DNA from: Betaproteobacteria bacterium
Lineage (GTDB): Bacteria > Bdellovibrionota_B > Oligoflexia > Silvanigrellales > Silvanigrellaceae
Assembly: GCA_016868315.1 (NCBI GenBank)
Contig: VGHE01000012.1
Coordinates: 17,848-81,847 of the forward strand
Direction: 5' to 3'
Length of the DNA: 64,000 nucleotides
The translations under genes were made by a program, and so were the position numbers. The notes under the pieces were generated by a model, which was not told the DNA's origin, ran no database searches, and worked only from the letters and a program-made list of their open reading frames with translations. Each line of letters starts with the position of its first letter. Position 1 is the stretch's first letter. Below, piece after piece: positions 1-64,000 of this stretch.

Positions 1-64
1 CATTTTCAATTTCATGCGATGAACTCAGTGAGTCGGTCGATTGGAATGCAGCGGGAGGTCAATA

Positions 65-571
65 ATGAAAAGGCTTTTTGCATCGGCAATGGTATTGGCA
101 TTCCCAATGCAGGCTCTCGCAGCGGAGCAATGCAACGATCTTCTTATCCATTTTGTGGATGAGTCAGATGTTGGAAAAAGCATGACCAAAGCCTTTCAAA
201 ACCGAAAATTGAGTGCACTTATTCCCTGTGGCTCCGCTGGCTTGGGGAATCTTGGTGCACAGCTGACTCTCATGCACTTCATGGAGCATGACGGCACTCG
301 CTTGTGTGTAACTGAGCGTAGTTGCGGAAATGTTGAGTCCTGGTACGGCTATTTTGGACTCGCCGTGGGATGGAGTGATCTGACTCTGTTCAGGGATTTC
401 TGGGTCTTTGCAAAAAGTGCGCGAGTCAATTCGGATTGGAATGGATATCAGTTGGTTGCAATGTTTGCGCTAGCACAAGGACAAATTGAACGGGATTGTT
501 CAACGTTGCGGCCTCCCAGCTGTGTCGAAATTCCTGATGTGTCGAAAAATGACGACTTGTCATGGAAATAA
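65..571 (+). CDS. small secreted protein, function unknown
   Basis: Encodes about 168 residues. The ATG at 65 is preferred because GGGAGG lies 7 bases upstream and the protein then opens with a clean Sec signal peptide (basic MKR, hydrophobic core, cleavage after ALAA); an in-frame TTG at 41 lacks both. The mature part has six cysteines, which would allow three disulfides in the periplasm. No family is recognised. It precedes the AMIN/TPR gene by about 210 bases, so co-transcription is uncertain. Confidence 0.65.
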   Translation: MKRLFASAMVLAFPMQALAAEQCNDLLIHFVDESDVGKSMTKAFQNRKLSALIPCGSAGLGNLGAQLTLMHFMEHDGTRLCVTERSCGNVESWYGYFGLAVGWSDLTLFRDFWVFAKSARVNSDWNGYQLVAMFALAQGQIERDCSTLRPPSCVEIPDVSKNDDLSWK

Positions 572-622
572 CACGTCAAAAAAACCGTCAGGTGTCGGAA
601 AAACTGAGAGTGTCGAAAAATT
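539..622. repeat. three short direct repeats, GTGTCG(A/G)AAAA
   Basis: The core GTGTCGAAAA occurs at 539-548 and 610-619, and GTGTCGGAAAA at 592-602. The copies straddle the end of the secreted-protein gene and the gap before the AMIN/TPR gene. Spacings of about 53 and 18 bases are irregular. They could be protein-binding sites upstream of the flagellar-region operon or chance A-rich repeats. Confidence 0.35.
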
Positions 623-783
623 GCCTGCGAGAATGATTGAGGAAAAAAAAGCGGCAGTTTTGTTTGTGTCAAAAGGCTTATCAGGTCAAAAACCAGACAG
701 AACTTAATTTTTTCGGCTGCGCTAATCTCGGAATTGTGAGGACGTCGCTGCGTATTGCAGCGTGTTTTCTACCGGAGGTTTGT

Positions 784-2952
784 GTGGCGTTTTACTCCAG
801 AAAGTCCTGCCAAGTTTTGCTGCTCGGCGCCCTTGTGCCAGCGGCAATTGCTTTTGGCGCAGGAAATCCGGACGGAAAATCGCGCACTGCTGAACAGTTT
901 GTACCGGGCAAAGACAGCTACCGGGCATCGTTTGAGCTGTCGGTCCCTCGTCGTTTTGCCACCCGTTACCTGAAGGACACACGCTCTCTGGAAATCAGAG
1001 TGTCGCCGGCGAAAGCGGATGAATTCGACGTCACACGCTACTACGACACGCGCTACATTCACCGCGTACTGGTTGAAGTGAAGAACAATGATGTTGTTCT
1101 TTCTCTGCAGCTCAAGAATGCACCAGTATCCTGGTACGTCACTCATCAGGATAGCCCGTGGAGAATTGTTGTCGACATCTGGAAAACCGAGCCGACCGCA
1201 CCCCGCAATGTTGAGCAAGAGTGGGCTTGGCAGGATGATGCCAGCGGTAAAACGCGTGAGCCGGCTCAGGTCACTGTGAGCCCCGTCAAGTCGCCACAGC
1301 CGTCGACTGTACGTCCTGTGGAAATCGATTTGCCGGACGACGCGATTCCAACTGCGCTGCCCAAGAACAAGGCCAGTCAGGGCGAGTCAGCTGCTGTAAA
1401 GAACAATGCCTCTGCAGGAGGAGTCTTGCCAACGCGACATGCGCGGCTTGAGGCACTTTCGCCGACGACGGCGGATGCACTTGCTGGTCTCGAGCGTCGC
1501 GCAGGACTTGACATGGGTGCGGTTTCTGAATTCGACTCACTTGAGAAGCTTGCTACTGCTCTTTACCGGTCAGGTGCAACGCAACAGGCAATTCCGATGC
1601 TCAGACGTCTTGCGACACTGAACGCTCGGAGATTCCAAGACAGCCCACGCCTGCTTTGGATGGCGGGCGAGTCGGCCTACCTTGCAGACAAGGCTGATCT
1701 TGCAAATGACTATCTTCAAACGCTCCGTTCACGTCACCCAGGTCAGGAACATGCTGCTCTCGCAGAGTTCCGTTTGGTTGATTTGCAGTCTGCAAAGCAG
1801 GGCGACGCGGTATCAGCAGATGCGCGCGACAAATATTCTGAGCTCTCTTTGAACGACAAGGCTCCCTGGGCCGCCAGGATTGGAGCGGCTGTGCGTTTGC
1901 TTGAACCTGTCGTCGCAGCTCGGCCTGAGGCGGCGCGGGCACATCAGGCAGCGCTTCAAAGTTGCTTGAACGGCAATTACGTTTCAGAGCAGTTCCGCCA
2001 AACATGCGCCTACATTCAAACCAAGTTTGCCGTGAGTCAGTCCGATGCGGTCAGTGCTGATGCTGCATTGCAACGCTTCAAAACACGTTACGCAGCAGAC
2101 CCGCGCACTGCAGTGCTGGAGTCGGAACTCTCCAATCGTGTTCGGTTCGTGATCGAAGAGTATTCCAAGAAGAAGGAATATACGGCCTTAGCAGAATTCG
2201 AGCGCAGCGCTCGGCCAGGCATGTTGGAGTTCACCCTACGCGAGCCTGAGCTTCTCATGGCACGGGTCGAGGGTTGGCTCGCAGCCGGTGAGACCAAAAA
2301 GGCACTCGCGCTTCTTCAGGTGTTTGCAAGCGCGACCACAGACGAGACTAAGCGGAATGAAGCCTTTGCATTAATGGCTCAGCTGAATCTGAAGCTCAAG
2401 CAGAACGAGCGTGCCGAGGCAGCGTTGAAGAAGCTTTTCAATAGCGATGTGCGTAAAAACAACGGGCTGACCGACAGAGCAACATCAGCTCTGCGCGAGG
2501 CAGCACGTACTCCCTATGCGTCGAAGACGGCTCAACTGATTCTCATCGATGAACTGAAGTTTGGTCGATACGTGGAGCGAGATGTGGGAGTGCTTGCAGA
2601 GCTTTCCGTTGCCGCACGCGGGCGAGAAGATGCAGACAAACTGTTTGACACACTGATGACAACTGCTCCTCGCAACGACGATGAAGCGCGGCAAATCGAA
2701 ACAACACTAATGCAATACGCAGATGATTTGCGTGGCAATGGCAGACTCGCCAAAGCCGGCGATGTCTATCTTGCTGTTTCAAACATGGGACAAACTTCAA
2801 AGAAAGCAGAGGCAGCCTACAAGGCTGGACTCATGTATGCGCGGGCTGGAATGGTCGAAAAGGCCAAGACTGCCTGGCAGCTCTCTGCAGCCGACGTTAC
2901 CGACAAGAAATTCTCGTCTCTTGCGAGCGAGAGACTGGAACGGATTCGCTAA
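784..2952 (+). CDS. exported AMIN-domain and TPR-repeat protein upstream of the flagellar operon
   Basis: About 722 residues from the GTG at 784, which has GGAGG 5 bases upstream and starts just before a signal-peptide-like stretch (VLLLGALVPAAIAFGAG). The first 130 mature residues alternate beta strands and end in WRIVVDIW, as in AMIN domains that localise envelope proteins. A Pro/Ser-rich linker follows, then a long helical array of TPR-like repeats (from about residue 230 to the end). It lies 28 bases before the AAA+ regulator and is probably co-transcribed with flgBC-fliEF, suggesting a periplasmic role in flagellar or envelope assembly. AMIN assignment is by pattern; the exact function is unknown. 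Confidence 0.65.
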   Translation: MAFYSRKSCQVLLLGALVPAAIAFGAGNPDGKSRTAEQFVPGKDSYRASFELSVPRRFATRYLKDTRSLEIRVSPAKADEFDVTRYYDTRYIHRVLVEVKNNDVVLSLQLKNAPVSWYVTHQDSPWRIVVDIWKTEPTAPRNVEQEWAWQDDASGKTREPAQVTVSPVKSPQPSTVRPVEIDLPDDAIPTALPKNKASQGESAAVKNNASAGGVLPTRHARLEALSPTTADALAGLERRAGLDMGAVSEFDSLEKLATALYRSGATQQAIPMLRRLATLNARRFQDSPRLLWMAGESAYLADKADLANDYLQTLRSRHPGQEHAALAEFRLVDLQSAKQGDAVSADARDKYSELSLNDKAPWAARIGAAVRLLEPVVAARPEAARAHQAALQSCLNGNYVSEQFRQTCAYIQTKFAVSQSDAVSADAALQRFKTRYAADPRTAVLESELSNRVRFVIEEYSKKKEYTALAEFERSARPGMLEFTLREPELLMARVEGWLAAGETKKALALLQVFASATTDETKRNEAFALMAQLNLKLKQNERAEAALKKLFNSDVRKNNGLTDRATSALREAARTPYASKTAQLILIDELKFGRYVERDVGVLAELSVAARGREDADKLFDTLMTTAPRNDDEARQIETTLMQYADDLRGNGRLAKAGDVYLAVSNMGQTSKKAEAAYKAGLMYARAGMVEKAKTAWQLSAADVTDKKFSSLASERLERIR

Positions 2953-2980
2953 TGCCAACAAATTTGGAGGGGGAGATCAC

Positions 2981-4063
2981 ATGAGCGAAGCTAGGCCACT
3001 GGGGTTATTTGACCTAGAGAATCCGAATTTCAACGGTGCAAACGTTCTCGAGAACGGTCGCAGCGTTGGTTTGAACAATCCGGCTTTTGCCAACGTCGAG
3101 GGGCGCATCACTGAGGAGGAAATGCTGCGTCATTTCCCAACCCGTGATGAGAAGATGTACAAGATCCTCGAAGTGGCGCGCACGGTTGCCCCAACTAAGG
3201 TTCCTGTGCTCATTACCGGTGAAACAGGCACAGGCAAGGAGACTCTCGCCAAAGCCATTCATATTGCTGGCGGTCGTGACCGCGGTCGTTTTGTCGTGGC
3301 AAGCTGCTCGAACATCCCTCAGAATTTCTTTGAGATGGAAATCTTCGCAGGCAATCGTGGTGGCAATGAATACGGCATGCCGCGTACTCCTGAAACAGGA
3401 ACACTGATGCTCGATGAAATTACCGAGCTCGACCCGCAGCTCCAGTTGAAGCTGCTCCGCATTCTCAAGGAGCAAGACTTGAACAAGGGTGCTGTTCGTC
3501 GTGGAACTGCCGCGGATGCACGCGTTATTGCCTGCACACACAAGAATATCAACGACGAAGTCAACGCTCAGCGCTTCCGCAATGACCTGTACTTCAAGCT
3601 GCACGTCATTCAGCTCGATATCGAGCCGCTGCGCACCCGTACTGTCGACGTGGATTTCTACTCTGAAATCTTCCTGAGAGAGTACAACGTGCAGTTCTCC
3701 AAGAACGTGCAGCTGTCACCAACAGCCAAGCAGGCTCTGAGAACCTATACCTGGCCAGGCAACGTGCGCGAGCTGCGCAACGTTATCCAGCGCTCGGTTC
3801 TGCTGGCGACCCGTGACTACATCAGCGTGGAAGAGCTCCACTTGATGAAAGCCAACAGCCGTACCGAAGTGGCAATGAGCGACGCCCTGCCACAAATCAC
3901 GCTGCGGGAGCTCGAGCAACGCCTTATCCTGCAAACTTTGCGCCGTATGAACGGAAACCGGACACACACGGCAAAAGCGTTGGGCATCTCGTTGCGTGCA
4001 TTGCGCTACAAGCTCAACGAACTCGTCGAGTGCGGATACGAGGTTGAAGGTAAAAACGCATGA
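2981..4063 (+). CDS. enhancer-binding-type AAA+ regulator with Fis-like HTH, lacking GAFTGA
   Basis: About 360 residues; ATG 2981 follows GGAGGGGGAG by 5 bases. Walker A GETGTGKE (80-87), Walker B GTLMLDEI (140-147), the RFRNDLYFKL segment (198-207), WPGNVREL (258-265) and a C-terminal Fis-type helix-turn-helix (about 315-350) place it in the NtrC/FlrC-like bacterial enhancer-binding family. There is no receiver domain. The stretch that should carry ESELFGH...GAFTGA reads EMEIFAGNRGGNEYGM (118-133) and is about five residues short, so the sigma-54 contact loop is missing. Its stop overlaps the flgB start (ATGA), so it probably regulates, or is made with, the flagellar operon. It may act without sigma-54, like TyrR-type proteins. 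Confidence 0.85.
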   Translation: MSEARPLGLFDLENPNFNGANVLENGRSVGLNNPAFANVEGRITEEEMLRHFPTRDEKMYKILEVARTVAPTKVPVLITGETGTGKETLAKAIHIAGGRDRGRFVVASCSNIPQNFFEMEIFAGNRGGNEYGMPRTPETGTLMLDEITELDPQLQLKLLRILKEQDLNKGAVRRGTAADARVIACTHKNINDEVNAQRFRNDLYFKLHVIQLDIEPLRTRTVDVDFYSEIFLREYNVQFSKNVQLSPTAKQALRTYTWPGNVRELRNVIQRSVLLATRDYISVEELHLMKANSRTEVAMSDALPQITLRELEQRLILQTLRRMNGNRTHTAKALGISLRALRYKLNELVECGYEVEGKNA

Positions 4064-4485
4064 AAATTACCAGTAACCAGGTCTTCGCAAAAGCTGACAA
4101 TGTGCTTGAGGAGAGCTTGAACCAGCGCCTCATCAAGCAAAACGTCATCACGAGCAATATCTCGAATGCGCAGACACCTGGTTACCGGGCTCTTGGTTAC
4201 GAATTCGAAGAGCAACTGCGCGCGGCTGTCGGAAATGACGGAGGTATGGCCATCCAGGCCACGGACGAGCGTCATTTCAAACACCAAGGTTTGACCGGCA
4301 ACGGTGATCTGCGCGGTGATCTGCATGTGAAACCAACCGAAAGTATCGGTAACGACGGCAACACCGTCGACCTGGATTCTGAAATGGCCGACTTGGCTTG
4401 GAACCAAACGTTATACAGGGCGACGGTTGAGCTTCTCAACCGTCGTCTTGGTATGATGCGCTATGGAATCAACGGTGGGAGGTAA
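4060..4485 (+). CDS. flgB: flagellar basal-body rod protein FlgB
   Basis: 141 residues, normal for FlgB. The N-terminal rod-protein signature SNISNAQTPGYRA (32-44) and C-terminal helical NRRLGMMRYGINGGR are typical. FlgB forms the proximal rod joining the MS ring to the axial structure and is exported by the flagellar type III apparatus, so no Sec signal is expected. The start overlaps the stop of the AAA+ gene by four bases, which implies translational coupling. flgC starts 6 bases after its stop. Confidence 0.95.
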   Translation: MKITSNQVFAKADNVLEESLNQRLIKQNVITSNISNAQTPGYRALGYEFEEQLRAAVGNDGGMAIQATDERHFKHQGLTGNGDLRGDLHVKPTESIGNDGNTVDLDSEMADLAWNQTLYRATVELLNRRLGMMRYGINGGR

Positions 4486-4491
4486 TAATCC

Positions 4492-4935
4492 ATGAGCTTT
4501 CTTGATGGTCTGAAGATCAGCTCTTCTGCGTTGGCGGCTGAACGTGTCCGGATGAACGTCATCTCCTCCAACCTTGCAAACGCGAACACAACCCGGACCG
4601 AAGAAGGTGGTCCGTACAAAAGAAAAGACGTGGTCTTCACCGCTCGTGATACGGGTGTGACCTTCGACAACCTGATGCGCCAAGCATTCGATCCAAACCT
4701 GAAAGAAGTGAAGGTTGATGGCATCGTTGAAGACCAAAAAGCTCCAAAGATGGTCTACAACCCTGGACATCCTGATGCCGACAAGGAAACCGGAATGGTG
4801 GCTATGCCCAACATTTCAGTGATGGAAGAGATGGTCAATATGATCACCTCTAACCGCGCCTTTGAGGCGAATACAACAGCACTCAATGCAACCAAACAAA
4901 TGGCCAGCACCGCAATCAATATTGGTCGCGGATAA
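4492..4935 (+). CDS. flgC: flagellar basal-body rod protein FlgC
   Basis: 147 residues, with the N-terminal rod motif SSNLANANTTRTEEGGPYKRK and the C-terminal conserved NMITSNRAFEANTTALNATKQM region seen across FlgC/FlgG proteins. It is a proximal rod subunit. Preceded by GGGAGG (about 4478) and 6 bases downstream of flgB, with fliE beginning 15 bases after its stop, the usual order flgB-flgC-fliE-fliF. Confidence 0.95.
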   Translation: MSFLDGLKISSSALAAERVRMNVISSNLANANTTRTEEGGPYKRKDVVFTARDTGVTFDNLMRQAFDPNLKEVKVDGIVEDQKAPKMVYNPGHPDADKETGMVAMPNISVMEEMVNMITSNRAFEANTTALNATKQMASTAINIGRG

Positions 4936-4950
4936 AAGAGGTAATTGACG

Positions 4951-5292
4951 ATGATTCGCAGTGCCACTTCAAAGCCAATGGATTTGGGCTCTCTTGATTC
5001 CGATATGCGGTCGCTTGGTGGCCTTGGTGCGCCCAAGAGCAGCACAGGTAATGCAATTGGTGACGATGGAAAGGCTCAGTTTCTCGACCTCCTTAAAGAG
5101 GGTATTGCCGACGTGAACAAGGGCATGCGTGAGAGCGACAAAGCAAGCATGGATCTGGCAACTGGAAAGTCGAGCAACATTCACCAAACGATGCTTGCAG
5201 TAACCAAGGCCGAGCTTGGATTCAACATGATGGTGCAATTACGCAACAAGGCGATTGAGGCCTATCAGGATGTGATGCGCATGCAGGTCTGA
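4951..5292 (+). CDS. fliE: flagellar hook-basal body adaptor FliE
   Basis: About 113 residues from ATG 4951 (AAGAGG 9 bases upstream; a TTG two codons earlier is the alternative). The C-terminal half contains the FliE signature VTKAELGFNMMVQLRNKAIEAYQDVMRMQ (split here by description: KAELGFNMMVQLRNK then AIEAYQDVMRMQV). FliE links the MS ring to the rod. It sits between flgC and fliF in the operon. Confidence 0.93.
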   Translation: MIRSATSKPMDLGSLDSDMRSLGGLGAPKSSTGNAIGDDGKAQFLDLLKEGIADVNKGMRESDKASMDLATGKSSNIHQTMLAVTKAELGFNMMVQLRNKAIEAYQDVMRMQV

Positions 5293-5311
5293 AATTGCTT
5301 CGTTTTTTGAG

Positions 5312-5339
5312 CTGAATGAGTGGCAATGTTCTCATTGAG
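5312..5339 (+). other. intercistronic hairpin between fliE and fliF
   Basis: CTGAATGAG (5312-5320) pairs with CTCATTGAG (5331-5339) over nine positions with one mismatch and a 10-base loop. It lies immediately upstream of the fliF SD and is not followed by a T-run, so it is more likely a processing or translation-tuning element than a terminator. Confidence 0.35.
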
Positions 5340-5352
5340 AGAGTGATTGAAG

Positions 5353-6960
5353 ATGTTTGAAAGAGTGAAAACATTTTTCGACCAGTTCCGCTCGCAGTCG
5401 GCAGTCTTTTACAAAGGACTAACGCCGGGTCGGAAAATTGCTTTGGGTGTGACCATTGCATCGGTCTTGGCGGTTATCCTTGCCCTCAGCTTTTACAGAC
5501 CCACGTCCACATATGATGTTGCCTTTACAAATCTTTCGCACGAAGACCGTACCTCGATCCTTGCACTTTTCAGAAAACAAAACGTAGTAGACTTCAAGAT
5601 TGAAGGCGAGACGATTCTCTTTCCTGAAGCGAAGATGAACGAGTATCGCATGATACTTGCGCAGGAAGGACTTCCCAACAACGGAGTCTCTGTTGGATGG
5701 GAAAAGTTTGATGAACGTTCATTCGGTATGACCGACTTCGATCAGCGGGTCAGCAAACTGCGCGCGATTCAGGGTGAGCTTTCACGCAGTATCAACAAGC
5801 TTGAACCTGTTGAGTCTAGTCGCGTGCATATTGTTATCCCTGATCCTGCAATCTTTCAGCAGGATAAAAAGCCAACCACCGCAAGTATCATGTTACGCAT
5901 GAAGGTCGGAAAACAACTCACTCAAAAACAAGTTCAAGGTATTCTTCATCTCGCTGCGCGTGCGGTTGAGGGTCTCGAGCCTGGCAACATTGCAATTGTC
6001 GATGAGCTCGGCAATATGCTCACTAAGCCTGATGAAGACGATGGTGGGCTTGACCGCGTGACAAGTGCGCAGCGCGAATATCAAAAGCGCGTTGAACGTG
6101 AACTTGAGACCAGCATCCGTGAAATCCTTGGCCGTGTTGTTGGACACAACAAGGTTGTGGCGAAGGTTCAAGCTGAAGTCGATTTCAAGAAAATAGAAAC
6201 AACCGTTCAGGACGTCGATCCCGAGCGTACCGTGGTTCTTGGTTCGCAAAAGAACGAGCAGTCCTCGCAGGGTCAAGGACTGAATCCAACGGGTGTTCCA
6301 GGCGCAAAAAGTAATCTTCCGGGCGAGCGTGAAGACGCGGCTGCGGGCGGAAGCTCAAATAGCAACAAACAAACCATGGAGACATTGAACTTCGATGTGA
6401 AGCGCACCGTGAGTCGGATTGTTGAGCCGGTTGGAACGCTGAAGAAGATTTCAACGGCCGTTCTCGTTGATGGCAAGATGGTGGACGGAAAATACGTTCC
6501 ACGGACTGCCGAAGAGATAGCCATGATCACCAAGCTCGTTAAGAATGCCATCGGCTTTCAAGAAAGCCGCGATACTATTACGGTCGAGAATGCTCCATTC
6601 GAATTGGATGAGATGGCCGTGGCTGAGCAGGCATCACTGACAGCGCGTAAAACCAGTTTGATACAAACCGGTATTATTGCTACGGTTGCGATTCTCGCTA
6701 TGATTTTCCTCTACTTTGCACTCTTGCGTCCGTACTTCCGTTGGTTGACCTTCGACCCAGACAAGCGCTCCGACGAACAGTTGGCTGTGGCCGACTATGA
6801 ACTCGAGCGGTCGGGCTCTGCAGCCAAGCGCGTTCAGGTGCAGGAAGAGGTTCCGTTCGAGAAGCTTTCGCACAAAGAGCAGATTATGTACCTTGCCAAA
6901 CATGATCCCAAGAAAACTACGGAAGCACTGCGCCAATTGCTTTCTCCTCAGCATCAATGA
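5353..6960 (+). CDS. fliF: flagellar MS-ring protein FliF
   Basis: About 535 residues, the usual FliF length. Two membrane segments (about 27-48 and 437-459) flank a large periplasmic ring-building region. The cytoplasmic tail ends with PFEKLSHKEQIMYLAKHDP followed by a helix, matching the FliG-binding tail. It is the scaffold of the basal body. It is the last flagellar gene here; fliG does not follow, so the operon is broken compared with the common fliE-fliF-fliG order. ATG 5353 is chosen over a TTG two codons upstream. Confidence 0.95.
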   Translation: MFERVKTFFDQFRSQSAVFYKGLTPGRKIALGVTIASVLAVILALSFYRPTSTYDVAFTNLSHEDRTSILALFRKQNVVDFKIEGETILFPEAKMNEYRMILAQEGLPNNGVSVGWEKFDERSFGMTDFDQRVSKLRAIQGELSRSINKLEPVESSRVHIVIPDPAIFQQDKKPTTASIMLRMKVGKQLTQKQVQGILHLAARAVEGLEPGNIAIVDELGNMLTKPDEDDGGLDRVTSAQREYQKRVERELETSIREILGRVVGHNKVVAKVQAEVDFKKIETTVQDVDPERTVVLGSQKNEQSSQGQGLNPTGVPGAKSNLPGEREDAAAGGSSNSNKQTMETLNFDVKRTVSRIVEPVGTLKKISTAVLVDGKMVDGKYVPRTAEEIAMITKLVKNAIGFQESRDTITVENAPFELDEMAVAEQASLTARKTSLIQTGIIATVAILAMIFLYFALLRPYFRWLTFDPDKRSDEQLAVADYELERSGSAAKRVQVQEEVPFEKLSHKEQIMYLAKHDPKKTTEALRQLLSPQHQ

Positions 6961-6990
6961 TTTATCTTGACGGCTCCGGTTTCCAGCAAT

Positions 6991-7023
6991 AGCCCCCAAG
7001 CACCATCAATGGGTTTGGGGGGC
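6991..7023 (+). other. C/G-rich hairpin that includes the SD of the next gene
   Basis: AGCCCCCAA (6991-6999) can pair with TTGGGGGGCT (7015-7024) with one bulged G. It follows fliF but has no T-run, and its 3' arm contains the G-run that serves as SD for the lipoprotein gene starting at 7026. It could be a weak terminator of the flagellar operon, a translational control element, or both. Confidence 0.45.
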
Positions 7024-7025
7024 TT

Positions 7026-8735
7026 ATGCGCGTTAGAGCGGGCATGCGGAGTTCGTTGTTGATTTTATTGGCAATTTCTCTTGACGGATGTAGCGCGAAG
7101 CCAAGCATCACGCGCGACAAGGTTCAGGAAGCCTGGGACGACTACAACAACCCTGCGTTGTTGGATTCTGGCTCAGTGGTTGTGTTTTCTGATTTGCCAG
7201 CGGCCGCGGTGACCACCAAGATTCCATGGTCTGATATCTATTGGCCGAGTTATTTAGGCGGAATTGCACTGCGCTGGATGAATGGAATCGAGCCTGCATT
7301 CCCTTTGCAACGTCCAACCGAAGAGCAAGTTCGGTCGATGTCGCAAGAGCAACTCGCACTGCTTTCCCCAGCCGAAAAATATGACATATTCATGGGCCGA
7401 TACGACTTCCCTACAGTTCAGACGGAACTCTTGCGCAATCATTCGTCGATGCCAACCTGGTATGGGCTTTGTCACGGATGGTCTTCAGCGACTTTAAATT
7501 ATGAAGAGCCCGGCACCGTGACACTCCGTGGTGCCTCCGGAGTTGATGTGCCCTTCTCGAGTGGTGATGTGAAAGCACTCTTGGCATATGCTCAGGGCGT
7601 TGTGTTTTCTCCAATGGCTCGCGTTTTGGGGCAGCGTTGTGAAGCTGACCTCAACACTCAGCCTCACATGCGCAATACCGCAGCGTGCCGCGACACAAAT
7701 GCAGGATCATTCCATTTGGTTCTTGCAAACTACGTTGGGCGTGCAGGCCAAAGTGTTATTGCCGATTTTACTCGCGGTGCGGAAGTCTGGAATTTTCCAA
7801 TTTATGGATTTTCGACACGAGAGTTGGTTCGACGAGCTCCGAGTCTTGGTGCGGCACCTCAAACAGTGGTTGAGGTGGTTGTAGAAACCACTGTCGACTT
7901 CATCGTTGAAGTTGAAACTCCCAATGTACTTCCGATAGGTGACAGTCGCTCTATTGCAGCTGAGAAGATCGCATTTCAGTACGCGCTTGAACTGGATTCT
8001 CTCGGACGCATTGTTGGGGGAAGCTGGATTACTGAGGAGCGTCCGGATTTTCTTTGGATTCAGGAGCGGGCTGATTTTCGCGGTTATTATGGCAGCATTG
8101 AAGGTATTTATGAGAACTCTTTGCGAGGAGTGGTGAGCGATCCTCTTCCTGTGGCCACGCCTAGTCCGGTCGCAGCACCTGCACCTGTGAGCACACCCTT
8201 GCCATCGACCTCTCAGCCGATTGGACCCGTTCTGACTCAGCCCATTCCTGTGCCAAGCGCACCGCCTGTTCCCACGCCTGCTCCGGTTCCGACGCTCCCA
8301 CCGGTTCCAGGCGACACACCCATTCCACCAGTCGGCGTTCCTGTCCCTCAGCCGGATTTGCCGCTCTTCTCCGCTCTGAGCTGTCCTGCGGGCACCTCAA
8401 TTGTGGATCGGGGTTTTCTGTTTTGCAGCGATGGCAGTAAGGCATTTGCTCCTGTTACAGCGGCCATGTTGAACGACTGCATGATGAGCGGAGCTATCGG
8501 CTGTCAGGAACCTTTATGGAGCAATGACCTTTACAGCGCGCTGCGTGGTACGGGCGTGTGCCCCGTTGGTTCGAACTGGAGCTCAGAGGTCGCCGGTTGT
8601 GTTGAGAACAATTTGGTGTTGGGACCATTCGCCCCGCAGTTTATGAATGAGTGCCTCAACAAGGGTTTTGGCAACACATGTCTCGCCATGAAAATTGATC
8701 TTGTTTATTTCAATTTGGTGATGTTACGTCGCTGA
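7026..8735 (+). CDS. transglutaminase-elicitor-like lipoprotein
   Basis: 569 residues. N-terminal lipoprotein-type signal with Cys22 after SLDG (an acidic -2 residue is unusual). The central domain has YGLCHGW (Cys149), SFHLVLANY (His230) and VIADFTRGAEVWN (Asp247), an ordered Cys-His-Asp set like the family of transglutaminase elicitor M81-type proteins; that family name is from memory. A Pro/Val/Thr-rich linker (about 380-450) leads to a C-terminal Cys-containing region with eight or so cysteines. It is probably an envelope-anchored protein cross-linking or amidase-like enzyme. An ATG at 7044 is an alternative start giving a shorter n-region. It stands alone, ending at a strong terminator. 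Confidence 0.6.
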   Translation: MRVRAGMRSSLLILLAISLDGCSAKPSITRDKVQEAWDDYNNPALLDSGSVVVFSDLPAAAVTTKIPWSDIYWPSYLGGIALRWMNGIEPAFPLQRPTEEQVRSMSQEQLALLSPAEKYDIFMGRYDFPTVQTELLRNHSSMPTWYGLCHGWSSATLNYEEPGTVTLRGASGVDVPFSSGDVKALLAYAQGVVFSPMARVLGQRCEADLNTQPHMRNTAACRDTNAGSFHLVLANYVGRAGQSVIADFTRGAEVWNFPIYGFSTRELVRRAPSLGAAPQTVVEVVVETTVDFIVEVETPNVLPIGDSRSIAAEKIAFQYALELDSLGRIVGGSWITEERPDFLWIQERADFRGYYGSIEGIYENSLRGVVSDPLPVATPSPVAAPAPVSTPLPSTSQPIGPVLTQPIPVPSAPPVPTPAPVPTLPPVPGDTPIPPVGVPVPQPDLPLFSALSCPAGTSIVDRGFLFCSDGSKAFAPVTAAMLNDCMMSGAIGCQEPLWSNDLYSALRGTGVCPVGSNWSSEVAGCVENNLVLGPFAPQFMNECLNKGFGNTCLAMKIDLVYFNLVMLRR

Positions 8736-8753
8736 AACTGTGAACTCTCTTGT

Positions 8754-8792
8754 AAGGTAACAAGCGGCATCTTGGCGGCTTGTTACCTTTTT
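8754..8792 (+). terminator. rho-independent terminator
   Basis: AAGGTAACAAGC (8754-8765) pairs perfectly with GCTTGTTACCTT (8778-8789), followed by T residues. It closes the lipoprotein gene. Confidence 0.9.
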
Positions 8793-8882
8793 GTTGCTCG
8801 TCAACTTGAGCATTGCTTTCTGTGCACATAAGCTCGACCTGTGGACCTGAACTGGAAGTCAACTCAAAAGTGAGGTTGGGCC

Positions 8883-9620
8883 ATGGGAATTCGAACAGAA
8901 GTTGTCTCTTCACGTGGAATCGTGACCAGTGAGCAGAGGCTTTCCGGCGTTCCAGGACTTGTCATTACGACAGTTGTGTTCACGTTCGATGGTTCGAAGT
9001 TGCGGATGCTGTGCGTGCGTGACAACGATGAAGTCGAGCAGTTTCATCTCCCTAGTTTGCCTTACAGCCCGGAAGATGAGCTCAAGTCGCTGGCGAGGCA
9101 GGTGATCCGTTCACGCTTGCCGCTTGAACTCAATCAGTTGTTCCAGGTGGGCGCCTTCGAGAAAAATGAAAGCCGATTGTGTGAAACCCAGAAGCAAGTT
9201 GAGATTTGCTTTTTTACAGCGGCGTCGCCAAATGATCTTGAGTTCGTTGCCACGAGTGGTCTCCACCAATACCGGTTCCTCGAATTTCATGACCAGATGA
9301 GCCTTCTCGATGAGCATTCTCGTGCTCTCGCGGATGCAGCGCTTGCTGAATTAAGACGTAAAGCACGCTTTGATACCGTTGCATTCGACTTTCTTGCACA
9401 TGAATTTTCTCTGAGTGAGCTGCAACGCGTGTTTGAGGCGATACTCAATCGCCCCTTGGACGTTCGGAATTTCCGCAAGAAGTTTGAGGCACTCGATATC
9501 CTTGTTGAGTCGCCACACCGTCCGCGTGGCATGGCTTATCGGCCACCTCGGATGTATTCGTTCGACGCGGGTCGGTTTAGTCACAAGCAGTCCCTTGAGG
9601 GGGAAGTGTGGTTCTTTTGA
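8883..9620 (+). CDS. NrtR-like regulator: degenerate Nudix domain plus winged helix
   Basis: 245 residues. The first 140 have the fold pattern of a Nudix domain (VITTVVFTFDGSKLRMLCV..., then a helical stretch), but the Nudix box itself (Gx5Ex7REUxEExGU) is unrecognisable; the matching region reads LPSLPYSPEDELKSLARQVI. The C-terminal 85 residues contain FSLSELQRVFEAILNRPLD and RNFRKKFEALDIL, the winged-helix signature of NrtR repressors. NrtR proteins bind ADP-ribose or related ligands to control NAD or sugar genes. Here catalysis is surely lost and the domain is at most a ligand sensor. Neighbour hemF is 87 bases downstream; the target is unknown. Confidence 0.75.
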   Translation: MGIRTEVVSSRGIVTSEQRLSGVPGLVITTVVFTFDGSKLRMLCVRDNDEVEQFHLPSLPYSPEDELKSLARQVIRSRLPLELNQLFQVGAFEKNESRLCETQKQVEICFFTAASPNDLEFVATSGLHQYRFLEFHDQMSLLDEHSRALADAALAELRRKARFDTVAFDFLAHEFSLSELQRVFEAILNRPLDVRNFRKKFEALDILVESPHRPRGMAYRPPRMYSFDAGRFSHKQSLEGEVWFF

Positions 9621-9688
9621 TCGCGATCCAGAGCCACTCTGTTGTTTGATGCAGCCATAGTCATTTGGACGGGATACGTTTAAGCTCA

Positions 9689-9705
9689 TCCCCGAAAGGG
9701 GAGAG
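9689..9705 (+). promoter_or_regulatory. hemF leader hairpin occluding the SD
   Basis: TCCCC-GAAA-GGGGA (9689-9702) is a five-pair stem capped by a GNRA tetraloop. Its 3' arm is part of the SD GGGGAGAG (9698-9705), which lies just before ATG 9708. Structure seen; regulation inferred. Confidence 0.45.
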
Positions 9706-9707
9706 TT

Positions 9708-10694
9708 ATGGCTGCTGTCTCTCGTGAGCGCTCTTTGGCTGTTGCTGAAAATGTAACTCGTCGCTTTGATTCATTTAAAAGCAAATTCTCGCGCCTGGAC
9801 TTCGAAGCGGCGAGTCAGCACCAGTTCGATCCTTCCGACCCTATCGCCCAAATTGCGGCACCCGTTTTGGACTCCGGCAAGCTGCGCGAGAGTGAATTGA
9901 AGCTGCTCACATTTGTGCGCGATCTCAACCGTGAAATGTTCAAATCCATCGATCCGGAAGGTGAATGGAGCATCAAGTCCTGGAGTAAGCCGCTGGAGAG
10001 TGGGCAACCTCAGGGCGGCGGCGTGATGAGCGTTGTGCGCGGACCCGTGCTCGAGAAATCGGCCGTAAACATGAGCGTGGTTTGGGGACCATCGTATCCA
10101 TCCATCGAACGAGAATACTCCGGAAAGCCCTATTTGGCTGCAGGTGTGTCCTTGATTTCGCACACCTATAACCCGGAAGCTCCAATTGCACACATGAATG
10201 TCCGTCTTCTCAAGGTCGGCGAAGGCGAGGGAAGCTTGTTTTGGATGGGGGGCGGTGGAGACCTAACCCCAATGCAGCGTTACGAGGAAGACACGAGTTC
10301 TTTTCATCAAGCGTTCAAAGCGGCATGCGAAACCCATCGGCTGGGCGACTATCCGCGTTTTAAGGCCTGGTGTGACGAGTACTTCTTTATTCCCCACCGC
10401 GGTGAGACGCGTGGTGTAGGGGGTGTCTTTTTCGACTACCTCAATGTTGAACGTGCTGATGACCTCGGTTTGCTTCTCAATGTGGGGCAAGCTTTTGCGC
10501 ACTCATACGGTGAGATTCTGAAGCGCCGGGTGGGGATGGCATTTTCTGATGAATTGAAGGACAAGCAATTGCATTGGCGCGGTCGTTATGCAGAATTTAA
10601 TTTGGTGCATGACAGAGGAACGCGCTTTGGTTTGATGTCCGGTGGCAACATCGAGGCTATCTTTGCGTCTCTGCCTCCAGTCGTAAAGTGGTGA
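9708..10694 (+). CDS. hemF: oxygen-dependent coproporphyrinogen III oxidase
   Basis: 328 residues, close to the family length. It carries out oxidative decarboxylation of coproporphyrinogen III to protoporphyrinogen IX in haem synthesis. Conserved blocks visible are GGGGDLTP, HIS-containing SHTYNPEAPIAHMNVR, and FIPHRGETRGVGGVFFDYL. It is followed after 13 bases by the CcmF-CcmH fusion gene, so haem production and cytochrome c haem attachment look co-expressed. Use of the oxygen-dependent enzyme implies at least microaerobic growth. Confidence 0.95.
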   Translation: MAAVSRERSLAVAENVTRRFDSFKSKFSRLDFEAASQHQFDPSDPIAQIAAPVLDSGKLRESELKLLTFVRDLNREMFKSIDPEGEWSIKSWSKPLESGQPQGGGVMSVVRGPVLEKSAVNMSVVWGPSYPSIEREYSGKPYLAAGVSLISHTYNPEAPIAHMNVRLLKVGEGEGSLFWMGGGGDLTPMQRYEEDTSSFHQAFKAACETHRLGDYPRFKAWCDEYFFIPHRGETRGVGGVFFDYLNVERADDLGLLLNVGQAFAHSYGEILKRRVGMAFSDELKDKQLHWRGRYAEFNLVHDRGTRFGLMSGGNIEAIFASLPPVVKW

Positions 10695-10707
10695 GGACTT
10701 TCCAAGC

Positions 10708-13209
10708 ATGGTTGAATTCGGGTTTTATGCTCTCGTTTTGTCTCTGTGCCTGTCCCTGTATGCGACGGTCATGGGTGGTTTGTCTTTTTACAGGCCGCAC
10801 AGGGGAATCATTTACAGCAGCCGCAATGCCCTTATCGCAGTGAATTTGTGTGTCACGATTGCATCTGCAATTCTTTGGATTGCTTTGCTGACAAACGATT
10901 TTTCGGTGAGTTATGTGTTCCGCAATTCAGCGAGCGATATGCCTCCTTTGTATCTCCTCACGTCGTTCTGGAGCTCGTTGGAAGGAAGTCATCTCCTCTG
11001 GACACTCATCATGTCCATTGTGGTGACACTCTCGCTTCTCACGGTGCGTGAAAAAAATGAGTCGCTGCTTCCGGGGCTGTTGGTCTGTTATGGGTTTAGT
11101 CTTAGTTTCATGACTTTGCTTCTTGTGTGGGCTTCGGCTCCGCTGACGCGCATGTTCCCTTTGCAGGATATTGGCCAGGGGATGAACGCGTTGTTGCAAA
11201 ATCCCTACATGGCAGCGCATCCGCCGAGCTTGTTTGCTGGCTATTGTTCTCTGATTGTCCCCTTTGGATATTCCGTTGCGGCGCTTATGCGTGGCTCATT
11301 CACCTCAGACTGGCTTGTTTCGGTTCGCCGCTGGACTCTTGCAGGTTGGGCGATTCTTTCGGTGGGAATCTTCTTGGGCGGCAAATGGGCTTATGTAGAG
11401 TTGGGTTGGGCAGGCTATTGGGCCTGGGATCCAGTTGAGAACAGCTCTTTCATGCCCTGGTTGGCAGCTACATCTCTTTTGCACACGCTCCTTATTCTCG
11501 ATAAAACCAACCGTCTGCCCCGGCTTGCTTGTGTTCTTGCTGGTCTGGGATTCATTCTCACGTTCCTCGGAACCTTCATCACGCGTTCGGGCGTGATCAG
11601 CAGTGTTCACTCATTTGCGGAAAGCAATATTGGTCCTGCGTATCTGATTTATATCGTTATTTGGATGACCCTATTGCTGCTGTTGGTTGGATTGCGCGGA
11701 CATCTTCTCCAAGGCGCGGCGCAGGCGCAGACCTGGGTTGTCTCGAAGGAGAGCGCACTTCTTTTCACGAATTTCTTTTTGCTTTTCCTACTCGCACTCG
11801 TGTGTATCGGTACGCTTTTGCCTCTTATTGTCGAGGCCGTGCGTGGCGTTAAAATCTCCATTCAACAGCCCTTCTTCAATGCCTTTGCACCCTGGATTGG
11901 GGTTGGCCTGGTGGCACTTTTGGGTGTCGGAAATCTGATGCGCTGGCGCAACGGTAAAATCGAAGATCCAGTTGCCGGTCTGTTGTTTCCGGCAGTTTGG
12001 GCTTCCGTTCTTGCAGCTGTCTTGGCGTGGCACAAACAGCTCGATGTGCGTTCGGCTATTGGCTTTTGGCTGGTTCTCTGGACTGCATTGGTCATGGTCA
12101 TGGATCTCGTCTTCAAGCTGCGTGCGCTGCGTTGGAATGGGCAATTGCTTTGGAAATTCAACCGCCCCTATTTGGGTTCTTGGATTGCTCACCTCGGATT
12201 CCTTATCGCAATTGCTGGTTTCTTGGGAGGGTACCGCGGCATTCATGCAGAGGCGGTCATTAACCACAACGAGTCTGCGCAGTTCTACGGCTACACACTC
12301 ACCAACCGCGGAATGCGTGAAGAGGCGGCATACAATTATCGATACGTCTCTGCAGTGATCGAAGCCAAGAACGAAAAGGGCGAGGTTGTCGAAATCCTTC
12401 CGCGCCGCAGCAAGTACACAAACAAAGAGGAGTGGCTCAACGAAATCGGTATCCACTCAACCTTCTGGCACGATGTCTATCTTGTGCTTGCCAATTTCGA
12501 CATGAACACCAAGCAGGTTTCACTCAAAATGCACATCAACCCAACCGTGAAGTTCGTTTGGACGAGTTTGGTTATCATGGTTCTTGGAGCCATGGTCGGA
12601 TTAAGCCATCGCATCAAAAGGCGAAGTCTCGACGTCTCGCCCAACGGTTTGGTGCTTGAGTCTGCCACAGATGACTCGGATCTTTTGGCCGAATCTCTTG
12701 CGCCCGTGAGACTGTCTCAGAAGGTTCAATCGGCGATGATCGTGACGGGTGCCTTGGTACTTCTGGCTTTTGGTTTTTCAGGGACTGCATGGGCGAATGA
12801 AGATGCGAACAAAGCGCGCATGCAGTACTCTCAAGAACTGCTCGATATTGGGAACGAGCTGCGTTGTCCGACCTGCCAAGGTGTCAGCATCCTTGAAAGC
12901 GATACTCCGCAGAGTGTTGCCATGCGCAAGGAAGTCGAGCGCCAAGTTGCCGAGGGAAAAAATAAGGATGAAATCATCCGTTTCTTTCGCGATCGCTACG
13001 GGGAGTGGATTCTACGCCAGCCGGATACAAGTCAGTCGTTTGGTCTAATGATTTGGGTGGTTCCAAGCGTTGGGCTTATCGTTGGACCTGCGTGGTTGAT
13101 TTATGCACTGCGTTCATCGCGTCGGCGGGAAGAGGAAGAGCGTCTGGCGATCGAAAAGGAATTGCGCAACTATATTGAGCAGGCACGACGTATTGGGGTG
13201 CAAGCATGA
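10708..13209 (+). CDS. fused cytochrome c haem lyase CcmF and thiol-reductant CcmH
   Basis: 833 residues in one open frame. Residues 1 to about 635 are CcmF: many membrane helices and the haem-handling WWD segment GKWAYVELGWAGYWAWDPVE (about 227-246). After a short linker a new hydrophobic segment (about 677-695) leads to LRCPTCQGVSILESD with Cys720 and Cys723, the CcmH LRCxxCQ motif, then a final membrane helix. CcmF and CcmH are normally separate partners that ligate haem to apocytochrome c. An in-frame ATG at 12736, with AGAAGG 11 bases upstream and a signal-peptide-like sequence after it, might also give free CcmH. The gene overlaps the next by four bases. Confidence 0.92.
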   Translation: MVEFGFYALVLSLCLSLYATVMGGLSFYRPHRGIIYSSRNALIAVNLCVTIASAILWIALLTNDFSVSYVFRNSASDMPPLYLLTSFWSSLEGSHLLWTLIMSIVVTLSLLTVREKNESLLPGLLVCYGFSLSFMTLLLVWASAPLTRMFPLQDIGQGMNALLQNPYMAAHPPSLFAGYCSLIVPFGYSVAALMRGSFTSDWLVSVRRWTLAGWAILSVGIFLGGKWAYVELGWAGYWAWDPVENSSFMPWLAATSLLHTLLILDKTNRLPRLACVLAGLGFILTFLGTFITRSGVISSVHSFAESNIGPAYLIYIVIWMTLLLLLVGLRGHLLQGAAQAQTWVVSKESALLFTNFFLLFLLALVCIGTLLPLIVEAVRGVKISIQQPFFNAFAPWIGVGLVALLGVGNLMRWRNGKIEDPVAGLLFPAVWASVLAAVLAWHKQLDVRSAIGFWLVLWTALVMVMDLVFKLRALRWNGQLLWKFNRPYLGSWIAHLGFLIAIAGFLGGYRGIHAEAVINHNESAQFYGYTLTNRGMREEAAYNYRYVSAVIEAKNEKGEVVEILPRRSKYTNKEEWLNEIGIHSTFWHDVYLVLANFDMNTKQVSLKMHINPTVKFVWTSLVIMVLGAMVGLSHRIKRRSLDVSPNGLVLESATDDSDLLAESLAPVRLSQKVQSAMIVTGALVLLAFGFSGTAWANEDANKARMQYSQELLDIGNELRCPTCQGVSILESDTPQSVAMRKEVERQVAEGKNKDEIIRFFRDRYGEWILRQPDTSQSFGLMIWVVPSVGLIVGPAWLIYALRSSRRREEEERLAIEKELRNYIEQARRIGVQA

Positions 13210-14393
13210 CTCTCATACTTGCTGCGGCCATTTTGTTTTCTGTGTTCGTTGTCTGGATGGTCACTACGCCGCTTTTCTCCGCCGAAAACATGGAGTCTTT
13301 CTCTGCGAGCTATAAAGGCTTTGCTGATGAGGCTGAGTTGCGACAAGCGCTTCAGTTGCGCGATAAACTTTTGGGTCGGCTTGCGCACGGCAAGCTTGAG
13401 GATGAAAGGGTTACAGCATTGAGCGAAGCCGAATGTTTTCAGGCGCTGGTCTCTGTGAGCTTGCGCCTGCAGCGTGCCGACCTACCTTTTCTTCCTGAAC
13501 AATCGGCAAGCAGTGGGTCAAATCCACAATCCGGTCGAGTGTCGTTGCAGGTTCTTGTTGCACTGGCTGCTGCGGCTTTGGTTTGTGCGGGAGGCATTAA
13601 AGCGAGAACCGCTTTTGCCCAGATGATGAGTCATCCATCAACAACTGCATCGGCGCCTGCGAGCGCACCTGCATCGTTGCACCAGATCGAATCGTCAGTT
13701 TATGCACCGCAATCCAGCCGCTACATGATTTCGCCTGCTCAAGGGCATTTGGTGGGTTTGCACTTGACCTCATTTTCCGTGCCGGTTTCAGCGACTGATG
13801 GTGTAACGGTTGTTCTTCCTCTTCCAAAAGGAATCTATGACTGGCAATTAACTGCAATGCGTCCTGAGGCACTCGCAAATCAAGTGACCGCAATGAGTTG
13901 GAAGGGTACTCCGGCTTTGCAATTGCCCTCTGGAACACAGGGTTTGGCCGTTGAGCTCAACAGCGAATTCAAGCTTAAGGCGTTCACTGGGAATGCCGTG
14001 TGGAGAAACACTGAGTTGCCACCTCTGCCCGGCGAGCAGGTCGCTGTTCTGTTTCTGGCTCCAAACCCGCTCGGTCAAATGCTCGGCAAGCTCGCTGAAG
14101 GTTGGAACGTTTGGCCACCTCGTATTCTGAGCGTGGGCGAGGGAATGAGCCTGCAGAGTCGCGAAGTGGCCATGAATCCTGCTGCTCCGCCACGCAAGGT
14201 GCAGATAGTTTCCAGGGCGGCCGACCAAACACAGACTTTTCTCAATTTCGAGGTTGTCGGCTTGGCTCCCGATAGGCTTCCCCTGATTGTCTTGGGAACT
14301 TTGATTGCTGCAATTCTCTTTGGTGTCGGTGCGTTTGTGCTATTCCGCAGCGCTCGTTGGAGAATTGACAGGTCTGGAGCCTTGCCCGGTTGA
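13206..14393 (+). CDS. CcmI-like cytochrome c maturation protein
   Basis: 395 residues, starting in the stop of the CcmF-CcmH gene (ATGA), so translationally coupled. Two membrane segments (about 3-20 and 115-133) enclose a loop with a leucine-rich helix and ELRQALQLRDKLLGRLAHGK, resembling the N-terminal domain of CcmI/CycH apocytochrome chaperones. The periplasmic part is not TPR-like but beta-rich, and a third membrane helix (about 355-375) ends the protein, which is atypical. Assignment rests on N-terminal pattern plus context; it may be a lineage-specific partner of CcmFH. Confidence 0.55.
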   Translation: MTLILAAAILFSVFVVWMVTTPLFSAENMESFSASYKGFADEAELRQALQLRDKLLGRLAHGKLEDERVTALSEAECFQALVSVSLRLQRADLPFLPEQSASSGSNPQSGRVSLQVLVALAAAALVCAGGIKARTAFAQMMSHPSTTASAPASAPASLHQIESSVYAPQSSRYMISPAQGHLVGLHLTSFSVPVSATDGVTVVLPLPKGIYDWQLTAMRPEALANQVTAMSWKGTPALQLPSGTQGLAVELNSEFKLKAFTGNAVWRNTELPPLPGEQVAVLFLAPNPLGQMLGKLAEGWNVWPPRILSVGEGMSLQSREVAMNPAAPPRKVQIVSRAADQTQTFLNFEVVGLAPDRLPLIVLGTLIAAILFGVGAFVLFRSARWRIDRSGALPG

Positions 14394-14459
14394 ATTGTTG
14401 AGCCCTACACTCTCCAAACGGCCAGTGTCCGCCGGTGAATTTTTTTGTGGGGGCCCCTC

Positions 14460-14792
14460 ATGATTCTCAACAGTTCCACAGTTCAGCTCATCAGAACAAA
14501 CGCTGCACGTTTGGCTAATGCAATCCGCAGCAAGGAAGACCTCAACGACCTCGCAACTGCTGGCAACTTCGAGCAGGTTTTTGCGGCTATCGAGGCGCTC
14601 CTGACTCACACAGATATGTACTTTGATGATGAGCTTCTTATGTGTCTCGACGATTCTAACTGGCGTAACTTCAAAGCGACGTTGTTGGTTTATACCCTCA
14701 ACATCGTGAACCGTTACGTAGCAACTGCACGCGATGGTTCAGGTATGGCTCGCGACCAACACGATTACATGCCTGCAGCAGCGCACATGTAA
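14460..14792 (+). CDS. small soluble protein, unknown
   Basis: About 110 residues from ATG 14460, preceded by a GTGGGGG SD. The sequence is mostly helical and acidic, with no signal peptide or membrane segment and no recognised motif. It has its own 66-base upstream gap after the ccmI-like gene and ends at a strong terminator, so it may be an independent transcript. Confidence 0.6.
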   Translation: MILNSSTVQLIRTNAARLANAIRSKEDLNDLATAGNFEQVFAAIEALLTHTDMYFDDELLMCLDDSNWRNFKATLLVYTLNIVNRYVATARDGSGMARDQHDYMPAAAHM

Positions 14793-14805
14793 TTAGGCTC
14801 GAATA

Positions 14806-14844
14806 AAAAGCCGCAACTCCAATTGGGGTTGCGGCTTTTTTTTT
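14806..14844. terminator. rho-independent terminator, possibly bidirectional
   Basis: AAGCCGCAACTCC (14808-14820) pairs with GGGGTTGCGGCTT (14825-14837) with one G-T pair, followed by eight or more T; A residues precede it. It separates the small plus-strand gene from the minus-strand dsbD, which converge here. Confidence 0.9.
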
Positions 14845-14877
14845 GTCCATTTTCTCGCACGTGCAAGGCGGAATCAT

Positions 14878-16980
14878 TCACTTTGGTGGTTTGATTTCTC
14901 CGTTGAATAGCTTCTGGACGGCCTGGTGGAATTGACTCACAGTAATGGCCTCTCGAAACAAAATGGCTGGTTTTCCATTGAAGTCGGAGCCCGCCGGATA
15001 GATGCCTACGGCCGGAAGTCCGGCGAGATCCCAGCGCTGTGTGAGTTCTTCAGAGGCTGGGTTTGACTCTGTGAAATCGATTTTTAAGGCAATGAAGTGT
15101 TGGTTGAGGAGCGCCTCGACTCCAGACTCACTCCAAACCTCAGCATCCATTTTCAAACATGCCACACACCATTGTGCCCATGCATCGACAAGCAGTCCCT
15201 TCCTCTCAAGCTTTGCTGCTTGCACGGCTTTGTTCCAGTCTTTGTACCATTGCGCACTGTCATTTTGCATTGAACCCGCCGGCGGCACCTCGACCGGATC
15301 ACCAATGCGATCGATTGATGGCCAGCTGGGTAAAGACATGGGTACGAATCCTTTGACCAGCGACAGGGTCATCCACAATGCGAGGATGGTGAGTCCAATC
15401 TGAGTGCCCAAGAGCTTGAGGGGATGCTGAATCGAGCGGTTCTGCCAGACAAGAAAGATGATGGTCAGCACTGAAATTGTGACAACTCCAGTGAGGTTCG
15501 GCTGTGCATAAAGGATTGAAAAGAGTGGAATGGTGCCAAGGAAGATCTTCAAGTAATAGAGCGACAGTGAAAACATCAGGGCAGCAAATACGTTTTTGAC
15601 GAGGTCAATGAGCTTACCTGCGCGAGGCAGTTTTTTGAAATGCTGTGAAAGCATTCCAAGCACAAGATAAGGTGCCCCAAAACCAGCAGCGAAAACGCTC
15701 ATAAGAGTGAAACCGTAAACGGGATCTTTGGTTTGCCCGACAAGCACAAGCAGCAAGCTCAGCACAGGACCTGTGCAGGGCGCAGCAACGAGACCTGAGA
15801 CAGCACCCATGGTCAGCAGAGCCAAAGTCGGTGAGCGCCGTGACAATGGAATTTTGTTGCCCAGACTCTGCAGCCGCGAAAGATCGATTGATCCGAGCAT
15901 CGACAGGCCGAGCAAGAACATCAAGACCGCGAGTCCAAAATTGAAACTTCGACTCTGCAGGATTCCGCCAAACAGAGAGCCTGTCATGCCAGCAATAACA
16001 CCCATACTCGCATAAGCGAGTATGACACCCAGGACATAGACGAGAGCTGGAACAAACGACTGCACAGGGGTGGAGTCGTCATCGCTCCTTTTGGTTTGTG
16101 AAAGCACGTTGAGCGTGATGGGAATCATTGGATAGACACAAGGTGTGAGGTTCATCAGCAAGCCTGCGAGGAAAAGCGCAGGAAAAAGAAACCAACTTCT
16201 TTGTCCGAGTGTGCGCTGAACCTGAGCGGTGATGCTGTCGGTGAGTGACACTTCCACTGCAGGTGCAGGTGGAATTGCGGGCGTTGGTGTGGGTGTAGCT
16301 GTGAGAGTAGGCGCTGCCGTTGGTGTGGGTGTAGCTGTGAGAGTAGGCGCTGCCGTTGGTGTGGGTGCCAGAGAGCTTGCGGACGATGAGCCAACCAGAC
16401 CCGGAAGTGTGCCTTTTGGTTCTGGACGTGACACCTCTCCTTTTCTTGCATTCACAAGAAAATATGTGGGCAAAAGACAAGTATTGACCGAGCAGGCCTC
16501 AAATCGAATGCGTAGCACCCCAGTTTCATCCATGGGTAGGTCAGACGTCGCAATAAACCGTGTTCCCTTGTCGAAGATTGCACGCGGTTCATTGTAAAAA
16601 GGATCTTGTACGACCTTCGCTTGGGGATCGGCACTGGTTTGCAGAGCTATGGGAGCATTCAGTGTTGCGGTGCTCTTGTATTCGAACCGCAGACCCTTTT
16701 CGTAGATTTTGAAGCCGCCTCGGGTGTCGAGCTCGAGCACAGCGCTTGTTCCTGTGCCCTGATTTGACAGACCAACAAGTCTGAATTGAACCACATTCGC
16801 AGGGTCAATTTTGTTCAGCTCCTTGAGTGGTGCGCTGAAAGGGTCGTCGAGAGCCACGGCACTTTGGTGCGGAAAGCACAACGAGGCGATGCAGACAACC
16901 ACACCTACAGCGAGTAGGCTTCGGCGCAAAAGACGGGTTGGCAATTTCAGCAATGCCAGAGTATCACCATTGTTGAGCAT
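14878..16980 (-). CDS. dsbD: thiol:disulfide interchange protein DsbD
   Basis: 700 residues. Passes electrons from cytoplasmic thioredoxin to periplasmic thiols. All three redox modules are present: N-terminal periplasmic domain with ACSVNTC (Cys163, Cys168), membrane domain with LTPCVYP (Cys281) and APCTGP (Cys402), and C-terminal thioredoxin domain with WCVAC (Cys605, Cys608). A Thr/Pro/Ala-rich linker (about 206-238) encoded by tandem repeats is longer than usual. It could reduce the CcmH cysteines of the nearby fusion. The start codon is only 29 bases from the divergent phosphoglycerate mutase gene and its SD is weak, so the exact start is less certain. Confidence 0.92.
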   Translation of the reverse strand: MLNNGDTLALLKLPTRLLRRSLLAVGVVVCIASLCFPHQSAVALDDPFSAPLKELNKIDPANVVQFRLVGLSNQGTGTSAVLELDTRGGFKIYEKGLRFEYKSTATLNAPIALQTSADPQAKVVQDPFYNEPRAIFDKGTRFIATSDLPMDETGVLRIRFEACSVNTCLLPTYFLVNARKGEVSRPEPKGTLPGLVGSSSASSLAPTPTAAPTLTATPTPTAAPTLTATPTPTPAIPPAPAVEVSLTDSITAQVQRTLGQRSWFLFPALFLAGLLMNLTPCVYPMIPITLNVLSQTKRSDDDSTPVQSFVPALVYVLGVILAYASMGVIAGMTGSLFGGILQSRSFNFGLAVLMFLLGLSMLGSIDLSRLQSLGNKIPLSRRSPTLALLTMGAVSGLVAAPCTGPVLSLLLVLVGQTKDPVYGFTLMSVFAAGFGAPYLVLGMLSQHFKKLPRAGKLIDLVKNVFAALMFSLSLYYLKIFLGTIPLFSILYAQPNLTGVVTISVLTIIFLVWQNRSIQHPLKLLGTQIGLTILALWMTLSLVKGFVPMSLPSWPSIDRIGDPVEVPPAGSMQNDSAQWYKDWNKAVQAAKLERKGLLVDAWAQWCVACLKMDAEVWSESGVEALLNQHFIALKIDFTESNPASEELTQRWDLAGLPAVGIYPAGSDFNGKPAILFREAITVSQFHQAVQKLFNGEIKPPK
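16284..16367. repeat. 36-bp tandem repeat, 2.3 copies, within dsbD
   Basis: Units at 16284-16319 and 16320-16355 are identical by eye, with a 12-base partial third copy. They encode a repeated 12-residue Thr/Ala/Pro unit (like TAAPTLTATPTP) in the linker between the first periplasmic domain and the membrane domain. Length variation between strains is likely. Confidence 0.85.
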
Positions 16981-17009
16981 TTGAGTCCCGAATTAAGAGA
17001 GAAGAAATT

Positions 17010-19748
17010 ATGGCTGTTGATACACCATCTGCCCTGTCGAAATCTATCATGAACACCCGCGTCGATCACAAAGTCCTGGTCGTCGTTCTCGACGGTGTGG
17101 GTTGGAAAGACACTCAGGATCACGTGACCCTGCAGCTGGCACATCAGGCTGGTTTGCTTCCTTCGGCAGCATTTGTTGGGGGCAATGCCGTTGCTGCTGC
17201 TTACACGCCCCATCTTTCGAGTCTGATGCAGAGATCCCTGAGCCGCACACTTCTTGCCCACGGTCCGAGCGTGGGTTTGCCCTCGGAAGATGACATGGGG
17301 AACAGCGAGGTCGGACACAACGCACTCGGTGCTGGCCGGGTTTTCGCGCAAGGTGCAAAACTTGTGGGCGAAGCGATTGCAAGCGGTCGTCTTTTTGAAG
17401 GCGAGGGCTGGAAAAAGGTCGCACACCGCTCTGAGCTGCACTCGGGAAAAAACTCACTACACCTGTGCGGACTCTTTTCCGATGGCAATGTTCACAGTCA
17501 TATCGATCATCTGTTCGCGCTTCTGACTGCCGCTAAAAAAGAAGGTGTGCGCAAAGTGCGTTTGCATCTTCTGCTTGACGGACGTGATGTTGGTCCCGAC
17601 ACGGCAGAGCTCTACGCTCAAAAGCTCAGCGCTTTCCTTCGAACCGTGGTGGATAAAGATTTCGACTGCTGTGTTGCGAGTGGCGGTGGGCGCATGTTTG
17701 TGACCATGGATCGCTACGAGAGTGACTGGTCAATTGTCGAGCGCGGATACAACGCTCACGTCTTGGGAGAGGGACGTGCTTTCAAGTCACTCGAGGAGGC
17801 TTTGCAAACCTTCCGTTCAGAGGGTCTGAAGACCGACCAGAATTTGCCTCCGTTTGTTGTTGCGAAAGATGGTCAACCGGTTGGAACTGTGGGCGACGGC
17901 GATAGTTTCGTGTTTTTCAATTTCCGGGGTGACCGTGCCATTCAGATCTCTCGCGCACTCACCGAACAAAACTTTAAGCCATTTGTGCGCAAGAGGTTTC
18001 CGCAGGTGGTTTATGCCGGAATGATGCAATACGACGGCGATTTGAAACTACCAGAAATTTATCTTGTTGAGCCGCCACTCATCGACAGAACCATGGGTGA
18101 GTTGTTGAGTGTAACGGGTGTCAAGCAATTTGCGTGCAGCGAGACTCAAAAATACGGGCATGTGACCTATTTCTGGAATGGCAATCGCAGTGGGAAGTTC
18201 AATGAGAGTCTTGAGAATTACGTTGAGATTCCATCTGATCTGCAGCCCTTTGCTGAGCGTCCTTGGATGAAATCTGCAGAAATCGCCGATCGAACCATTC
18301 TTGAAATGCAAAAAAGTAGCTTCAGGGTTGGGCGTATAAATTTTGCGAATGGCGATATGGTTGGGCACACAGGAGATTTTGCAGCCACACTTGTCTCGGT
18401 GGCCGCAGTTGATTTGGCGTTGGGTCGAATTCTTCAGTGCGCGATTGAAACCAACACGGTTGTAATTGTCACGGCAGACCACGGCAACGCCGACGAAATG
18501 TTTGAGCTCGACAAGAAGTCAGGAAAAATACAATACGATACACGCGGTGTACCTCGCGCAAAAACGAGTCATACACTCTCTCCTGTACCGTTCTGTATTT
18601 TCAATGCTGAAGTTCTTCAGCGCGAAATTCACTTACGCAATGATCTTCCAAAGGCTGGCTTGGCCAACGTGGCCGCAACAGTGCTTGAGCTTGCCGGATT
18701 CCAGCCACCTTCAGCGTATGAACCGAGCTTGATTGTTCTCGGGCAGGAGAAAGGTTCGGGCGATTCCAAGTCCAGATTGACAGACACTGCTGCTGTAACC
18801 ATGTCTCTTCATTCTGGCTATCATCCGAAGCTTGTTAAGAGGGCAGAGCTCGCATCGCACCGGGAGTTTTTTAGTCTTGGCTTGAAGTCGGTGATGTTTG
18901 CAAAGACCGTAGCTGCTTTGCGCGCGCAAGACGGTTGCCCATGGGACAAAGAGCAAAACATCGAATCCCTGCGACCCTACCTCGTGGAAGAGGCTTATGA
19001 AGCGATTGAGGCTGCTGCACAATACGCAAAGGCAGGCGATTTGGAGACTGCGAAAGCTTATTGCGGTGAGCTGGGAGATGTTCTCTTGCAGGTTTTCCTC
19101 AACGCACAGATTGCCTCTGAGCAAAAGCATTTTACTGTGGCCTCAGTTTTTGATGACATCTGTGAAAAGATGATTCGCCGTCATCCGCACGTTTTCGCAA
19201 CATCGGAAAATGTAAAAACCTCTGCCGATGTGATGCGGCAATGGGATGCGATCAAGGCGCAAGAGAGCAACGCACAAGCGCTGAATCAGCCTAAATCCCT
19301 GTTGCATAAGACCCGCAAGAAGTCGGCGCAACCGACATTGGCTTGGACATCGGCCGTTTCAAAGGCCTCGTGGAAACTTGGATTCGCATGGAAGACTCTC
19401 GAGCAAACGTTCGCAGATCTCTCTTCAGAAATTGAAGAGCTAAGGCGCGAGGTTTTTGTCGATGCACCCGAGCGCAGTCGGGTTGCCGATGAAGTCGGAG
19501 ATGTTGTTCTTGCGTTGGCAAATGTTGTTGTCTTTCTCAATGAGATGAAATTTTCTGGCGCTGAACCTTCGCTGGACTTGGATCTGTCGGCCCGCGCGAG
19601 CGTGGAGAAATTTCTTTCGCGATTTGAAGGAATGGAAAACATCCTGCGTGAACGTGGAGTCGATGTGACAGAAGACTATGCCAAAGGTCTCTCACTTGAG
19701 GTTTGGGATGAGTTGTGGCGGGAAGCCAAGCGAAGAAAATACAGTTGA
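17010..19748 (+). CDS. fused phosphoglycerate mutase (2,3-BPG-independent) and MazG pyrophosphohydrolase
   Basis: 912 residues in one frame. Residues about 20-580 are iPGM: VVLDGVGW (Asp28), DDMGNSEVGHNALGAGR (catalytic Ser99), DGRDVGPDTA, NFRGDRAIQ, CSETQKYGHVTYFWNGNRSG and ADHGNADEM. The variant motifs match the plant-type iPGM rather than the short bacterial GLVGNSEVGH form. Residues about 615-905 are MazG: DGCPWDKEQ, YLVEEAYEAIEA, GELGDVLLQV, MIRRHPHVF and a second half ending DEVGDVVLALANVV. iPGM interconverts 3- and 2-phosphoglycerate; MazG removes non-canonical NTPs (in some bacteria also ppGpp). An in-frame ATG at 18801 lacks an SD, so a separate MazG is unlikely. Confidence 0.92.
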   Translation: MAVDTPSALSKSIMNTRVDHKVLVVVLDGVGWKDTQDHVTLQLAHQAGLLPSAAFVGGNAVAAAYTPHLSSLMQRSLSRTLLAHGPSVGLPSEDDMGNSEVGHNALGAGRVFAQGAKLVGEAIASGRLFEGEGWKKVAHRSELHSGKNSLHLCGLFSDGNVHSHIDHLFALLTAAKKEGVRKVRLHLLLDGRDVGPDTAELYAQKLSAFLRTVVDKDFDCCVASGGGRMFVTMDRYESDWSIVERGYNAHVLGEGRAFKSLEEALQTFRSEGLKTDQNLPPFVVAKDGQPVGTVGDGDSFVFFNFRGDRAIQISRALTEQNFKPFVRKRFPQVVYAGMMQYDGDLKLPEIYLVEPPLIDRTMGELLSVTGVKQFACSETQKYGHVTYFWNGNRSGKFNESLENYVEIPSDLQPFAERPWMKSAEIADRTILEMQKSSFRVGRINFANGDMVGHTGDFAATLVSVAAVDLALGRILQCAIETNTVVIVTADHGNADEMFELDKKSGKIQYDTRGVPRAKTSHTLSPVPFCIFNAEVLQREIHLRNDLPKAGLANVAATVLELAGFQPPSAYEPSLIVLGQEKGSGDSKSRLTDTAAVTMSLHSGYHPKLVKRAELASHREFFSLGLKSVMFAKTVAALRAQDGCPWDKEQNIESLRPYLVEEAYEAIEAAAQYAKAGDLETAKAYCGELGDVLLQVFLNAQIASEQKHFTVASVFDDICEKMIRRHPHVFATSENVKTSADVMRQWDAIKAQESNAQALNQPKSLLHKTRKKSAQPTLAWTSAVSKASWKLGFAWKTLEQTFADLSSEIEELRREVFVDAPERSRVADEVGDVVLALANVVVFLNEMKFSGAEPSLDLDLSARASVEKFLSRFEGMENILRERGVDVTEDYAKGLSLEVWDELWREAKRRKYS

Positions 19749-19848
19749 GAGGTTCAAAGAACAGCTTGCAAGAGGGGCTGCTTCGGGGCATCCTATTTCG
19801 ATGCCGTAGGCACATTTTGTTCAAGCTCTGCACACTCAAGAGGCATAT

Positions 19849-20877
19849 ATGGTTTTGAAGAAGCTCTTTGGCAAACGTGACGCAGAAACAGCCCCAGGCG
19901 CTGTTCCGGCGGTCGAAAAAAATACACCCAAGGCGGGAGCCACAGCAGCACCCGAAGTTTCTCCCGAAGAGAGTGCCACAGGCGACGCGTCGGAGCCCAA
20001 AGCTGCTCTTTTTCTCGAGCAGGCTATGGTTGAGAACGCCCGTCAGGATACTCAAGACAGCCGTCGGAAGGTCTATCAGGAGCTTCTGTTCTCTGAACTT
20101 CTGCTTGCCTTGTCTGAACCCGAGGCTGGCGCAGCAGCAGAGCAGTCTGCTGAAAATGGTCAGAATATGAGCGTCGCAATTCTCCAGAATTCTGCGGGCA
20201 CACCCTTTGCAGCTGCGTTCACAAGCGGTGCTGCCGCGCGTCGCTGGCGCCCCGACGGTGGACAGTACGTGTCCGTGCGTGGCCAAGACATTTTCAAACT
20301 TCTCGAACCCAGCCCGGCTGAAGTCATTGTGGTGAACCCGGGCAGTGCGCCGTTTATTTTGCTCTCCAAAGTGGAGTATCGCCAATTGGCCATGGGTATT
20401 GTGCCGCAAACTCAGCAAAGTCCGGTTCAGGTTGCGAGCGGTGCCGGTGAGGCGCAGGGCGCGGGCGACGGTCAGATGCAAGTGGCCTTCCCGCCAGACG
20501 TGTTCAACGATGAGCAAAAGGCTCGCGCGAAGAGTATGCTTAGTTCTAATGCAAAAGTTGAGGCTGCGGTGCTCGGAGCCATTCTTCCACCCAATGCGGG
20601 CGAGTCCGGCTGGATCCGAACCATCTTCCTCCGCGTTTCTGGCCTCGAAGAGAGCCCAGAAGCCATGCAGTCCTTTTGTGGTGCTGTAAAAGATAGCATT
20701 GTGGCGGGTCAGGATGAGCTTTTTGGTGCCGTTCCGTTCGAAGTGGGCGTTATGCCTGACCCCAATTTCTGGCAGGCAATGCATCAAAACGGAATCATTC
20801 TCTTTGACAAGAATCCCCCTCCTATGTCACAGCCTGAAGCGAAAGAGGGCGTTGTGGACGCCCATCTTGAGGCGTGA
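19849..20877 (+). CDS. SseB-family protein
   Basis: 342 residues. An Ala/Pro/Glu-rich N-terminus (about 1-50) precedes a domain with VYQELLFSELLLAL, AAFTSGAAARRWRP and VIVVNPGSAPFIL, typical of SseB N-terminal domains, followed by an SseB C-terminal-like region (about 205-325). SseB proteins are cytoplasmic, and in E. coli are linked to serine sensitivity; the biochemical role is not established. It is 100 bases after the iPGM-MazG gene and starts a run of three plus-strand genes. Confidence 0.7.
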   Translation: MVLKKLFGKRDAETAPGAVPAVEKNTPKAGATAAPEVSPEESATGDASEPKAALFLEQAMVENARQDTQDSRRKVYQELLFSELLLALSEPEAGAAAEQSAENGQNMSVAILQNSAGTPFAAAFTSGAAARRWRPDGGQYVSVRGQDIFKLLEPSPAEVIVVNPGSAPFILLSKVEYRQLAMGIVPQTQQSPVQVASGAGEAQGAGDGQMQVAFPPDVFNDEQKARAKSMLSSNAKVEAAVLGAILPPNAGESGWIRTIFLRVSGLEESPEAMQSFCGAVKDSIVAGQDELFGAVPFEVGVMPDPNFWQAMHQNGIILFDKNPPPMSQPEAKEGVVDAHLEA

Positions 20878-20946
20878 CCTCCGGCTGAAATCGCTTTGTG
20901 ATATAGCTGGCTCTCTTTGCGCCCCTCTTCGTTTGGAGTCCTTCTG

Positions 20947-21498
20947 ATGGCAGATGTTCGTAAAGGAAAAGCTAGTCCGGTTCAGAAGCCACGTGCGCGT
21001 GTTGCTGCTGCCGTCGCTAAGCCTGTTTCCTCAATTGCCGAACTCAAACGCCTGCTTGTCGAAACCCAAGACCAGCTGAGTCTGATTCATGGAGTTCTCG
21101 AGGAATTGTGCGAGCGCCAGGAAGCTCTCTCTGCCTGGCAGATGGAATTTTCCAAGCGCCTTGTTACCCTCCAGGAAGCGCAGTGGCGCTCTCTCGAAGA
21201 TCTTGCTGGAGTCGACATGGGGAATCCCGTCGAGAAGGCCTTCGGAGTTCAGTTCGAAAACTCCGATCCAGCGCAGCTCGAAGATCAACTCGATGATGCT
21301 CAGAAGCTCATGGAGCAGGTTAATTCAGATGCCATGTCGAAGCGGGCTGTGCGTTTGCGTAAACGTAAAGGCGCATCGCGTATGGAATCTGTCTCGGAAG
21401 ACGACATTCTTTCGGGTCAATCGGCTGTCGAATCTCTACGCGAGGACACCTCTCCTGAGAGTGTTTTCGTTATTCCTGAAAAGGTCGATGTGCACTGA
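20947..21498 (+). CDS. coiled-coil protein, unknown
   Basis: About 183 residues from ATG 20947 (GGAG 9 bases upstream). A Lys/Ala-rich start leads to a long helix with heptad-like spacing (SSIAELKRLLVETQDQLSL to LVTLQEAQWRSLEDL, about residues 32-92), then an acidic region and a basic RLRKRKG patch. No signal peptide. It lies between the SseB-like gene and the KpsF-type isomerase; no function can be assigned. Confidence 0.6.
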   Translation: MADVRKGKASPVQKPRARVAAAVAKPVSSIAELKRLLVETQDQLSLIHGVLEELCERQEALSAWQMEFSKRLVTLQEAQWRSLEDLAGVDMGNPVEKAFGVQFENSDPAQLEDQLDDAQKLMEQVNSDAMSKRAVRLRKRKGASRMESVSEDDILSGQSAVESLREDTSPESVFVIPEKVDVH

Positions 21499-21554
21499 GT
21501 CTGAAATGCAACTTTCGTTTCCCACCTTAAAATTAACACCAAGGGAGGAATGTG

Positions 21555-22604
21555 ATGGAGCGTGATATTCTCTCCAGCGCCTCCGAACGCGCGCTGCATA
21601 TGAGCCGCGCAATAGAACAGCTGCACTCTCAGCTACAAACGTCCCCCAAATTTCAAGAGGCTTTTGTCCACGTTCTCGAACTCCTCTGTCGGTGCCGCAT
21701 ACCTGAGACGGGTGCGCCGCGTATCGACTCCTTTGCACCGCATAAAACTCTGCACTTTGTGGCGGTTGGCAAGTCGGGTGGGGTGGCTCAGGTTCTTGTT
21801 TCGATGTTGGCGAGCGTGGGAATCAACGCGCGCTTTCTGCACCCGACAGAAGCTCTGCATGGAGATTTGGGTTCAGTTGTTGGTGGCGACCCGGTGTTGC
21901 TTGTGTCCAACAACGGTCGCAGCGCTGAGTTGCTCGCCGTATTACCTCTCCTACGCGAGCGCGGATGTGATTTGGTGGCGGTCACGAGCCGTCCCGACTC
22001 CCCGTTGGCACAAGGCTGCAGCACTACACTCCAGTTGCCTGTCCAGAGCGAAGCTTGCCCTTTAAATCAGGCTCCTCTGACAAGCACTGTGACCACGCTT
22101 GCACTGGGTCAGTTGCTGGTTGCTGCATCCATGGAGCGGCGTCTTTTTGATTTGGCTTCGTACGCTCGCAATCACCCCGGCGGAGCAATAGGCAAACGAA
22201 TTTTTGTTCGGGTCGAAGACCTTATGGTTTGTGGTCAGTTTCTTCCGCGCGTGCGTGTAGATGCTACTTTCAAAGACGTTATCTCGCGCATGACCGAATG
22301 CGCGATGGGTGCACTGCTGGTGGTCGATGATGCCGACTCCATGCATGGCTTCGTTGCGGAACGAGACCTGCGTGCTGCAATGGAATTGCATGGGCCAAAG
22401 GTTTTTGAGTGCACCGTCCATGATTTTATGAATCCCAACCCAATCACACTTGCTCCAGGGACGCTTGCGGTTGAGGCTCTCCAGCTGATGGAAAATCGCC
22501 CACGTCCTTTGAACGCAGTTCCGATTGTTGATGCAAGTGGGAAGGCCGTGGGTCTGCTGCGACTCCACGACCTCGTTTCTGCAGGAATCACTGCATCGAG
22601 TTGA
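21555..22604 (+). CDS. KpsF/GutQ-type sugar-phosphate isomerase (arabinose 5-phosphate isomerase)
   Basis: 349 residues from ATG 21555 with AAGGGAGG 6 bases upstream. An SIS domain (about 35-190) has VAVGKSGG, HPTEALHGDLG, SNNGRSAE and HPGGAIGKR, matching KdsD/KpsF, which make D-arabinose 5-phosphate from ribulose 5-phosphate for Kdo and lipopolysaccharide. Two CBS domains follow (about 215-345), as in the family. Its stop is one base from the stop of the convergent protease gene. Confidence 0.88.
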   Translation: MERDILSSASERALHMSRAIEQLHSQLQTSPKFQEAFVHVLELLCRCRIPETGAPRIDSFAPHKTLHFVAVGKSGGVAQVLVSMLASVGINARFLHPTEALHGDLGSVVGGDPVLLVSNNGRSAELLAVLPLLRERGCDLVAVTSRPDSPLAQGCSTTLQLPVQSEACPLNQAPLTSTVTTLALGQLLVAASMERRLFDLASYARNHPGGAIGKRIFVRVEDLMVCGQFLPRVRVDATFKDVISRMTECAMGALLVVDDADSMHGFVAERDLRAAMELHGPKVFECTVHDFMNPNPITLAPGTLAVEALQLMENRPRPLNAVPIVDASGKAVGLLRLHDLVSAGITASS

Positions 22605-22617
22605 GTTACATCAACTC
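22598..22617. terminator. inverted repeat at convergent stop codons
   Basis: GAGTTGA (22598-22604) and TCAACTC (22611-22617) form a perfect 7-pair stem with a 6-base loop that spans both stop codons. It lacks a T-run, so it would be a weak bidirectional terminator at most. Confidence 0.35.
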
Positions 22618-23523
22618 ATCTCCGTTCTCTCGGAGTTTGCTGCGGATCCAGTCTTTGTAATGGCGTGCATCGGTGTATGAATTGTCGAGACCGATGCAGG
22701 TCTGGAAAATCTCAATTCCTGCAGAAGTGACTCCCACCACAACCCATTTGCCTTCGGCGGTGCGGGTGTACATTGGGCCTCCCGAATCTCCGGCGCAGGC
22801 TCCTTTCATCCAGCCACCGACGTTGAGAGTTTTCGCCTTGGTGTCGATATCTTGCAGTGGCACGCTCACTTCTCTCAATAGGCCGGTATTGTTATTGCGG
22901 CGGCTCAGGGTCACGCCATAGCCAACAAGTGTGACTTGTTGCTTTTCAGTCAGTTCGAAGTCTTCTGAGGCCACTTCCACCGGCGAGTACGGCTCTGGAA
23001 TTTCTTCATCGAGTAGAACAATACCAATATCGTTCGGAGCCGCGGCCGGATTGCCACTGAGTGTCAGCTCAGGGTTCCAATCGGGATGAGGAATGACTTT
23101 TTTGGCGCGGATCCAGTTGTTGCTTTTGGCAGCTTTGAGTCCGAACGATGCGATGAAATCCTGCACCCGTGGAAACACCAATGTATCGCCTTTGAGTTGC
23201 GTCTGAGGATCAAAATCCTGCAGGCAGTGCGCTGCTGTCATGAGTGCTTTGCGTGAAATAACGGTCGCAGTGCAGAAGGATTTGCCCAAATCAAGAAGGC
23301 TCGAGGCTCTTGAACGGAGGTTGCCGAGGTGATCGGAAGTCAGAGCAACTGTCGAGTATCGACGTGCATCATCGACATCGCTTTGCACAGCGCGACCACC
23401 CACAATGTTGAGCCTCGAGTCACGGTGCTCATGTCTTTTCTCTTCGCCACATCCAACACCAATTGAGGAGATCAGGACTGCCAGAGCGGGAAGAATCACA
23501 TTCGAATTGTGGCTGTGCCGCAT
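22606..23523 (-). CDS. trypsin-like (S1) serine protease, lipoprotein
   Basis: 305 residues. Lipoprotein signal with Cys25 after IGVG, then the zymogen-like INIVGG start (around 40-43), MTAAHC (His99), NDIGIVLLD (Asp165) and GDSGGP (Ser247): the full catalytic triad of chymotrypsin-fold proteases. The N-terminal IVGG suggests activation by cleavage, as in eukaryotic trypsins. It would act in the periplasm or at the outer membrane. SD CAGGAGGA is clear. It is the last gene of a minus-strand group with the exported unknown gene 33 bases upstream. Confidence 0.88.
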   Translation of the reverse strand: MRHSHNSNVILPALAVLISSIGVGCGEEKRHEHRDSRLNIVGGRAVQSDVDDARRYSTVALTSDHLGNLRSRASSLLDLGKSFCTATVISRKALMTAAHCLQDFDPQTQLKGDTLVFPRVQDFIASFGLKAAKSNNWIRAKKVIPHPDWNPELTLSGNPAAAPNDIGIVLLDEEIPEPYSPVEVASEDFELTEKQQVTLVGYGVTLSRRNNNTGLLREVSVPLQDIDTKAKTLNVGGWMKGACAGDSGGPMYTRTAEGKWVVVGVTSAGIEIFQTCIGLDNSYTDARHYKDWIRSKLRENGDELM

Positions 23524-23556
23524 TTTCTGTCCTCCTGTTAGGGGTCCAATTGCATT

Positions 23557-24348
23557 TCAAAGCGACTCGTAGAATTTGTTCAGAGACTCTCCATTGAGAA
23601 CGCGGACGTGAATCAGTGAGTCCAGTTGAAGTGATTTTTCGAGATAAACAGAGGATTGAAAGGCTCTCTTGCGTTGCGAGTTTGGAGAGCATTGTTCCGG
23701 AGGAAGAAGTTCGGCAATCGGTTGCACCACCAGCGTGTTGTCGGCTCCAAGATGTGTCCGCAGCTGTTTCATCACAAAACATCCGCGCGCAGGAATGACA
23801 GGCCAGTTACCGCTCAAAACCAGTTTTTGTCGGATTCCCAAGGTTCCTGGAAGAAGCACAACTTCCTCCACAGGGGCATAGAGGAATTCATCAGGTGCTG
23901 CACTCACCGCCCGTTTGACCACCAAGGGGAGAGGAGCCAGTGACGGCATCCCTTCAACTTCAATTTTCCAAGTCCCTTCGCGCAGTGTTCCAAAGGTGAC
24001 GCGCTGAATAAAGGGCACAATGACCTGTGCGCAGGGTTCACCCTTGTAAACGTAGGATAACGGTCTCAAGCGAATAAGCCTTTTTTCCGCATCAATACTC
24101 TTTTCGACCATGCCAGTCTTCATGCAGGCATTTGAAAAGCGCCCTTGGATAATGACCTCTGCATTGTCATTGTCGTCGAAGCCTTGCGGAACAAAAACAT
24201 GTTCCACAGGAGCAGGCTCGAGTGTAACGGTTGGTGCCATGTGAGCCTCGGTTTGAGCAAATGCAGGAATGAAGAAAACGAGCATTGCAGAGTATGCGGC
24301 ATCCACAAGAATCCTTGAGATGCAGCTTCGCTTGATGTTGTCTGACAT
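23557..24348 (-). CDS. exported protein, unknown
   Basis: About 263 residues from ATG at 24348, chosen for its SD (AGAGG, 7 bases) and the signal-peptide-like stretch ending FFIPAFAQ; an earlier in-frame start has neither. The mature protein is beta-rich with four cysteines (two pairs around ACMKTG/EPCAQV and GCFV/EQCSP). No family recognised. It sits between hsp20 and the protease in the same direction, which hints at an envelope-stress role. Confidence 0.6.
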   Translation of the reverse strand: MSDNIKRSCISRILVDAAYSAMLVFFIPAFAQTEAHMAPTVTLEPAPVEHVFVPQGFDDNDNAEVIIQGRFSNACMKTGMVEKSIDAEKRLIRLRPLSYVYKGEPCAQVIVPFIQRVTFGTLREGTWKIEVEGMPSLAPLPLVVKRAVSAAPDEFLYAPVEEVVLLPGTLGIRQKLVLSGNWPVIPARGCFVMKQLRTHLGADNTLVVQPIAELLPPEQCSPNSQRKRAFQSSVYLEKSLQLDSLIHVRVLNGESLNKFYESL

Positions 24349-24424
24349 GTCATACCTCTCGACGGGTGTTGTGGCTTGGGCGTGAAAGTTAAAATCAGGA
24401 AAATTTGAATTTTCAGCAGAACAT

Positions 24425-24883
24425 TCAGGCAGCTTTGCGTGGTATGCGGATCGACAATATGCCTTCTGCGAGGGTTGTTGATTTCTCAGTGACGAGAGCA
24501 TCATCTGCAAGGCGAATATCGCGTTCGTAGGTTTCAGCTTTATGCTCACAGATAGACATTTTCAGATCTGTGGTTTCCTCACATTTGCGTTTCGCTCTCA
24601 GGTGAAGAATCTTTCCATCCATCAGAAGCTCAATTGTGTTGGCATCCACTCCAGGCAAATCAACGCGAATGTCATAAATATTTGAGTTTTCTAAAACATC
24701 AATGCGCGGGTGAACATGCTTTGGGGCAGTGCGACGCAGCAGCGAGCGTGCATCATTGTAGAGGTGATTCCAGAGAACTCTGGCCTGATCCATAAATTGC
24801 TCAGTGCGAGGACTCGAGAAAATAATCCGACCAAGCGCAGTTTTCTCTCCAGTCTCACGGTTTAAGTTAAACACGTGATTCAT
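24425..24883 (-). CDS. Hsp20/alpha-crystallin small heat-shock protein
   Basis: 152 residues. The alpha-crystallin domain runs from about 55 to 148 (IYDIRVDLPGVDANTIELLM, LHLRAKRKC) and ends in LAEGILSIRIPRK, the classic GxLxIxxPK signature. These are ATP-independent holdases. It is preceded by AGGAGG and a structured leader (see separate entry). Confidence 0.9.
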   Translation of the reverse strand: MNHVFNLNRETGEKTALGRIIFSSPRTEQFMDQARVLWNHLYNDARSLLRRTAPKHVHPRIDVLENSNIYDIRVDLPGVDANTIELLMDGKILHLRAKRKCEETTDLKMSICEHKAETYERDIRLADDALVTEKSTTLAEGILSIRIPRKAA

Positions 24884-24888
24884 GATGA

Positions 24889-24938
24889 TTCCTCCTGTGG
24901 CGGCTTGAGGACATAAATCATGGGAAATTTAGCCGCAC
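24889..24938 (-). promoter_or_regulatory. candidate RNA thermometer or SD-masking structure before hsp20
   Basis: On the minus strand, the segment 24931-24938 pairs with 24897-24906 (GCGGCT with AGCCGC, extended by GT/AC with one bulge), and a GTCCTC at 24907-24912 can instead pair with the SD AGGAGGA (24890-24896). Two alternative stems next to the SD of a small heat-shock gene resemble the layout, though not the sequence, of ROSE-type thermometers. Confidence 0.4.
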
Positions 24939-24964
24939 GGGAGCAAGTGATCGCTCTTTTAATC

Positions 24965-27367
24965 TTATGAGTTCCACAGTTTTATCGGAATTCTTTCTTT
25001 GGTTGCGAGCGTTTGCAAAGACTCACGCATATTCCCCTTGCAGAAATTTCTTTCGCAGACGGTCAAGGTGGCACCAGGTGTATTGGGCTGGAAGAGGAGC
25101 TCGGCTGAGTTGCTCTTTTTGGTAAGTTCAACTTTGCCATTGCGCACCATGAAATCCAGTTTAAAGTCTGGAAATAGTTTCCACATGGATGTTTCAATAA
25201 TGAGCTTTTCTCCAAATGAGCTTGGCCGTAGGCCAATCCAGCCTTCCAAGATCATGTGAACGAATGCGGCTTCGCTCCACGCCTGGTGCGGTGCTCCTTT
25301 GGGCCAGCTCCAATGTGAGTGACTCGACAGACCATCGAGGAGTTCCGGCAATGCACCGCCCTGTGAACCTTGAGTGGCATGATGGATGAGAGTTTCATAA
25401 AGTTTTTCTGCCGGTGCACTGTGCCCTGTGAGTAAAAGAATTTCTGTTGCAGCACCGCTGAGCCACGGCCAGATTGTGCCGTTGTGGTATGCCCAGTCAG
25501 GGTGCTCGAGCCGGGTACGGGTGCCGAATTCGTGGTACGGGTGGAAGTGGATTTTGCTTTCATGGATGTAGGGACTTTCGTCCTGAAAAAGATCATTGAT
25601 AGGCATGGGGTGTTGAACAGAGGTTTCTGGGCTGAGTGTGCGCACACCATAGGGAACAATCAGGTCTGATTCCAAGACCGAGTCAACACACTTTTTTAAT
25701 TCTTCTGCAGTCAGCAGTTCGGATAAGCATCCAGCGCGGTGCAACGCAGAGAATCCCAATATGATATTGGGGCGTATGGAAAAGTCAGCGCTGCCGTCTG
25801 GGCGTAGTGTGTCGGCCCAACGTCTGCCATCGTGGTTGAGATAATGCTGACGTATGGTTTTGAGCCCAAGTTGTGAGGCTTGCAAAAGGGTCTGTGCATT
25901 TTGTTGGTGGTTGAGTTTTTCAAGCACCAGGCTCCAGCGCCGTAGTGCCGCCATCCAGAAGGCTTGTATTTCAAAGGCACGGTTCGCCCTTGGGCTGCAG
26001 GGGATGTTCTCACCCTCGGGGCTTTTCTTCTGAGCATCCATCCATGTGTCGGCAGGATTATGTTGAATCAGCTCACCCTTTAAGAAGAGTTCCGAGGCTG
26101 CGAGTAATTTGTCGATGATCTGCGGTTGAACTTTTTCGAGTTGACTCGTCCAGCCGCAGTGGTCGATGAGGTCAGCAGTGGAAAGTAGCAACAGTGGAAG
26201 TGCATCGACACTGTTGTTGGTTGTTGCCTGTGCTGTGGTGTAGTTGGGTATGACCCCGGCACGGCTGGAGAGCCAAAGATCCGTGACAAGATGCGCCCCT
26301 GCTTCTGTGCGCGCTGACCAAAGGAATGCCGCGCGAAAGCTGTGACACATGTCACGGGTCCAAAATTGTGTGAACCAAGGTAGACCTGCTTGAAGTCCAG
26401 TTGTTCCGTCGTTACGCGTCTGAATAAGCTGATTGAGACTTTCAGTGGAGTTGCTGAAAGCATGTGCGAGAGATTCATTTGTGCTGGTCAGGGAGATTGA
26501 GGGCGAGATTCGATTTTGAATTGCGGGCAGGGTTTTGCTCTCGTCTGTGCTTCTGCCCCGAGAGAAGAGCAAGCGTGCTGCAGAGGTTCCACGTGTTTCG
26601 AGTTCGAAGACGTGTGTGGTGACCACCTCACGTGCCGATTGTTCGCCACGTTGCGCATCTTTAGGGGTGGGCAACCATTCGCGTGATGCAGTCGGCAAAG
26701 GTTGCCACTCACCCTGTTCAAGCAATTGCCCCAGGTACACTTGAGCTGAGCAGGAGACCTCAATCCGAGCCGAGCAGTCTTGGGTGCTCACATGGAGTGT
26801 TTGTGGCTGGCGCGGATTGTGAGTCAAACGCGCATCATACGATCCACAGGTGGCGTCGCCGGCATGAGCCAACGTCCAGAGCGGCACAGCTCTGAAGCAA
26901 TATTCGCGGTGATGACAGGAACGCTGCTCTTCGCTGTTTATGCTGAGGGAGACCCGCAGCCCTTCCTTGGGCATGCTCCAGTCCCACCGTTCCTGCAGCT
27001 CACAGCCACAATCGGCTCTCCACTGGCGGGTGATAGAAACGGCGTCGCGGCATGTTGCTTTCCAGTGGCGGCGAGAGAGAGTTTGAGTTTGTCCGTTGTG
27101 CCCAAACTCCCAGCGTACCCCTGCGCAGATGGAGGTCTCACCAAGCGTCAGCCCCTGCCATTTCCGTAACATTTCGCCGTCGGCCGAGAGCATCAGAAAT
27201 CCGACGCCTTCAGCAGCAAGAAAGAGCTCGCATTCGTGTTCGTTTGTTTCAAAGTGCATCTGGTTCAAGGTTGATTCACTCCCCGTGTGCAGGCTCACTG
27301 CCCGCCGCACAAACGGAGTGCCGCTGGGCAAAGTGAAGGTGTTTTTGGCGGTCGCCAAAACAGCCAT
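24965..27367 (-). CDS. amylo-alpha-1,6-glucosidase / glycogen-debranching-type glycosidase
   Basis: 800 residues. An N-terminal beta-sandwich region (about 1-290) precedes an (alpha/alpha)6-type catalytic domain with PWFTQFWTRDMC, NPADTWMDA, IRPNIILGFS and YHNGTIWPWL, the motifs of the C-terminal debranching-enzyme domain. It probably hydrolyses alpha-1,6 branches or related oligosaccharides; no signal peptide is visible, so it acts in the cytoplasm. It is 81 bases upstream of hsp20 on the same strand, and no glycogen synthesis genes are near. Confidence 0.8.
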   Translation of the reverse strand: MAVLATAKNTFTLPSGTPFVRRAVSLHTGSESTLNQMHFETNEHECELFLAAEGVGFLMLSADGEMLRKWQGLTLGETSICAGVRWEFGHNGQTQTLSRRHWKATCRDAVSITRQWRADCGCELQERWDWSMPKEGLRVSLSINSEEQRSCHHREYCFRAVPLWTLAHAGDATCGSYDARLTHNPRQPQTLHVSTQDCSARIEVSCSAQVYLGQLLEQGEWQPLPTASREWLPTPKDAQRGEQSAREVVTTHVFELETRGTSAARLLFSRGRSTDESKTLPAIQNRISPSISLTSTNESLAHAFSNSTESLNQLIQTRNDGTTGLQAGLPWFTQFWTRDMCHSFRAAFLWSARTEAGAHLVTDLWLSSRAGVIPNYTTAQATTNNSVDALPLLLLSTADLIDHCGWTSQLEKVQPQIIDKLLAASELFLKGELIQHNPADTWMDAQKKSPEGENIPCSPRANRAFEIQAFWMAALRRWSLVLEKLNHQQNAQTLLQASQLGLKTIRQHYLNHDGRRWADTLRPDGSADFSIRPNIILGFSALHRAGCLSELLTAEELKKCVDSVLESDLIVPYGVRTLSPETSVQHPMPINDLFQDESPYIHESKIHFHPYHEFGTRTRLEHPDWAYHNGTIWPWLSGAATEILLLTGHSAPAEKLYETLIHHATQGSQGGALPELLDGLSSHSHWSWPKGAPHQAWSEAAFVHMILEGWIGLRPSSFGEKLIIETSMWKLFPDFKLDFMVRNGKVELTKKSNSAELLFQPNTPGATLTVCERNFCKGNMRESLQTLATKERIPIKLWNS

Positions 27368-27449
27368 CTTTGGAACTCAAGTCTACGTTGTTACATTTAG
27401 AATGTCAGAATATCGGGTTCTTGTCTGTTTTGCCCTTTGAGGTGGGATG

Positions 27450-29003
27450 ATGAAATTGACGTTTCGAACCAAGGTTTTGGGTGTCGTCTTGGCATCGTGC
27501 GTTGTGTGTACTTTGTCTGCAATTTTTGTGGCTCGATACCTGGTGCATGAAAATGCCGAGCGTGCGTTGCTAGACAGGTCAAGTGCGATTCTCAATCGAA
27601 TCGAAGAAGCCAAAGCCTACGTCGGTGATCTTGGAATTCTGGGGCAGATGTTTGAGGAGACGCGTCTCAAGTACCCCGATGGCAATGTTCCCAAAGAGCA
27701 TAAAGAGCGCCTGCTGAAGGCAGTTCCTATCATCGTTCTGTTTTCGATGGGGTATTCGGGCGAGAAGACCGATGGCTATAAATTCAGGATTTTTGCTGAC
27801 CAGCCTCGGCGTGAGGAGCACCGTGCCACTGCTGAAGAGATGGAAACGTTGCGCACTTTTGAACAGGATCCTTCCCTCAAAGAAATTATCAGCAGGTCAG
27901 ACGACGGAAAGTTTTACACAGTGACCCGCCCCGTTCGTCTGGATGAGCGTCAGGGCTGCATGGCTTGCCATGGAAGTCCTTCCACCAGCCCTTGGAAAAA
28001 TGGCAAAGATATTCTGGGATACCAGATGGAAGATATGAAGAATGGCGCACTGCGCGGTGCATACACAGTCATGTTGAGCATGAAGCCTGTTGAGGAGATC
28101 ACCGCACGAACAACCCGGCAAATCGCAATGGGTGGAGCATTTTTTACGTCGATCGCACTGCTTGTGAGTTTGCTTTTAATCCGTGCCCCCATGAACAAAC
28201 TGGCGAGCGTCTCCAAGTCATTAGGCTCCTCGGGCGAGGAGATTGCGGGTGCGAGTTCTCAGGTGAATGAAGTGAGTTCAAATGTGGCCTCAGCTGCCAA
28301 CGAGGCAGCTGCATCGCTTGAAGAAACGGTTGCTGCAATTGAAGCACTCTCGCGCATTGTGACTCAGAACTCAGAGAGTGCACGCGAGGGCGCAGATGTT
28401 GCACAAGCGGCTGAATCGACCGCACGCCAAGGCCAAAAAGAGATGCGCGAGCTCATCACATCCATGGGTGAGATTCACAAGGGGTCAAAGAAGGTTGCTG
28501 AGATCACTGGTCTCATCAATGACATCGCGTTCCAAACCAACCTGCTCGCTCTGAATGCTGCAGTGGAAGCTGCAAGAGCCGGAGAGCAGGGCAAAGGATT
28601 TGCGGTTGTGGCTGAGGCTGTTCGAACCCTTGCGCAGCGCTCTTCAGCTGCAGCAACCGATATCTCTAAGCTGATTTCTGAAAGCACAGAGAGTGCCGAA
28701 CAAGGCGCACGACTTGCCGACAGTGCAGGGCGCGTCTTCGATCAGATCATTGATTCCATCAGCAAGGTTAACCAAGTGACGAGCTCGATCTCGGCAGCCA
28801 GTGAGGAGCAGGTTCAGGGTATTTCTGAAATTAGCAGTGCTCTCAATCAGCTCGATCAAACCACTCAGAACAACGCCATGTCTGCTGATTCCTCTGCTCA
28901 GGCCTCCGAGCGCTTGCAGATGCAGGCTCAGCAGCTCAAAGAGCTTGTGACAGAACTTGTGCAAGTGATTCAGGGTGGCTCAGGCGGCAAGGGTCAGGCC
29001 TGA
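27450..29003 (+). CDS. methyl-accepting chemotaxis protein with c-type haem sensor
   Basis: About 517 residues from ATG 27450 (GAGG 7 bases upstream). TM1 (about 7-28), a periplasmic domain with CMACHG (Cys170, Cys173, His174), TM2 (about 225-244), then directly the cytoplasmic signalling helices without a recognisable HAMP domain. The hairpin tip [20 protein letters not shown] is canonical. The CxxCH motif and surroundings fit the DUF3365 (Tll0287-like) haem domain. It likely senses redox state or oxygen and steers the flagella encoded upstream; maturation would need the Ccm proteins here. Confidence 0.9.
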
Positions 29004-29012
29004 GTCCGCGGC

Positions 29013-31553
29013 TCAGTCCATCCTTCGCAGAGATGTGCTGTCATCGTGTGTGTCTGCGCGGGAGGAGGTCTCGCTCCCTTCGATAGTCGCTCCGCTGGAC
29101 AGCGGAGAGCCCAGGTCAAGACCGAGTGCATCGCGGCTGCCGGGAGCTCCAGGTTCGGTTCCTGCCACAGCAGGCATCGCGATTCCTCCGGTTCCGATCA
29201 CTCTTTCGCCACCTGCTCCGACGCGCACGGTCACGATCTTCTCGGGGACAACCCACTCATTTGAGGGATACAGTTTCACTGCACCCTCCATCACGAGCTT
29301 CCACAGTGGCGCTGCCATTTTGCCGCCCGTTCCCTCAGTGCCCAAACTTTTGCGTGCATCGTCGAAGCCCACCCAAACTGCACCGACCAGTCGAGGGGTG
29401 ACTCCAATAAACCATGCATCGGTATAACCGTTAGTGGTGCCTGTTTTGCCTGCAGCAAAAGGAATACCCTGCGCGCGTGTGCCCGTGCCGAAGCGGAGCA
29501 CATCCTGCATGACGCGCGTGGCCACGTATGCTGCTGCGGGTGAGAGAACCTGGCGTGGGTCATCAGCAGTGTTTGTGGTGTCTGTTTCGGAGGTGTTTTT
29601 GTCCCCGTTCAAACCAGGCAAGGGTGCTGCCTTCAGACGCGGATCTGTTGCAGAGACCAATAGCTCACCATCGCGCTTGTGAATCGCCTTGATGTAGTGT
29701 GCCTCGGAAATACGCCCGGCATTCGCGAATGGCGAATAGGATTGAGCCATCTGAAGCAGTGTTGCGGAGCCAGCACCGAGCGAGTGCGCCAGATTCACTT
29801 CGTTCCAAGGCAGACCCAGGCGCTTGAAATGTTGCGTCAACAGCGGCGTTCCTAAGGCCTTGAAGAGCTGGATGCTGCTGATGTTGTAAGAATGCACGAG
29901 GGACGTGCGCAGGTTGGTGCGTCCGGTGAATTCCTTGTCGTAGTTTTCAGGTTTCCAGTCGCCCATAACAATGGGAGGGCTATCAATGCGTGATGCAGGA
30001 GAAAAACCATTGTCCATCGCCAGGCTGTAATAGAGTGGTTTGACACTGCTGCCAACCTGCCGCAGGGCTTGCGTTGCCCGATTGAATTGACTGGCCTGAA
30101 AACTGCTTCCCCCAACCATCGTCACAATCTCACCCGATTGCGCATCCATGACGATTGCAGCGGCCTCAATGCCCTCGGTGTCGGTCAGTTGATAGAAGTT
30201 CAGGTTCACCTCTTCTGGCTTAAGGCCATAGAGTTTAAGAACCTCAACGTGCTCTTGAAAAATACGCGGAGCCTTAGCGATGCGCTTTGGAGGACGAGTG
30301 TCGACCCGTTTGACGTGAACTTCATCGCCAATGGCAAGAATATCGGCGAAGTCTTGGATGGAGCTTGCCTTCTTTGTTGCTGCGGCACGCAGTGCCCAAC
30401 GGTGATCTTCCGCCAGAAGAATCCCTGGGCCAGTTTGGGTTGCAATCAGAGCAATGTCGTAGGCGGGGTTGAGATCGATAACAATACCGCGAATATCTTC
30501 ATCTTCATCGTTGCTCCAGCCACTGCGAGCAAGTCTTTCTAGCGCTGTACTGTAGTTGCTACCGTGCCGCGTAATTGGTTTGTGGAAAGCTTTTTTTGAT
30601 TCGAATTGCTCAAGGAATGTCGAGAGTACTTTTTGAGCGTGCTTCTGAAGCGTGAGATTCAGAGAGGTCTGAACTTTGTAGCCTGAGGTAAGAAGATTTC
30701 CGAGCTGTAGCGCATTCTCTAATTGCTTCTTTACTTCCATGAGAAAGTAAGGAGCCGAGCGCGTGTTTGGTGTTTCAGCGAGATGCACCGTGAGTGTCTC
30801 AGAGAAGGCGGTATCGGCTTCCTCGCGCGTCGCCCACCCGTTTTGCACCATCCGATCCAGAACAAACTTCTGTCGTGCTTTGGCTTTTTCAAAGTTGTCG
30901 GTTGGGGCGTAGGCCGATGGGGCAGGAGCCAAACCTGCAATCATAGCGGCTTCGGAGAGGCGGAGTTTTTTTGCGGATTTACGGAAGTAGTTTCGCGCTG
31001 CGGCTTCTACTCCATAGGAATTGTTTCCCAGGAAAATTGTGTTGAGATACATTTCGAGAATTTCATCTTTGCTGAAAGACTTCTCGATTTTGAGAGCCAA
31101 TAGGATGTCTTTGACCTTCCGTTCAACGGTTCTTTCCCGCGTCAGGAGAACGTTTTTCACAAGCTGCTGTGTGATGGTACTGCCGCCCTGCTTAGTGCCT
31201 TGCTTCAAGAAATGAGACAGCGCAGCGCGAGCGAGGCCTTGTGGGTCGATTCCGGAGTGTGAGTAAAAACGCGCATCTTCCGAGGCGAGAAAGCTCTTCA
31301 CGAGAATTGGAGAGACGTTCGCAAGCTCAACGGGATAGCGCTTTTCTTCAAATAGCTCCCCGATCTTTGTGCCTTCGTTACTGTAGATAATAGTGGGCAG
31401 AGCAGGTTCATAGTTTTTCAATTTTTCGACAGGAGGAAGTGTCTTTTCAATTTTCTTGACGTAATTCCAGGCTAGGAATCCACCGATGCTTGTGGCGGCG
31501 AAAGTCACAAACCCGCCTCCAAGAATAAGTATCAGCAGCATTTTCTTGAGCAT
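29013..31553 (-). CDS. penicillin-binding protein 1A, bifunctional
   Basis: 846 residues. A single N-terminal membrane anchor (about 5-28), a GT51 transglycosylase domain with GGSTITQQLVKN and EMYLNTIFLGN (about 50-240), and a transpeptidase domain with SSVK (about 500), HSYN, and AGKTGTT (about 698). It polymerises and cross-links peptidoglycan. The C-terminus is a Gly/Ser/Thr tail. It converges with the chemoreceptor gene, 9 bases apart. Confidence 0.93.
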   Translation of the reverse strand: MLKKMLLILILGGGFVTFAATSIGGFLAWNYVKKIEKTLPPVEKLKNYEPALPTIIYSNEGTKIGELFEEKRYPVELANVSPILVKSFLASEDARFYSHSGIDPQGLARAALSHFLKQGTKQGGSTITQQLVKNVLLTRERTVERKVKDILLALKIEKSFSKDEILEMYLNTIFLGNNSYGVEAAARNYFRKSAKKLRLSEAAMIAGLAPAPSAYAPTDNFEKAKARQKFVLDRMVQNGWATREEADTAFSETLTVHLAETPNTRSAPYFLMEVKKQLENALQLGNLLTSGYKVQTSLNLTLQKHAQKVLSTFLEQFESKKAFHKPITRHGSNYSTALERLARSGWSNDEDEDIRGIVIDLNPAYDIALIATQTGPGILLAEDHRWALRAAATKKASSIQDFADILAIGDEVHVKRVDTRPPKRIAKAPRIFQEHVEVLKLYGLKPEEVNLNFYQLTDTEGIEAAAIVMDAQSGEIVTMVGGSSFQASQFNRATQALRQVGSSVKPLYYSLAMDNGFSPASRIDSPPIVMGDWKPENYDKEFTGRTNLRTSLVHSYNISSIQLFKALGTPLLTQHFKRLGLPWNEVNLAHSLGAGSATLLQMAQSYSPFANAGRISEAHYIKAIHKRDGELLVSATDPRLKAAPLPGLNGDKNTSETDTTNTADDPRQVLSPAAAYVATRVMQDVLRFGTGTRAQGIPFAAGKTGTTNGYTDAWFIGVTPRLVGAVWVGFDDARKSLGTEGTGGKMAAPLWKLVMEGAVKLYPSNEWVVPEKIVTVRVGAGGERVIGTGGIAMPAVAGTEPGAPGSRDALGLDLGSPLSSGATIEGSETSSRADTHDDSTSLRRMD

Positions 31554-31590
31554 TGACTCAATCTCCGGTGCTTTTCACATGCAAAACACG

Positions 31591-32811
31591 TCAGTTTTTG
31601 TTCTCTGTTTCCGCGAGGAGCTTCTTGTACTTCTCGAAGGAAAATGGTTTGCCTTCGGAGGTGGCCGCCAACTTTAAAACCTCCTTCAAACTCTGCTGAG
31701 CCTTTTCATAGCCCGGCGAGAGTGAAAGGGAGGTCGCAAAGGAGTCTGCGGCCTCGAGCAATGCTCCCCGTTTCTTCTGTGCCAAGCCTATATTGTAGTG
31801 AATGAAGTGGTGTTTGTCGCGCGACGGCAAAACTTTCAGTGCATTTTGGTAAATAAACAAGGCATCGTTGAAGCGGCGCTGATTAACCAGCGCGATGGCC
31901 ATCTGATTGAAATACGAAGCCAGCTCATCACAATGCCCGGCACGTACAAAATGCTCTGAAGCTTTTTCCAGCTCACCGCGTGCGAACGCAATTTTTCCAA
32001 GGCCAAGCTCAGCCTGTGGATTGCGGTCGTCACGCTGCTGACAGGCGCTAAAATAGGATTCTGCCCGGACATGGTCGGAGTGCTCGAGTGCGAGTCGAGC
32101 CAACCCTAAAAGACTGATTGTTTCAAGAAACGGAAAATGGGTGTGCTGCTCGAGGAACCTCTGTGCGTCGGGATATTTCCCCTGGCGCGCCAGCACACGG
32201 GACAAGAGATATCGCATCGGCAGCAATTCTGGCTGCTCCGACACCCCCCGTCGAAGCAGCTGTTCTGCCCTAGTGGTGTTGTCTTCTTGAAGCCAGAGGA
32301 GAGCCTCAAATGCACGCGCGTGAGCACTGCCACGTTGGTTGTCTCCAATTTTTTGCGTGAGTTTCATGAGGGTAGGGAAATCACGTGTGTCGAAGAGACG
32401 TTGCAGTGTCAGCGGATGAGGTGAGAGGTCGCTCGAAGAGTCATGTTTAGTGTCCTGCAAAGTGCGGATGCTTTCGGTGAGAGCGGTCCAGTCTGAGAAT
32501 GTTTCGAGCCCGAGTGCTTTAGCTCTGTGAGCATGCTCGGTAAACTTCTGAGATTTACACATCAAGAACAAGGGGCGCAAAGCATGCTGTGGGAGGCTTC
32601 TGAGGTATGACGCCATGCTGAAGGCGCGTTCAGAGAAATCAATTTGAGCCAAGAACAGCACGTCACATTTAAGGCCGGAGTCAAGCGATTCATCGTAGGC
32701 AACTGTGAGGTTCAGCCGCCTGAAAAGGCCTGAGCTTTCTAGGTTTGCGAGAGGGCGAGAGAACTCCTCTGCGTCCAGCGATGAGTCCGGGCTGATGCAG
32801 CCAATGTTCAT
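31591..32811 (-). CDS. TPR protein with N-terminal pseudo-receiver-like domain
   Basis: About 406 residues from ATG at 32811; a TTG at 32874 is an alternative that would overlap the upstream gene. The first 125 residues have alternating strands and helices (MNIGCISPDSS, CDVLFLAQIDFS, LRPLFLMCKS) like a receiver fold but without clear phospho-acceptor geometry. The rest is TPR repeats, for example YPDAQRFLEQHTHF and NDALFIYQNALKVLP. No signal peptide, so cytoplasmic. It is the last gene of the serC operon; function unknown. Confidence 0.6.
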   Translation of the reverse strand: MNIGCISPDSSLDAEEFSRPLANLESSGLFRRLNLTVAYDESLDSGLKCDVLFLAQIDFSERAFSMASYLRSLPQHALRPLFLMCKSQKFTEHAHRAKALGLETFSDWTALTESIRTLQDTKHDSSSDLSPHPLTLQRLFDTRDFPTLMKLTQKIGDNQRGSAHARAFEALLWLQEDNTTRAEQLLRRGVSEQPELLPMRYLLSRVLARQGKYPDAQRFLEQHTHFPFLETISLLGLARLALEHSDHVRAESYFSACQQRDDRNPQAELGLGKIAFARGELEKASEHFVRAGHCDELASYFNQMAIALVNQRRFNDALFIYQNALKVLPSRDKHHFIHYNIGLAQKKRGALLEAADSFATSLSLSPGYEKAQQSLKEVLKLAATSEGKPFSFEKYKKLLAETENKN

Positions 32812-32851
32812 CGGCGGAGCTGAATTCAAGTTCTTCCTCGCAGCGGCAAAG

Positions 32852-33973
32852 TCAGAGTGAGGAGGATATTCCAAGAGAGAAACCTGAGTCGTTCTCGCGC
32901 CAGAGCGATGCAGCCTGGAATGAAACGAATCGTCCGCTCAACCCAACACCAAATCCGCCCTGCCATTGATTTTGCTCCTTCTGGCTCGCGATGTGATTGA
33001 GTCGAACATGGGTGTAGGTGGACACATGACCCAATGTTCCCCGCAACCACAGACTTTCGAGACCAGCACTTAAGGACATGCTGGGGTCAATGGTATCGAA
33101 ACGAAACTCTGCAGTCTGCGAGCCGTTGTCGGTCAGGCTCCAGCCATCTTTGCTCACGGATGAGGAAGCGAGAGCAGAGTAGGCAACAGGCTTGCCAGCT
33201 TCCCAAGTGACAACCGACAAGGCACCGTGAAAAACATTTTCAAACGGTCCGAAAGTGACGCCTGGAGGAGGCGAAAAGGCAGCGAGCCGCGCAAGCGAGA
33301 GCGTAAATTCTTGCGGATCTGTCCAGCTCGGATCGGGAGCCATGAAGGCGCTCTGTGAACGATTTGACTTGGAGGAATTCATGGCGACTTGTGTTGGCGC
33401 AAGATAGGAAAGTCCGATGCCAGTGGCTTCGTCCTTTTGCCATACGGCATCAACGCCCCAGCGGTTGGGCTGAGCATTCATTGTGCCGGGGCGGGTGCTG
33501 GGGTTGTTAAAGTTTTCCTGGCTCAACTCGACCGATCGGAAAACATAGCGCACACCGAGCGCAAATGGTTCAGCGGGTCGAGCTGAGAGAGCGACCGGAA
33601 TTTCGGTGAGTTCCGCGGAAATACGGCGAACCGTTTTGTTGGTTGCAGTTCTCTCGGTGGTTCGGCTTGAGAAACGATATCCGGCAGCGGCTGCAAAGTC
33701 GTAAAAGGGGTGCCAGCTGATATCGTAGGTGTTGATGCGCGTTGGACTTAATTTCAGACCTTCGGAACTGCTGCTTTTCTGTTGCGGGATAAGCGCCATC
33801 GAGGCGTGGGCGCTGGCTTTTACGTCGTGGTGCGCATTGGAAGAATTTAGGCAAAACGTACCGCACGCACCTTCCGTCTGAACGAGCTGCTCGTTGCCCA
33901 GCCCGAGAGCTGTGGGCGAGGCTTCGTGGGTCAGTGGGGTCAACGCAAGCAACAAAGCGGTGGCACTGGCCAT
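32852..33973 (-). CDS. outer-membrane beta-barrel protein, FadL-like in pattern
   Basis: 373 residues, starting 6 bases after AAGAGGT. A short hydrophobic N-terminus is followed by many amphipathic strands (SWHPFYDFAAAAGYRF, FALGVRYVFRSVEL, TGIGLSYLAPTQVAMN) and a final strand ending in SLGISSSL. The GLSYLAPTQ stretch recalls FadL-family transporters, but the N-terminal hatch motif is not evident. The signal sequence lacks a basic n-region. It is 5 bases downstream of the zinc-ribbon gene. Confidence 0.55.
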   Translation of the reverse strand: MASATALLLALTPLTHEASPTALGLGNEQLVQTEGACGTFCLNSSNAHHDVKASAHASMALIPQQKSSSSEGLKLSPTRINTYDISWHPFYDFAAAAGYRFSSRTTERTATNKTVRRISAELTEIPVALSARPAEPFALGVRYVFRSVELSQENFNNPSTRPGTMNAQPNRWGVDAVWQKDEATGIGLSYLAPTQVAMNSSKSNRSQSAFMAPDPSWTDPQEFTLSLARLAAFSPPPGVTFGPFENVFHGALSVVTWEAGKPVAYSALASSSVSKDGWSLTDNGSQTAEFRFDTIDPSMSLSAGLESLWLRGTLGHVSTYTHVRLNHIASQKEQNQWQGGFGVGLSGRFVSFQAASLWRENDSGFSLGISSSL

Positions 33974-33978
33974 GTCTG

Positions 33979-34770
33979 CTACCTCTTGAGGGGAACTGGT
34001 CCTGACAGTTTGGTTGCAGCAACCGGGCCAGTTGGTTTTTTAGCCAGGTCGAGCAATTTAAGCACACTTGATTTGAGACTCTCGAGCTCAATCGAGATGA
34101 GAGTTTTCGGGCTGAATTTGTATTTCGAGAAAGCCAATTCTTCTTCGATTTGTGTCAATGGAATTTTCTTCAAGACTTTGTGGAATTGAAGATCCTTCAT
34201 GTGCTCCTGACCCAAAAACAGAGCACCTGCCCCTTCCTCGAAGCGATGCTGAAGGCTGATGATGTTGTAGTAGTTTCTATCTATTCTGCACTTTTGACAG
34301 AACTTCCAGTCGCGGCTGTTAAGGTTCTCAGTGCGGTTTTTTTCTGAACAGGTGGGGCAGTATTCAATAACTTTAAAACGCTTGCTCACACCCAGACGCA
34401 GGTTCACCATGCGCCGCAGAGCGGGATCGTTGGCAATACAAAGAAAGAGCTGATTTTTGAGGTCAAAAATCTTCTTTCGGTCGGAGCCATCCTGCGTGCG
34501 ACGCGCATGAGCAGTCAGGCTCAAGCCACAGAAAATCTTGTAGATCAGAAGACGTTCGTCTTTTGGTTTTTGAGCCAAAAACAGAGCGAGCTGATCGAAT
34601 TTCCGAAAAGAGAGGGTTTGCTGCGACTTCTTCGTGAATTTGAGCAGGTCTCCAAAAAGGTCGATGCGGATGCTGGCGGGCATCGGCTTCAGTGTTCCGC
34701 CTCTCTTTTTTTTCACATTCTGGGCTGTGGATGCCGGTTGCGGTTTGGCTTTGGGCTCACTCTGGGTCAT
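33979..34770 (-). CDS. zinc-ribbon protein, unknown
   Basis: 263 residues. CPTC (Cys138, Cys141) and CQKC (Cys158, Cys161), 17 residues apart, form a four-cysteine zinc-ribbon. The N-terminus is basic and Pro/Lys-rich, the C-terminus helical and charged. It overlaps the upstream small gene by four bases (ATGA). A nucleic-acid or protein-binding role is possible; no family is recognised. Confidence 0.6.
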   Translation of the reverse strand: MTQSEPKAKPQPASTAQNVKKKRGGTLKPMPASIRIDLFGDLLKFTKKSQQTLSFRKFDQLALFLAQKPKDERLLIYKIFCGLSLTAHARRTQDGSDRKKIFDLKNQLFLCIANDPALRRMVNLRLGVSKRFKVIEYCPTCSEKNRTENLNSRDWKFCQKCRIDRNYYNIISLQHRFEEGAGALFLGQEHMKDLQFHKVLKKIPLTQIEEELAFSKYKFSPKTLISIELESLKSSVLKLLDLAKKPTGPVAATKLSGPVPLKR

Positions 34771-35090
34771 TGCGAAACCTTCTTTCCAAGTTGGATAAGA
34801 TCCATAATGGCTCGCTCGAAAGCTTCCCTGTTATTGTTCAAAAAAGCAGACGCCATTCTGACCATGATCCTAGTGAGCTTCACCCGTGCTGCAAAGCCTC
34901 GGGATGCGATCTGTTTGACGTTGTCTTCAAGATTTCTGAGAGCCGCGTGGGTTGGACCCAAAAGATGCGAATCCACGACCCGCTTTTGCAGTTCATAGGC
35001 CAAGGACTCACCAATGAGGCTCTTCCACTCATGAAAGGCAAGCCTAGCCTCTGAGCGCAGCGTCGAAATGTTCAAAATTGACCTGGACAC
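34767..35090 (-). CDS. small helical protein, unknown
   Basis: 107 residues with a GTG start at 35090, three bases after the serC stop; its SD is weak, so it may depend on translational coupling to serC. The sequence is helical throughout with many Arg/Lys and no signal peptide. It overlaps the zinc-ribbon gene, making the set serC-small-ribbon-barrel-TPR a single tight operon. Confidence 0.55.
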   Translation of the reverse strand: MSRSILNISTLRSEARLAFHEWKSLIGESLAYELQKRVVDSHLLGPTHAALRNLEDNVKQIASRGFAARVKLTRIMVRMASAFLNNNREAFERAIMDLIQLGKKVSQ

Positions 35091-35093
35091 TCG

Positions 35094-36188
35094 TCAACCG
35101 TGCTTTTCTTTAAAGGTGCGCATAAACTGAGCAAAGTAGCCTGCGGATTCCAGGCTGATGCCATTGTACATCGAGGCGCGGACGCCACCGAGTGTGCGGT
35201 AGCCTTTGATTTCATGAATACCTGCCTTTGCGGCCTCCGAAATGAACAGGGCGTCGAGCTCAGGTGTCTTGAGCTTGAAGACGAAATTGTGCCGAGAGCG
35301 GTGTTCTGGAAGCGCGTGTCCTTGGTAGAACTCGCCATCGACTTCACCGTAAACCAGGCGCGCTCGTTCCTGCGCCCAACGCTCCATGGTTTCAATTCCG
35401 CCTGCTGATTTCATCCAATGCAAATAGCGATTCATCACGAAGATGGGGAAAACCGGCGGAGTGTTCAGGACACTCTTGGCATCATAAATAGAGCAATAGT
35501 TCAGAGCATTGCCAAGGATGTTGCGCTTGGCAGTTTCGCGCGCCTGCTCAAAGATGTCCTTGTGGATGACGACAACCGAGCAGCCCGCAATACCAAAGTT
35601 CTTCTGGGCACTCGCATAGATGAGATGTGTGCGATCCCATGGAATATCGCGGCGAGATGCGAGTGCACTCGTCATGTCCAGCACGAGAGGAACTTTGCCT
35701 GCGAAATTAAGGGTCGGGTACTCCGTTCCCTCAACCGTATTGTTCACGGTCAAATGAAGATATTTGGCGTTTTCTGGAATCTGCCAGGTCTCGGGTTGAC
35801 CCAATGAGTTGAGCGTCGGGTTGCCATCGTAGACAACTGCAACTTTGCGCTCAGACGCACGTGCATCGACTGTGGCTAGGTGAGCCCACACTCCTGTTTC
35901 TGTGTAGGCCACGGTATCCCCTGGTCGGGATAAATGATTGAGCAGCAGAGAAAAGTGTTGCTGTGCGCCGAACGGAGTTATGAGCAACTTGTGCGAGTCA
36001 GGCACCTCGAACACATCGTGCGCCAAACGTAGGGTTTCCTCATTGAGGCCTTCGTATTGCTTCGAGCGGTGCGATATTTCCATCACACTCACACTGATTC
36101 CAAACGTATCGAGTAATTCAATCTTGATGAGATCGCGCACGGCCGTCGGCAGAGATGCTGGTCCTGGGCTGTAATAATGAGTGGTCAT
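35094..36188 (-). CDS. serC: phosphoserine aminotransferase
   Basis: 364 residues from ATG at 36188 (GGGGAAC upstream), equal to the usual SerC length; an earlier TTG adds a non-conserved extension. SPGPASLP at the N-terminus, EISHRSKQY, and the PLP-lysine region YASAQKNFGIAG (Lys about 196) are diagnostic of class V SerC enzymes. It converts 3-phosphohydroxypyruvate to phosphoserine in serine synthesis and also serves pyridoxal phosphate synthesis. It heads the five-gene minus-strand operon. Confidence 0.92.
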   Translation of the reverse strand: MTTHYYSPGPASLPTAVRDLIKIELLDTFGISVSVMEISHRSKQYEGLNEETLRLAHDVFEVPDSHKLLITPFGAQQHFSLLLNHLSRPGDTVAYTETGVWAHLATVDARASERKVAVVYDGNPTLNSLGQPETWQIPENAKYLHLTVNNTVEGTEYPTLNFAGKVPLVLDMTSALASRRDIPWDRTHLIYASAQKNFGIAGCSVVVIHKDIFEQARETAKRNILGNALNYCSIYDAKSVLNTPPVFPIFVMNRYLHWMKSAGGIETMERWAQERARLVYGEVDGEFYQGHALPEHRSRHNFVFKLKTPELDALFISEAAKAGIHEIKGYRTLGGVRASMYNGISLESAGYFAQFMRTFKEKHG

Positions 36189-36254
36189 GGCTTTGTTCCC
36201 CAAGAGTTCTGGCTCTTTGGGTTGTATCAGAGCTGAGTGTGGAATCAAAGACGT

Positions 36255-36674
36255 TCAGAAACGTGAGTCCATGCGCACAAAGACGTCTTTTCCGCTCGAT
36301 GTTCCAAGGTCCCAGCGCCAATCGGTTCCATCACCGGCGGCAGCATCGGTGTCCTGGTAATACGGCATGCCGAAAGCCTGTTGGTGCTGTTGCTGCCGCA
36401 GCCCGTAGAGAGACATCACGCTCCCCAGAACAAAGCCCAGTGATGCACCACCGGCAACAATGCGCAGGCTGGAGACCGAATTGTCTGGCACGAAAGGCAG
36501 AACTGCAGTTCCCAGAGCCGCCCCGAACAGGGCGCTGTAGCCGGCACTCGTGAAAAGCTCCTGAAATTGCTGACTTCCTACAAGGCTTTGAGCTTGTGCT
36601 GGGTTGGGCTGTGCGAATACCGCCACGGATGAAGTCAAAGCGAAAGTCCTGGCAAGCGACAAAATGCTTCTCAT
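36255..36674 (-). CDS. small exported glycine-rich protein, unknown
   Basis: 139 residues, starting after GAGGAGG. A signal peptide (cleavage near AQAQ) is followed by two Gly/Ala-rich hydrophobic stretches (FGAALGTAVLPF and GGASLGFVLGSVMSLYG) reminiscent of glycine-zipper envelope proteins, then a Gln-rich and acidic tail. It lies 66 bases upstream of serC on the same strand. Function unknown. Confidence 0.55.
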   Translation of the reverse strand: MRSILSLARTFALTSSVAVFAQPNPAQAQSLVGSQQFQELFTSAGYSALFGAALGTAVLPFVPDNSVSSLRIVAGGASLGFVLGSVMSLYGLRQQQHQQAFGMPYYQDTDAAAGDGTDWRWDLGTSSGKDVFVRMDSRF

Positions 36675-36800
36675 TATTGCATCCTCCTCGAACCCCTACG
36701 CCCAGAATGATTTCTTTTTGAGCGTAGCATCCTCCGTCGAGGGCTGGATGTTGAAGACTTGACAAGCCCTGCAGCACTGAACTATCTGCGCCCATGGGTC

Positions 36801-36876
36801 GCTGCGTTAGCTCAATTGGTAGAGCAGTTGATTTGTAATCAACCGGTTGGGGGTTCAATTCCCTTACGCAGCTCCA
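36801..36876 (+). tRNA. tRNA-Thr (anticodon TGT)
   Basis: 76 bases including encoded CCA. The acceptor arms GCTGCGT and ACGCAGC pair fully; the anticodon stem GTTGA/TCAAC encloses TTTGTAA with anticodon TGT (reads ACA); D-loop TTAGCTCAATTGGTAGAGCA and T-loop TTCAATT are normal. The T-stem has two G-U pairs. Confidence 0.95.
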
Positions 36877-36883
36877 CCCCTCT

Positions 36884-38314
36884 TCAGTTACATTCTCCCC
36901 CTTCGCATGATTCACGCACCTGCATTTCGCGCATTGCTTCGCGCAGAGCCTCTGTCAGCTTGTTTGGGTCTTTTACGTTGTGAAAGCCTAACTCCACCGG
37001 CGGATTGGTTGTCCGTGGGCCGGGAATTATGCTGCCAAAGCGAATCTTTTGTGTCGGAATACCGGCTGACACAAGCGCGTCGCGGATAGCCCGACCGTGT
37101 TGCTTCGAAATCGTATCAATCTTCAGAAGCCCCCAGTCCATGTCGTCCGCCGTCAGAGTCTGAACAAGGTCAATCATGAAACTCTGAGTTTCAGTTGTGA
37201 GAAGAGGCGTGCCCGGATCGTCATAGAAGAGGATCAGGTTGTCCATAAGAATCTTTACTAAGTCGCGTGTGACTTTGATTTTAAACTCGCGCTTGCGATA
37301 CTCAACAATGCGCTTTTCTTTTGTTTGAGTCGTTGTTTCTTTAATGGTGAGAATCTCTGGTTGCGTGAAGGGCAGGCCAACCTGAACACCCACCATTGTA
37401 TAAAGGCCGAACCAGTTTTTGTCGTTCAAAGTGAACATCATGCGCCCCACGAAACGCGTGTTCAAATCCTGATCAAAAAGCTGATAACCGCCCTGTGCAC
37501 CCATCACGATACCAAGTTTACTTTGAGTCACTTTGCTGTCGTAGCCGAGGTCAGAGGGATAACGAAACTGGAACACGGGTCCTGCAAAGATGTCGTTTCG
37601 GATGCGGTAGCCGGGAGCAACTTCAAAAAGTGAGCCAGAAAGTTTGATGGTGTGCTTTTCAACGAAGATAAGATCTTTTCCATCCTCGTTGGTGAGAATA
37701 TTGCCGTCACCATCGCGCAAGGGTTCACCGGGCTCATCGCCCGTAATACTGAAAAATCCCCAACCTAAACCAGCATCGAGAATGAGCTTGTTGAGCAACA
37801 CACTGCCCATGGCTTTGCCTTCGAGTGCCAAGCCATATTTTGAACTGTAGTCGGTCAGCTTTGATGATGGAAAAACCGAGAGGATGCCGAGGTCTGCGGA
37901 GAATATAAGACTTGTTCCGTATTCCTCTATTTTGGATTTCGGACGTTCGACAATCACCTTACGAGTCGTCTTCGATTCTGTCTTCTCGGCAGGAGCTGGC
38001 GGTGGATTTGTTTCTACTGATGCCGGATTTGCTCGCGTTGTGTCAGCATCCGATGCTGATGGCGTTGACGATGAATTGGGTGGGTCCTCTGATTTTTTCG
38101 TTGAACCACCAGGCGTACCCTCGGGTGATGGTGCTGAGACAGGCTCAGCGCTGCTTGAGGTGGGCGTAGATGCCTCCGGAGCGTTCTTTTCAGACTCACT
38201 GCTACTCGTTGCCTCGGGCACTGGAAGGGGTTCCTGTGCGAGTGCGCTCGATGCTGAGCTGAGAAGGGCTGCCGCGCAGAGCTTCACGAATTGTATTTTG
38301 ATTTTGAGAGTCAT
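36884..38314 (-). CDS. outer-membrane protein with degenerate OmpA-like domain
   Basis: About 476 residues from ATG at 38314, which has a GAGG SD; the ATG at 38329 does not. Signal peptide (cleavage after SSALAQ), a Ser/Pro/Glu-rich spacer (about 30-110), a beta-barrel region (about 125-330), and a C-terminal segment that resembles an OmpA domain (ILMDNLILFYDD, ISKQHGRAIRDALVSAGI) but lacks the GHTDSxG and YNxxLSxxRA block that binds peptidoglycan. Its layout parallels the next gene upstream, so the two are probably paralogues from a tandem duplication. Confidence 0.7.
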   Translation of the reverse strand: MTLKIKIQFVKLCAAALLSSASSALAQEPLPVPEATSSSESEKNAPEASTPTSSSAEPVSAPSPEGTPGGSTKKSEDPPNSSSTPSASDADTTRANPASVETNPPPAPAEKTESKTTRKVIVERPKSKIEEYGTSLIFSADLGILSVFPSSKLTDYSSKYGLALEGKAMGSVLLNKLILDAGLGWGFFSITGDEPGEPLRDGDGNILTNEDGKDLIFVEKHTIKLSGSLFEVAPGYRIRNDIFAGPVFQFRYPSDLGYDSKVTQSKLGIVMGAQGGYQLFDQDLNTRFVGRMMFTLNDKNWFGLYTMVGVQVGLPFTQPEILTIKETTTQTKEKRIVEYRKREFKIKVTRDLVKILMDNLILFYDDPGTPLLTTETQSFMIDLVQTLTADDMDWGLLKIDTISKQHGRAIRDALVSAGIPTQKIRFGSIIPGPRTTNPPVELGFHNVKDPNKLTEALREAMREMQVRESCEGGECN

Positions 38315-38345
38315 TTTGCGAGGCCTCATCTCTGTGTGTTTGCTG

Positions 38346-39803
38346 TCAGTTCAGTTCTGGTGGAACAATTCCCGGATCAAAAACCGGTTCTGGCTCTGGT
38401 GTTGGTTCGGGAGCTGGTGTGGGTTCCAAACTGGGCTCTGGAGCAGGAGCTTTCGGTGCAGCACCGCCACCAAAGAATTTCTTCTGTACTTCATCGATTG
38501 TCTTTTTCAGCTTACGCGCATCCCTGAGTCCGCTGACTTTGATCTCCACACGTCGATTTCGCTCGTGCTCAGATTCTGACTTTGCATTCTTTAAAACCAA
38601 TTTCTGGGCACCTAATCCCAAAGTCGTGAGCTTCTCAGCGGGTACGCCAGCCTTTTGCAATTCTGCTGCAACGGCCTTGGCACGCAACAGCGACAGCCTT
38701 TGGTTGTATGCTACCGAACCGCGTGAGTCTGTGTGACCCTCGATCACGAGTTTGTCCCAGATTTCCTTCTCAGCCATAAAGGCCTGACCAAGCTCTGCGA
38801 GGAACTCGGTCGATTTCGGGCTAAGTTCTGCGCTGTTGAGTTTGAAGTTCACCATTTGAGAGTTGAAGACAAAACTGACGTTGTTGCTGAATTCCGTGAC
38901 TTCATCTTTGAGCGAGATAACTTCTTTTACAGTTTTTGTTTTTATCCATGTTTCTCTCTTAGTCGTTATGATTCTTGAGGTGTTGTTGAGGTGCGAGCCG
39001 AGCGCAGCGTGCACAGTGCCCAGGAAAGTTGTGCGGTTTGTCCCTGTGAGTGAAATGGAGAAGCTCGCCCCCAAGCGTGACATGTGGCTTCTGAATGGAG
39101 TTTCATAAATAAATTGAAGCCCAAGGAAGACCAGATAGGGCTCGAGAGCAGGATCGTCCTCAAGGCGCAACGAAGTGAAGCCTGCAGACTTGGTGTTGTA
39201 GAGCGCGGCACCCAGAATTCCGACCTGAAATTTTTGTTTGATTTTCAGACGTGCAGCAGCATCAATGAGCATGGTTAACTGGGTGCTGGAATATTTCTCT
39301 TTGATTGGAATGGGAACGAGGTCTTCGCCAACAATCCCAATTTGCTCTCCTGAGTACAAGGCGTATTGCATGCCTAATCCTAAATCCAGAGCAATGCGGC
39401 GCGTGAAAACTGTACCCATGATCTTTGCCGTCGGTGCTGCTCCGATCTGAGAGGCTTCCAGAGCTTCGTAAAGTGGATTCGAGGGAGCTGTAAAAAGGAG
39501 CGCTAAATCTGCCCCCCCGTATACACCGTAGCCTGTTCCGGATTGTTGGCTGCGGTCGATTTCCTTTTTCTCAGTGCGCTTTGTTTTGACCTTGGTTTCG
39601 ACGGTCGTTTCCTGAACGGCATCATCTTCAGCAGCGGGACCGTTTTTGCGCGGACGTGGCGTCTCACCAAAACCTGAGTCCACCTCAGCAGCTGGCTTTT
39701 CAGCAGAGTCTGATTGGTCTTGTTGAGCATGGGCAATCGGCAGAATGAGCGCGCCAATGGGCACAGCAACGCAAAGAAGGATACGCCGGAATCTGTACAC
39801 CAT
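38346..39803 (-). CDS. OmpA-family outer-membrane protein
   Basis: 485 residues. Signal peptide ending PIAHAQ, a charged spacer, a predicted beta-barrel (about 90-275), a coiled linker, and a canonical OmpA C-terminal domain with VIEGHTDSRGS, YNQRLSLLRAKAV and ERNRRVEIK. It should tie the outer membrane to peptidoglycan. Unusually a Pro/Glu/Ala tail (about 445-485) follows the OmpA domain. SD GAGGGGG is clear. 31 bases separate it from its degenerate paralogue, indicating one operon. Confidence 0.88.
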   Translation of the reverse strand: MVYRFRRILLCVAVPIGALILPIAHAQQDQSDSAEKPAAEVDSGFGETPRPRKNGPAAEDDAVQETTVETKVKTKRTEKKEIDRSQQSGTGYGVYGGADLALLFTAPSNPLYEALEASQIGAAPTAKIMGTVFTRRIALDLGLGMQYALYSGEQIGIVGEDLVPIPIKEKYSSTQLTMLIDAAARLKIKQKFQVGILGAALYNTKSAGFTSLRLEDDPALEPYLVFLGLQFIYETPFRSHMSRLGASFSISLTGTNRTTFLGTVHAALGSHLNNTSRIITTKRETWIKTKTVKEVISLKDEVTEFSNNVSFVFNSQMVNFKLNSAELSPKSTEFLAELGQAFMAEKEIWDKLVIEGHTDSRGSVAYNQRLSLLRAKAVAAELQKAGVPAEKLTTLGLGAQKLVLKNAKSESEHERNRRVEIKVSGLRDARKLKKTIDEVQKKFFGGGAAPKAPAPEPSLEPTPAPEPTPEPEPVFDPGIVPPELN

Positions 39804-39872
39804 GATACCCCCTCGAAAAGACGGTGTAGGGGGATTATAGCAATGTCTTTGGATGTTTGAGGGTCAGAACGA

Positions 39873-39947
39873 TGGCGGTCCCGCCATGAATCGAACATGG
39901 GCTTCAAGCTTCGGAGGCTTGCGTGATATCCACTTCACCACGGGACC
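39873..39947 (-). tRNA. tRNA-Arg (anticodon CCG)
   Basis: 75 bases including CCA, on the minus strand. Acceptor GGTCCCG pairs with CGGGACC; the anticodon stem CAAGC/GCTTG encloses CTCCGAA, giving anticodon CCG (reads CGG); D-stem GTGA/TCAC and T-stem CCATG/CATGG are intact. Confidence 0.93.
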
Positions 39948-40000
39948 AGCGCGGGTGGGAATAGCATCAGTCGTTCCCATGGGCAAGGACGCCTCGCGCG

Positions 40001-40273
40001 CTACATCAAGTCGCCGTAGTACACGAGCCAGAGTAATGAGCCGAAAGCCCTGGGCGAGAGTTTCCTACCGTTTTCGCAGGCATCAAACAGAAGTTTTCTT
40101 TGGTCAGATGTTGCGAGAGAGAGGTCGATACCCAGCTCCTCACCCAGAAAATTCCAAAGCTGAAACATCTCGGTTTCCGAGAGGCAAAGTTCCTCAGTTT
40201 GGTTTTCCGTTGATCTTGGAAAACTCGACTCGAGGATTTTCGCAAGTTCTTCCTGCAGTGTCTCTGGTCGCAT
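40001..40273 (-). CDS. small protein downstream of murF, unknown
   Basis: About 90 residues from ATG at 40273, with GGAG 7 bases upstream; a longer frame extends into murF but lacks an SD. Sequence is helical and acidic (MRPETLQEELAKILES, FLGEELGIDLSLA), with no signal or membrane segment. It starts 32 bases after the murF stop and is likely co-transcribed. Function unknown. Confidence 0.55.
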   Translation of the reverse strand: MRPETLQEELAKILESSFPRSTENQTEELCLSETEMFQLWNFLGEELGIDLSLATSDQRKLLFDACENGRKLSPRAFGSLLWLVYYGDLM

Positions 40274-40305
40274 GAACACTCCAAGAAAGCTGCGGCCAAC
40301 AGGAC

Positions 40306-41826
40306 TCACCCTTGAGTCGAGGACCACGCCTCACATGATTTCACAAAACGTCCCAAATCCATTCCTCGGCTGCCCTTCACCAGAATCACCGAGCCGCGCA
40401 AACTGGCCGACAAATCATCTATAAAAGTGGCGGGATTTGTTTCAGCTCCCACGTGCTTCAGATGGATGTTTGCTGCAAGCATTGCAGCAGAATGTTTTGT
40501 TTTGATTTCGTTATAGACATCATACATGGCGCTTCCAAAAAGGCACAAGTGTGAGTTTTCAAATTTCAGAAGTTTTTCGACCAATTTAAGATGCCAACTC
40601 TTTGACTCCTCACCGAGGTCTAGCATGTCACCAAGCACGAGAATTTTGTTTTGGTTTCTCCACTCCGGAGAAAGCAGCGCATCGAATGCTGCATTCATGC
40701 TCGCTGGACTTGCATTGTAGCAATCGTCATAGAGGGTCACGCCCCCATTGAGTTTAACGATGCGTGAACGCATCTCTGGGGGAACAAAATTACGCCACGC
40801 GTTTTTCAGCGTATTCACCTCAGGGCAAAGCAATGCGCTCGTGGCAAGTGCGAGAGTAAAGTTCTGCGCATTGTGAATGCCCGGCAGGGAGACTTCAAAC
40901 TCGGCCTTCCATTCAGTGTGTTTCTGCAAATTGCTGCAGGGAATCCATTGTGTGCGCAGGCTGCTTGCTGTCGCACCTTGCCGCACGACAGAATAACTGA
41001 GGAGTGAAATCTTCTTGCTGGGCAAAAGATTTGTAACGCTAGATGGGAGAACTTTTAGCGCCGATTCCTCGCAGACGAGCGTATCGTTTTCTCGGATTTC
41101 AGCGATGACCTCAAGCAGCCTTGGTTCTGCAGCTTGCCAGACACGTTGGCATTCAGGTGCGGCGTTGCGGAAGAGCACCAGCTCTTCCCTCACGGCAGTG
41201 TCCCAGGAGCCGAGGCCAGCCAAATGCTCAGGTCCCAAGGCAGTCAGCAAAGCAATATCTGGTGTGGCAATTGCAACGTGTTCCTTCATGGCTCCGACAT
41301 CATCGATCCCAATTTCCGCAACCAAGGCTGCCGTGCCGTTGCTTCTTGAGTGCGCCTTTTGAGTCAGAGTGATTGCGAGTCCAAGGAAACCATTCTCACT
41401 TTTGTGGGTTCGTGTGATGGGTGCATTGAGAGCCTCGAGGAGGCAGGCCAGCATTTCTTTGGTTGTTGTTTTGCCGTTGCTCCCACCGACAGCGATGACC
41501 GGAAAATCGAAACCCGTGCGAAAGGACTTTGCGAGTGTTCGCATGGCCTGTGTTGTGTCTGCGACGGCGAGGCACCGATCAGATAACTGAGGTCTGGCTT
41601 CGAGCCAGCTGATTTCCACAAGTGCTGCGACCGCACCAGATTTGAGGGCAGTCTCTACAAAGTTATGGCCGTCGTGGGTCTCGCCGCGGATGGCGACAAA
41701 CAGCTGCCCGGCTCCGACCTTGCGGCTGTCGGTGCTCAGCGATTCAACCATGCTTTCGGGGCTGGCAAGCCGCTCCCGGGGCGCCGAGAGGCATTGAGCC
41801 AGGTCAGTCAGAGATTTTGGCCACAT
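40306..41826 (-). CDS. murF: UDP-MurNAc-tripeptide--D-alanyl-D-alanine ligase
   Basis: About 506 residues from ATG at 41826, where GGAGGAA lies 5 bases upstream; longer in-frame versions add unconserved sequence. STDSRKVGAGQLFVAI (N-terminal UDP-binding), GSNGKTTTKE (P-loop, about 111-120), KSENGFLGL, YDDCYNASPASM and VLGDMLDLG are MurF motifs. It adds D-Ala-D-Ala to the peptidoglycan precursor in the cytoplasm. It is not in a dcw cluster here. Divergent to icmF. Confidence 0.93.
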   Translation of the reverse strand: MWPKSLTDLAQCLSAPRERLASPESMVESLSTDSRKVGAGQLFVAIRGETHDGHNFVETALKSGAVAALVEISWLEARPQLSDRCLAVADTTQAMRTLAKSFRTGFDFPVIAVGGSNGKTTTKEMLACLLEALNAPITRTHKSENGFLGLAITLTQKAHSRSNGTAALVAEIGIDDVGAMKEHVAIATPDIALLTALGPEHLAGLGSWDTAVREELVLFRNAAPECQRVWQAAEPRLLEVIAEIRENDTLVCEESALKVLPSSVTNLLPSKKISLLSYSVVRQGATASSLRTQWIPCSNLQKHTEWKAEFEVSLPGIHNAQNFTLALATSALLCPEVNTLKNAWRNFVPPEMRSRIVKLNGGVTLYDDCYNASPASMNAAFDALLSPEWRNQNKILVLGDMLDLGEESKSWHLKLVEKLLKFENSHLCLFGSAMYDVYNEIKTKHSAAMLAANIHLKHVGAETNPATFIDDLSASLRGSVILVKGSRGMDLGRFVKSCEAWSSTQG

Positions 41827-41853
41827 GTCGTTCCTCCATGGATGACAAAGAAT

Positions 41854-41905
41854 ACAGCGTGTTAGCTCTTTAGGCGACAGGGCAACGTCAGAGAGGCCAC
41901 GCTGT
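41854..41905. promoter_or_regulatory. inverted repeat in the murF-icmF divergent interval
   Basis: ACAGCGTG (41854-41861) and CACGCTGT (41898-41905) are perfect complements 36 bases apart, in the 143-base region between the divergent starts. They could be operator half-sites or a loop-forming leader; no promoter was confidently identified. Confidence 0.3.
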
Positions 41906-41969
41906 TGAGTGTCGGGGGCTTTGCAGGCTATGACTGGCGCCAAGACAGACTTTTGGTCCGGAGAACACC

Positions 41970-44900
41970 ATGGACAGCACAATCCCATACACCCCGAAGA
42001 ATAAAATCCGCTTCGTAACGGCAACCGCACTTTTTGATGGTCACGATGCGAGCATCAACATTATGCGTCGGCTGTTGCAACAAGGTGGTGCGGAGGTCAT
42101 TCACCTCGGCCACAATCGGAGTGTTCAGGACATCGTGAATGCGGTGATTCAAGAGGACGCCCAAGCTGTGGCTGTGAGCAGCTATCAAGGTGGCCACGTC
42201 GAGTTTTTTAAATATATGCGCCAATGCCTGGATGCGGCAGGGCGCACGGATGTGAAGATTTTTGGGGGCGGCGGAGGAGTGATCATCCCCTCGGAAATCG
42301 ATGATCTGCACAAATCTGGCGTTACCCGCGTTTACTCACCCGATGATGGCCGAAAGCTTGGTCTCATGGGCATGATTGCCGATATGCTCGAACGCTCTGA
42401 TTATGCGTTGGCAACTTGGCCTCAGGAGCTCACCGATGCACCGCTCGCTGCTGCGCAGACACTACGTCTTGCTCGCGCCCTGACTCTCCTCGAGAATCAG
42501 GCGAACGCTTTGCCGACAAAAATTAAAACTCAAGTTGATACTTTCCGATTGACGTCGTCGCTCGAAAAAGATGGGGCACAGCACAAAGGCACGCATCCAT
42601 TGGTGCTCGGTGTCACGGGAACGGGTGGTGCGGGCAAAAGCAGTCTGACCGACGAAATCATTCGGCGCTTCACGCTCGAGTTTCCCGAGCGTAAAATCTG
42701 TATTTTCAGCGTCGACCCCTCCAAGAAAAAGACGGGTGGTGCACTGCTTGGCGACCGTATTCGTATGAACGCAATTAGTCATCCAAGCGTTTTCATGCGC
42801 AGCTTTGCAACCCGTGGGAGCAAGAGTGAGCTGGCGCACGTCATGCAAGACGCCATTGCGCTCGCTCGTGGCGCTGGCTTTGATTTGGTGATTGTCGAAA
42901 CAAGCGGAATTGGACAGGGCGACACTGGAATTCTTGGGGTCAGTGACCTCGCGATGTATGTGATGACCAGTGAATATGGTGCTGCCACCCAGCTCGAGAA
43001 AATCGACATGCTGGACTTTGCCGACCTTATTGCCATCAACAAGTTCGACCGACGAGGCTCGGAAGACGCTTATCGTGATGTGAAGGCTCAATTGCGCCGC
43101 TCGCGTTTTTCGAGTCAACACGTCGAAGAAAATCGCTATCCGCTCTTCGGAACGATTGCCTCAAAGTTCAATGACGATGGAGTCAATGCGCTCTACCGCG
43201 CTCTTTTGAAAGTTTTGAATCAGCGTTGCGGTGCGGAGGTGTGGACTGAAAATCTGCCGTTGCAGGTGGCTGCAAAGAGCTCACAAGTCGCGCCGATTAT
43301 TCCTCAGAACAGAACCAACTATTTGAGTGAGATTGCCACTACAGTCCGCTCGTACCACAAAGAGACGCACTCACTTGCCGATCAGGCGCGTGATGTTCAG
43401 GCTCTTGAGCGTGCAGAAAGACTTCTTGAACTTACACCAGAGCAAAAGAAAAGTTTTGATGCACGGCGGAAAGCTCTCAGCGAGGAAACCCGCGCAACGC
43501 TCAGTCAGTGGGATGCCCTCTGTGCAAATTACCGTGGCGACAAGTATAAGTACGAAGTCCGCGGCCGTACGCTTGAAGTGCCGACTCATATCGTCAGCCT
43601 CTCGGGTTCGAAAATCCCTCGTGTCGCTTTGCCGGGCACGCAGGACTGGGGTGAGATCGTCCACTTCACTCGCTCTGAGAACGTGCCTGGTTCATTTCCT
43701 TTTACTGCGGGTGTGTTCCCCTTCAAGCGCGCCGATGAAGATCCCAAGCGTCAATTTGCCGGAGAAGGTGGTCCTGAGCGCACGAACAGACGTTTCCATT
43801 ACTTGACTCAAAATGATCCGGCGAAGCGCCTTTCCACAGCCTTCGACAGCGTGACGCTTTATGGAGATGATCCTGCTCAGCGTCCGGACATTTACGGCAA
43901 AGTCGGCGAAAGTGGTGTGAGCATCGCAACACTCGCTGACATGAAACAGCTTTATGCGGGCTTTGACCTTTGCGACCCCAATACGAGCGTGAGCATGACC
44001 ATCAACGGTCCGGCTCCCATTCTGTTGGCATTCTTCTTAAATGCTGCAATTGACCATCAGGTTCAGGCTGCAGAGAAGAGCAAAGGACGTATACTGAATC
44101 CGGATGAATTCTTGGCCGTGCGAGGCGACACTCTCAAACGTGTGCGTGGAACGGTTCAGGCTGATATTTTAAAGGAAGATCAGGCACAGAATACCTGTAT
44201 TTTCTCGACTGACTTTGCACTCAAAATGATGGGTGACATTCAGGAGTTTTTCATCCGTAATGATGTGCGTAATTATTACTCAGTGAGCATCTCCGGGTAC
44301 CATATCGCAGAAGCAGGTGCGAACCCAATCACGCAGTTGGCCTTCACACTGGCCAATGGCTTCACCTATGTTGAGTATTACTTGAGTCGCGGCATGAAGG
44401 TTGACGACTTTGCGCCGAATCTGTCGTTCTTCTTCAGTAACGGTATGGATCCCGAGTACTCGGTGATTGGGCGTGTGGCACGTCGAATTTGGGCGATTGC
44501 CATCCGTGAAAAATATAAAGGCAACGACCGTTCACAGAAACTCAAGTACCATATTCAAACCAGCGGTCGTTCACTTCATGCGCAAGAAATCGATTTCAAC
44601 GATATCCGCACAACACTCCAGGCGCTTTTGGCCATCAACGATAACTGCAACTCGCTGCACACAAACGCGTACGATGAAGCGATTACCACCCCGACGGAAG
44701 AGAGTGTGCGCCGCAGCATGGCCATTCAAATGATTATCAATCGCGAGTTTGGTATGGCCAAGAACGAGAATCCCAATCAGGGCTCATATTTCTTGGCGCA
44801 GCTGACCGACCTGGTTGAAGATGCTGTTCTCTCGGAATTTGACCGTATCTCGTCGCGTGGTGGCGTGTTAGGTGCGATGGAAACGCAATATCAACGTGGA

Positions 44901-45251
44901 AAAATTCAGGAGGAGAGTCTTTATTATGAGACTCTCAAGCATTCGGGCGAGCTGCCCATTATTGGTGTAAATACTTATCTGAATCCGCGTCAGGATGAGA
45001 TTTCTGGAAATCTGAACATTGAGCTGGCGCGTGCGTCCTATGAGGAAAAAGACGCACGACTTTCGGCAATCACAGCATGGAAAGAGACCCATGCGCAGGA
45101 CACCCACAAAGCTCTTGAGCGTTTGAAGCATGTGGCTTTGGTGAACGGTAATGTGTTTGAAGAATTACTCAATACTGCGCGTTTGGCGACACTGGGGCAA
45201 ATGACTCAGGCGCTCTACGCCGTCGGCGGACAATATCGGCGCGCATTGTAA
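41970..45251 (+). CDS. icmF: fused isobutyryl-CoA mutase IcmF
   Basis: 1093 residues, the usual IcmF size. Order: cobalamin-binding domain (about 12-140; [12 protein letters not shown] with His25, and [18 protein letters not shown]), a MeaB-like G-protein chaperone (P-loop GTGGAGKSS near 215, FSVDPSKK), and the mutase substrate domain (about 540-1090; [38 protein letters not shown]). It interconverts isobutyryl-CoA and n-butyryl-CoA with B12 and has its own GTPase repair module. It leads an operon-like group with an aminotransferase 19 bases downstream. Confidence 0.93.
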
Positions 45252-45270
45252 CGCGCATGGAAAAGGACCG

Positions 45271-46620
45271 ATGACTCAAAAGCGATCTCGCAGAACCACA
45301 CAAAGTAAACGTTGGTTGGCACGACTTCAAAAGGTCGAGTCTCCTGATGTGACCTATGTGTCGGACACATTCCCGATAGTCATGAAAAAAGCACGTGGGA
45401 TGAAAATCACCGATGTCGATGGCAATGCCTATCTCGACTTCACCGCATGCTTTGGCGTCATGGCTCTTGGCCATGGGCATCCACTGCTGATGCGCGCAAT
45501 GCGTGCGCAGGCTGCGAAGTTGGTGCATGGCATGGGTGATGTGCATCCGTCGGCCTCAAAGGTTCTTTTGTTGGAGTGGCTTGCACGCGTCACACCCTTT
45601 GATGAAGCCAAGTCGGTATTGAGTTTGTCGGGTGGCGAAGCAATGGAGTCGGCTCTGAAAACTGCGATGATCGTGACCGGTCGTCATGAGTTTGTAAGTT
45701 TTTCCGGCGGCTATCATGGTTTGCATTTTGGACCACTGGCACTGACCGACAGATCAACCTTCACGCGTGGCTTCGAGCCGTGGCTGAAAGGGAAGACTCA
45801 TGTTGTCCCTTTTCCGCTTGCACAGTCTGTTAGGAGTGTGGGCTGCGAGGCGCTCGATGAAGCCTTCTATCGTGACACGCATGCGCTGGTGCACTGGGAT
45901 ACGTCGCTCGAGAAACTAGAAGATGCGTTGCGGACTAGAAAAATTGCGGCCGTTGTTATGGAGCCTCTGCAAGGGCGTGGGGGTGAGCGCACTTGGCCCG
46001 CGGGGTTTCTCGGTCAGGTTCAGAAACTTGCGCATCAATTCGGTGCGCTCCTGATTTTTGATGAAATTTATACTGGTCTTGGGCGCACGGGATCGTTGTT
46101 TGCGCACGATCATGAAGGAGTTGTTCCCGACCTTTTGGTTCTGGGGAAGGCCTTGGGTGGCGGTTTACCGCTGAGTGCATGCGTTGGTGATTGCATGGAT
46201 GCCTGGGGGCGTTCGACGGGCGAAGCCCGGCACACGAGTACCTTTCTCGGTCATCCCTTGGCCTGCGGCGTTGGTCTCGCTGCGGTTCAGGAGATTGTCC
46301 GGAGACTTCCGGAGTTTCAGCGCGAACTTTCAAGGGTTGACCAAAGTTTCAGTGCATTTCTTGACGAGTACTGTGCGCGCGGCCTGCATACAAAGATCCC
46401 GTTCCAGTTGCGCGGCCGTGGCTTCATGCGGGGGCTGTGGTTCCCTGCAGCGGAGCCAGGCTTCGCTGCGAAAATATCCGAGGAACTTCTTGCGCTTGGG
46501 TTCATCACTCTGCCCTCGGGAGCCCGGGGTGATGTGCTCTCTTTCACCCCACCCTTGATCGCGCGCGCCATACAGTTTGATCTAGTTCTGAAGGCAGTTC
46601 TTCAAGTTTTGGCAAAATGA
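45271..46620 (+). CDS. class III (fold I) PLP aminotransferase
   Basis: 449 residues. GMKITDVDGNAYLDFTACFG, SLSGGEAMESALK, SGGYHGLHFGPLAL, IFDEIYTGLGRTG and the PLP lysine in LGKALGGGLPLSA (Lys293) define the GABA/ornithine/beta-alanine transaminase class. The exact amino donor cannot be told from sequence. Position after icmF and before an acyl-CoA dehydrogenase suggests a catabolic role with short branched acyl groups, for example an amino acid related to isobutyrate metabolism. Confidence 0.8.
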   Translation: MTQKRSRRTTQSKRWLARLQKVESPDVTYVSDTFPIVMKKARGMKITDVDGNAYLDFTACFGVMALGHGHPLLMRAMRAQAAKLVHGMGDVHPSASKVLLLEWLARVTPFDEAKSVLSLSGGEAMESALKTAMIVTGRHEFVSFSGGYHGLHFGPLALTDRSTFTRGFEPWLKGKTHVVPFPLAQSVRSVGCEALDEAFYRDTHALVHWDTSLEKLEDALRTRKIAAVVMEPLQGRGGERTWPAGFLGQVQKLAHQFGALLIFDEIYTGLGRTGSLFAHDHEGVVPDLLVLGKALGGGLPLSACVGDCMDAWGRSTGEARHTSTFLGHPLACGVGLAAVQEIVRRLPEFQRELSRVDQSFSAFLDEYCARGLHTKIPFQLRGRGFMRGLWFPAAEPGFAAKISEELLALGFITLPSGARGDVLSFTPPLIARAIQFDLVLKAVLQVLAK

Positions 46621-46637
46621 TTGCCGACATGTTGCAT

Positions 46638-46695
46638 AGGGGATCTACCCCATTCTAAGGTGACAACAGTGTCTCCTCGCGTTCGTCGAGACACT
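46638..46695 (+). other. two hairpins in the leader of the acyl-CoA dehydrogenase gene
   Basis: GGGGATCTACCCC (about 46639-46651) is a 4-pair stem. AGTGTCTC (46668-46675) pairs perfectly with GAGACACT (46688-46695) around a 12-base loop. The second stem ends a few bases before the SD AGAAGG. No T-run follows, so these are more likely transcript-processing or translation-tuning structures than a terminator. Confidence 0.4.
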
Positions 46696-46714
46696 CAGGA
46701 AGAAGGACGTCCCC

Positions 46715-47881
46715 ATGAACACAACGCATTCAAAACCACTGCCGCTGACCACTTTGTCCGAAGACGAGCGGATGTTTTTCCAGTCGGCGCAGGATTTCGC
46801 TAAAAAAGAAATCGCTCCGCACGTCATGAAAATGGACGAAAGTGAGACCATGGATCCTGGAATCATTCGCAAGATGCATGAGCTTGGCTTCATGGGCGTG
46901 GAAGTTCCCGAGAAGTACGGCGGCGCTGGCAGTACGTTTTTCAATGCAATTTTGATTATTGAGGCGCTCGCTCAGGTCGACCCAAGCGTGAGTGTGCTCA
47001 TGGATGTGCAGAACACCCTTGTCGAAAATGCATTCTTGAAATGGGGAACCGAACACCTGCGCAGCAAGTATCTGCCGCTCCTAACAGGCTCGAAGGTCGG
47101 CTCCTACTGCCTCACCGAGCCGAACAGCGGCTCCGATGCATTTGCTCTGCGCACTCGTGCTTGGGATGAAGGCAGTCACTACCGCCTGACCGGCAAGAAA
47201 GTATTTATCACGAACGCAAAGGAAGCGGACATTTTCATTGTGTTTGCCAACCTCAACCCCGATGCAGGCTACAAAGGCATAACGGCTTTTATTGTTGAGA
47301 AATCCATGCCTGGGTTTGGTCTTGGCAAGAAAGAAGTCAAGCTTGGCATTCGTGCGAGCAGTACATGTGAAGTCATTCTGGAAGACTGCAAAGTACCCAA
47401 GGAAAACGTGCTTGGCGAAATTGGCAAGGGTTACAAGATTGCCATTGAAACTCTAAACGAAGGACGCATTGGGATTGCTGCGCAGATGCTTGGATTGGCA
47501 GAGGGTGCATATGCTGCTGCTATGAACTACGTGAAGCAACGCGAGCAATTTGGAAAGCCCTTGAGTGAGTTCCAGGGTGTTCAATTCCAAATCGCACAGA
47601 TGGCAACAGACATCGAAGCTGCCAAGTTGATGGTTTATAATGCGGCTCGACTCAAAGATGCTAACATGGACTTTGTCCGTGAAGCGGCTATGGCCAAGCA
47701 TTTTGCAAGCGATGTTGCCGAGAAGGTTGCGAGCTTGGCTCTCGAGCTGTTCGGTGGCTATGGATTCATCAAAGAATTCCCGGCCGAAAAATTCTATCGT
47801 GACGCGAAAATTGGCAAAATCTACGAGGGGACGACCAACATGCAGCTTCAGACAATTGCAAAGATGTGTCTGAGCAGCTAA
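46715..47881 (+). CDS. acyl-CoA dehydrogenase, short or branched chain
   Basis: 388 residues, normal length. YCLTEPNSGSDA, KVFITNAKEAD, GIRASSTCEV, and FGGYGFIKEFPAEKFYRDAKI are family motifs, and the catalytic base is Glu371 in IYEGTTNMQ, the position used by short-chain (butyryl) and short/branched dehydrogenases. It oxidises acyl-CoA to enoyl-CoA with FAD and an ETF partner; none is encoded here. It plausibly takes butyryl-CoA or isobutyryl-CoA from the IcmF reaction. Confidence 0.9.
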   Translation: MNTTHSKPLPLTTLSEDERMFFQSAQDFAKKEIAPHVMKMDESETMDPGIIRKMHELGFMGVEVPEKYGGAGSTFFNAILIIEALAQVDPSVSVLMDVQNTLVENAFLKWGTEHLRSKYLPLLTGSKVGSYCLTEPNSGSDAFALRTRAWDEGSHYRLTGKKVFITNAKEADIFIVFANLNPDAGYKGITAFIVEKSMPGFGLGKKEVKLGIRASSTCEVILEDCKVPKENVLGEIGKGYKIAIETLNEGRIGIAAQMLGLAEGAYAAAMNYVKQREQFGKPLSEFQGVQFQIAQMATDIEAAKLMVYNAARLKDANMDFVREAAMAKHFASDVAEKVASLALELFGGYGFIKEFPAEKFYRDAKIGKIYEGTTNMQLQTIAKMCLSS

Positions 47882-47907
47882 AAGCCCTTTGAATCAGCGT
47901 CCAAGAT

Positions 47908-47947
47908 CCAACGGAGCGTTGTATCCAATGCTCCGTTGTTTTTTTGG
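47908..47947 (+). terminator. rho-independent terminator
   Basis: AACGGAGC (47910-47917) pairs with GCTCCGTT (47930-47937), followed by GTTTTTTT. It ends the icmF group. Confidence 0.88.
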
Positions 47948-47984
47948 TCTTGTGTTCTTTCAAACACGTCACTGGAGTTTCTTC

Positions 47985-48440
47985 ATGTCGAATACGTTTT
48001 CCCTTTTCTCCGAGCGCAGCAAGCTCGCAGCGTTCTCAGTTCTTGCGAATGTTTCTCTGGCAACTGTTGCTCTCGCACAGGGTGCGCCTGCGGGTGACGG
48101 TCCTGTGGCTGTTCCCGGAAATGCCTCGGCAGGTGCGGCTGCGGGTGCAGCGCCAGGAGCTGCAGCGGGCTGGATGAACCTGGTCATCTTTGGCGGTATG
48201 ATTTTGTTCATGTGGTTCTTCGTGATCCGCCCGCAACAAAAACGCCAGAAAGAGCACCGCAACTTCGTTGAGAGCCTAAAGACGGGCATGGAAGTTGTCA
48301 CGGCGAGCGGACTCATTGGCCGAATCACCTCCATTACGGACACCATCGTGACTCTCGATTTGGGCAACACATCTGTGCGCGTGCTCAAGCACACTATTTC
48401 CGGAGAGCTGGGCAAACCGAGCCTTGCACCTGCTCAATAA
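47985..48440 (+). CDS. yajC: preprotein translocase subunit YajC, extended N-terminus
   Basis: 151 residues from ATG 47985 (GGAG 7 bases upstream), longer than the ~110 of E. coli. The core has one membrane helix (about 67-84, ending in FFVIRPQQKRQKEH) and the YajC SH3-like part (MEVVTASGLIGRI, VTLDLGNTSVRVLK). Before it is a signal-peptide-like segment ending VALAQG and an Ala/Gly-rich stretch. YajC associates with SecDF at the Sec translocon. secD and secF follow. Confidence 0.88.
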   Translation: MSNTFSLFSERSKLAAFSVLANVSLATVALAQGAPAGDGPVAVPGNASAGAAAGAAPGAAAGWMNLVIFGGMILFMWFFVIRPQQKRQKEHRNFVESLKTGMEVVTASGLIGRITSITDTIVTLDLGNTSVRVLKHTISGELGKPSLAPAQ

Positions 48441-48474
48441 AAAAGCATTCATTCGCTTGTTTTTGCCGAACATC

Positions 48475-48523
48475 ATCCCCTCTGTCGTCACCGTTGCTGT
48501 GGCTGGCTGGAGGGGATTTTCTT
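48475..48523 (+). other. long hairpin between yajC and secD
   Basis: ATCCCCTC (48475-48482) pairs with GAGGGGAT (48510-48517), followed by TTTCTTT. The 27-base loop can fold further. It sits in a 184-base gap and may act as a partial terminator or attenuator that separates yajC from secDF expression. No ORF or promoter is convincing in the remainder of the gap. Confidence 0.4.
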
Positions 48524-48624
48524 TGGCAAAAGATCGCGCTCTTGGTGGCCAACAGGGTATCTCGTTTGATACTGTGTCGTGGCACTGAATATGAACGTCT
48601 GCAGTTTCTGAGGAAAAACGGGCT

Positions 48625-50445
48625 ATGGATAAAGGCCAGGGATTGTTTGGCGGCTTGCCGCTGTTGTGGTGGGTTAAGTTCTTTTTAACCATGTGTGCAT
48701 TGATCTTTTCAATTGCATTCACAGTACCAACTTTTTTGGGTGACCCTGCCGAATGGAAGCGGGAGGCTCCCGTTGGTGAGGAAACCCTCGGTAAGCCTGT
48801 TGCTTGGTATCATAAGGTTGCTGAAACCGTGCTGCCTTCCTCGCGCATCTCTCTGGGTCTTGACCTGAAAGGTGGCCTGCACCTGGTCCTTGAAGTCGAT
48901 GTTGAGAAATCCATCCGCGACGGCATTCAGCGCGCTATGAACCGCACCCGCGATCTCACTGAGCGCGATGGCATCAAAATTCAGTCGGTCGCTGTGAGCG
49001 ACGATTACAAAACGGTTCTTGAGCTTGCCGATGCTGCAAAAGCCGAAGCGGTGAAAAAGACGGTCTCCGAGCAAACATCTCTCATCCAATTCGACAAAGT
49101 TGATGGTAATAAGGTTCTTTTTGTTTCAAACCCTGCCGAGGTTGACCGTTACGGGAGTGAGCTGCTCCAGCAGGCTATCAACACCATCCGCAATCGTATC
49201 GACCAATTCGGTGTTGCAGAGCCCAATATCTTCCGCCAGGGCGATCGTCGTGTCGTCATCCAGATGCCTGGCCTTCAAGATCCCGCGCGCGCCAAGCAGT
49301 TGATTGGTAACACTGCTCAGCTGGATTTTCGACTTGTGTCCAATGAGCTGCGACTCGATCAAATCGAAAAGGTTGTTGAAGAGGGGCGGGCTGCGTTGAG
49401 CTTGCCAAAAGAAGACACCAAGCCCGAGACCATCCAAAAAATCTCCCAATGGGCTCGAGATAACGGAAAAATCAGCAAGAATGTAACTGTCATCTTAAAG
49501 CGTGATGTCGGATCCGAGGCAGGTGGTGCGAATGTGGGAACTCCGATTCCCTACCTTGTTGAGGCTTCAGCCAAGTTGACCGGCGACATGATCGATACGG
49601 CGTTCGAGACCGTCGATCAAAGCGGTCCTGTACCTCAATATGCCGTGTCGTTGAATTTCAACCCACAGGGGAGTAAGGTTTTCGGCGACCTCACCAAACA
49701 AGCTATTGAACCACAAAATGCTCCACACCAAATCGCTATTATCCTAGATGAAAACATCACCAGTGCGCCTGAAGTGAAAGGCGCAATTCTCGGTGGTCGC
49801 GCACAAATCACCATGGGCCGGTCTCAGAATATCGATCAACAAAGAAAAGACGCTCAAGACCTTGCACTCGTTCTGCGCGCGGGTGCTTTGCCAGCAAGCG
49901 TTAAGATTGTTGAAGAGCGTCAGGTGGGTCCGAGCGAGGGTGAAGAGAATATTAAGGCTGGGGTCGTGAGTTCAACATTTGCAGGAGTTCTGGTTGTTGT
50001 CTTCATGATCTACTTCTACGGAGTTTCAGGTCTAGTTGCTAACATTGCGATGCTGCTGAATGCTGTTTTGATTCTCGCATTCCTCGCTGCATTTGGTGCG
50101 ACGCTCACACTTCCTGGTATTGCCGGAATCGTGCTGACCATGGCCGTGGCCGTGGATGGTAACGTGATTATCAACGAGCGCATTCGCGAGGAAATGCGCA
50201 ATGGTCTGACAGTCAAGCAGGCCTTCTATAGAGGCTACAACCAAAGCTTTGAAACGCTCGTGGATGCACACGTGACATCTGCCGTCGCGGGAATCGTGCT
50301 TTTGATTTACGGAAACCCTGCGGTGAAGGGCTTTGCCATAACTTTGTTGGCCGGAATCATCTCGACACTCTTTTCGTCCTACTACGTGACCGAAGTGCTT
50401 GGTCAGTGGCTCATCGAAAAGACCCGCGTCCGTCGTTTCAGCTGA
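48625..50445 (+). CDS. secD: protein translocase subunit SecD
   Basis: 606 residues. TM1 near the N-terminus, then the conserved SLGLDLKGGLHLVLEVD, the large periplasmic domain (RNRIDQFGVAEPNI, FNPQGSKVFGDL) and five more membrane helices with AVDGNVIINERIREE and GFAITLLAGIISTLFSSYY. It uses the proton gradient to pull exported proteins through SecYEG. SD GAGGAAA precedes the ATG. secF follows after 24 bases. Confidence 0.95.
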   Translation: MDKGQGLFGGLPLLWWVKFFLTMCALIFSIAFTVPTFLGDPAEWKREAPVGEETLGKPVAWYHKVAETVLPSSRISLGLDLKGGLHLVLEVDVEKSIRDGIQRAMNRTRDLTERDGIKIQSVAVSDDYKTVLELADAAKAEAVKKTVSEQTSLIQFDKVDGNKVLFVSNPAEVDRYGSELLQQAINTIRNRIDQFGVAEPNIFRQGDRRVVIQMPGLQDPARAKQLIGNTAQLDFRLVSNELRLDQIEKVVEEGRAALSLPKEDTKPETIQKISQWARDNGKISKNVTVILKRDVGSEAGGANVGTPIPYLVEASAKLTGDMIDTAFETVDQSGPVPQYAVSLNFNPQGSKVFGDLTKQAIEPQNAPHQIAIILDENITSAPEVKGAILGGRAQITMGRSQNIDQQRKDAQDLALVLRAGALPASVKIVEERQVGPSEGEENIKAGVVSSTFAGVLVVVFMIYFYGVSGLVANIAMLLNAVLILAFLAAFGATLTLPGIAGIVLTMAVAVDGNVIINERIREEMRNGLTVKQAFYRGYNQSFETLVDAHVTSAVAGIVLLIYGNPAVKGFAITLLAGIISTLFSSYYVTEVLGQWLIEKTRVRRFS

Positions 50446-50469
50446 TGATGCCAGAGTGAGGATTTAGAA

Positions 50470-51507
50470 ATGAGATTGAAATTCGGCAACGTCGAAATTT
50501 TTCCACCAAATTATACCTTCGACTTTATGAGATGGCGTGGTGCGACCATCGGTATTTCATTGGTCATGGTTGTTGCAGCTTTGCTGGTCATCGCCATCAA
50601 GGGAGTCAACTACAGCATCGACTTTTTGGGTGGTGCAGAAATCCATGTGTCGATTTCAGACACCTCTTTTACGCGCGAAAAAGTCCTCGCTATCGCAGAG
50701 CAAGCGAATGCAGGAAAGCTTGAGGTGACCACGATCGGCGACGTTGCTAAAGATGGCGCAGCTTCGTTTGTGCTGCGTATTCAGCGTGAACGTGGGCAAG
50801 ATGAGATAGAAATCAGCGGCAAGGCTGATGAGCTCTACAAAAAGCTCGAGGCATCTGTTGGTGCCGACAAAATCAAGCTTGATTCCAAAACCAATATCTC
50901 CGGAAAAATTGGTAAAGAAGAAGAGCGCAAAGGCTACTTTGCGTTGCTTCTTTCGTTCCTGGGGATTTTGGCCTACATCGCCCTGCGCTTCGATGCGCGC
51001 TTCTCTCCCGGAGCAGTTCTGTGCCTGGTGCATGACGTGATCATTGCGCTTGGTTTCATGACTCTCCTTGATCGCCCCTTCTCGACCTCATCAATCGCTG
51101 CGTTCCTTACAATTGTTGGTTATTCCATCAACGATACCGTGATTGTTTATGACCGCATCCGTGAAACACAGGAGACCTCACCCAAAATGGGGCTCGTGGA
51201 TATCATCAACCGCAGTATCAGCCAGACCATGAACCGTACGGTGCTCACCTCAGCCACAGGTTTGGGTGCGCTTCTTATTTTGACCTTCTTGGGTGGTGGA
51301 GCCATCGAGGACTTCGCGCTGACCATGTTCATCGGAATTCTGGTTGGTACCTATTCGTCGATTTATGTGGCTGCGCCGCTCACCATTTGGATGGACGAGC
51401 AACTCAAGCGGTGGGGTTGGCGTCCTGCCGAAACGGCACAAAAGGCCAAACAGAAGAAAGACCCCAACGAAATTCCACCGGTCATTGTTCGTCGTCGTCC
51501 ATCCTGA
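50470..51507 (+). CDS. secF: protein translocase subunit SecF
   Basis: 345 residues with six predicted membrane helices. NYSIDFLGGAEIHV (the SecF counterpart of DLKGG), LRFDARFSPGAVLCLVHDV, and GYSINDTVIVYDRIRE plus MNRTVLTSATGLGALL are family signatures. Forms a complex with SecD and YajC in the inner membrane. recJ starts 25 bases after its stop. Confidence 0.95.
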   Translation: MRLKFGNVEIFPPNYTFDFMRWRGATIGISLVMVVAALLVIAIKGVNYSIDFLGGAEIHVSISDTSFTREKVLAIAEQANAGKLEVTTIGDVAKDGAASFVLRIQRERGQDEIEISGKADELYKKLEASVGADKIKLDSKTNISGKIGKEEERKGYFALLLSFLGILAYIALRFDARFSPGAVLCLVHDVIIALGFMTLLDRPFSTSSIAAFLTIVGYSINDTVIVYDRIRETQETSPKMGLVDIINRSISQTMNRTVLTSATGLGALLILTFLGGGAIEDFALTMFIGILVGTYSSIYVAAPLTIWMDEQLKRWGWRPAETAQKAKQKKDPNEIPPVIVRRRPS

Positions 51508-51532
51508 TTGCTCTTGAGAGGAAGGTATTGCG

Positions 51533-53311
51533 GTGGCCACCCACTCCGATCGCGCTGAAACCTTAGAGATTGGTGGCTCAGAGCGCTATCGTTGGCGTTT
51601 GTCTGCGCGCTCTCTCAGTGATTCCAGTTTCCACGAGAATTTTATTTCTGAGAGGCTCTCGGCATTGCGTGGTATCGCTGCCGAGGGAGCTCTTGCTGAC
51701 AAAGAGTTGCTTGCACATCTTCCTCCCTGGCAAACGTTCAAAGATATGCAAAAGGCCATGGCTCGGGTCATTTCGGCTATGGAGTCTGGTGAGCGTATCG
51801 TTATTTTCGGCGATTATGATGTTGATGGCACAACCTCCTGTGCGCTTTTGAAATTGGCTTTTGCAGACCTGGGCGCTGAAGTTGAAGTGTATATTCCTGA
51901 TCGCCTGACCGAAGGCTATGGCCTTAATTCAATCGGCCTTGAAAAAATCGCTGCCGCAGGCCGTGCTCTTGTGATCACGGTCGACAATGGTATTTCGGCG
52001 GTTGACGCCTGTGTCCGTGCCAAAGAGCTCGGACTCGATGTCATTGTGACCGACCATCATGAGCCGCCCGAGGTTCTTCCGGTGGCCTTTGCTCTTCTCA
52101 ATCCAAAGCAGCCTGGTTGCGATTATCCTTTCAAAATGCTCGCAGGCGTAGGCGTTGCTTTTTATTTGCTTATAGCCTTGCGAGCAACGCTGCGCACTCG
52201 CGGACACGCTCGTGCCGACAAACTGAACCTGCGCAAGTATCTCGACCTTGTTGCCATCGGAACCATTGCCGACGTTGCCCCACTCAACGGAGTGAATCAC
52301 ATTTTGTGCCGCGTCGGTCTTGGCGTGCTGCTCGAGCACGTCATTAATGGACAAAGAGTTGGCCTGGCCGCGCTGCTGCGTTTGGCGGGTTGGAAACTTG
52401 AAAATGGCGTCGTGGATGCCACAGATGTTGGTTTCAAAATTGGGCCACGTTTGAATGCGGCTGGCCGCCTCGGTTCGGCCATGGCTTCGGCTGAACTGAT
52501 GATGACTTCTGATCACGCCCGCGCGTTGGAATTGGCAGAATTCTTGCACGGTGAAAATGCCGCGCGACAGGAGCTTGAGAAGAAGGCTGTGGATCAGGCT
52601 CTCAAGAGAACGGTTGCGGAATTCGAGAAGTCTGCGTCCGTTGTACTCTACGATGACTCTTGGCATGCAGGGGTGGTTGGACTCGTGGCATCGCGGGTGG
52701 CCGAGAAGCTCCACAAACCAACGCTTATCCTCACCAAAGTCGACGACAAAATAAAAGGCAGTGGGCGCAGCATTCCCGGTTTCGACCTGTATGCCACGCT
52801 CAACCAAATGCGCGATCGCTTCCTTTCTTTCGGTGGGCATGGTTATGCCGTGGGAATGTCGCTTAAGCCTGAAGATCTTCCCTGGCTCAGAGATTCTTTT
52901 GAAAAGCATGTGCGCGAAGCCTTGGGCAATCGTCGGCTGGCGCCAACTCTGGAGATTGATGGCGTGGTGTCGGTCGATTTGCTCGAGGAGCGACTGTGCG
53001 CGATGCTTGATTCACTCGAGCCTTTTGGTGCTGAAAATCCTCGGCCAAAATGGTTGATTCGACAGGTCAAATTGGGGCATAGTAAGAGAATTGGTCAGGC
53101 AGCTGATTCCAAACATGCTCGAGTATGGCTTTCATCACAAGATTCTGGTCCTCTGACCGCATTCGGTCTTGCCCCCGAGATTGAAGCTTTTGTTTCCTCT
53201 CGGAAGCCCGTGGATCTGGTTGTTGAAGGGCGTCTGTCACGGTGGGGTGGACGTCTCCGCTCTGAGTTGCGCATCTTGGATATTGCTGCGACGCATCAGC
53301 TTGAGCATTGA
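51533..53311 (+). CDS. recJ: single-stranded-DNA-specific exonuclease RecJ
   Basis: 592 residues from a GTG with AGAGGAAGG upstream. DHH-family motifs: IVIFGDYDVDGTTS, DNGISA, TDHHEPPE (DHH), IGPRLNAAGRLGSA, and the DHHA1 region with SGRSIPGFDL and GGHGYAVGMS. An OB-fold completes the protein. It is a Mn/Mg-dependent 5'-3' exonuclease in recombination and mismatch repair. Being downstream of secDF is common in several lineages. Confidence 0.95.
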   Translation: MATHSDRAETLEIGGSERYRWRLSARSLSDSSFHENFISERLSALRGIAAEGALADKELLAHLPPWQTFKDMQKAMARVISAMESGERIVIFGDYDVDGTTSCALLKLAFADLGAEVEVYIPDRLTEGYGLNSIGLEKIAAAGRALVITVDNGISAVDACVRAKELGLDVIVTDHHEPPEVLPVAFALLNPKQPGCDYPFKMLAGVGVAFYLLIALRATLRTRGHARADKLNLRKYLDLVAIGTIADVAPLNGVNHILCRVGLGVLLEHVINGQRVGLAALLRLAGWKLENGVVDATDVGFKIGPRLNAAGRLGSAMASAELMMTSDHARALELAEFLHGENAARQELEKKAVDQALKRTVAEFEKSASVVLYDDSWHAGVVGLVASRVAEKLHKPTLILTKVDDKIKGSGRSIPGFDLYATLNQMRDRFLSFGGHGYAVGMSLKPEDLPWLRDSFEKHVREALGNRRLAPTLEIDGVVSVDLLEERLCAMLDSLEPFGAENPRPKWLIRQVKLGHSKRIGQAADSKHARVWLSSQDSGPLTAFGLAPEIEAFVSSRKPVDLVVEGRLSRWGGRLRSELRILDIAATHQLEH

Positions 53312-53320
53312 GAGCAACCG

Positions 53321-54463
53321 ATGAGCCAGACGAGCGATCAAGAACCCTGGTACGCGCCTGCCGGCAAGAAAAAGCCGGGCGCGACACACCCCCTTGCGCC
53401 CAAGGGTGCAGAAGAGAAGTCATCGTTCTTCTCGACTTTGGCTGCATTGGTTATGCGCCTTTTCAAGTTGCGGCAGTTGATTTTTGTTTTAATTTCCCTT
53501 TTAGGTGCAGCCTACCTGGCTCTGCGTCTCACCATTGGGGGCAATACATCTACAAGCATCATCGCGTTCGTAATCATCTTTGTTGCAGCATTGTTCGCAT
53601 TGCTTCTGATGCTGCGTTTTCTCGGCGCTGAGCTCACAAAAGTTTTGCCGCTTCACAAGAACGACAGCGCTCTCACAGTTGCTTTTTACTGGCTCCGCAA
53701 CTCACTCAAGGTTGAAGAGGCACGCCGTGGCCCACCTGCTCCCGAGCTTGCACTCTCTCAATTCGTTAGCCAGGTTCGCTCATATGCAAGTGAGAAATCA
53801 TTTCAGAACGTACGCCCGAGTCCGGAGCGAGTTGTCGAGCCGGGAAGTTATCATTCCGAGTCGGCCAATCTGTTGAAGCGGCGCTGGAACGAGGTTGTCG
53901 ACAGCCTCGATGAATTTGAAATTTATTTGGCCAATGACCCCCAAGGCATGATCATCAAGCTTGTCAGTAAAAATCCACCTAAGCTCATCGATGCTGCAGT
54001 TGTCTTCCGTGAGGTTGCCGATTCCTTCGACACCACATGGCGCCGTAAGGGAATCAATATTGAGTCTGCAATCGTCACACCACTGAAGGCCACGGCGCAT
54101 GAGGGGCTTTTGCGGCGGCTGTTGGTTGGTCCGTGGAGAGCTTCTGCCTATTTTGCTCGCCGTGGTGCAAGCGTGGTTTTCTCGGCCAAGAGCACCAACG
54201 GTCGTGTTACGGCGCGCTGGGAAGTCGATGGTTTGTCTATTCCGGATGATTACCTGAAAGTGGCGACCGACTCCGCTTTGCCGGTGAATGACCGTATTGA
54301 GAAAGGTTTGGTGGCTTTGGCGCCCGACCCTGCGAATAGTCCAAACACGCTGTATGCTCTTATAAGCTTTGTGACCTGGATTGACTTGGCACACGCCTGC
54401 GAAATGGAGTTTGAATTCAAGAACACAAACAATGGATTTGTGATTGAATTGCGTCTGAAATAA
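53321..54463 (+). CDS. inner-membrane protein with two N-terminal TM helices, unknown
   Basis: 380 residues, starting 9 bases after recJ. Two membrane helices (about 48-67 and 77-99) and a large soluble C-terminal region with no recognised motifs (FEIYLANDPQGMIIKLVSKN, ARWEVDGLSIPDDYL). The N-terminus is cytosolic and Lys/Pro-rich. It may be co-transcribed with recJ and with the small barrel gene 14 bases downstream. Confidence 0.6.
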   Translation: MSQTSDQEPWYAPAGKKKPGATHPLAPKGAEEKSSFFSTLAALVMRLFKLRQLIFVLISLLGAAYLALRLTIGGNTSTSIIAFVIIFVAALFALLLMLRFLGAELTKVLPLHKNDSALTVAFYWLRNSLKVEEARRGPPAPELALSQFVSQVRSYASEKSFQNVRPSPERVVEPGSYHSESANLLKRRWNEVVDSLDEFEIYLANDPQGMIIKLVSKNPPKLIDAAVVFREVADSFDTTWRRKGINIESAIVTPLKATAHEGLLRRLLVGPWRASAYFARRGASVVFSAKSTNGRVTARWEVDGLSIPDDYLKVATDSALPVNDRIEKGLVALAPDPANSPNTLYALISFVTWIDLAHACEMEFEFKNTNNGFVIELRLK

Positions 54464-54477
54464 CAGGGAGGTTATTC

Positions 54478-55092
54478 ATGCAGAAGCACTATTTTCATCT
54501 TGGCTTGCTTGGACTCGTTGGAGTCTCTGCTGGTTTGACACTCAACTCAGCCCAGGCAGACATTCGTGTTTATGCCGGAGTCGGACTCGGTGAGCTTTCT
54601 AAGAAAGACGATACCGACAAAAAGAAACCTTCAGGACTCGATGCTAAGCTTGCGGCAAATGTGGATGTCCTCTCACCTGTTCCTGGCCTTTCCATCTACG
54701 CAGGTCCTGAATTTCTGACGGGAACCTATACGCGCGACACAACAATTTTGAACAGCGTTGCGAAGGAAACGATCAATAAATCTGCACTTGGTCTAAATGC
54801 TGGTGTGCATTTTGGCATGGTTCCGCTGGTTACATTCCAGGGTGAGCTCAATTACGCCACAGCAATGGGTGGTGAGGTAAAAGTTGAAGCGCTCGGTAAA
54901 ACATCAACCCTCAAAACCAAGTCAGGTTCTGATTTGGGTGGAACGTTGAGAGCTCTTATCACTCCCTTTCCACTCCTGCGTGCAGGCGTTGAGTACAACT
55001 TGGGCAGCGGCAATTCCAAGTACGAAGGCAATGATGAAGAGGTCAAGTACGATTACTCGGCGATCCGCGCGGTCATTGGAATTTCGCTTTAA
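54478..55092 (+). CDS. small outer-membrane beta-barrel protein
   Basis: 204 residues. Starts after GGGAGG. Signal peptide cut near SAQA, then alternating strands (IRVYAGVGLGEL, GLSIYAGPEFLTGTYT, LLRAGVEYNLGSG) ending in YSAIRAVIGISL, a typical C-terminal barrel strand. Probably an 8-stranded OmpW/OmpX-like barrel; no ligand can be named. Followed by a strong terminator. Confidence 0.7.
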   Translation: MQKHYFHLGLLGLVGVSAGLTLNSAQADIRVYAGVGLGELSKKDDTDKKKPSGLDAKLAANVDVLSPVPGLSIYAGPEFLTGTYTRDTTILNSVAKETINKSALGLNAGVHFGMVPLVTFQGELNYATAMGGEVKVEALGKTSTLKTKSGSDLGGTLRALITPFPLLRAGVEYNLGSGNSKYEGNDEEVKYDYSAIRAVIGISL

Positions 55093-55124
55093 GGCGATTG
55101 CAAACATTTGAACGATGAAATCTG

Positions 55125-55163
55125 AAACCGCGCTGGGGAGATGCTCCACCAGCGCGGTTTTTT
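55125..55163. terminator. rho-independent terminator
   Basis: AAACCGCGCTGG (55125-55136) pairs perfectly with CCAGCGCGGTTT (55149-55160), then a T-run. Sits between the plus-strand barrel gene and the convergent RNase Y gene and could serve both. Confidence 0.92.
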
Positions 55164-55207
55164 ATTGCTAAGAATGTTCGATCTGCCTTCAAAATTTCAT
55201 TCGCTGT

Positions 55208-56794
55208 TCACGCGACTTCTGAAATCTCAATTCTGCGCACTACGGTCACTTTGATTTGTCCAGGGAATTGCACATCGCTCTCGAGCTTGCGACAGATGTT
55301 CTGCGCAAGTGGGTCAATGTCCTTTTCCTTGATGCGGCGATTATCTACAAACACGTGAACTTCGCGCCCAGCATGCATGATGGCTGAGCCAGTGACACCC
55401 TGACCCTGGAAGCTGTTGATGACTTCAGCAATTCCTTCAATGCGTTTTTGGAATCCTTCTTCCATGTCAACACGAGCTCCAGGACGAGCGCCCGACATGG
55501 CATCGGCAGCTTTAAGAATATAGGCGTGAGGGGTTTCCACGACTTTGTCGTCGTGATGCGAAAGCACAGTATCGACGACAATCTCTGCTTCACCGAATCG
55601 GGTTGCGTAGTCGCCACTGATAACTGCGTGACTGCCTTCGATCTTGTAATCGAGCACCTTGCCAATATCGTGCAAAATGCCCGAGCGCTTGGCGAGTTTG
55701 GCGTCCACACCCACCTCGTCGGCGAGCATTCCTGCGAGTCGCGCCACCTCAAGAGAGTGGAAGTATTGATTCTGGCGGTGGCTGGTGCGGTAATTGAGTG
55801 AGCCAATCAGCTTGAGAATTTCAGGATGCATCGGGTCGAGCCCAAGAATTTTGACTGCATCCTGACCCATGCGGAGAACCTGTTGATCGAGCGCCTGACG
55901 ATGTTTTTGAAGAATCTGTCGAACTCGGTCAGGATTAAATTGGTTGCGTCCGAAAATCTCTTCAAGGGTGAGGCGAATGACTTCTTTGTCGACGCCAGCT
56001 CCGCCCGATATTTTCAGCGTGGGAGCTTCGCTTGATTGCGGATCAAGCCCAACATCCAAAGCCGTATCCGTGCCATCGAGAAGCAACTTCACAATCGGCG
56101 ACTCTTCGCCAAAGTGTCTCACGACAAGATCTTTTGATGGTGCTTCGACGCTAAAACTCGTTTTCGGCCAAACAAAACGTGGGTTGTAACGGTTATAGAT
56201 GTTTTGGAGAACATCACGCGCGCCACGTTGGGCTTCAGCCTTAAGGCGTTCCTGATTGTCGAGCATCCATTTTGAGATCCCGAGCTTCTCAGCATTCAAA
56301 ACCTCTTCACGAATTCCAGACTCGATCTCATCTCGCTGCGCTGAAGTCTTCACGACCAAGCTTTCGAGCAGCGACTTTTCAACTCCGGTCTTTTGCTCGG
56401 CCAGGTTTAAAAGCTCCGGTGGTAGTTCATGGCTTTTGTGCAGACGATCTTGAAGTTGAATCTCAGTGTTCTGCAGTTCATTCCATTTTTTGTCGATTTT
56501 ACTCTGGCGCTGATTGAGTTCCCGTTCAAAATCTTCGTTTAGACTTTTGACCAATGAACGCTCTTCCTCGAGGCGTTGTGCATCAGCTTCGAGCTCCTCG
56601 CGAGCGGCCTTGAGTGCTTCGTCGAGAATAGCGTCGCGTCTCTGCTTGGCATTGCGGATGACCTGATCAGCCGACTCGCCAAGCCCTTGAACGACGTCTT
56701 GATTCCTCAACACCATGCGGCGTGCCAGGAGCGTGCCGAGGCCGGCGCTGATGAGCACCACAAGGGAGCTTATGATGAAGGTGGTGGAATCCAT
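55208..56794 (-). CDS. RNase Y-like endoribonuclease with divergent KH region
   Basis: About 528 residues from ATG at 56794 (GAGGAAAGG upstream). N-terminal membrane anchor (about 5-24), a long charged coiled coil (about 40-190), then HD domain with FHSLEVARLAGMLADEVG, GILHDIGKV, SHHDD and ADAMSGARPGARVDMEE, and C-terminal QFPGQIKVTVVR: all match RNase Y. Between coil and HD, where a KH domain with GREGRN should be, the sequence reads VRHFGEESPIVKLLLDGTD with no GxxG loop. RNase Y starts mRNA decay at the membrane. RNA recognition may differ here. Confidence 0.85.
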   Translation of the reverse strand: MDSTTFIISSLVVLISAGLGTLLARRMVLRNQDVVQGLGESADQVIRNAKQRRDAILDEALKAAREELEADAQRLEEERSLVKSLNEDFERELNQRQSKIDKKWNELQNTEIQLQDRLHKSHELPPELLNLAEQKTGVEKSLLESLVVKTSAQRDEIESGIREEVLNAEKLGISKWMLDNQERLKAEAQRGARDVLQNIYNRYNPRFVWPKTSFSVEAPSKDLVVRHFGEESPIVKLLLDGTDTALDVGLDPQSSEAPTLKISGGAGVDKEVIRLTLEEIFGRNQFNPDRVRQILQKHRQALDQQVLRMGQDAVKILGLDPMHPEILKLIGSLNYRTSHRQNQYFHSLEVARLAGMLADEVGVDAKLAKRSGILHDIGKVLDYKIEGSHAVISGDYATRFGEAEIVVDTVLSHHDDKVVETPHAYILKAADAMSGARPGARVDMEEGFQKRIEGIAEVINSFQGQGVTGSAIMHAGREVHVFVDNRRIKEKDIDPLAQNICRKLESDVQFPGQIKVTVVRRIEISEVA

Positions 56795-56897
56795 GGTTGA
56801 CCTTTCCTCAGGGTATAGACCTGACCTCTGTTCCGACCCTATCATGGATGGGTCGATAAACTGAAGGTTTTGCAGCAATTCGAAGGGGAGACGAGAA

Positions 56898-57758
56898 ATG
56901 ACACAGACCCAGAACAATGCCCATCGGCAGTTGCCCACCACCGAATTTGTCGGGCAACTTGCTAGAACTGCAGGAGAGCTGACTTTGCGCTTCTTCCGAA
57001 GCCAGCAGCTGCGCGTTGATGAAAAATCAGGCGATCTGGGGTTGGTCACTGAAGCAGACTTAGCCTCCGAGACACTTCTCAAGAATGAAATTGCTCAGCA
57101 TTTTCCGGGTCACGTGTTTCTTGGTGAGGAGACGGGCTGGAGCGAGGCTGTTGCCGACGGTCAGGTGGTTTGGATTATCGACCCTATCGATGGCACGACC
57201 AATTTCTCAAAGGGCAACATCTATTACTGCATTTCGGTGGCCTGTGGAGTTGTTGAATCCGGGCGCTTCCGTCCCGAGCGGGTGGCGATCTTCCATCCAG
57301 GAACAGGCGATCTTTATTCGGCTGGGCGAGGCCAAGGCGCAACCGTCAACGGTGTTCCCATGAAAGTCGCTGCTGGCACAGATCCACGGCGCTGGAGTTT
57401 GGCGACTGGATTCAGCTCCAGCAAGGGCGAGGCACTGCGGGGCGTGATTGAATGTATTGAAAGAATGCAAAATCGTATTTTGGGAATGCGAATCAATGGT
57501 GCTGCTGCATTGGATTTGTCGCTGACCGCACGTGGAGTGTTCAACGGTTTCTTTGAGTCCAGGCTGTCTCCTTGGGATATGGCGGCAGGGGCTCTGCTCG
57601 TCGAGGAGGCTGGTGGTCTTGTCGTGAATTACGAAGGCCAGCCGTTCGATATTTTGCGTGACGCAAACATTGTGGCTGGCCCGGCGCATGTCGTACGTGA
57701 CATGCTCGACATGATTTCAGGTGTGCGCGAGTATCTCAGAAGTACCGCTTGGCCATGA
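56898..57758 (+). CDS. suhB: inositol-1-monophosphatase family protein
   Basis: 286 residues. LGEETGWS (Glu77), [15 protein letters not shown] (Asp95, Asp98) and [18 protein letters not shown] give the three metal-binding motifs of the Mg-dependent phosphatase family. SuhB-like enzymes act on myo-inositol phosphates and can modulate transcription elongation; which role applies is unknown. Its last 23 bases overlap the end of the convergent aldolase gene. Gene symbol is by family resemblance. Confidence 0.85.
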
Positions 57759-58773
57759 CTTCGAGGCTCAAAGGCTTGAGCTTGCTGGCTTGGCCTGCTT
57801 GTCCGAATTGAACCATGCGCTCGGCTACAATCTTTTGCATCGCAGCACGGGCCGGTGCCATGTATTTGCGGACATCGAATTCGCCAGGATTTTCCTTGAA
57901 GATTTTGCGAATAGCTACCGTCATAGCAAGGCGGTTGTCGGTGTCGACGTTGATTTTACGCACGCCGTTGCGGATTCCTTCCTGGATTTCGGACACAGGA
58001 ACGCCCCAGGTGGTTTTCATTTCGCCACCATACTTGCGGAACTCTTCTTGGAGATCCTGAGGCACAGAGCTCGAGCCATGCATAACGAGGTGCGTGTTTG
58101 GGCATTTTTTGTGGATCGCTTTAATGCGTTCGATGTTCAAGATGTTGCCATCAGGTTTGCGCGTAAACTTGTAGGCGCCGTGGCTCGTGCCAATCGCAAT
58201 GGCCAGCGCATCGACCTTGGTCTCTTCCACGAAGCGGGCAGCTTCATCGGGGTCGGTGAGCAGCTGATCGTGTGAAAGTTTTCCTTCAAATCCATGGCCG
58301 TCTTCTTTTTCACCTTCGCCAGTTTCGAGCGATCCAAGGCAGCCAAGTTCGCCCTCAACACTCACACCCATAGCGTGTGCGCATTTGACCACGTCGCGGG
58401 TGATTCTCGCATTGTATTCGTATGACGCAGGTGTCTTTCCATCTTCCATAAGCGAGCCATCCATCATCACGCTTGTGAAACCATTGCGGACTGCGGAGAG
58501 ACAAGTGGACATGGAATTGCCGTGATCTTGGTGTACGCAGATTGGAATTTCAGGGTAAAGCTCAACGGCAGCAAACATCAGGTGACGCAAAAAGACGTCG
58601 TTGGTGTACGAGCGTGCTCCGCGGCTAGCCTGGATAATCACCGGGCTATTGGTTTCCTTGGCCGCTTCCATGATGGCCTGAATTTGTTCGAGGTTATTCA
58701 CATTGAAGGCTGCAACGCCGTAGGTGTTCTCAGCAGCGTGATCGAGGAGTTGGCGAAGAGAGATTAGAGCCAT
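57736..58773 (-). CDS. fba: class II fructose-bisphosphate aldolase (CbbA type)
   Basis: 345 residues from ATG at 58773, preceded by [55 protein letters not shown] (zinc ligand), [20 protein letters not shown] and VMHGSSSVP are typical of zinc-dependent CbbA aldolases. Cleaves fructose-1,6-bisphosphate to DHAP and glyceraldehyde 3-phosphate. Together with iPGM upstream it covers two steps of glycolysis or gluconeogenesis. Confidence 0.94.
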
Positions 58774-58877
58774 GAAGGCCTCCATTAAGGGGATTGCCAA
58801 AATCAACGCCCCTTACATAGCATTCTCAAACCCGAGCTGGCAAAAGAGTGGGGGTGTGATGCCGAGGGAGAATGGCC

Positions 58878-59468
58878 ATGACAAGTCCGAAACAGAGCGA
58901 GCTACGCAAATTTGAGCTGGGCGAACCGCAGGAAACTTACCGTTGTCCAATCTTCAAAGTCGAGGCTCGTGAGGCGCGTAGCCTGGATGGGCAGCACAAA
59001 CAGCCAATGTACACAATACAGTGCGCCCAGTGGGTCAACGTTGTGCCGGTCACAGCGGACGGTCATGTGGTGCTCATTGAACAGCACCGGATTGGCACCA
59101 ACACAATCACTCTCGAAACCCCCGGAGGAGCGGTTGATCCGGGTGAAAAAGACCTCACTCTCGCAGCGTTGCGCGAATTGGAGGAGGAGACTGGATTGAC
59201 CTCTCAGCGGGTACTTTCTCTGCCAGGCTTTGCGCCAAATCCCGCCATTCAGGGCAACCGCATCACTTATTTTATTGCATTCGACTGCCAACCGCTGGCC
59301 AAACCACGCAATCACGTGGATCCGTTCGAGCAAATCCAAGTGCGGATGGTGCCTATTGAAGAAGCACTGATGATGGCGCGCTCGGGACAAATTCAGCATG
59401 CGCTGGCTGCCCTCGCTTTGCTTGTGGCCGAGCCCTATCTGAATGCGCGCACGCGTGATCGCGGCTGA
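58878..59468 (+). CDS. Nudix hydrolase, ADP-ribose pyrophosphatase-like
   Basis: 196 residues from ATG 58878, chosen over ATG 58872 because GAGGGAG needs about 7 bases spacing. Nudix box: GGAVDPGEKDLTLAALRE then LEEETGL. There are eight residues between the conserved Glu and the RE pair instead of seven, so the box has one extra residue. The N-terminus (KFELGEPQETYRCPIFKVEA) resembles ADP-ribose or sugar-nucleotide pyrophosphatases. Divergent from the aldolase. Confidence 0.82.
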   Translation: MTSPKQSELRKFELGEPQETYRCPIFKVEAREARSLDGQHKQPMYTIQCAQWVNVVPVTADGHVVLIEQHRIGTNTITLETPGGAVDPGEKDLTLAALRELEEETGLTSQRVLSLPGFAPNPAIQGNRITYFIAFDCQPLAKPRNHVDPFEQIQVRMVPIEEALMMARSGQIQHALAALALLVAEPYLNARTRDRG

Positions 59469-59492
59469 GCCGAATTTGGTGGAGCAAATGTT

Positions 59493-60284
59493 TTAGAGAC
59501 GCTCAGAGGCTGGGAGGGTCGCTTCGAGAGAGTCGGCAATATCGCCAACCGAGAGTCGCGCTCCAACCAGAAGGGTGTCGATGCCGAGTTGGTGCGCGGG
59601 TAAGTCATAAAACGGATCGTTGCCAATCATGACTGTTGATTCGGGCGCACCGCCTATTTTGCGGAGCGTTTCCTCGAAGAAGGCAGTGTGTGGTTTGGTT
59701 GACTTCATAACATCCCATGAAGTTACGAGATCAAAGTCGTGCAGATAAAGATCTGAAGCTTTCAGTCGCAGTTCAATTTCGCGCCGCCCGAAAATTGCGT
59801 TGGTTGCCAAAGTGACATGCCGTCCTGTGGCGTGCAGCAGATCGAGTAGTCTGCGAGCGTGGGGCTCGGAGTGCAGAAAAAGACAGATGAACGGGTAGTC
59901 GGAGTCGAAGAAACGCCCCGCAAATCTTTCGAGTCTATGCCGGGTCACGTTCAATTCGCGCGCCATAGTTTCAAAAAAAGCATCTTCATTGTTGGCGTAC
60001 TGATGGTTCGAAAGCACAATCTGCAGGGTTTTATTCACGGCTTTGTAGAGGTCTTTGTAGGACGCGAGCGCGCTCAGCCTGAGAAAAGCAAAGACTGCAA
60101 AAAGATTATGAAATGCGGCTCCGGGCTGGCCAATAAGTGTTCCATCCATGTCGATGAGAATGTGCGTTTTACCCGTCCACCACTCAGGTGCAAGACTCAC
60201 CCGGCTTCTAATATTCTTCAGCTGGGCGATGCTCTGCTTGTTGTTGTTGTTGTTGCGTCCTGAGTTACGTCTGCGCAAGGCCAT
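59493..60284 (-). CDS. HAD-superfamily hydrolase
   Basis: 263 residues from ATG at 60284 (GAGGAGAG 6 bases upstream). Motif I ILIDMDGTL (Asp45, Asp47), motif II VTLATNA, motif III Lys in MKSTKPHTAFF and motif IV MIGNDPFYDLPA define a phosphatase/phosphoglycolate-type HAD. A helical cap lies between motifs I and II. The N-terminus has a run of five Asn coded by a short TTG/AAC microsatellite. Substrate unknown. It follows the large TPR gene after 66 bases. Confidence 0.82.
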   Translation of the reverse strand: MALRRRNSGRNNNNNKQSIAQLKNIRSRVSLAPEWWTGKTHILIDMDGTLIGQPGAAFHNLFAVFAFLRLSALASYKDLYKAVNKTLQIVLSNHQYANNEDAFFETMARELNVTRHRLERFAGRFFDSDYPFICLFLHSEPHARRLLDLLHATGRHVTLATNAIFGRREIELRLKASDLYLHDFDLVTSWDVMKSTKPHTAFFEETLRKIGGAPESTVMIGNDPFYDLPAHQLGIDTLLVGARLSVGDIADSLEATLPASERL

Positions 60285-60350
60285 GGGGCTCTCCTCGAGA
60301 GCCCTCATGATTGCACAGAAGCAACAACTTCACCACACCTCGGGTTTGAG

Positions 60351-63167
60351 TTAGCAGGCAAGATTGACAGGTGTACCGACGCGGTATGCTCCCACGGTGC
60401 AGTAGATTTCCTCAATCAATTTTTGTTCGAGCATGTTCGTCGGAGCCAGATTGTAGAGCCTGAGGATATTTTCCCCTTCGCTCCCTGAAAGCCGCCCTGC
60501 ACGCTCAAGCCCTTTGATGAGGAAATAGAGACTCTGAATTGAGCTACCTTCTGCAATACAGGTCTGCATCTTTTCTATTCCGGCCTTGATATTTCCCTGG
60601 GCAAGAATCAGGTATCCGTGCAGAACTCCAGTGTCTGAAGGTACTTTTTGCGAACCGTCGTAAATATCCAGAGCTGCCTCAAGAAGACTCTGTGCTTTGC
60701 GGAAATTGGTTCCATTCAGTGCCAGCTTCAGAGCCTCGAGTTCAAAAAGCTTGGAACGCACAAGCCGATCTTCCACACCAGCCTTGACAGCAATGTCGAG
60801 CCATTCATCCACAAGCGGCCACTCCATCGCCTGGCTGTACATACGGGCAATGCACATCGCCAAATGCGAGAAAGTCCACTTTTTATCTGCTGTTTGCAGC
60901 AGCAGCAGTGTCTGTTGTGCCGCAAGACGAGGCTGGTAGCTGGCTCCAACTTTACTGAAGTATTCGATGATACTCTCGTTTTTCTCCTGATGCATGAACA
61001 AAATCTTACCTAAGATGAACGCATACTCAGATAGTCCTGCCTGGAGTGCCCTGCGGCCATGTTCGAGGATTTGATTGAGAACATCTTCGGAGAACGAGGG
61101 TTGCGCCGCAGAAAGTTGTTCGTCCAAAACCGCCGCAGTCCAGTCACCGTAGTTGGGTTCGTTGGTCTTAATAGCGCTTGGTATGGACAACTTCAGAGCC
61201 ACAATCAGATACTGGCTGTTCCATGGGTTAGCCTTCAGCGCGCGATCAATTTCCTGCTTTGCTTCGTCGGTTTCACCTACGGCAAGTAAAGCACTCGCGC
61301 GCACCCAGTGTAGCTCACTCCGCTGCTGTGGAGTGAGGTTGGGTATTTCATTGGTTTTGCGCGCAATCTCTTGGGCAGAAAAATATTCTTTGGTTTTGAT
61401 CAGGAAATTAAGGTAACGCAGCACCGATTCAACGTTAAGTGAGTCGAGCTCATACATCATCGAGAAGTGATGCTTCGCGCGTTCTATCACACCCAAACGA
61501 GAGAGCATCTCACTCATATAGAAGTGGACCTCTGCGTCGTCATTTGTTTCCTGCAGAGCCTCTTGCATCAGCTGCAACGCAACTGCTGCTTGATTTCGGC
61601 TCAGTGCATCTCTGATTTTATTCTTTCTTTCCATATAGGGGCGGATGGCTACAGAAGAAAGGGTAAGTTCACACAGCAGTTGGCAGAAACGGATTTCGGC
61701 GTTGCCGGAGTGGTTTAAATACGTGGTTTTCAGGCACTCTTTGAGTGAAAGTGATGCGTAGTGAGCCACACAATGTGCTGCTGTTTTGCTTGCTAAATCA
61801 AGCGGTGTGTCTTTGGCAATCAGCACTGAGTAGAAGCAGAGCCGGGCGAGATTGGGAAGACCATACTCTTCTGCAATCTGGCCTATGAATGCGATTTGCG
61901 CAGAGCTCTTCGGTGCTTTTTTACATGCAATGGCAATATTCTCTGCTTCGCGACGACAAGCCTCGGCTGCGGATGAATTTGCATCTTGTTTGTATGCATT
62001 CATTGCGCCTAAGAGGCAGAGAATTTCGATCTCGGGTGGAACCTCTCCGCGTTGGCGCTGCATCCAATCGGCCAGAGTTCTGAGCGCGGCAATGGCATGC
62101 GCTGTTTCCCGCTTCTCCAGAAAATGGCGGTAGAGCTGAATGTGTGTTTCGTAGGTTCCATGCACTAGAAATTTGTCGAGCTGTTCGAATTTTTCTGCAT
62201 AATCAGTGGTATTATCCGGCAGGGCACCAATCTGCTGCAGCTCGGCCATTGTTGCCAGCACTGCAAGAGAATTCGGGTTTAATTGCCAGGCGTGGGTCCA
62301 GGCATCGACAGCCTCTTGGAGATGGCCTGTAAATTCCAATGCACAACCCAGAACGAACCATGCAGCCGAGCTGTTGGGCTGTTTGTCTCTGAGTTTGAGC
62401 GCATCTGTGAGGAGTGGATGCTGTGTCTTTACTGCCTGTGAAATTTTGATGCTTTGCGATTCCTCTTGCTCATCTGTCAGCGGAAGTTCTTCGACGTCGG
62501 CTGATGCATCTGGCAAAGTTGGAACGGCCGAAGGGAAAAGATCATCGGGGAAAGAGGGCGATCGTTCAACCCTCCATCCGCGTGAAGACGGAATCGCTGG
62601 CAAGTTTCTGTTTGATTCCCAGCGTGAAAGCAGTTGTCGCGTTGCTTCATCGCGGTTGACACCGCGCCGCTCAGCGAACGCCTCGGCATCGCCGTCGAGC
62701 GCAACCACATCTTTTATGCGAGCACGTGCACTTTCCAGCGATAAATCGCGAACGTCCTTTGCAGACGAACTTTCGTCGGTCATCAGCTCCTCATGGCGGA
62801 TCTGTGCCAAGAGCCAAGCACCCTCGATCGTGAAGTGATCTGGATTAAGAGCCCGGAGGCGCCTGTATTCCTCTATAATTTCCGAAAGAATTTCAGTGCG
62901 GCAGGCAACCTCGATTCGTCTGAAGTGAATTTCAGGATCATTCCAAAACAGGCTTGCAAGTTGAGCAAGCTGACGGCTGGCAGCCTCAAAGTCCTGAACG
63001 AAGATCAGTTTGTTGACCTCCGAGAACAGGGTTGCTTTGTAGCCCATTTTAGCAATGTAGCGTCGGTACAACGCAAGCCGTTTCAGTCGGTTTTGTGCAC
63101 CGCTGAGAGCCACATTGTTCCGGTTGCTGTGTTGTCCAGACATCGTCCGTGAGCGTCTTGACACCAT
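60351..63167 (-). CDS. large cytoplasmic TPR-repeat protein, unknown
   Basis: 938 residues from ATG at 63167 (GGAG 8 bases upstream). Almost wholly helical; TPR-like units are clear at AAWFVLGCALEFTGHLQEAV, HFYMSEMLSRLGVIERAKHH and HWVRASALLAVGETDEAKQE. A basic N-terminus (KRLALYRRYIAK) and an acidic linker (about 195-250). No signal peptide or membrane helix. It is probably a scaffold for a protein complex; a promoter-like sequence lies upstream. No partner can be named. Confidence 0.75.
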   Translation of the reverse strand: MVSRRSRTMSGQHSNRNNVALSGAQNRLKRLALYRRYIAKMGYKATLFSEVNKLIFVQDFEAASRQLAQLASLFWNDPEIHFRRIEVACRTEILSEIIEEYRRLRALNPDHFTIEGAWLLAQIRHEELMTDESSSAKDVRDLSLESARARIKDVVALDGDAEAFAERRGVNRDEATRQLLSRWESNRNLPAIPSSRGWRVERSPSFPDDLFPSAVPTLPDASADVEELPLTDEQEESQSIKISQAVKTQHPLLTDALKLRDKQPNSSAAWFVLGCALEFTGHLQEAVDAWTHAWQLNPNSLAVLATMAELQQIGALPDNTTDYAEKFEQLDKFLVHGTYETHIQLYRHFLEKRETAHAIAALRTLADWMQRQRGEVPPEIEILCLLGAMNAYKQDANSSAAEACRREAENIAIACKKAPKSSAQIAFIGQIAEEYGLPNLARLCFYSVLIAKDTPLDLASKTAAHCVAHYASLSLKECLKTTYLNHSGNAEIRFCQLLCELTLSSVAIRPYMERKNKIRDALSRNQAAVALQLMQEALQETNDDAEVHFYMSEMLSRLGVIERAKHHFSMMYELDSLNVESVLRYLNFLIKTKEYFSAQEIARKTNEIPNLTPQQRSELHWVRASALLAVGETDEAKQEIDRALKANPWNSQYLIVALKLSIPSAIKTNEPNYGDWTAAVLDEQLSAAQPSFSEDVLNQILEHGRRALQAGLSEYAFILGKILFMHQEKNESIIEYFSKVGASYQPRLAAQQTLLLLQTADKKWTFSHLAMCIARMYSQAMEWPLVDEWLDIAVKAGVEDRLVRSKLFELEALKLALNGTNFRKAQSLLEAALDIYDGSQKVPSDTGVLHGYLILAQGNIKAGIEKMQTCIAEGSSIQSLYFLIKGLERAGRLSGSEGENILRLYNLAPTNMLEQKLIEEIYCTVGAYRVGTPVNLAC

Positions 63168-63252
63168 GTGAGATCTCCAAATGAGAGAACATCATCCGTC
63201 TCTTTTCTTCGGAGTCTCGGGTGGGAACTGAAGGCAAAATATTCTCAGTTTT

Positions 63253-63281
63253 ATTGTAAAATATGAAATACTCGGATTAAA
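63253..63281 (-). promoter_or_regulatory. candidate sigma-70-type promoter of the TPR gene
   Basis: On the minus strand, TACAAT (63253-63258) matches the -10 at five of six positions, with TTTAAT 17 bases upstream (63276-63281) as a weak -35. The interval is AT-rich and is 86 bases before the ATG at 63167. Confidence 0.4.
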
Positions 63282-63307
63282 TCTTCGCGATATTAGCTTA
63301 GTGCGGC

Positions 63308-64000
63308 TTAGTATGTGGTTTTGCTGCCGACAAAAAAGTACCCAGCCACAAAGGCGAAGATGATAAATAAAAACAGAAAAAAGAATTCGCGCTTTACACC
63401 AAAAATATAATTTTGCTCGTCTTTTCCGTGCAAAAGCTGTTCAAGCTCCTTCGGTGCCGCCGAGGCAGGCGGAGCTTCGAAGTGGTGCGTGCTGACGAGC
63501 TGTGACTTGTCCGCGGCATTCGCCTTTGCTGGGGCTGCGATTGCCGATGCTGGGGCTGCAACTGGACTGGCATCAGCTGCAATACGGCTTGCTGGTGGCT
63601 CTGCCATTGCAGATTTCGGGGCAGATTCGCTGATGGCAGATTTTGCTTCCGGCTCAGCGAGTGCAGTTTTGGGTGCTTGTTCGGCCTGGGGCTTTGCGGG
63701 CGGAGGTGGCGTGCCAGGTGGCTGAGCTGGCGGTCTCGGTGTCGCAGCAGGTGGCGTGGCTGGTGCTGCAGGCGGAGCGGGTGGTGCTGCAGGCGGAGCG
63801 GGTGGTGCTGCAGGCGGAGCGGGTGGTGCTGCAGGCGGAGCGGGTGGTGCTGCAGGCGGAGCGGCTGGTGCTGCAGGCGGAGCGGGTGGCGCCGCAGGCG
63901 GAGTCGGTGGTGTTGGTGCAGCTTGAGCAGCCGGTGGCGCAGGTGGTGGCGCAGGCGGAGCAGGAGGCTTTGGCGCCGCAGGCGGAGTCGGTGGTGTTGG
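63308..64000 (-). CDS. Pro/Ala-repeat protein with C-terminal membrane anchor (5' end outside the window)
   Basis: The frame is open from the stop at 63308 to the window edge, so only the C-terminal 230 residues are seen. The upstream part is a low-complexity Ala/Pro array with 7-residue units (APPAAPP) coded by 21-base repeats, then a Ser/Ala/Glu-rich stretch, and a final TM helix (FFFLFLFIIFAFVAGYFFV) close to the C-terminus. This looks like a tail-anchored protein with a long extended spacer. Rigid Pro/Ala spacers are known in TonB-like and envelope-spanning proteins, but no domain is visible to tell which. Confidence 0.7.
   Translation of the reverse strand, partial: PTPPTPPAAPKPPAPPAPPPAPPAAQAAPTPPTPPAAPPAPPAAPAAPPAAPPAPPAAPPAPPAAPPAPPAAPPAPPAAPATPPAATPRPPAQPPGTPPPPAKPQAEQAPKTALAEPEAKSAISESAPKSAMAEPPASRIAADASPVAAPASAIAAPAKANAADKSQLVSTHHFEAPPASAAPKELEQLLHGKDEQNYIFGVKREFFFLFLFIIFAFVAGYFFVGSKTTY
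63759..63905. repeat. seven tandem 21-base repeats
   Basis: Units of 21 bases beginning at 63759, 63780, 63801, 63822, 63843, 63864 and 63885; four are identical by eye and the others differ by one to four bases. In frame they encode Ala/Pro heptads. Near-identity suggests recent slippage and copy-number variation; beyond 63905 related but degenerate copies continue. Confidence 0.9.

Follow-up and report, generated by a model that had tools for sequence, protein, structure and literature searches.

A phosphoglycerate mutase-MazG fusion in Silvanigrellaceae and the poly-A run found at its joint in most relatives, a candidate slippage site

Transcriptional slippage on nine A's yields both tau and gamma from dnaX of Thermus thermophilus, and in many bacteria selection against slippage shows from a run length of nine bases (PMC1088944). 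In tssM1 of Citrobacter rodentium, slippage on an A11 run gives rise to two length variants (about 20%, PMC4256274). Gene pairs linked by programmed frameshifting, magnesium chelatase among them, were found by GeneTack (PMC3711429). A literature search on a fusion between the 2,3-BPG-independent phosphoglycerate mutase iPGM and MazG found no paper.

The window, a stretch of 64,000 nucleotides, belongs to a genome of the family Silvanigrellaceae, whose relatives include Fluviispira multicolorata, Spirobacillus cienkowskii and uncultured Silvanigrella MAGs. An unbroken frame of 912 codons plus stop runs on its forward strand from ATG at 17010 to TGA at 19748, and Pfam profiles recognize both parts of the 912-aa product (iPGM_N 3.8e-62, Metalloenzyme 6.9e-56, MazG 1.8e-26). 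The features of the locus are as follows.

16995..17009, forward strand: Shine-Dalgarno-like purine-rich stretch AAGAGAGAAGAAATT upstream of the start codon, judged by inspection only
17010..19748, forward strand: iPGM-MazG fusion gene, a single open frame with in-frame homologues in L002, L003, L004, L005 and L006
17070..18737, forward strand: complete iPGM of plant/kinetoplastid type, residues about 21-576 (profile and structure-relative matches, well-predicted fold)
18738..18896, forward strand: linker, residues about 577-629 (from pLDDT; length and sequence variable among relatives)
18747..18754, forward strand: GAGAAAGG, at the position equivalent to the A9-A11 run of relatives, the run itself being absent (junction DNA compared by eye)
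18897..19745, forward strand: two-domain MazG, residues 630-912 (TIGR00444 2-248/248; E. coli MazG 3cra, E=2.6e-34)

The fusion announced in the preliminary description is thus confirmed as one frame with full-length domains scoring above cut-offs. That description would have given way had no relatives shared the fusion and a frame error been evident at the joint; such relatives exist, and a frame error at the window junction was rejected as an explanation, the same fusion being in frame in genomes G001, G003, G007, G009 and G013. A divergent DsbD homologue lies on the reverse strand (14878-16980), with a Pro/Thr/Ala-rich tandem repeat (APTLTATPTPTA) behind its N-terminal domain; its start codon and that of the fusion gene are just 29 bases apart.

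To assign the first half to the iPGM family, we used TIGR01307 together with PF06415 and PF01676. TIGR01307 matches at 371 bits (curated cut-off 330.65) and covers positions 2-497 of 504, the full length of an iPGM. In the alignment with 1ejj, residues S99, H162, D193, R228, R235, R306, R309, K381, D449, H453, D490, H491 and H521 are kept; in this family these positions are the catalytic Ser, the metal ligands and the substrate Arg/Lys residues. Every catalytic or metal-binding position visible in the alignments is conserved. The plant-type motifs quoted earlier, including WNGNRSG, were located at residues 94-110 and 389-395, and the assignment to this branch agrees with the closest solved structures: 3nvl of Leishmania (555 bits) and another kinetoplastid enzyme (543 bits), against 302 bits for 1ejj of Geobacillus. 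A 'plant-type' iPGM is in itself not unusual: Methylomonas, Clostridia, Myxococcota and others have enzymes with 51-59% identity to it, and kinetoplastid/plant-like iPGMs in bacteria were noted previously (PMC2964296). The fused protein is the sole iPGM of the window's genome, and of the 14 family genomes 13 have this iPGM as their only phosphoglycerate mutase to pass its cut-off. A cofactor-dependent enzyme exceeds its own cut-off in G005 only, a genome without iPGM, where it appears as two adjacent matches in different frames. The iPGM half is most likely, judging from its sequence, a working, 2,3-BPG-independent mutase.

The second half was assigned with TIGR00444 and PF03819. The former scores 187.5 bits (curated cut-off 148.3) over its full length, covering both domains. 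Both MazG helix motifs had been said to be kept. This stands for the two-domain organization, for the N-terminal domain, where EEAYE (660-664) and ELGD (687-690) agree with E. coli MazG (3cra), the nearest solved relative, and for the second C-terminal motif, EVGD. It is slightly too generous for the first C-terminal motif, which reads SEIEE against EEIDE in E. coli: the first Glu of EExxE is replaced, while E807, E810, E828 and D831 are retained. The protein thus carries the EExxE/ExxD metal motifs by which MazG membership was judged, and this half would probably act as an NTP pyrophosphohydrolase. The window's genome has in addition a second, short MazG-like frame of 129 aa (G000:C21:6213-6413, reverse strand); similar short matches are present in G001, G003, G009 and G010.

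Across the class, genomes outside Silvanigrellaceae carry gpmI and mazG as separate adjacent genes on the same strand in 29 of the 34 that have both (tallied from listings). Their mazG shows an in-frame ATG 27-43 codons before its CPW motif in 30 of 31 loci (101 codons in one with a long N-terminus), a set that includes a few duplicates of the same genome. One non-family mazG, L129 in G023, has a long basic N-terminal extension containing an A9 run. The joined state was found in Silvanigrellaceae only; long frames in G043, G055 and G018 had looked like separate fusion events in other parts of the class but were discarded, each containing a stop between the genes. In trees of either half the family stays together, except that the iPGM of G014, an order-mate outside the family with no mazG beside its gpmI, groups among them. 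A single origin of the joined state would fit these trees, and the simplest origin for the fusion is that two genes standing side by side in an operon were joined.

Downstream of the fusion gene, the window carries an SseB-domain gene (19849-20877, forward strand). Its likely counterpart stands directly 3' of gpmI in L066 (downstream of 6590), where mazG is absent, so either the order gpmI-(mazG)-sseB is older than the fusion or that lineage has lost mazG. In G005, a MazG with an N-terminus of about 205 aa is found between dsbD and an sseB-like gene (L115:2462-3946, reverse strand). It was considered as a decayed iPGM-MazG fusion and rejected, no iPGM similarity being detectable in this N-terminus by hhalign or by hmmsearch against shuffles.

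The joint was then compared among the 14 family genomes, of which 12 are resolved (G002 was left out because its contig ends in the linker, G005 because it has no iPGM). What we looked for in a slippage gene was a homopolymer of at least nine A or T, conserved among species at the frame transition, and an A9-A11 run lies exactly at the joint in 9 of the 12, genomes that are related and hence not independent. Three of the nine are in frame (G003 with A10, G007 and G009 with A11). In the other six, mazG is in the -1 phase (G004 with A9; G006, G008, G010, G011 and G012 with A10). The remaining three lack the run and are fused in frame: the window's genome, G001 and G013. At the window junction no A-run of seven or more was present; this gene does not have the A/T run at the joint expected for programmed slippage, and its fusion is constitutive.

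Several of the family genomes are MAGs, and assemblies are prone to errors in the length of homopolymers. Indels of sequencing or assembly might mimic the off-frame state, all family members being hard fusions; the A10/A11 differences do resemble sequencing errors, and two near-identical S. cienkowskii loci, iPGMs included, differ by just this (A10 in one, A11 in the other). A complete genome of that species was assembled from Nanopore duplex reads (PMC12321486), and the difference needs caution if G010 is that assembly. An artefact throughout is nevertheless very improbable: the same one-base error would be needed in six genomes, contiguous assemblies included, the off-frame phase hits stops at once, and conservation of the run would persist even if the indels were errors.

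Products were computed for each run length. For each of the nine genomes, a single phase leads to the fusion, and the remaining two reach a stop 0-9 codons behind the run; these stops fall just past the end of iPGM, so that an intact iPGM is predicted. One additional transcribed A, or a -1 ribosomal slip, would yield the fusion in the off-frame genomes; in the three in-frame genomes with a run, slippage would act in reverse. The run is the only A/T homopolymer of at least nine in the gpmI-mazG coding region of each of the nine genomes. No other A-run of at least seven exists at the G003 locus (59% GC), and the whole 4.3-Mb genome of G003 holds 4 distinct A10 runs, of which it is one. Its length agrees with the nine bases from which selection against slippage shows in many bacteria (PMC1088944). 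Among 20 invariant Lys columns, 5 have the codon AAA throughout the nine genomes. Selection on the choice of AAA, with the amino acids taken as given, is a moderate argument, since AAA Lys codons in AT-rich genomes explain the run in part as codon bias. A stronger argument is that run, frame change and missing start coincide.

The missing start concerns the mazG frame before CPW, in which no ATG or GTG is found in any of the six off-frame genomes; TTG is likewise absent there from G004, G006 and G012 and present in the other three. The frame is nonetheless open and constrained. In pairs of A-run genomes, MazG dN/dS is about 0.16-0.21, indicating purifying selection, and linker changes in the closest pairs favour third codon positions of the mazG frame; mazG must therefore be translated. 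The TTGs leave a slight doubt as to whether it lacks a start of its own in those three genomes. They might start mazG weakly by reinitiation, translational coupling being frequent in operons; the hard fusions would then be neutral stop losses and the run incidental. We find this improbable: the TTGs have no evident Shine-Dalgarno element, three off-frame genomes have none of the three start codons, all six lack both ATG and GTG while 30 of 31 non-family loci have an ATG, and in 6/6 the frame changes exactly where the run lies.

How the two frames would be joined was considered next. Ribosomal -1 frameshifting of the kind known from E. coli dnaX, with A AAA AAG or A AAA AAA as the slippery site, would suit the -1 position of mazG and the in-frame slippery heptamers that exist at the joint, both A_AAA_AAG and A_AAA_AAA being listed among frameshift heptamers (PMC3711429). 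Transcriptional slippage is favoured over it: the run is always at least nine long where a heptamer would suffice, it is retained in three genomes already in frame, the base that follows it varies, and neither a stem behind it nor an SD-like element ahead of it was found to be shared. Frameshifting is therefore rather unlikely, and slippage of RNA polymerase on the run is the reading that we prefer.

In this preferred reading, to which we give roughly a two in three chance, the protein is a bifunctional iPGM-MazG whose dosage would be set in most family members by poly-A transcriptional slippage, the lineage of the window being hard-wired. The ancestor would have had a gpmI-mazG operon, as synteny suggests. 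In Silvanigrellaceae, mazG would have lost its own start, so that only ribosomes reading on from gpmI would translate it. RNA polymerase slipping on the 9-11 A's would bring a constant proportion of transcripts into the fusion phase; in the others translation would stop right after the run to give iPGM alone. Where the run is absent, in the window's lineage and in G013, fusion would be constitutive and every iPGM would carry MazG. MazG would in this way be made as a set fraction of a glycolytic enzyme, with much iPGM and less MazG, and direct metabolic cross-talk would be unnecessary. We lean, by a narrower measure, to a fuller version in which the run is a phase-neutral hinge throughout the family: replication slippage would set its length, polymerase slippage would fix the ratio of iPGM to iPGM-MazG, independent translation of mazG would be wholly lost and the window's lineage would represent the hard-wired end state.

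The cross-talk had been the proposal of the preliminary description, in which the fusion could couple glycolytic flux to nucleotide quality or to the stringent response. If channelling or allostery tied glycolysis to the control of nucleotide pools or to the stringent response, selection for such coupling could account for gpmI and mazG remaining neighbours class-wide and being joined family-wide. Our analysis gives neither this nor a coupling to ppGpp any support, and we hold it improbable. iPGM and MazG have no substrate in common, and iPGM alone is one of the predicted products in most relatives. The MazG of a cyanophage prefers dGTP and dCTP and neither hydrolyses nor binds (p)ppGpp (PMC6850273). 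As for the joint, AlphaFold predicts iPGM well and MazG as all-helical with low confidence (its alignment is shallow); pLDDT is 24-42 across residues 581-620, and near residue 590, where a structure of the junction had been called for, residues about 583-617 have no predicted structure before the first MazG helix begins. The linker is thus predicted to be disordered and flexible, and its length and sequence differ between relatives.

With dosage set by slippage as the preferred reading, one gene pair in one bacterial class would offer a natural series that begins with separate neighbours, passes through frames joined by slippage and ends in hard fusion. This suggests that poly-A slippage can be a stable means of tying together the amounts of two unrelated enzymes and can be an intermediate in gene fusion. 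Annotations of Silvanigrellaceae genomes may show mazG as a gene of its own or as a pseudogene, though its product probably exists in fused form only. Some family members are culturable, which makes the claim directly testable.

Compared with the separate gpmI and mazG of E. coli and other bacteria, each half is likewise full-length with its catalytic residues, but here they form one polypeptide and MazG has no evident start of its own. MazG is also the C-terminal fusion partner in the YabN-type methylase-MazG (NF052436), whereas its partner here is a glycolytic mutase. With the pairs found by GeneTack the locus shares being fused in some species and, as predicted here, frameshift-joined in others; the genes are different and the site is a long poly-A run. 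As in C. rodentium tssM1, slippage is predicted to restore the long product in the off-frame relatives, with a stop close behind the run, but tssM is one gene and here two former operon genes are linked, a link conserved family-wide. The likeness to T. thermophilus dnaX lies in an A9-A11 run near the end of the first module, stops just behind it in the other phases and two predicted products with a common N-terminus; in contrast to dnaX, two unrelated enzymes are joined, and 6 of the 9 genomes are predicted to need slippage for the long form and not for the short one.
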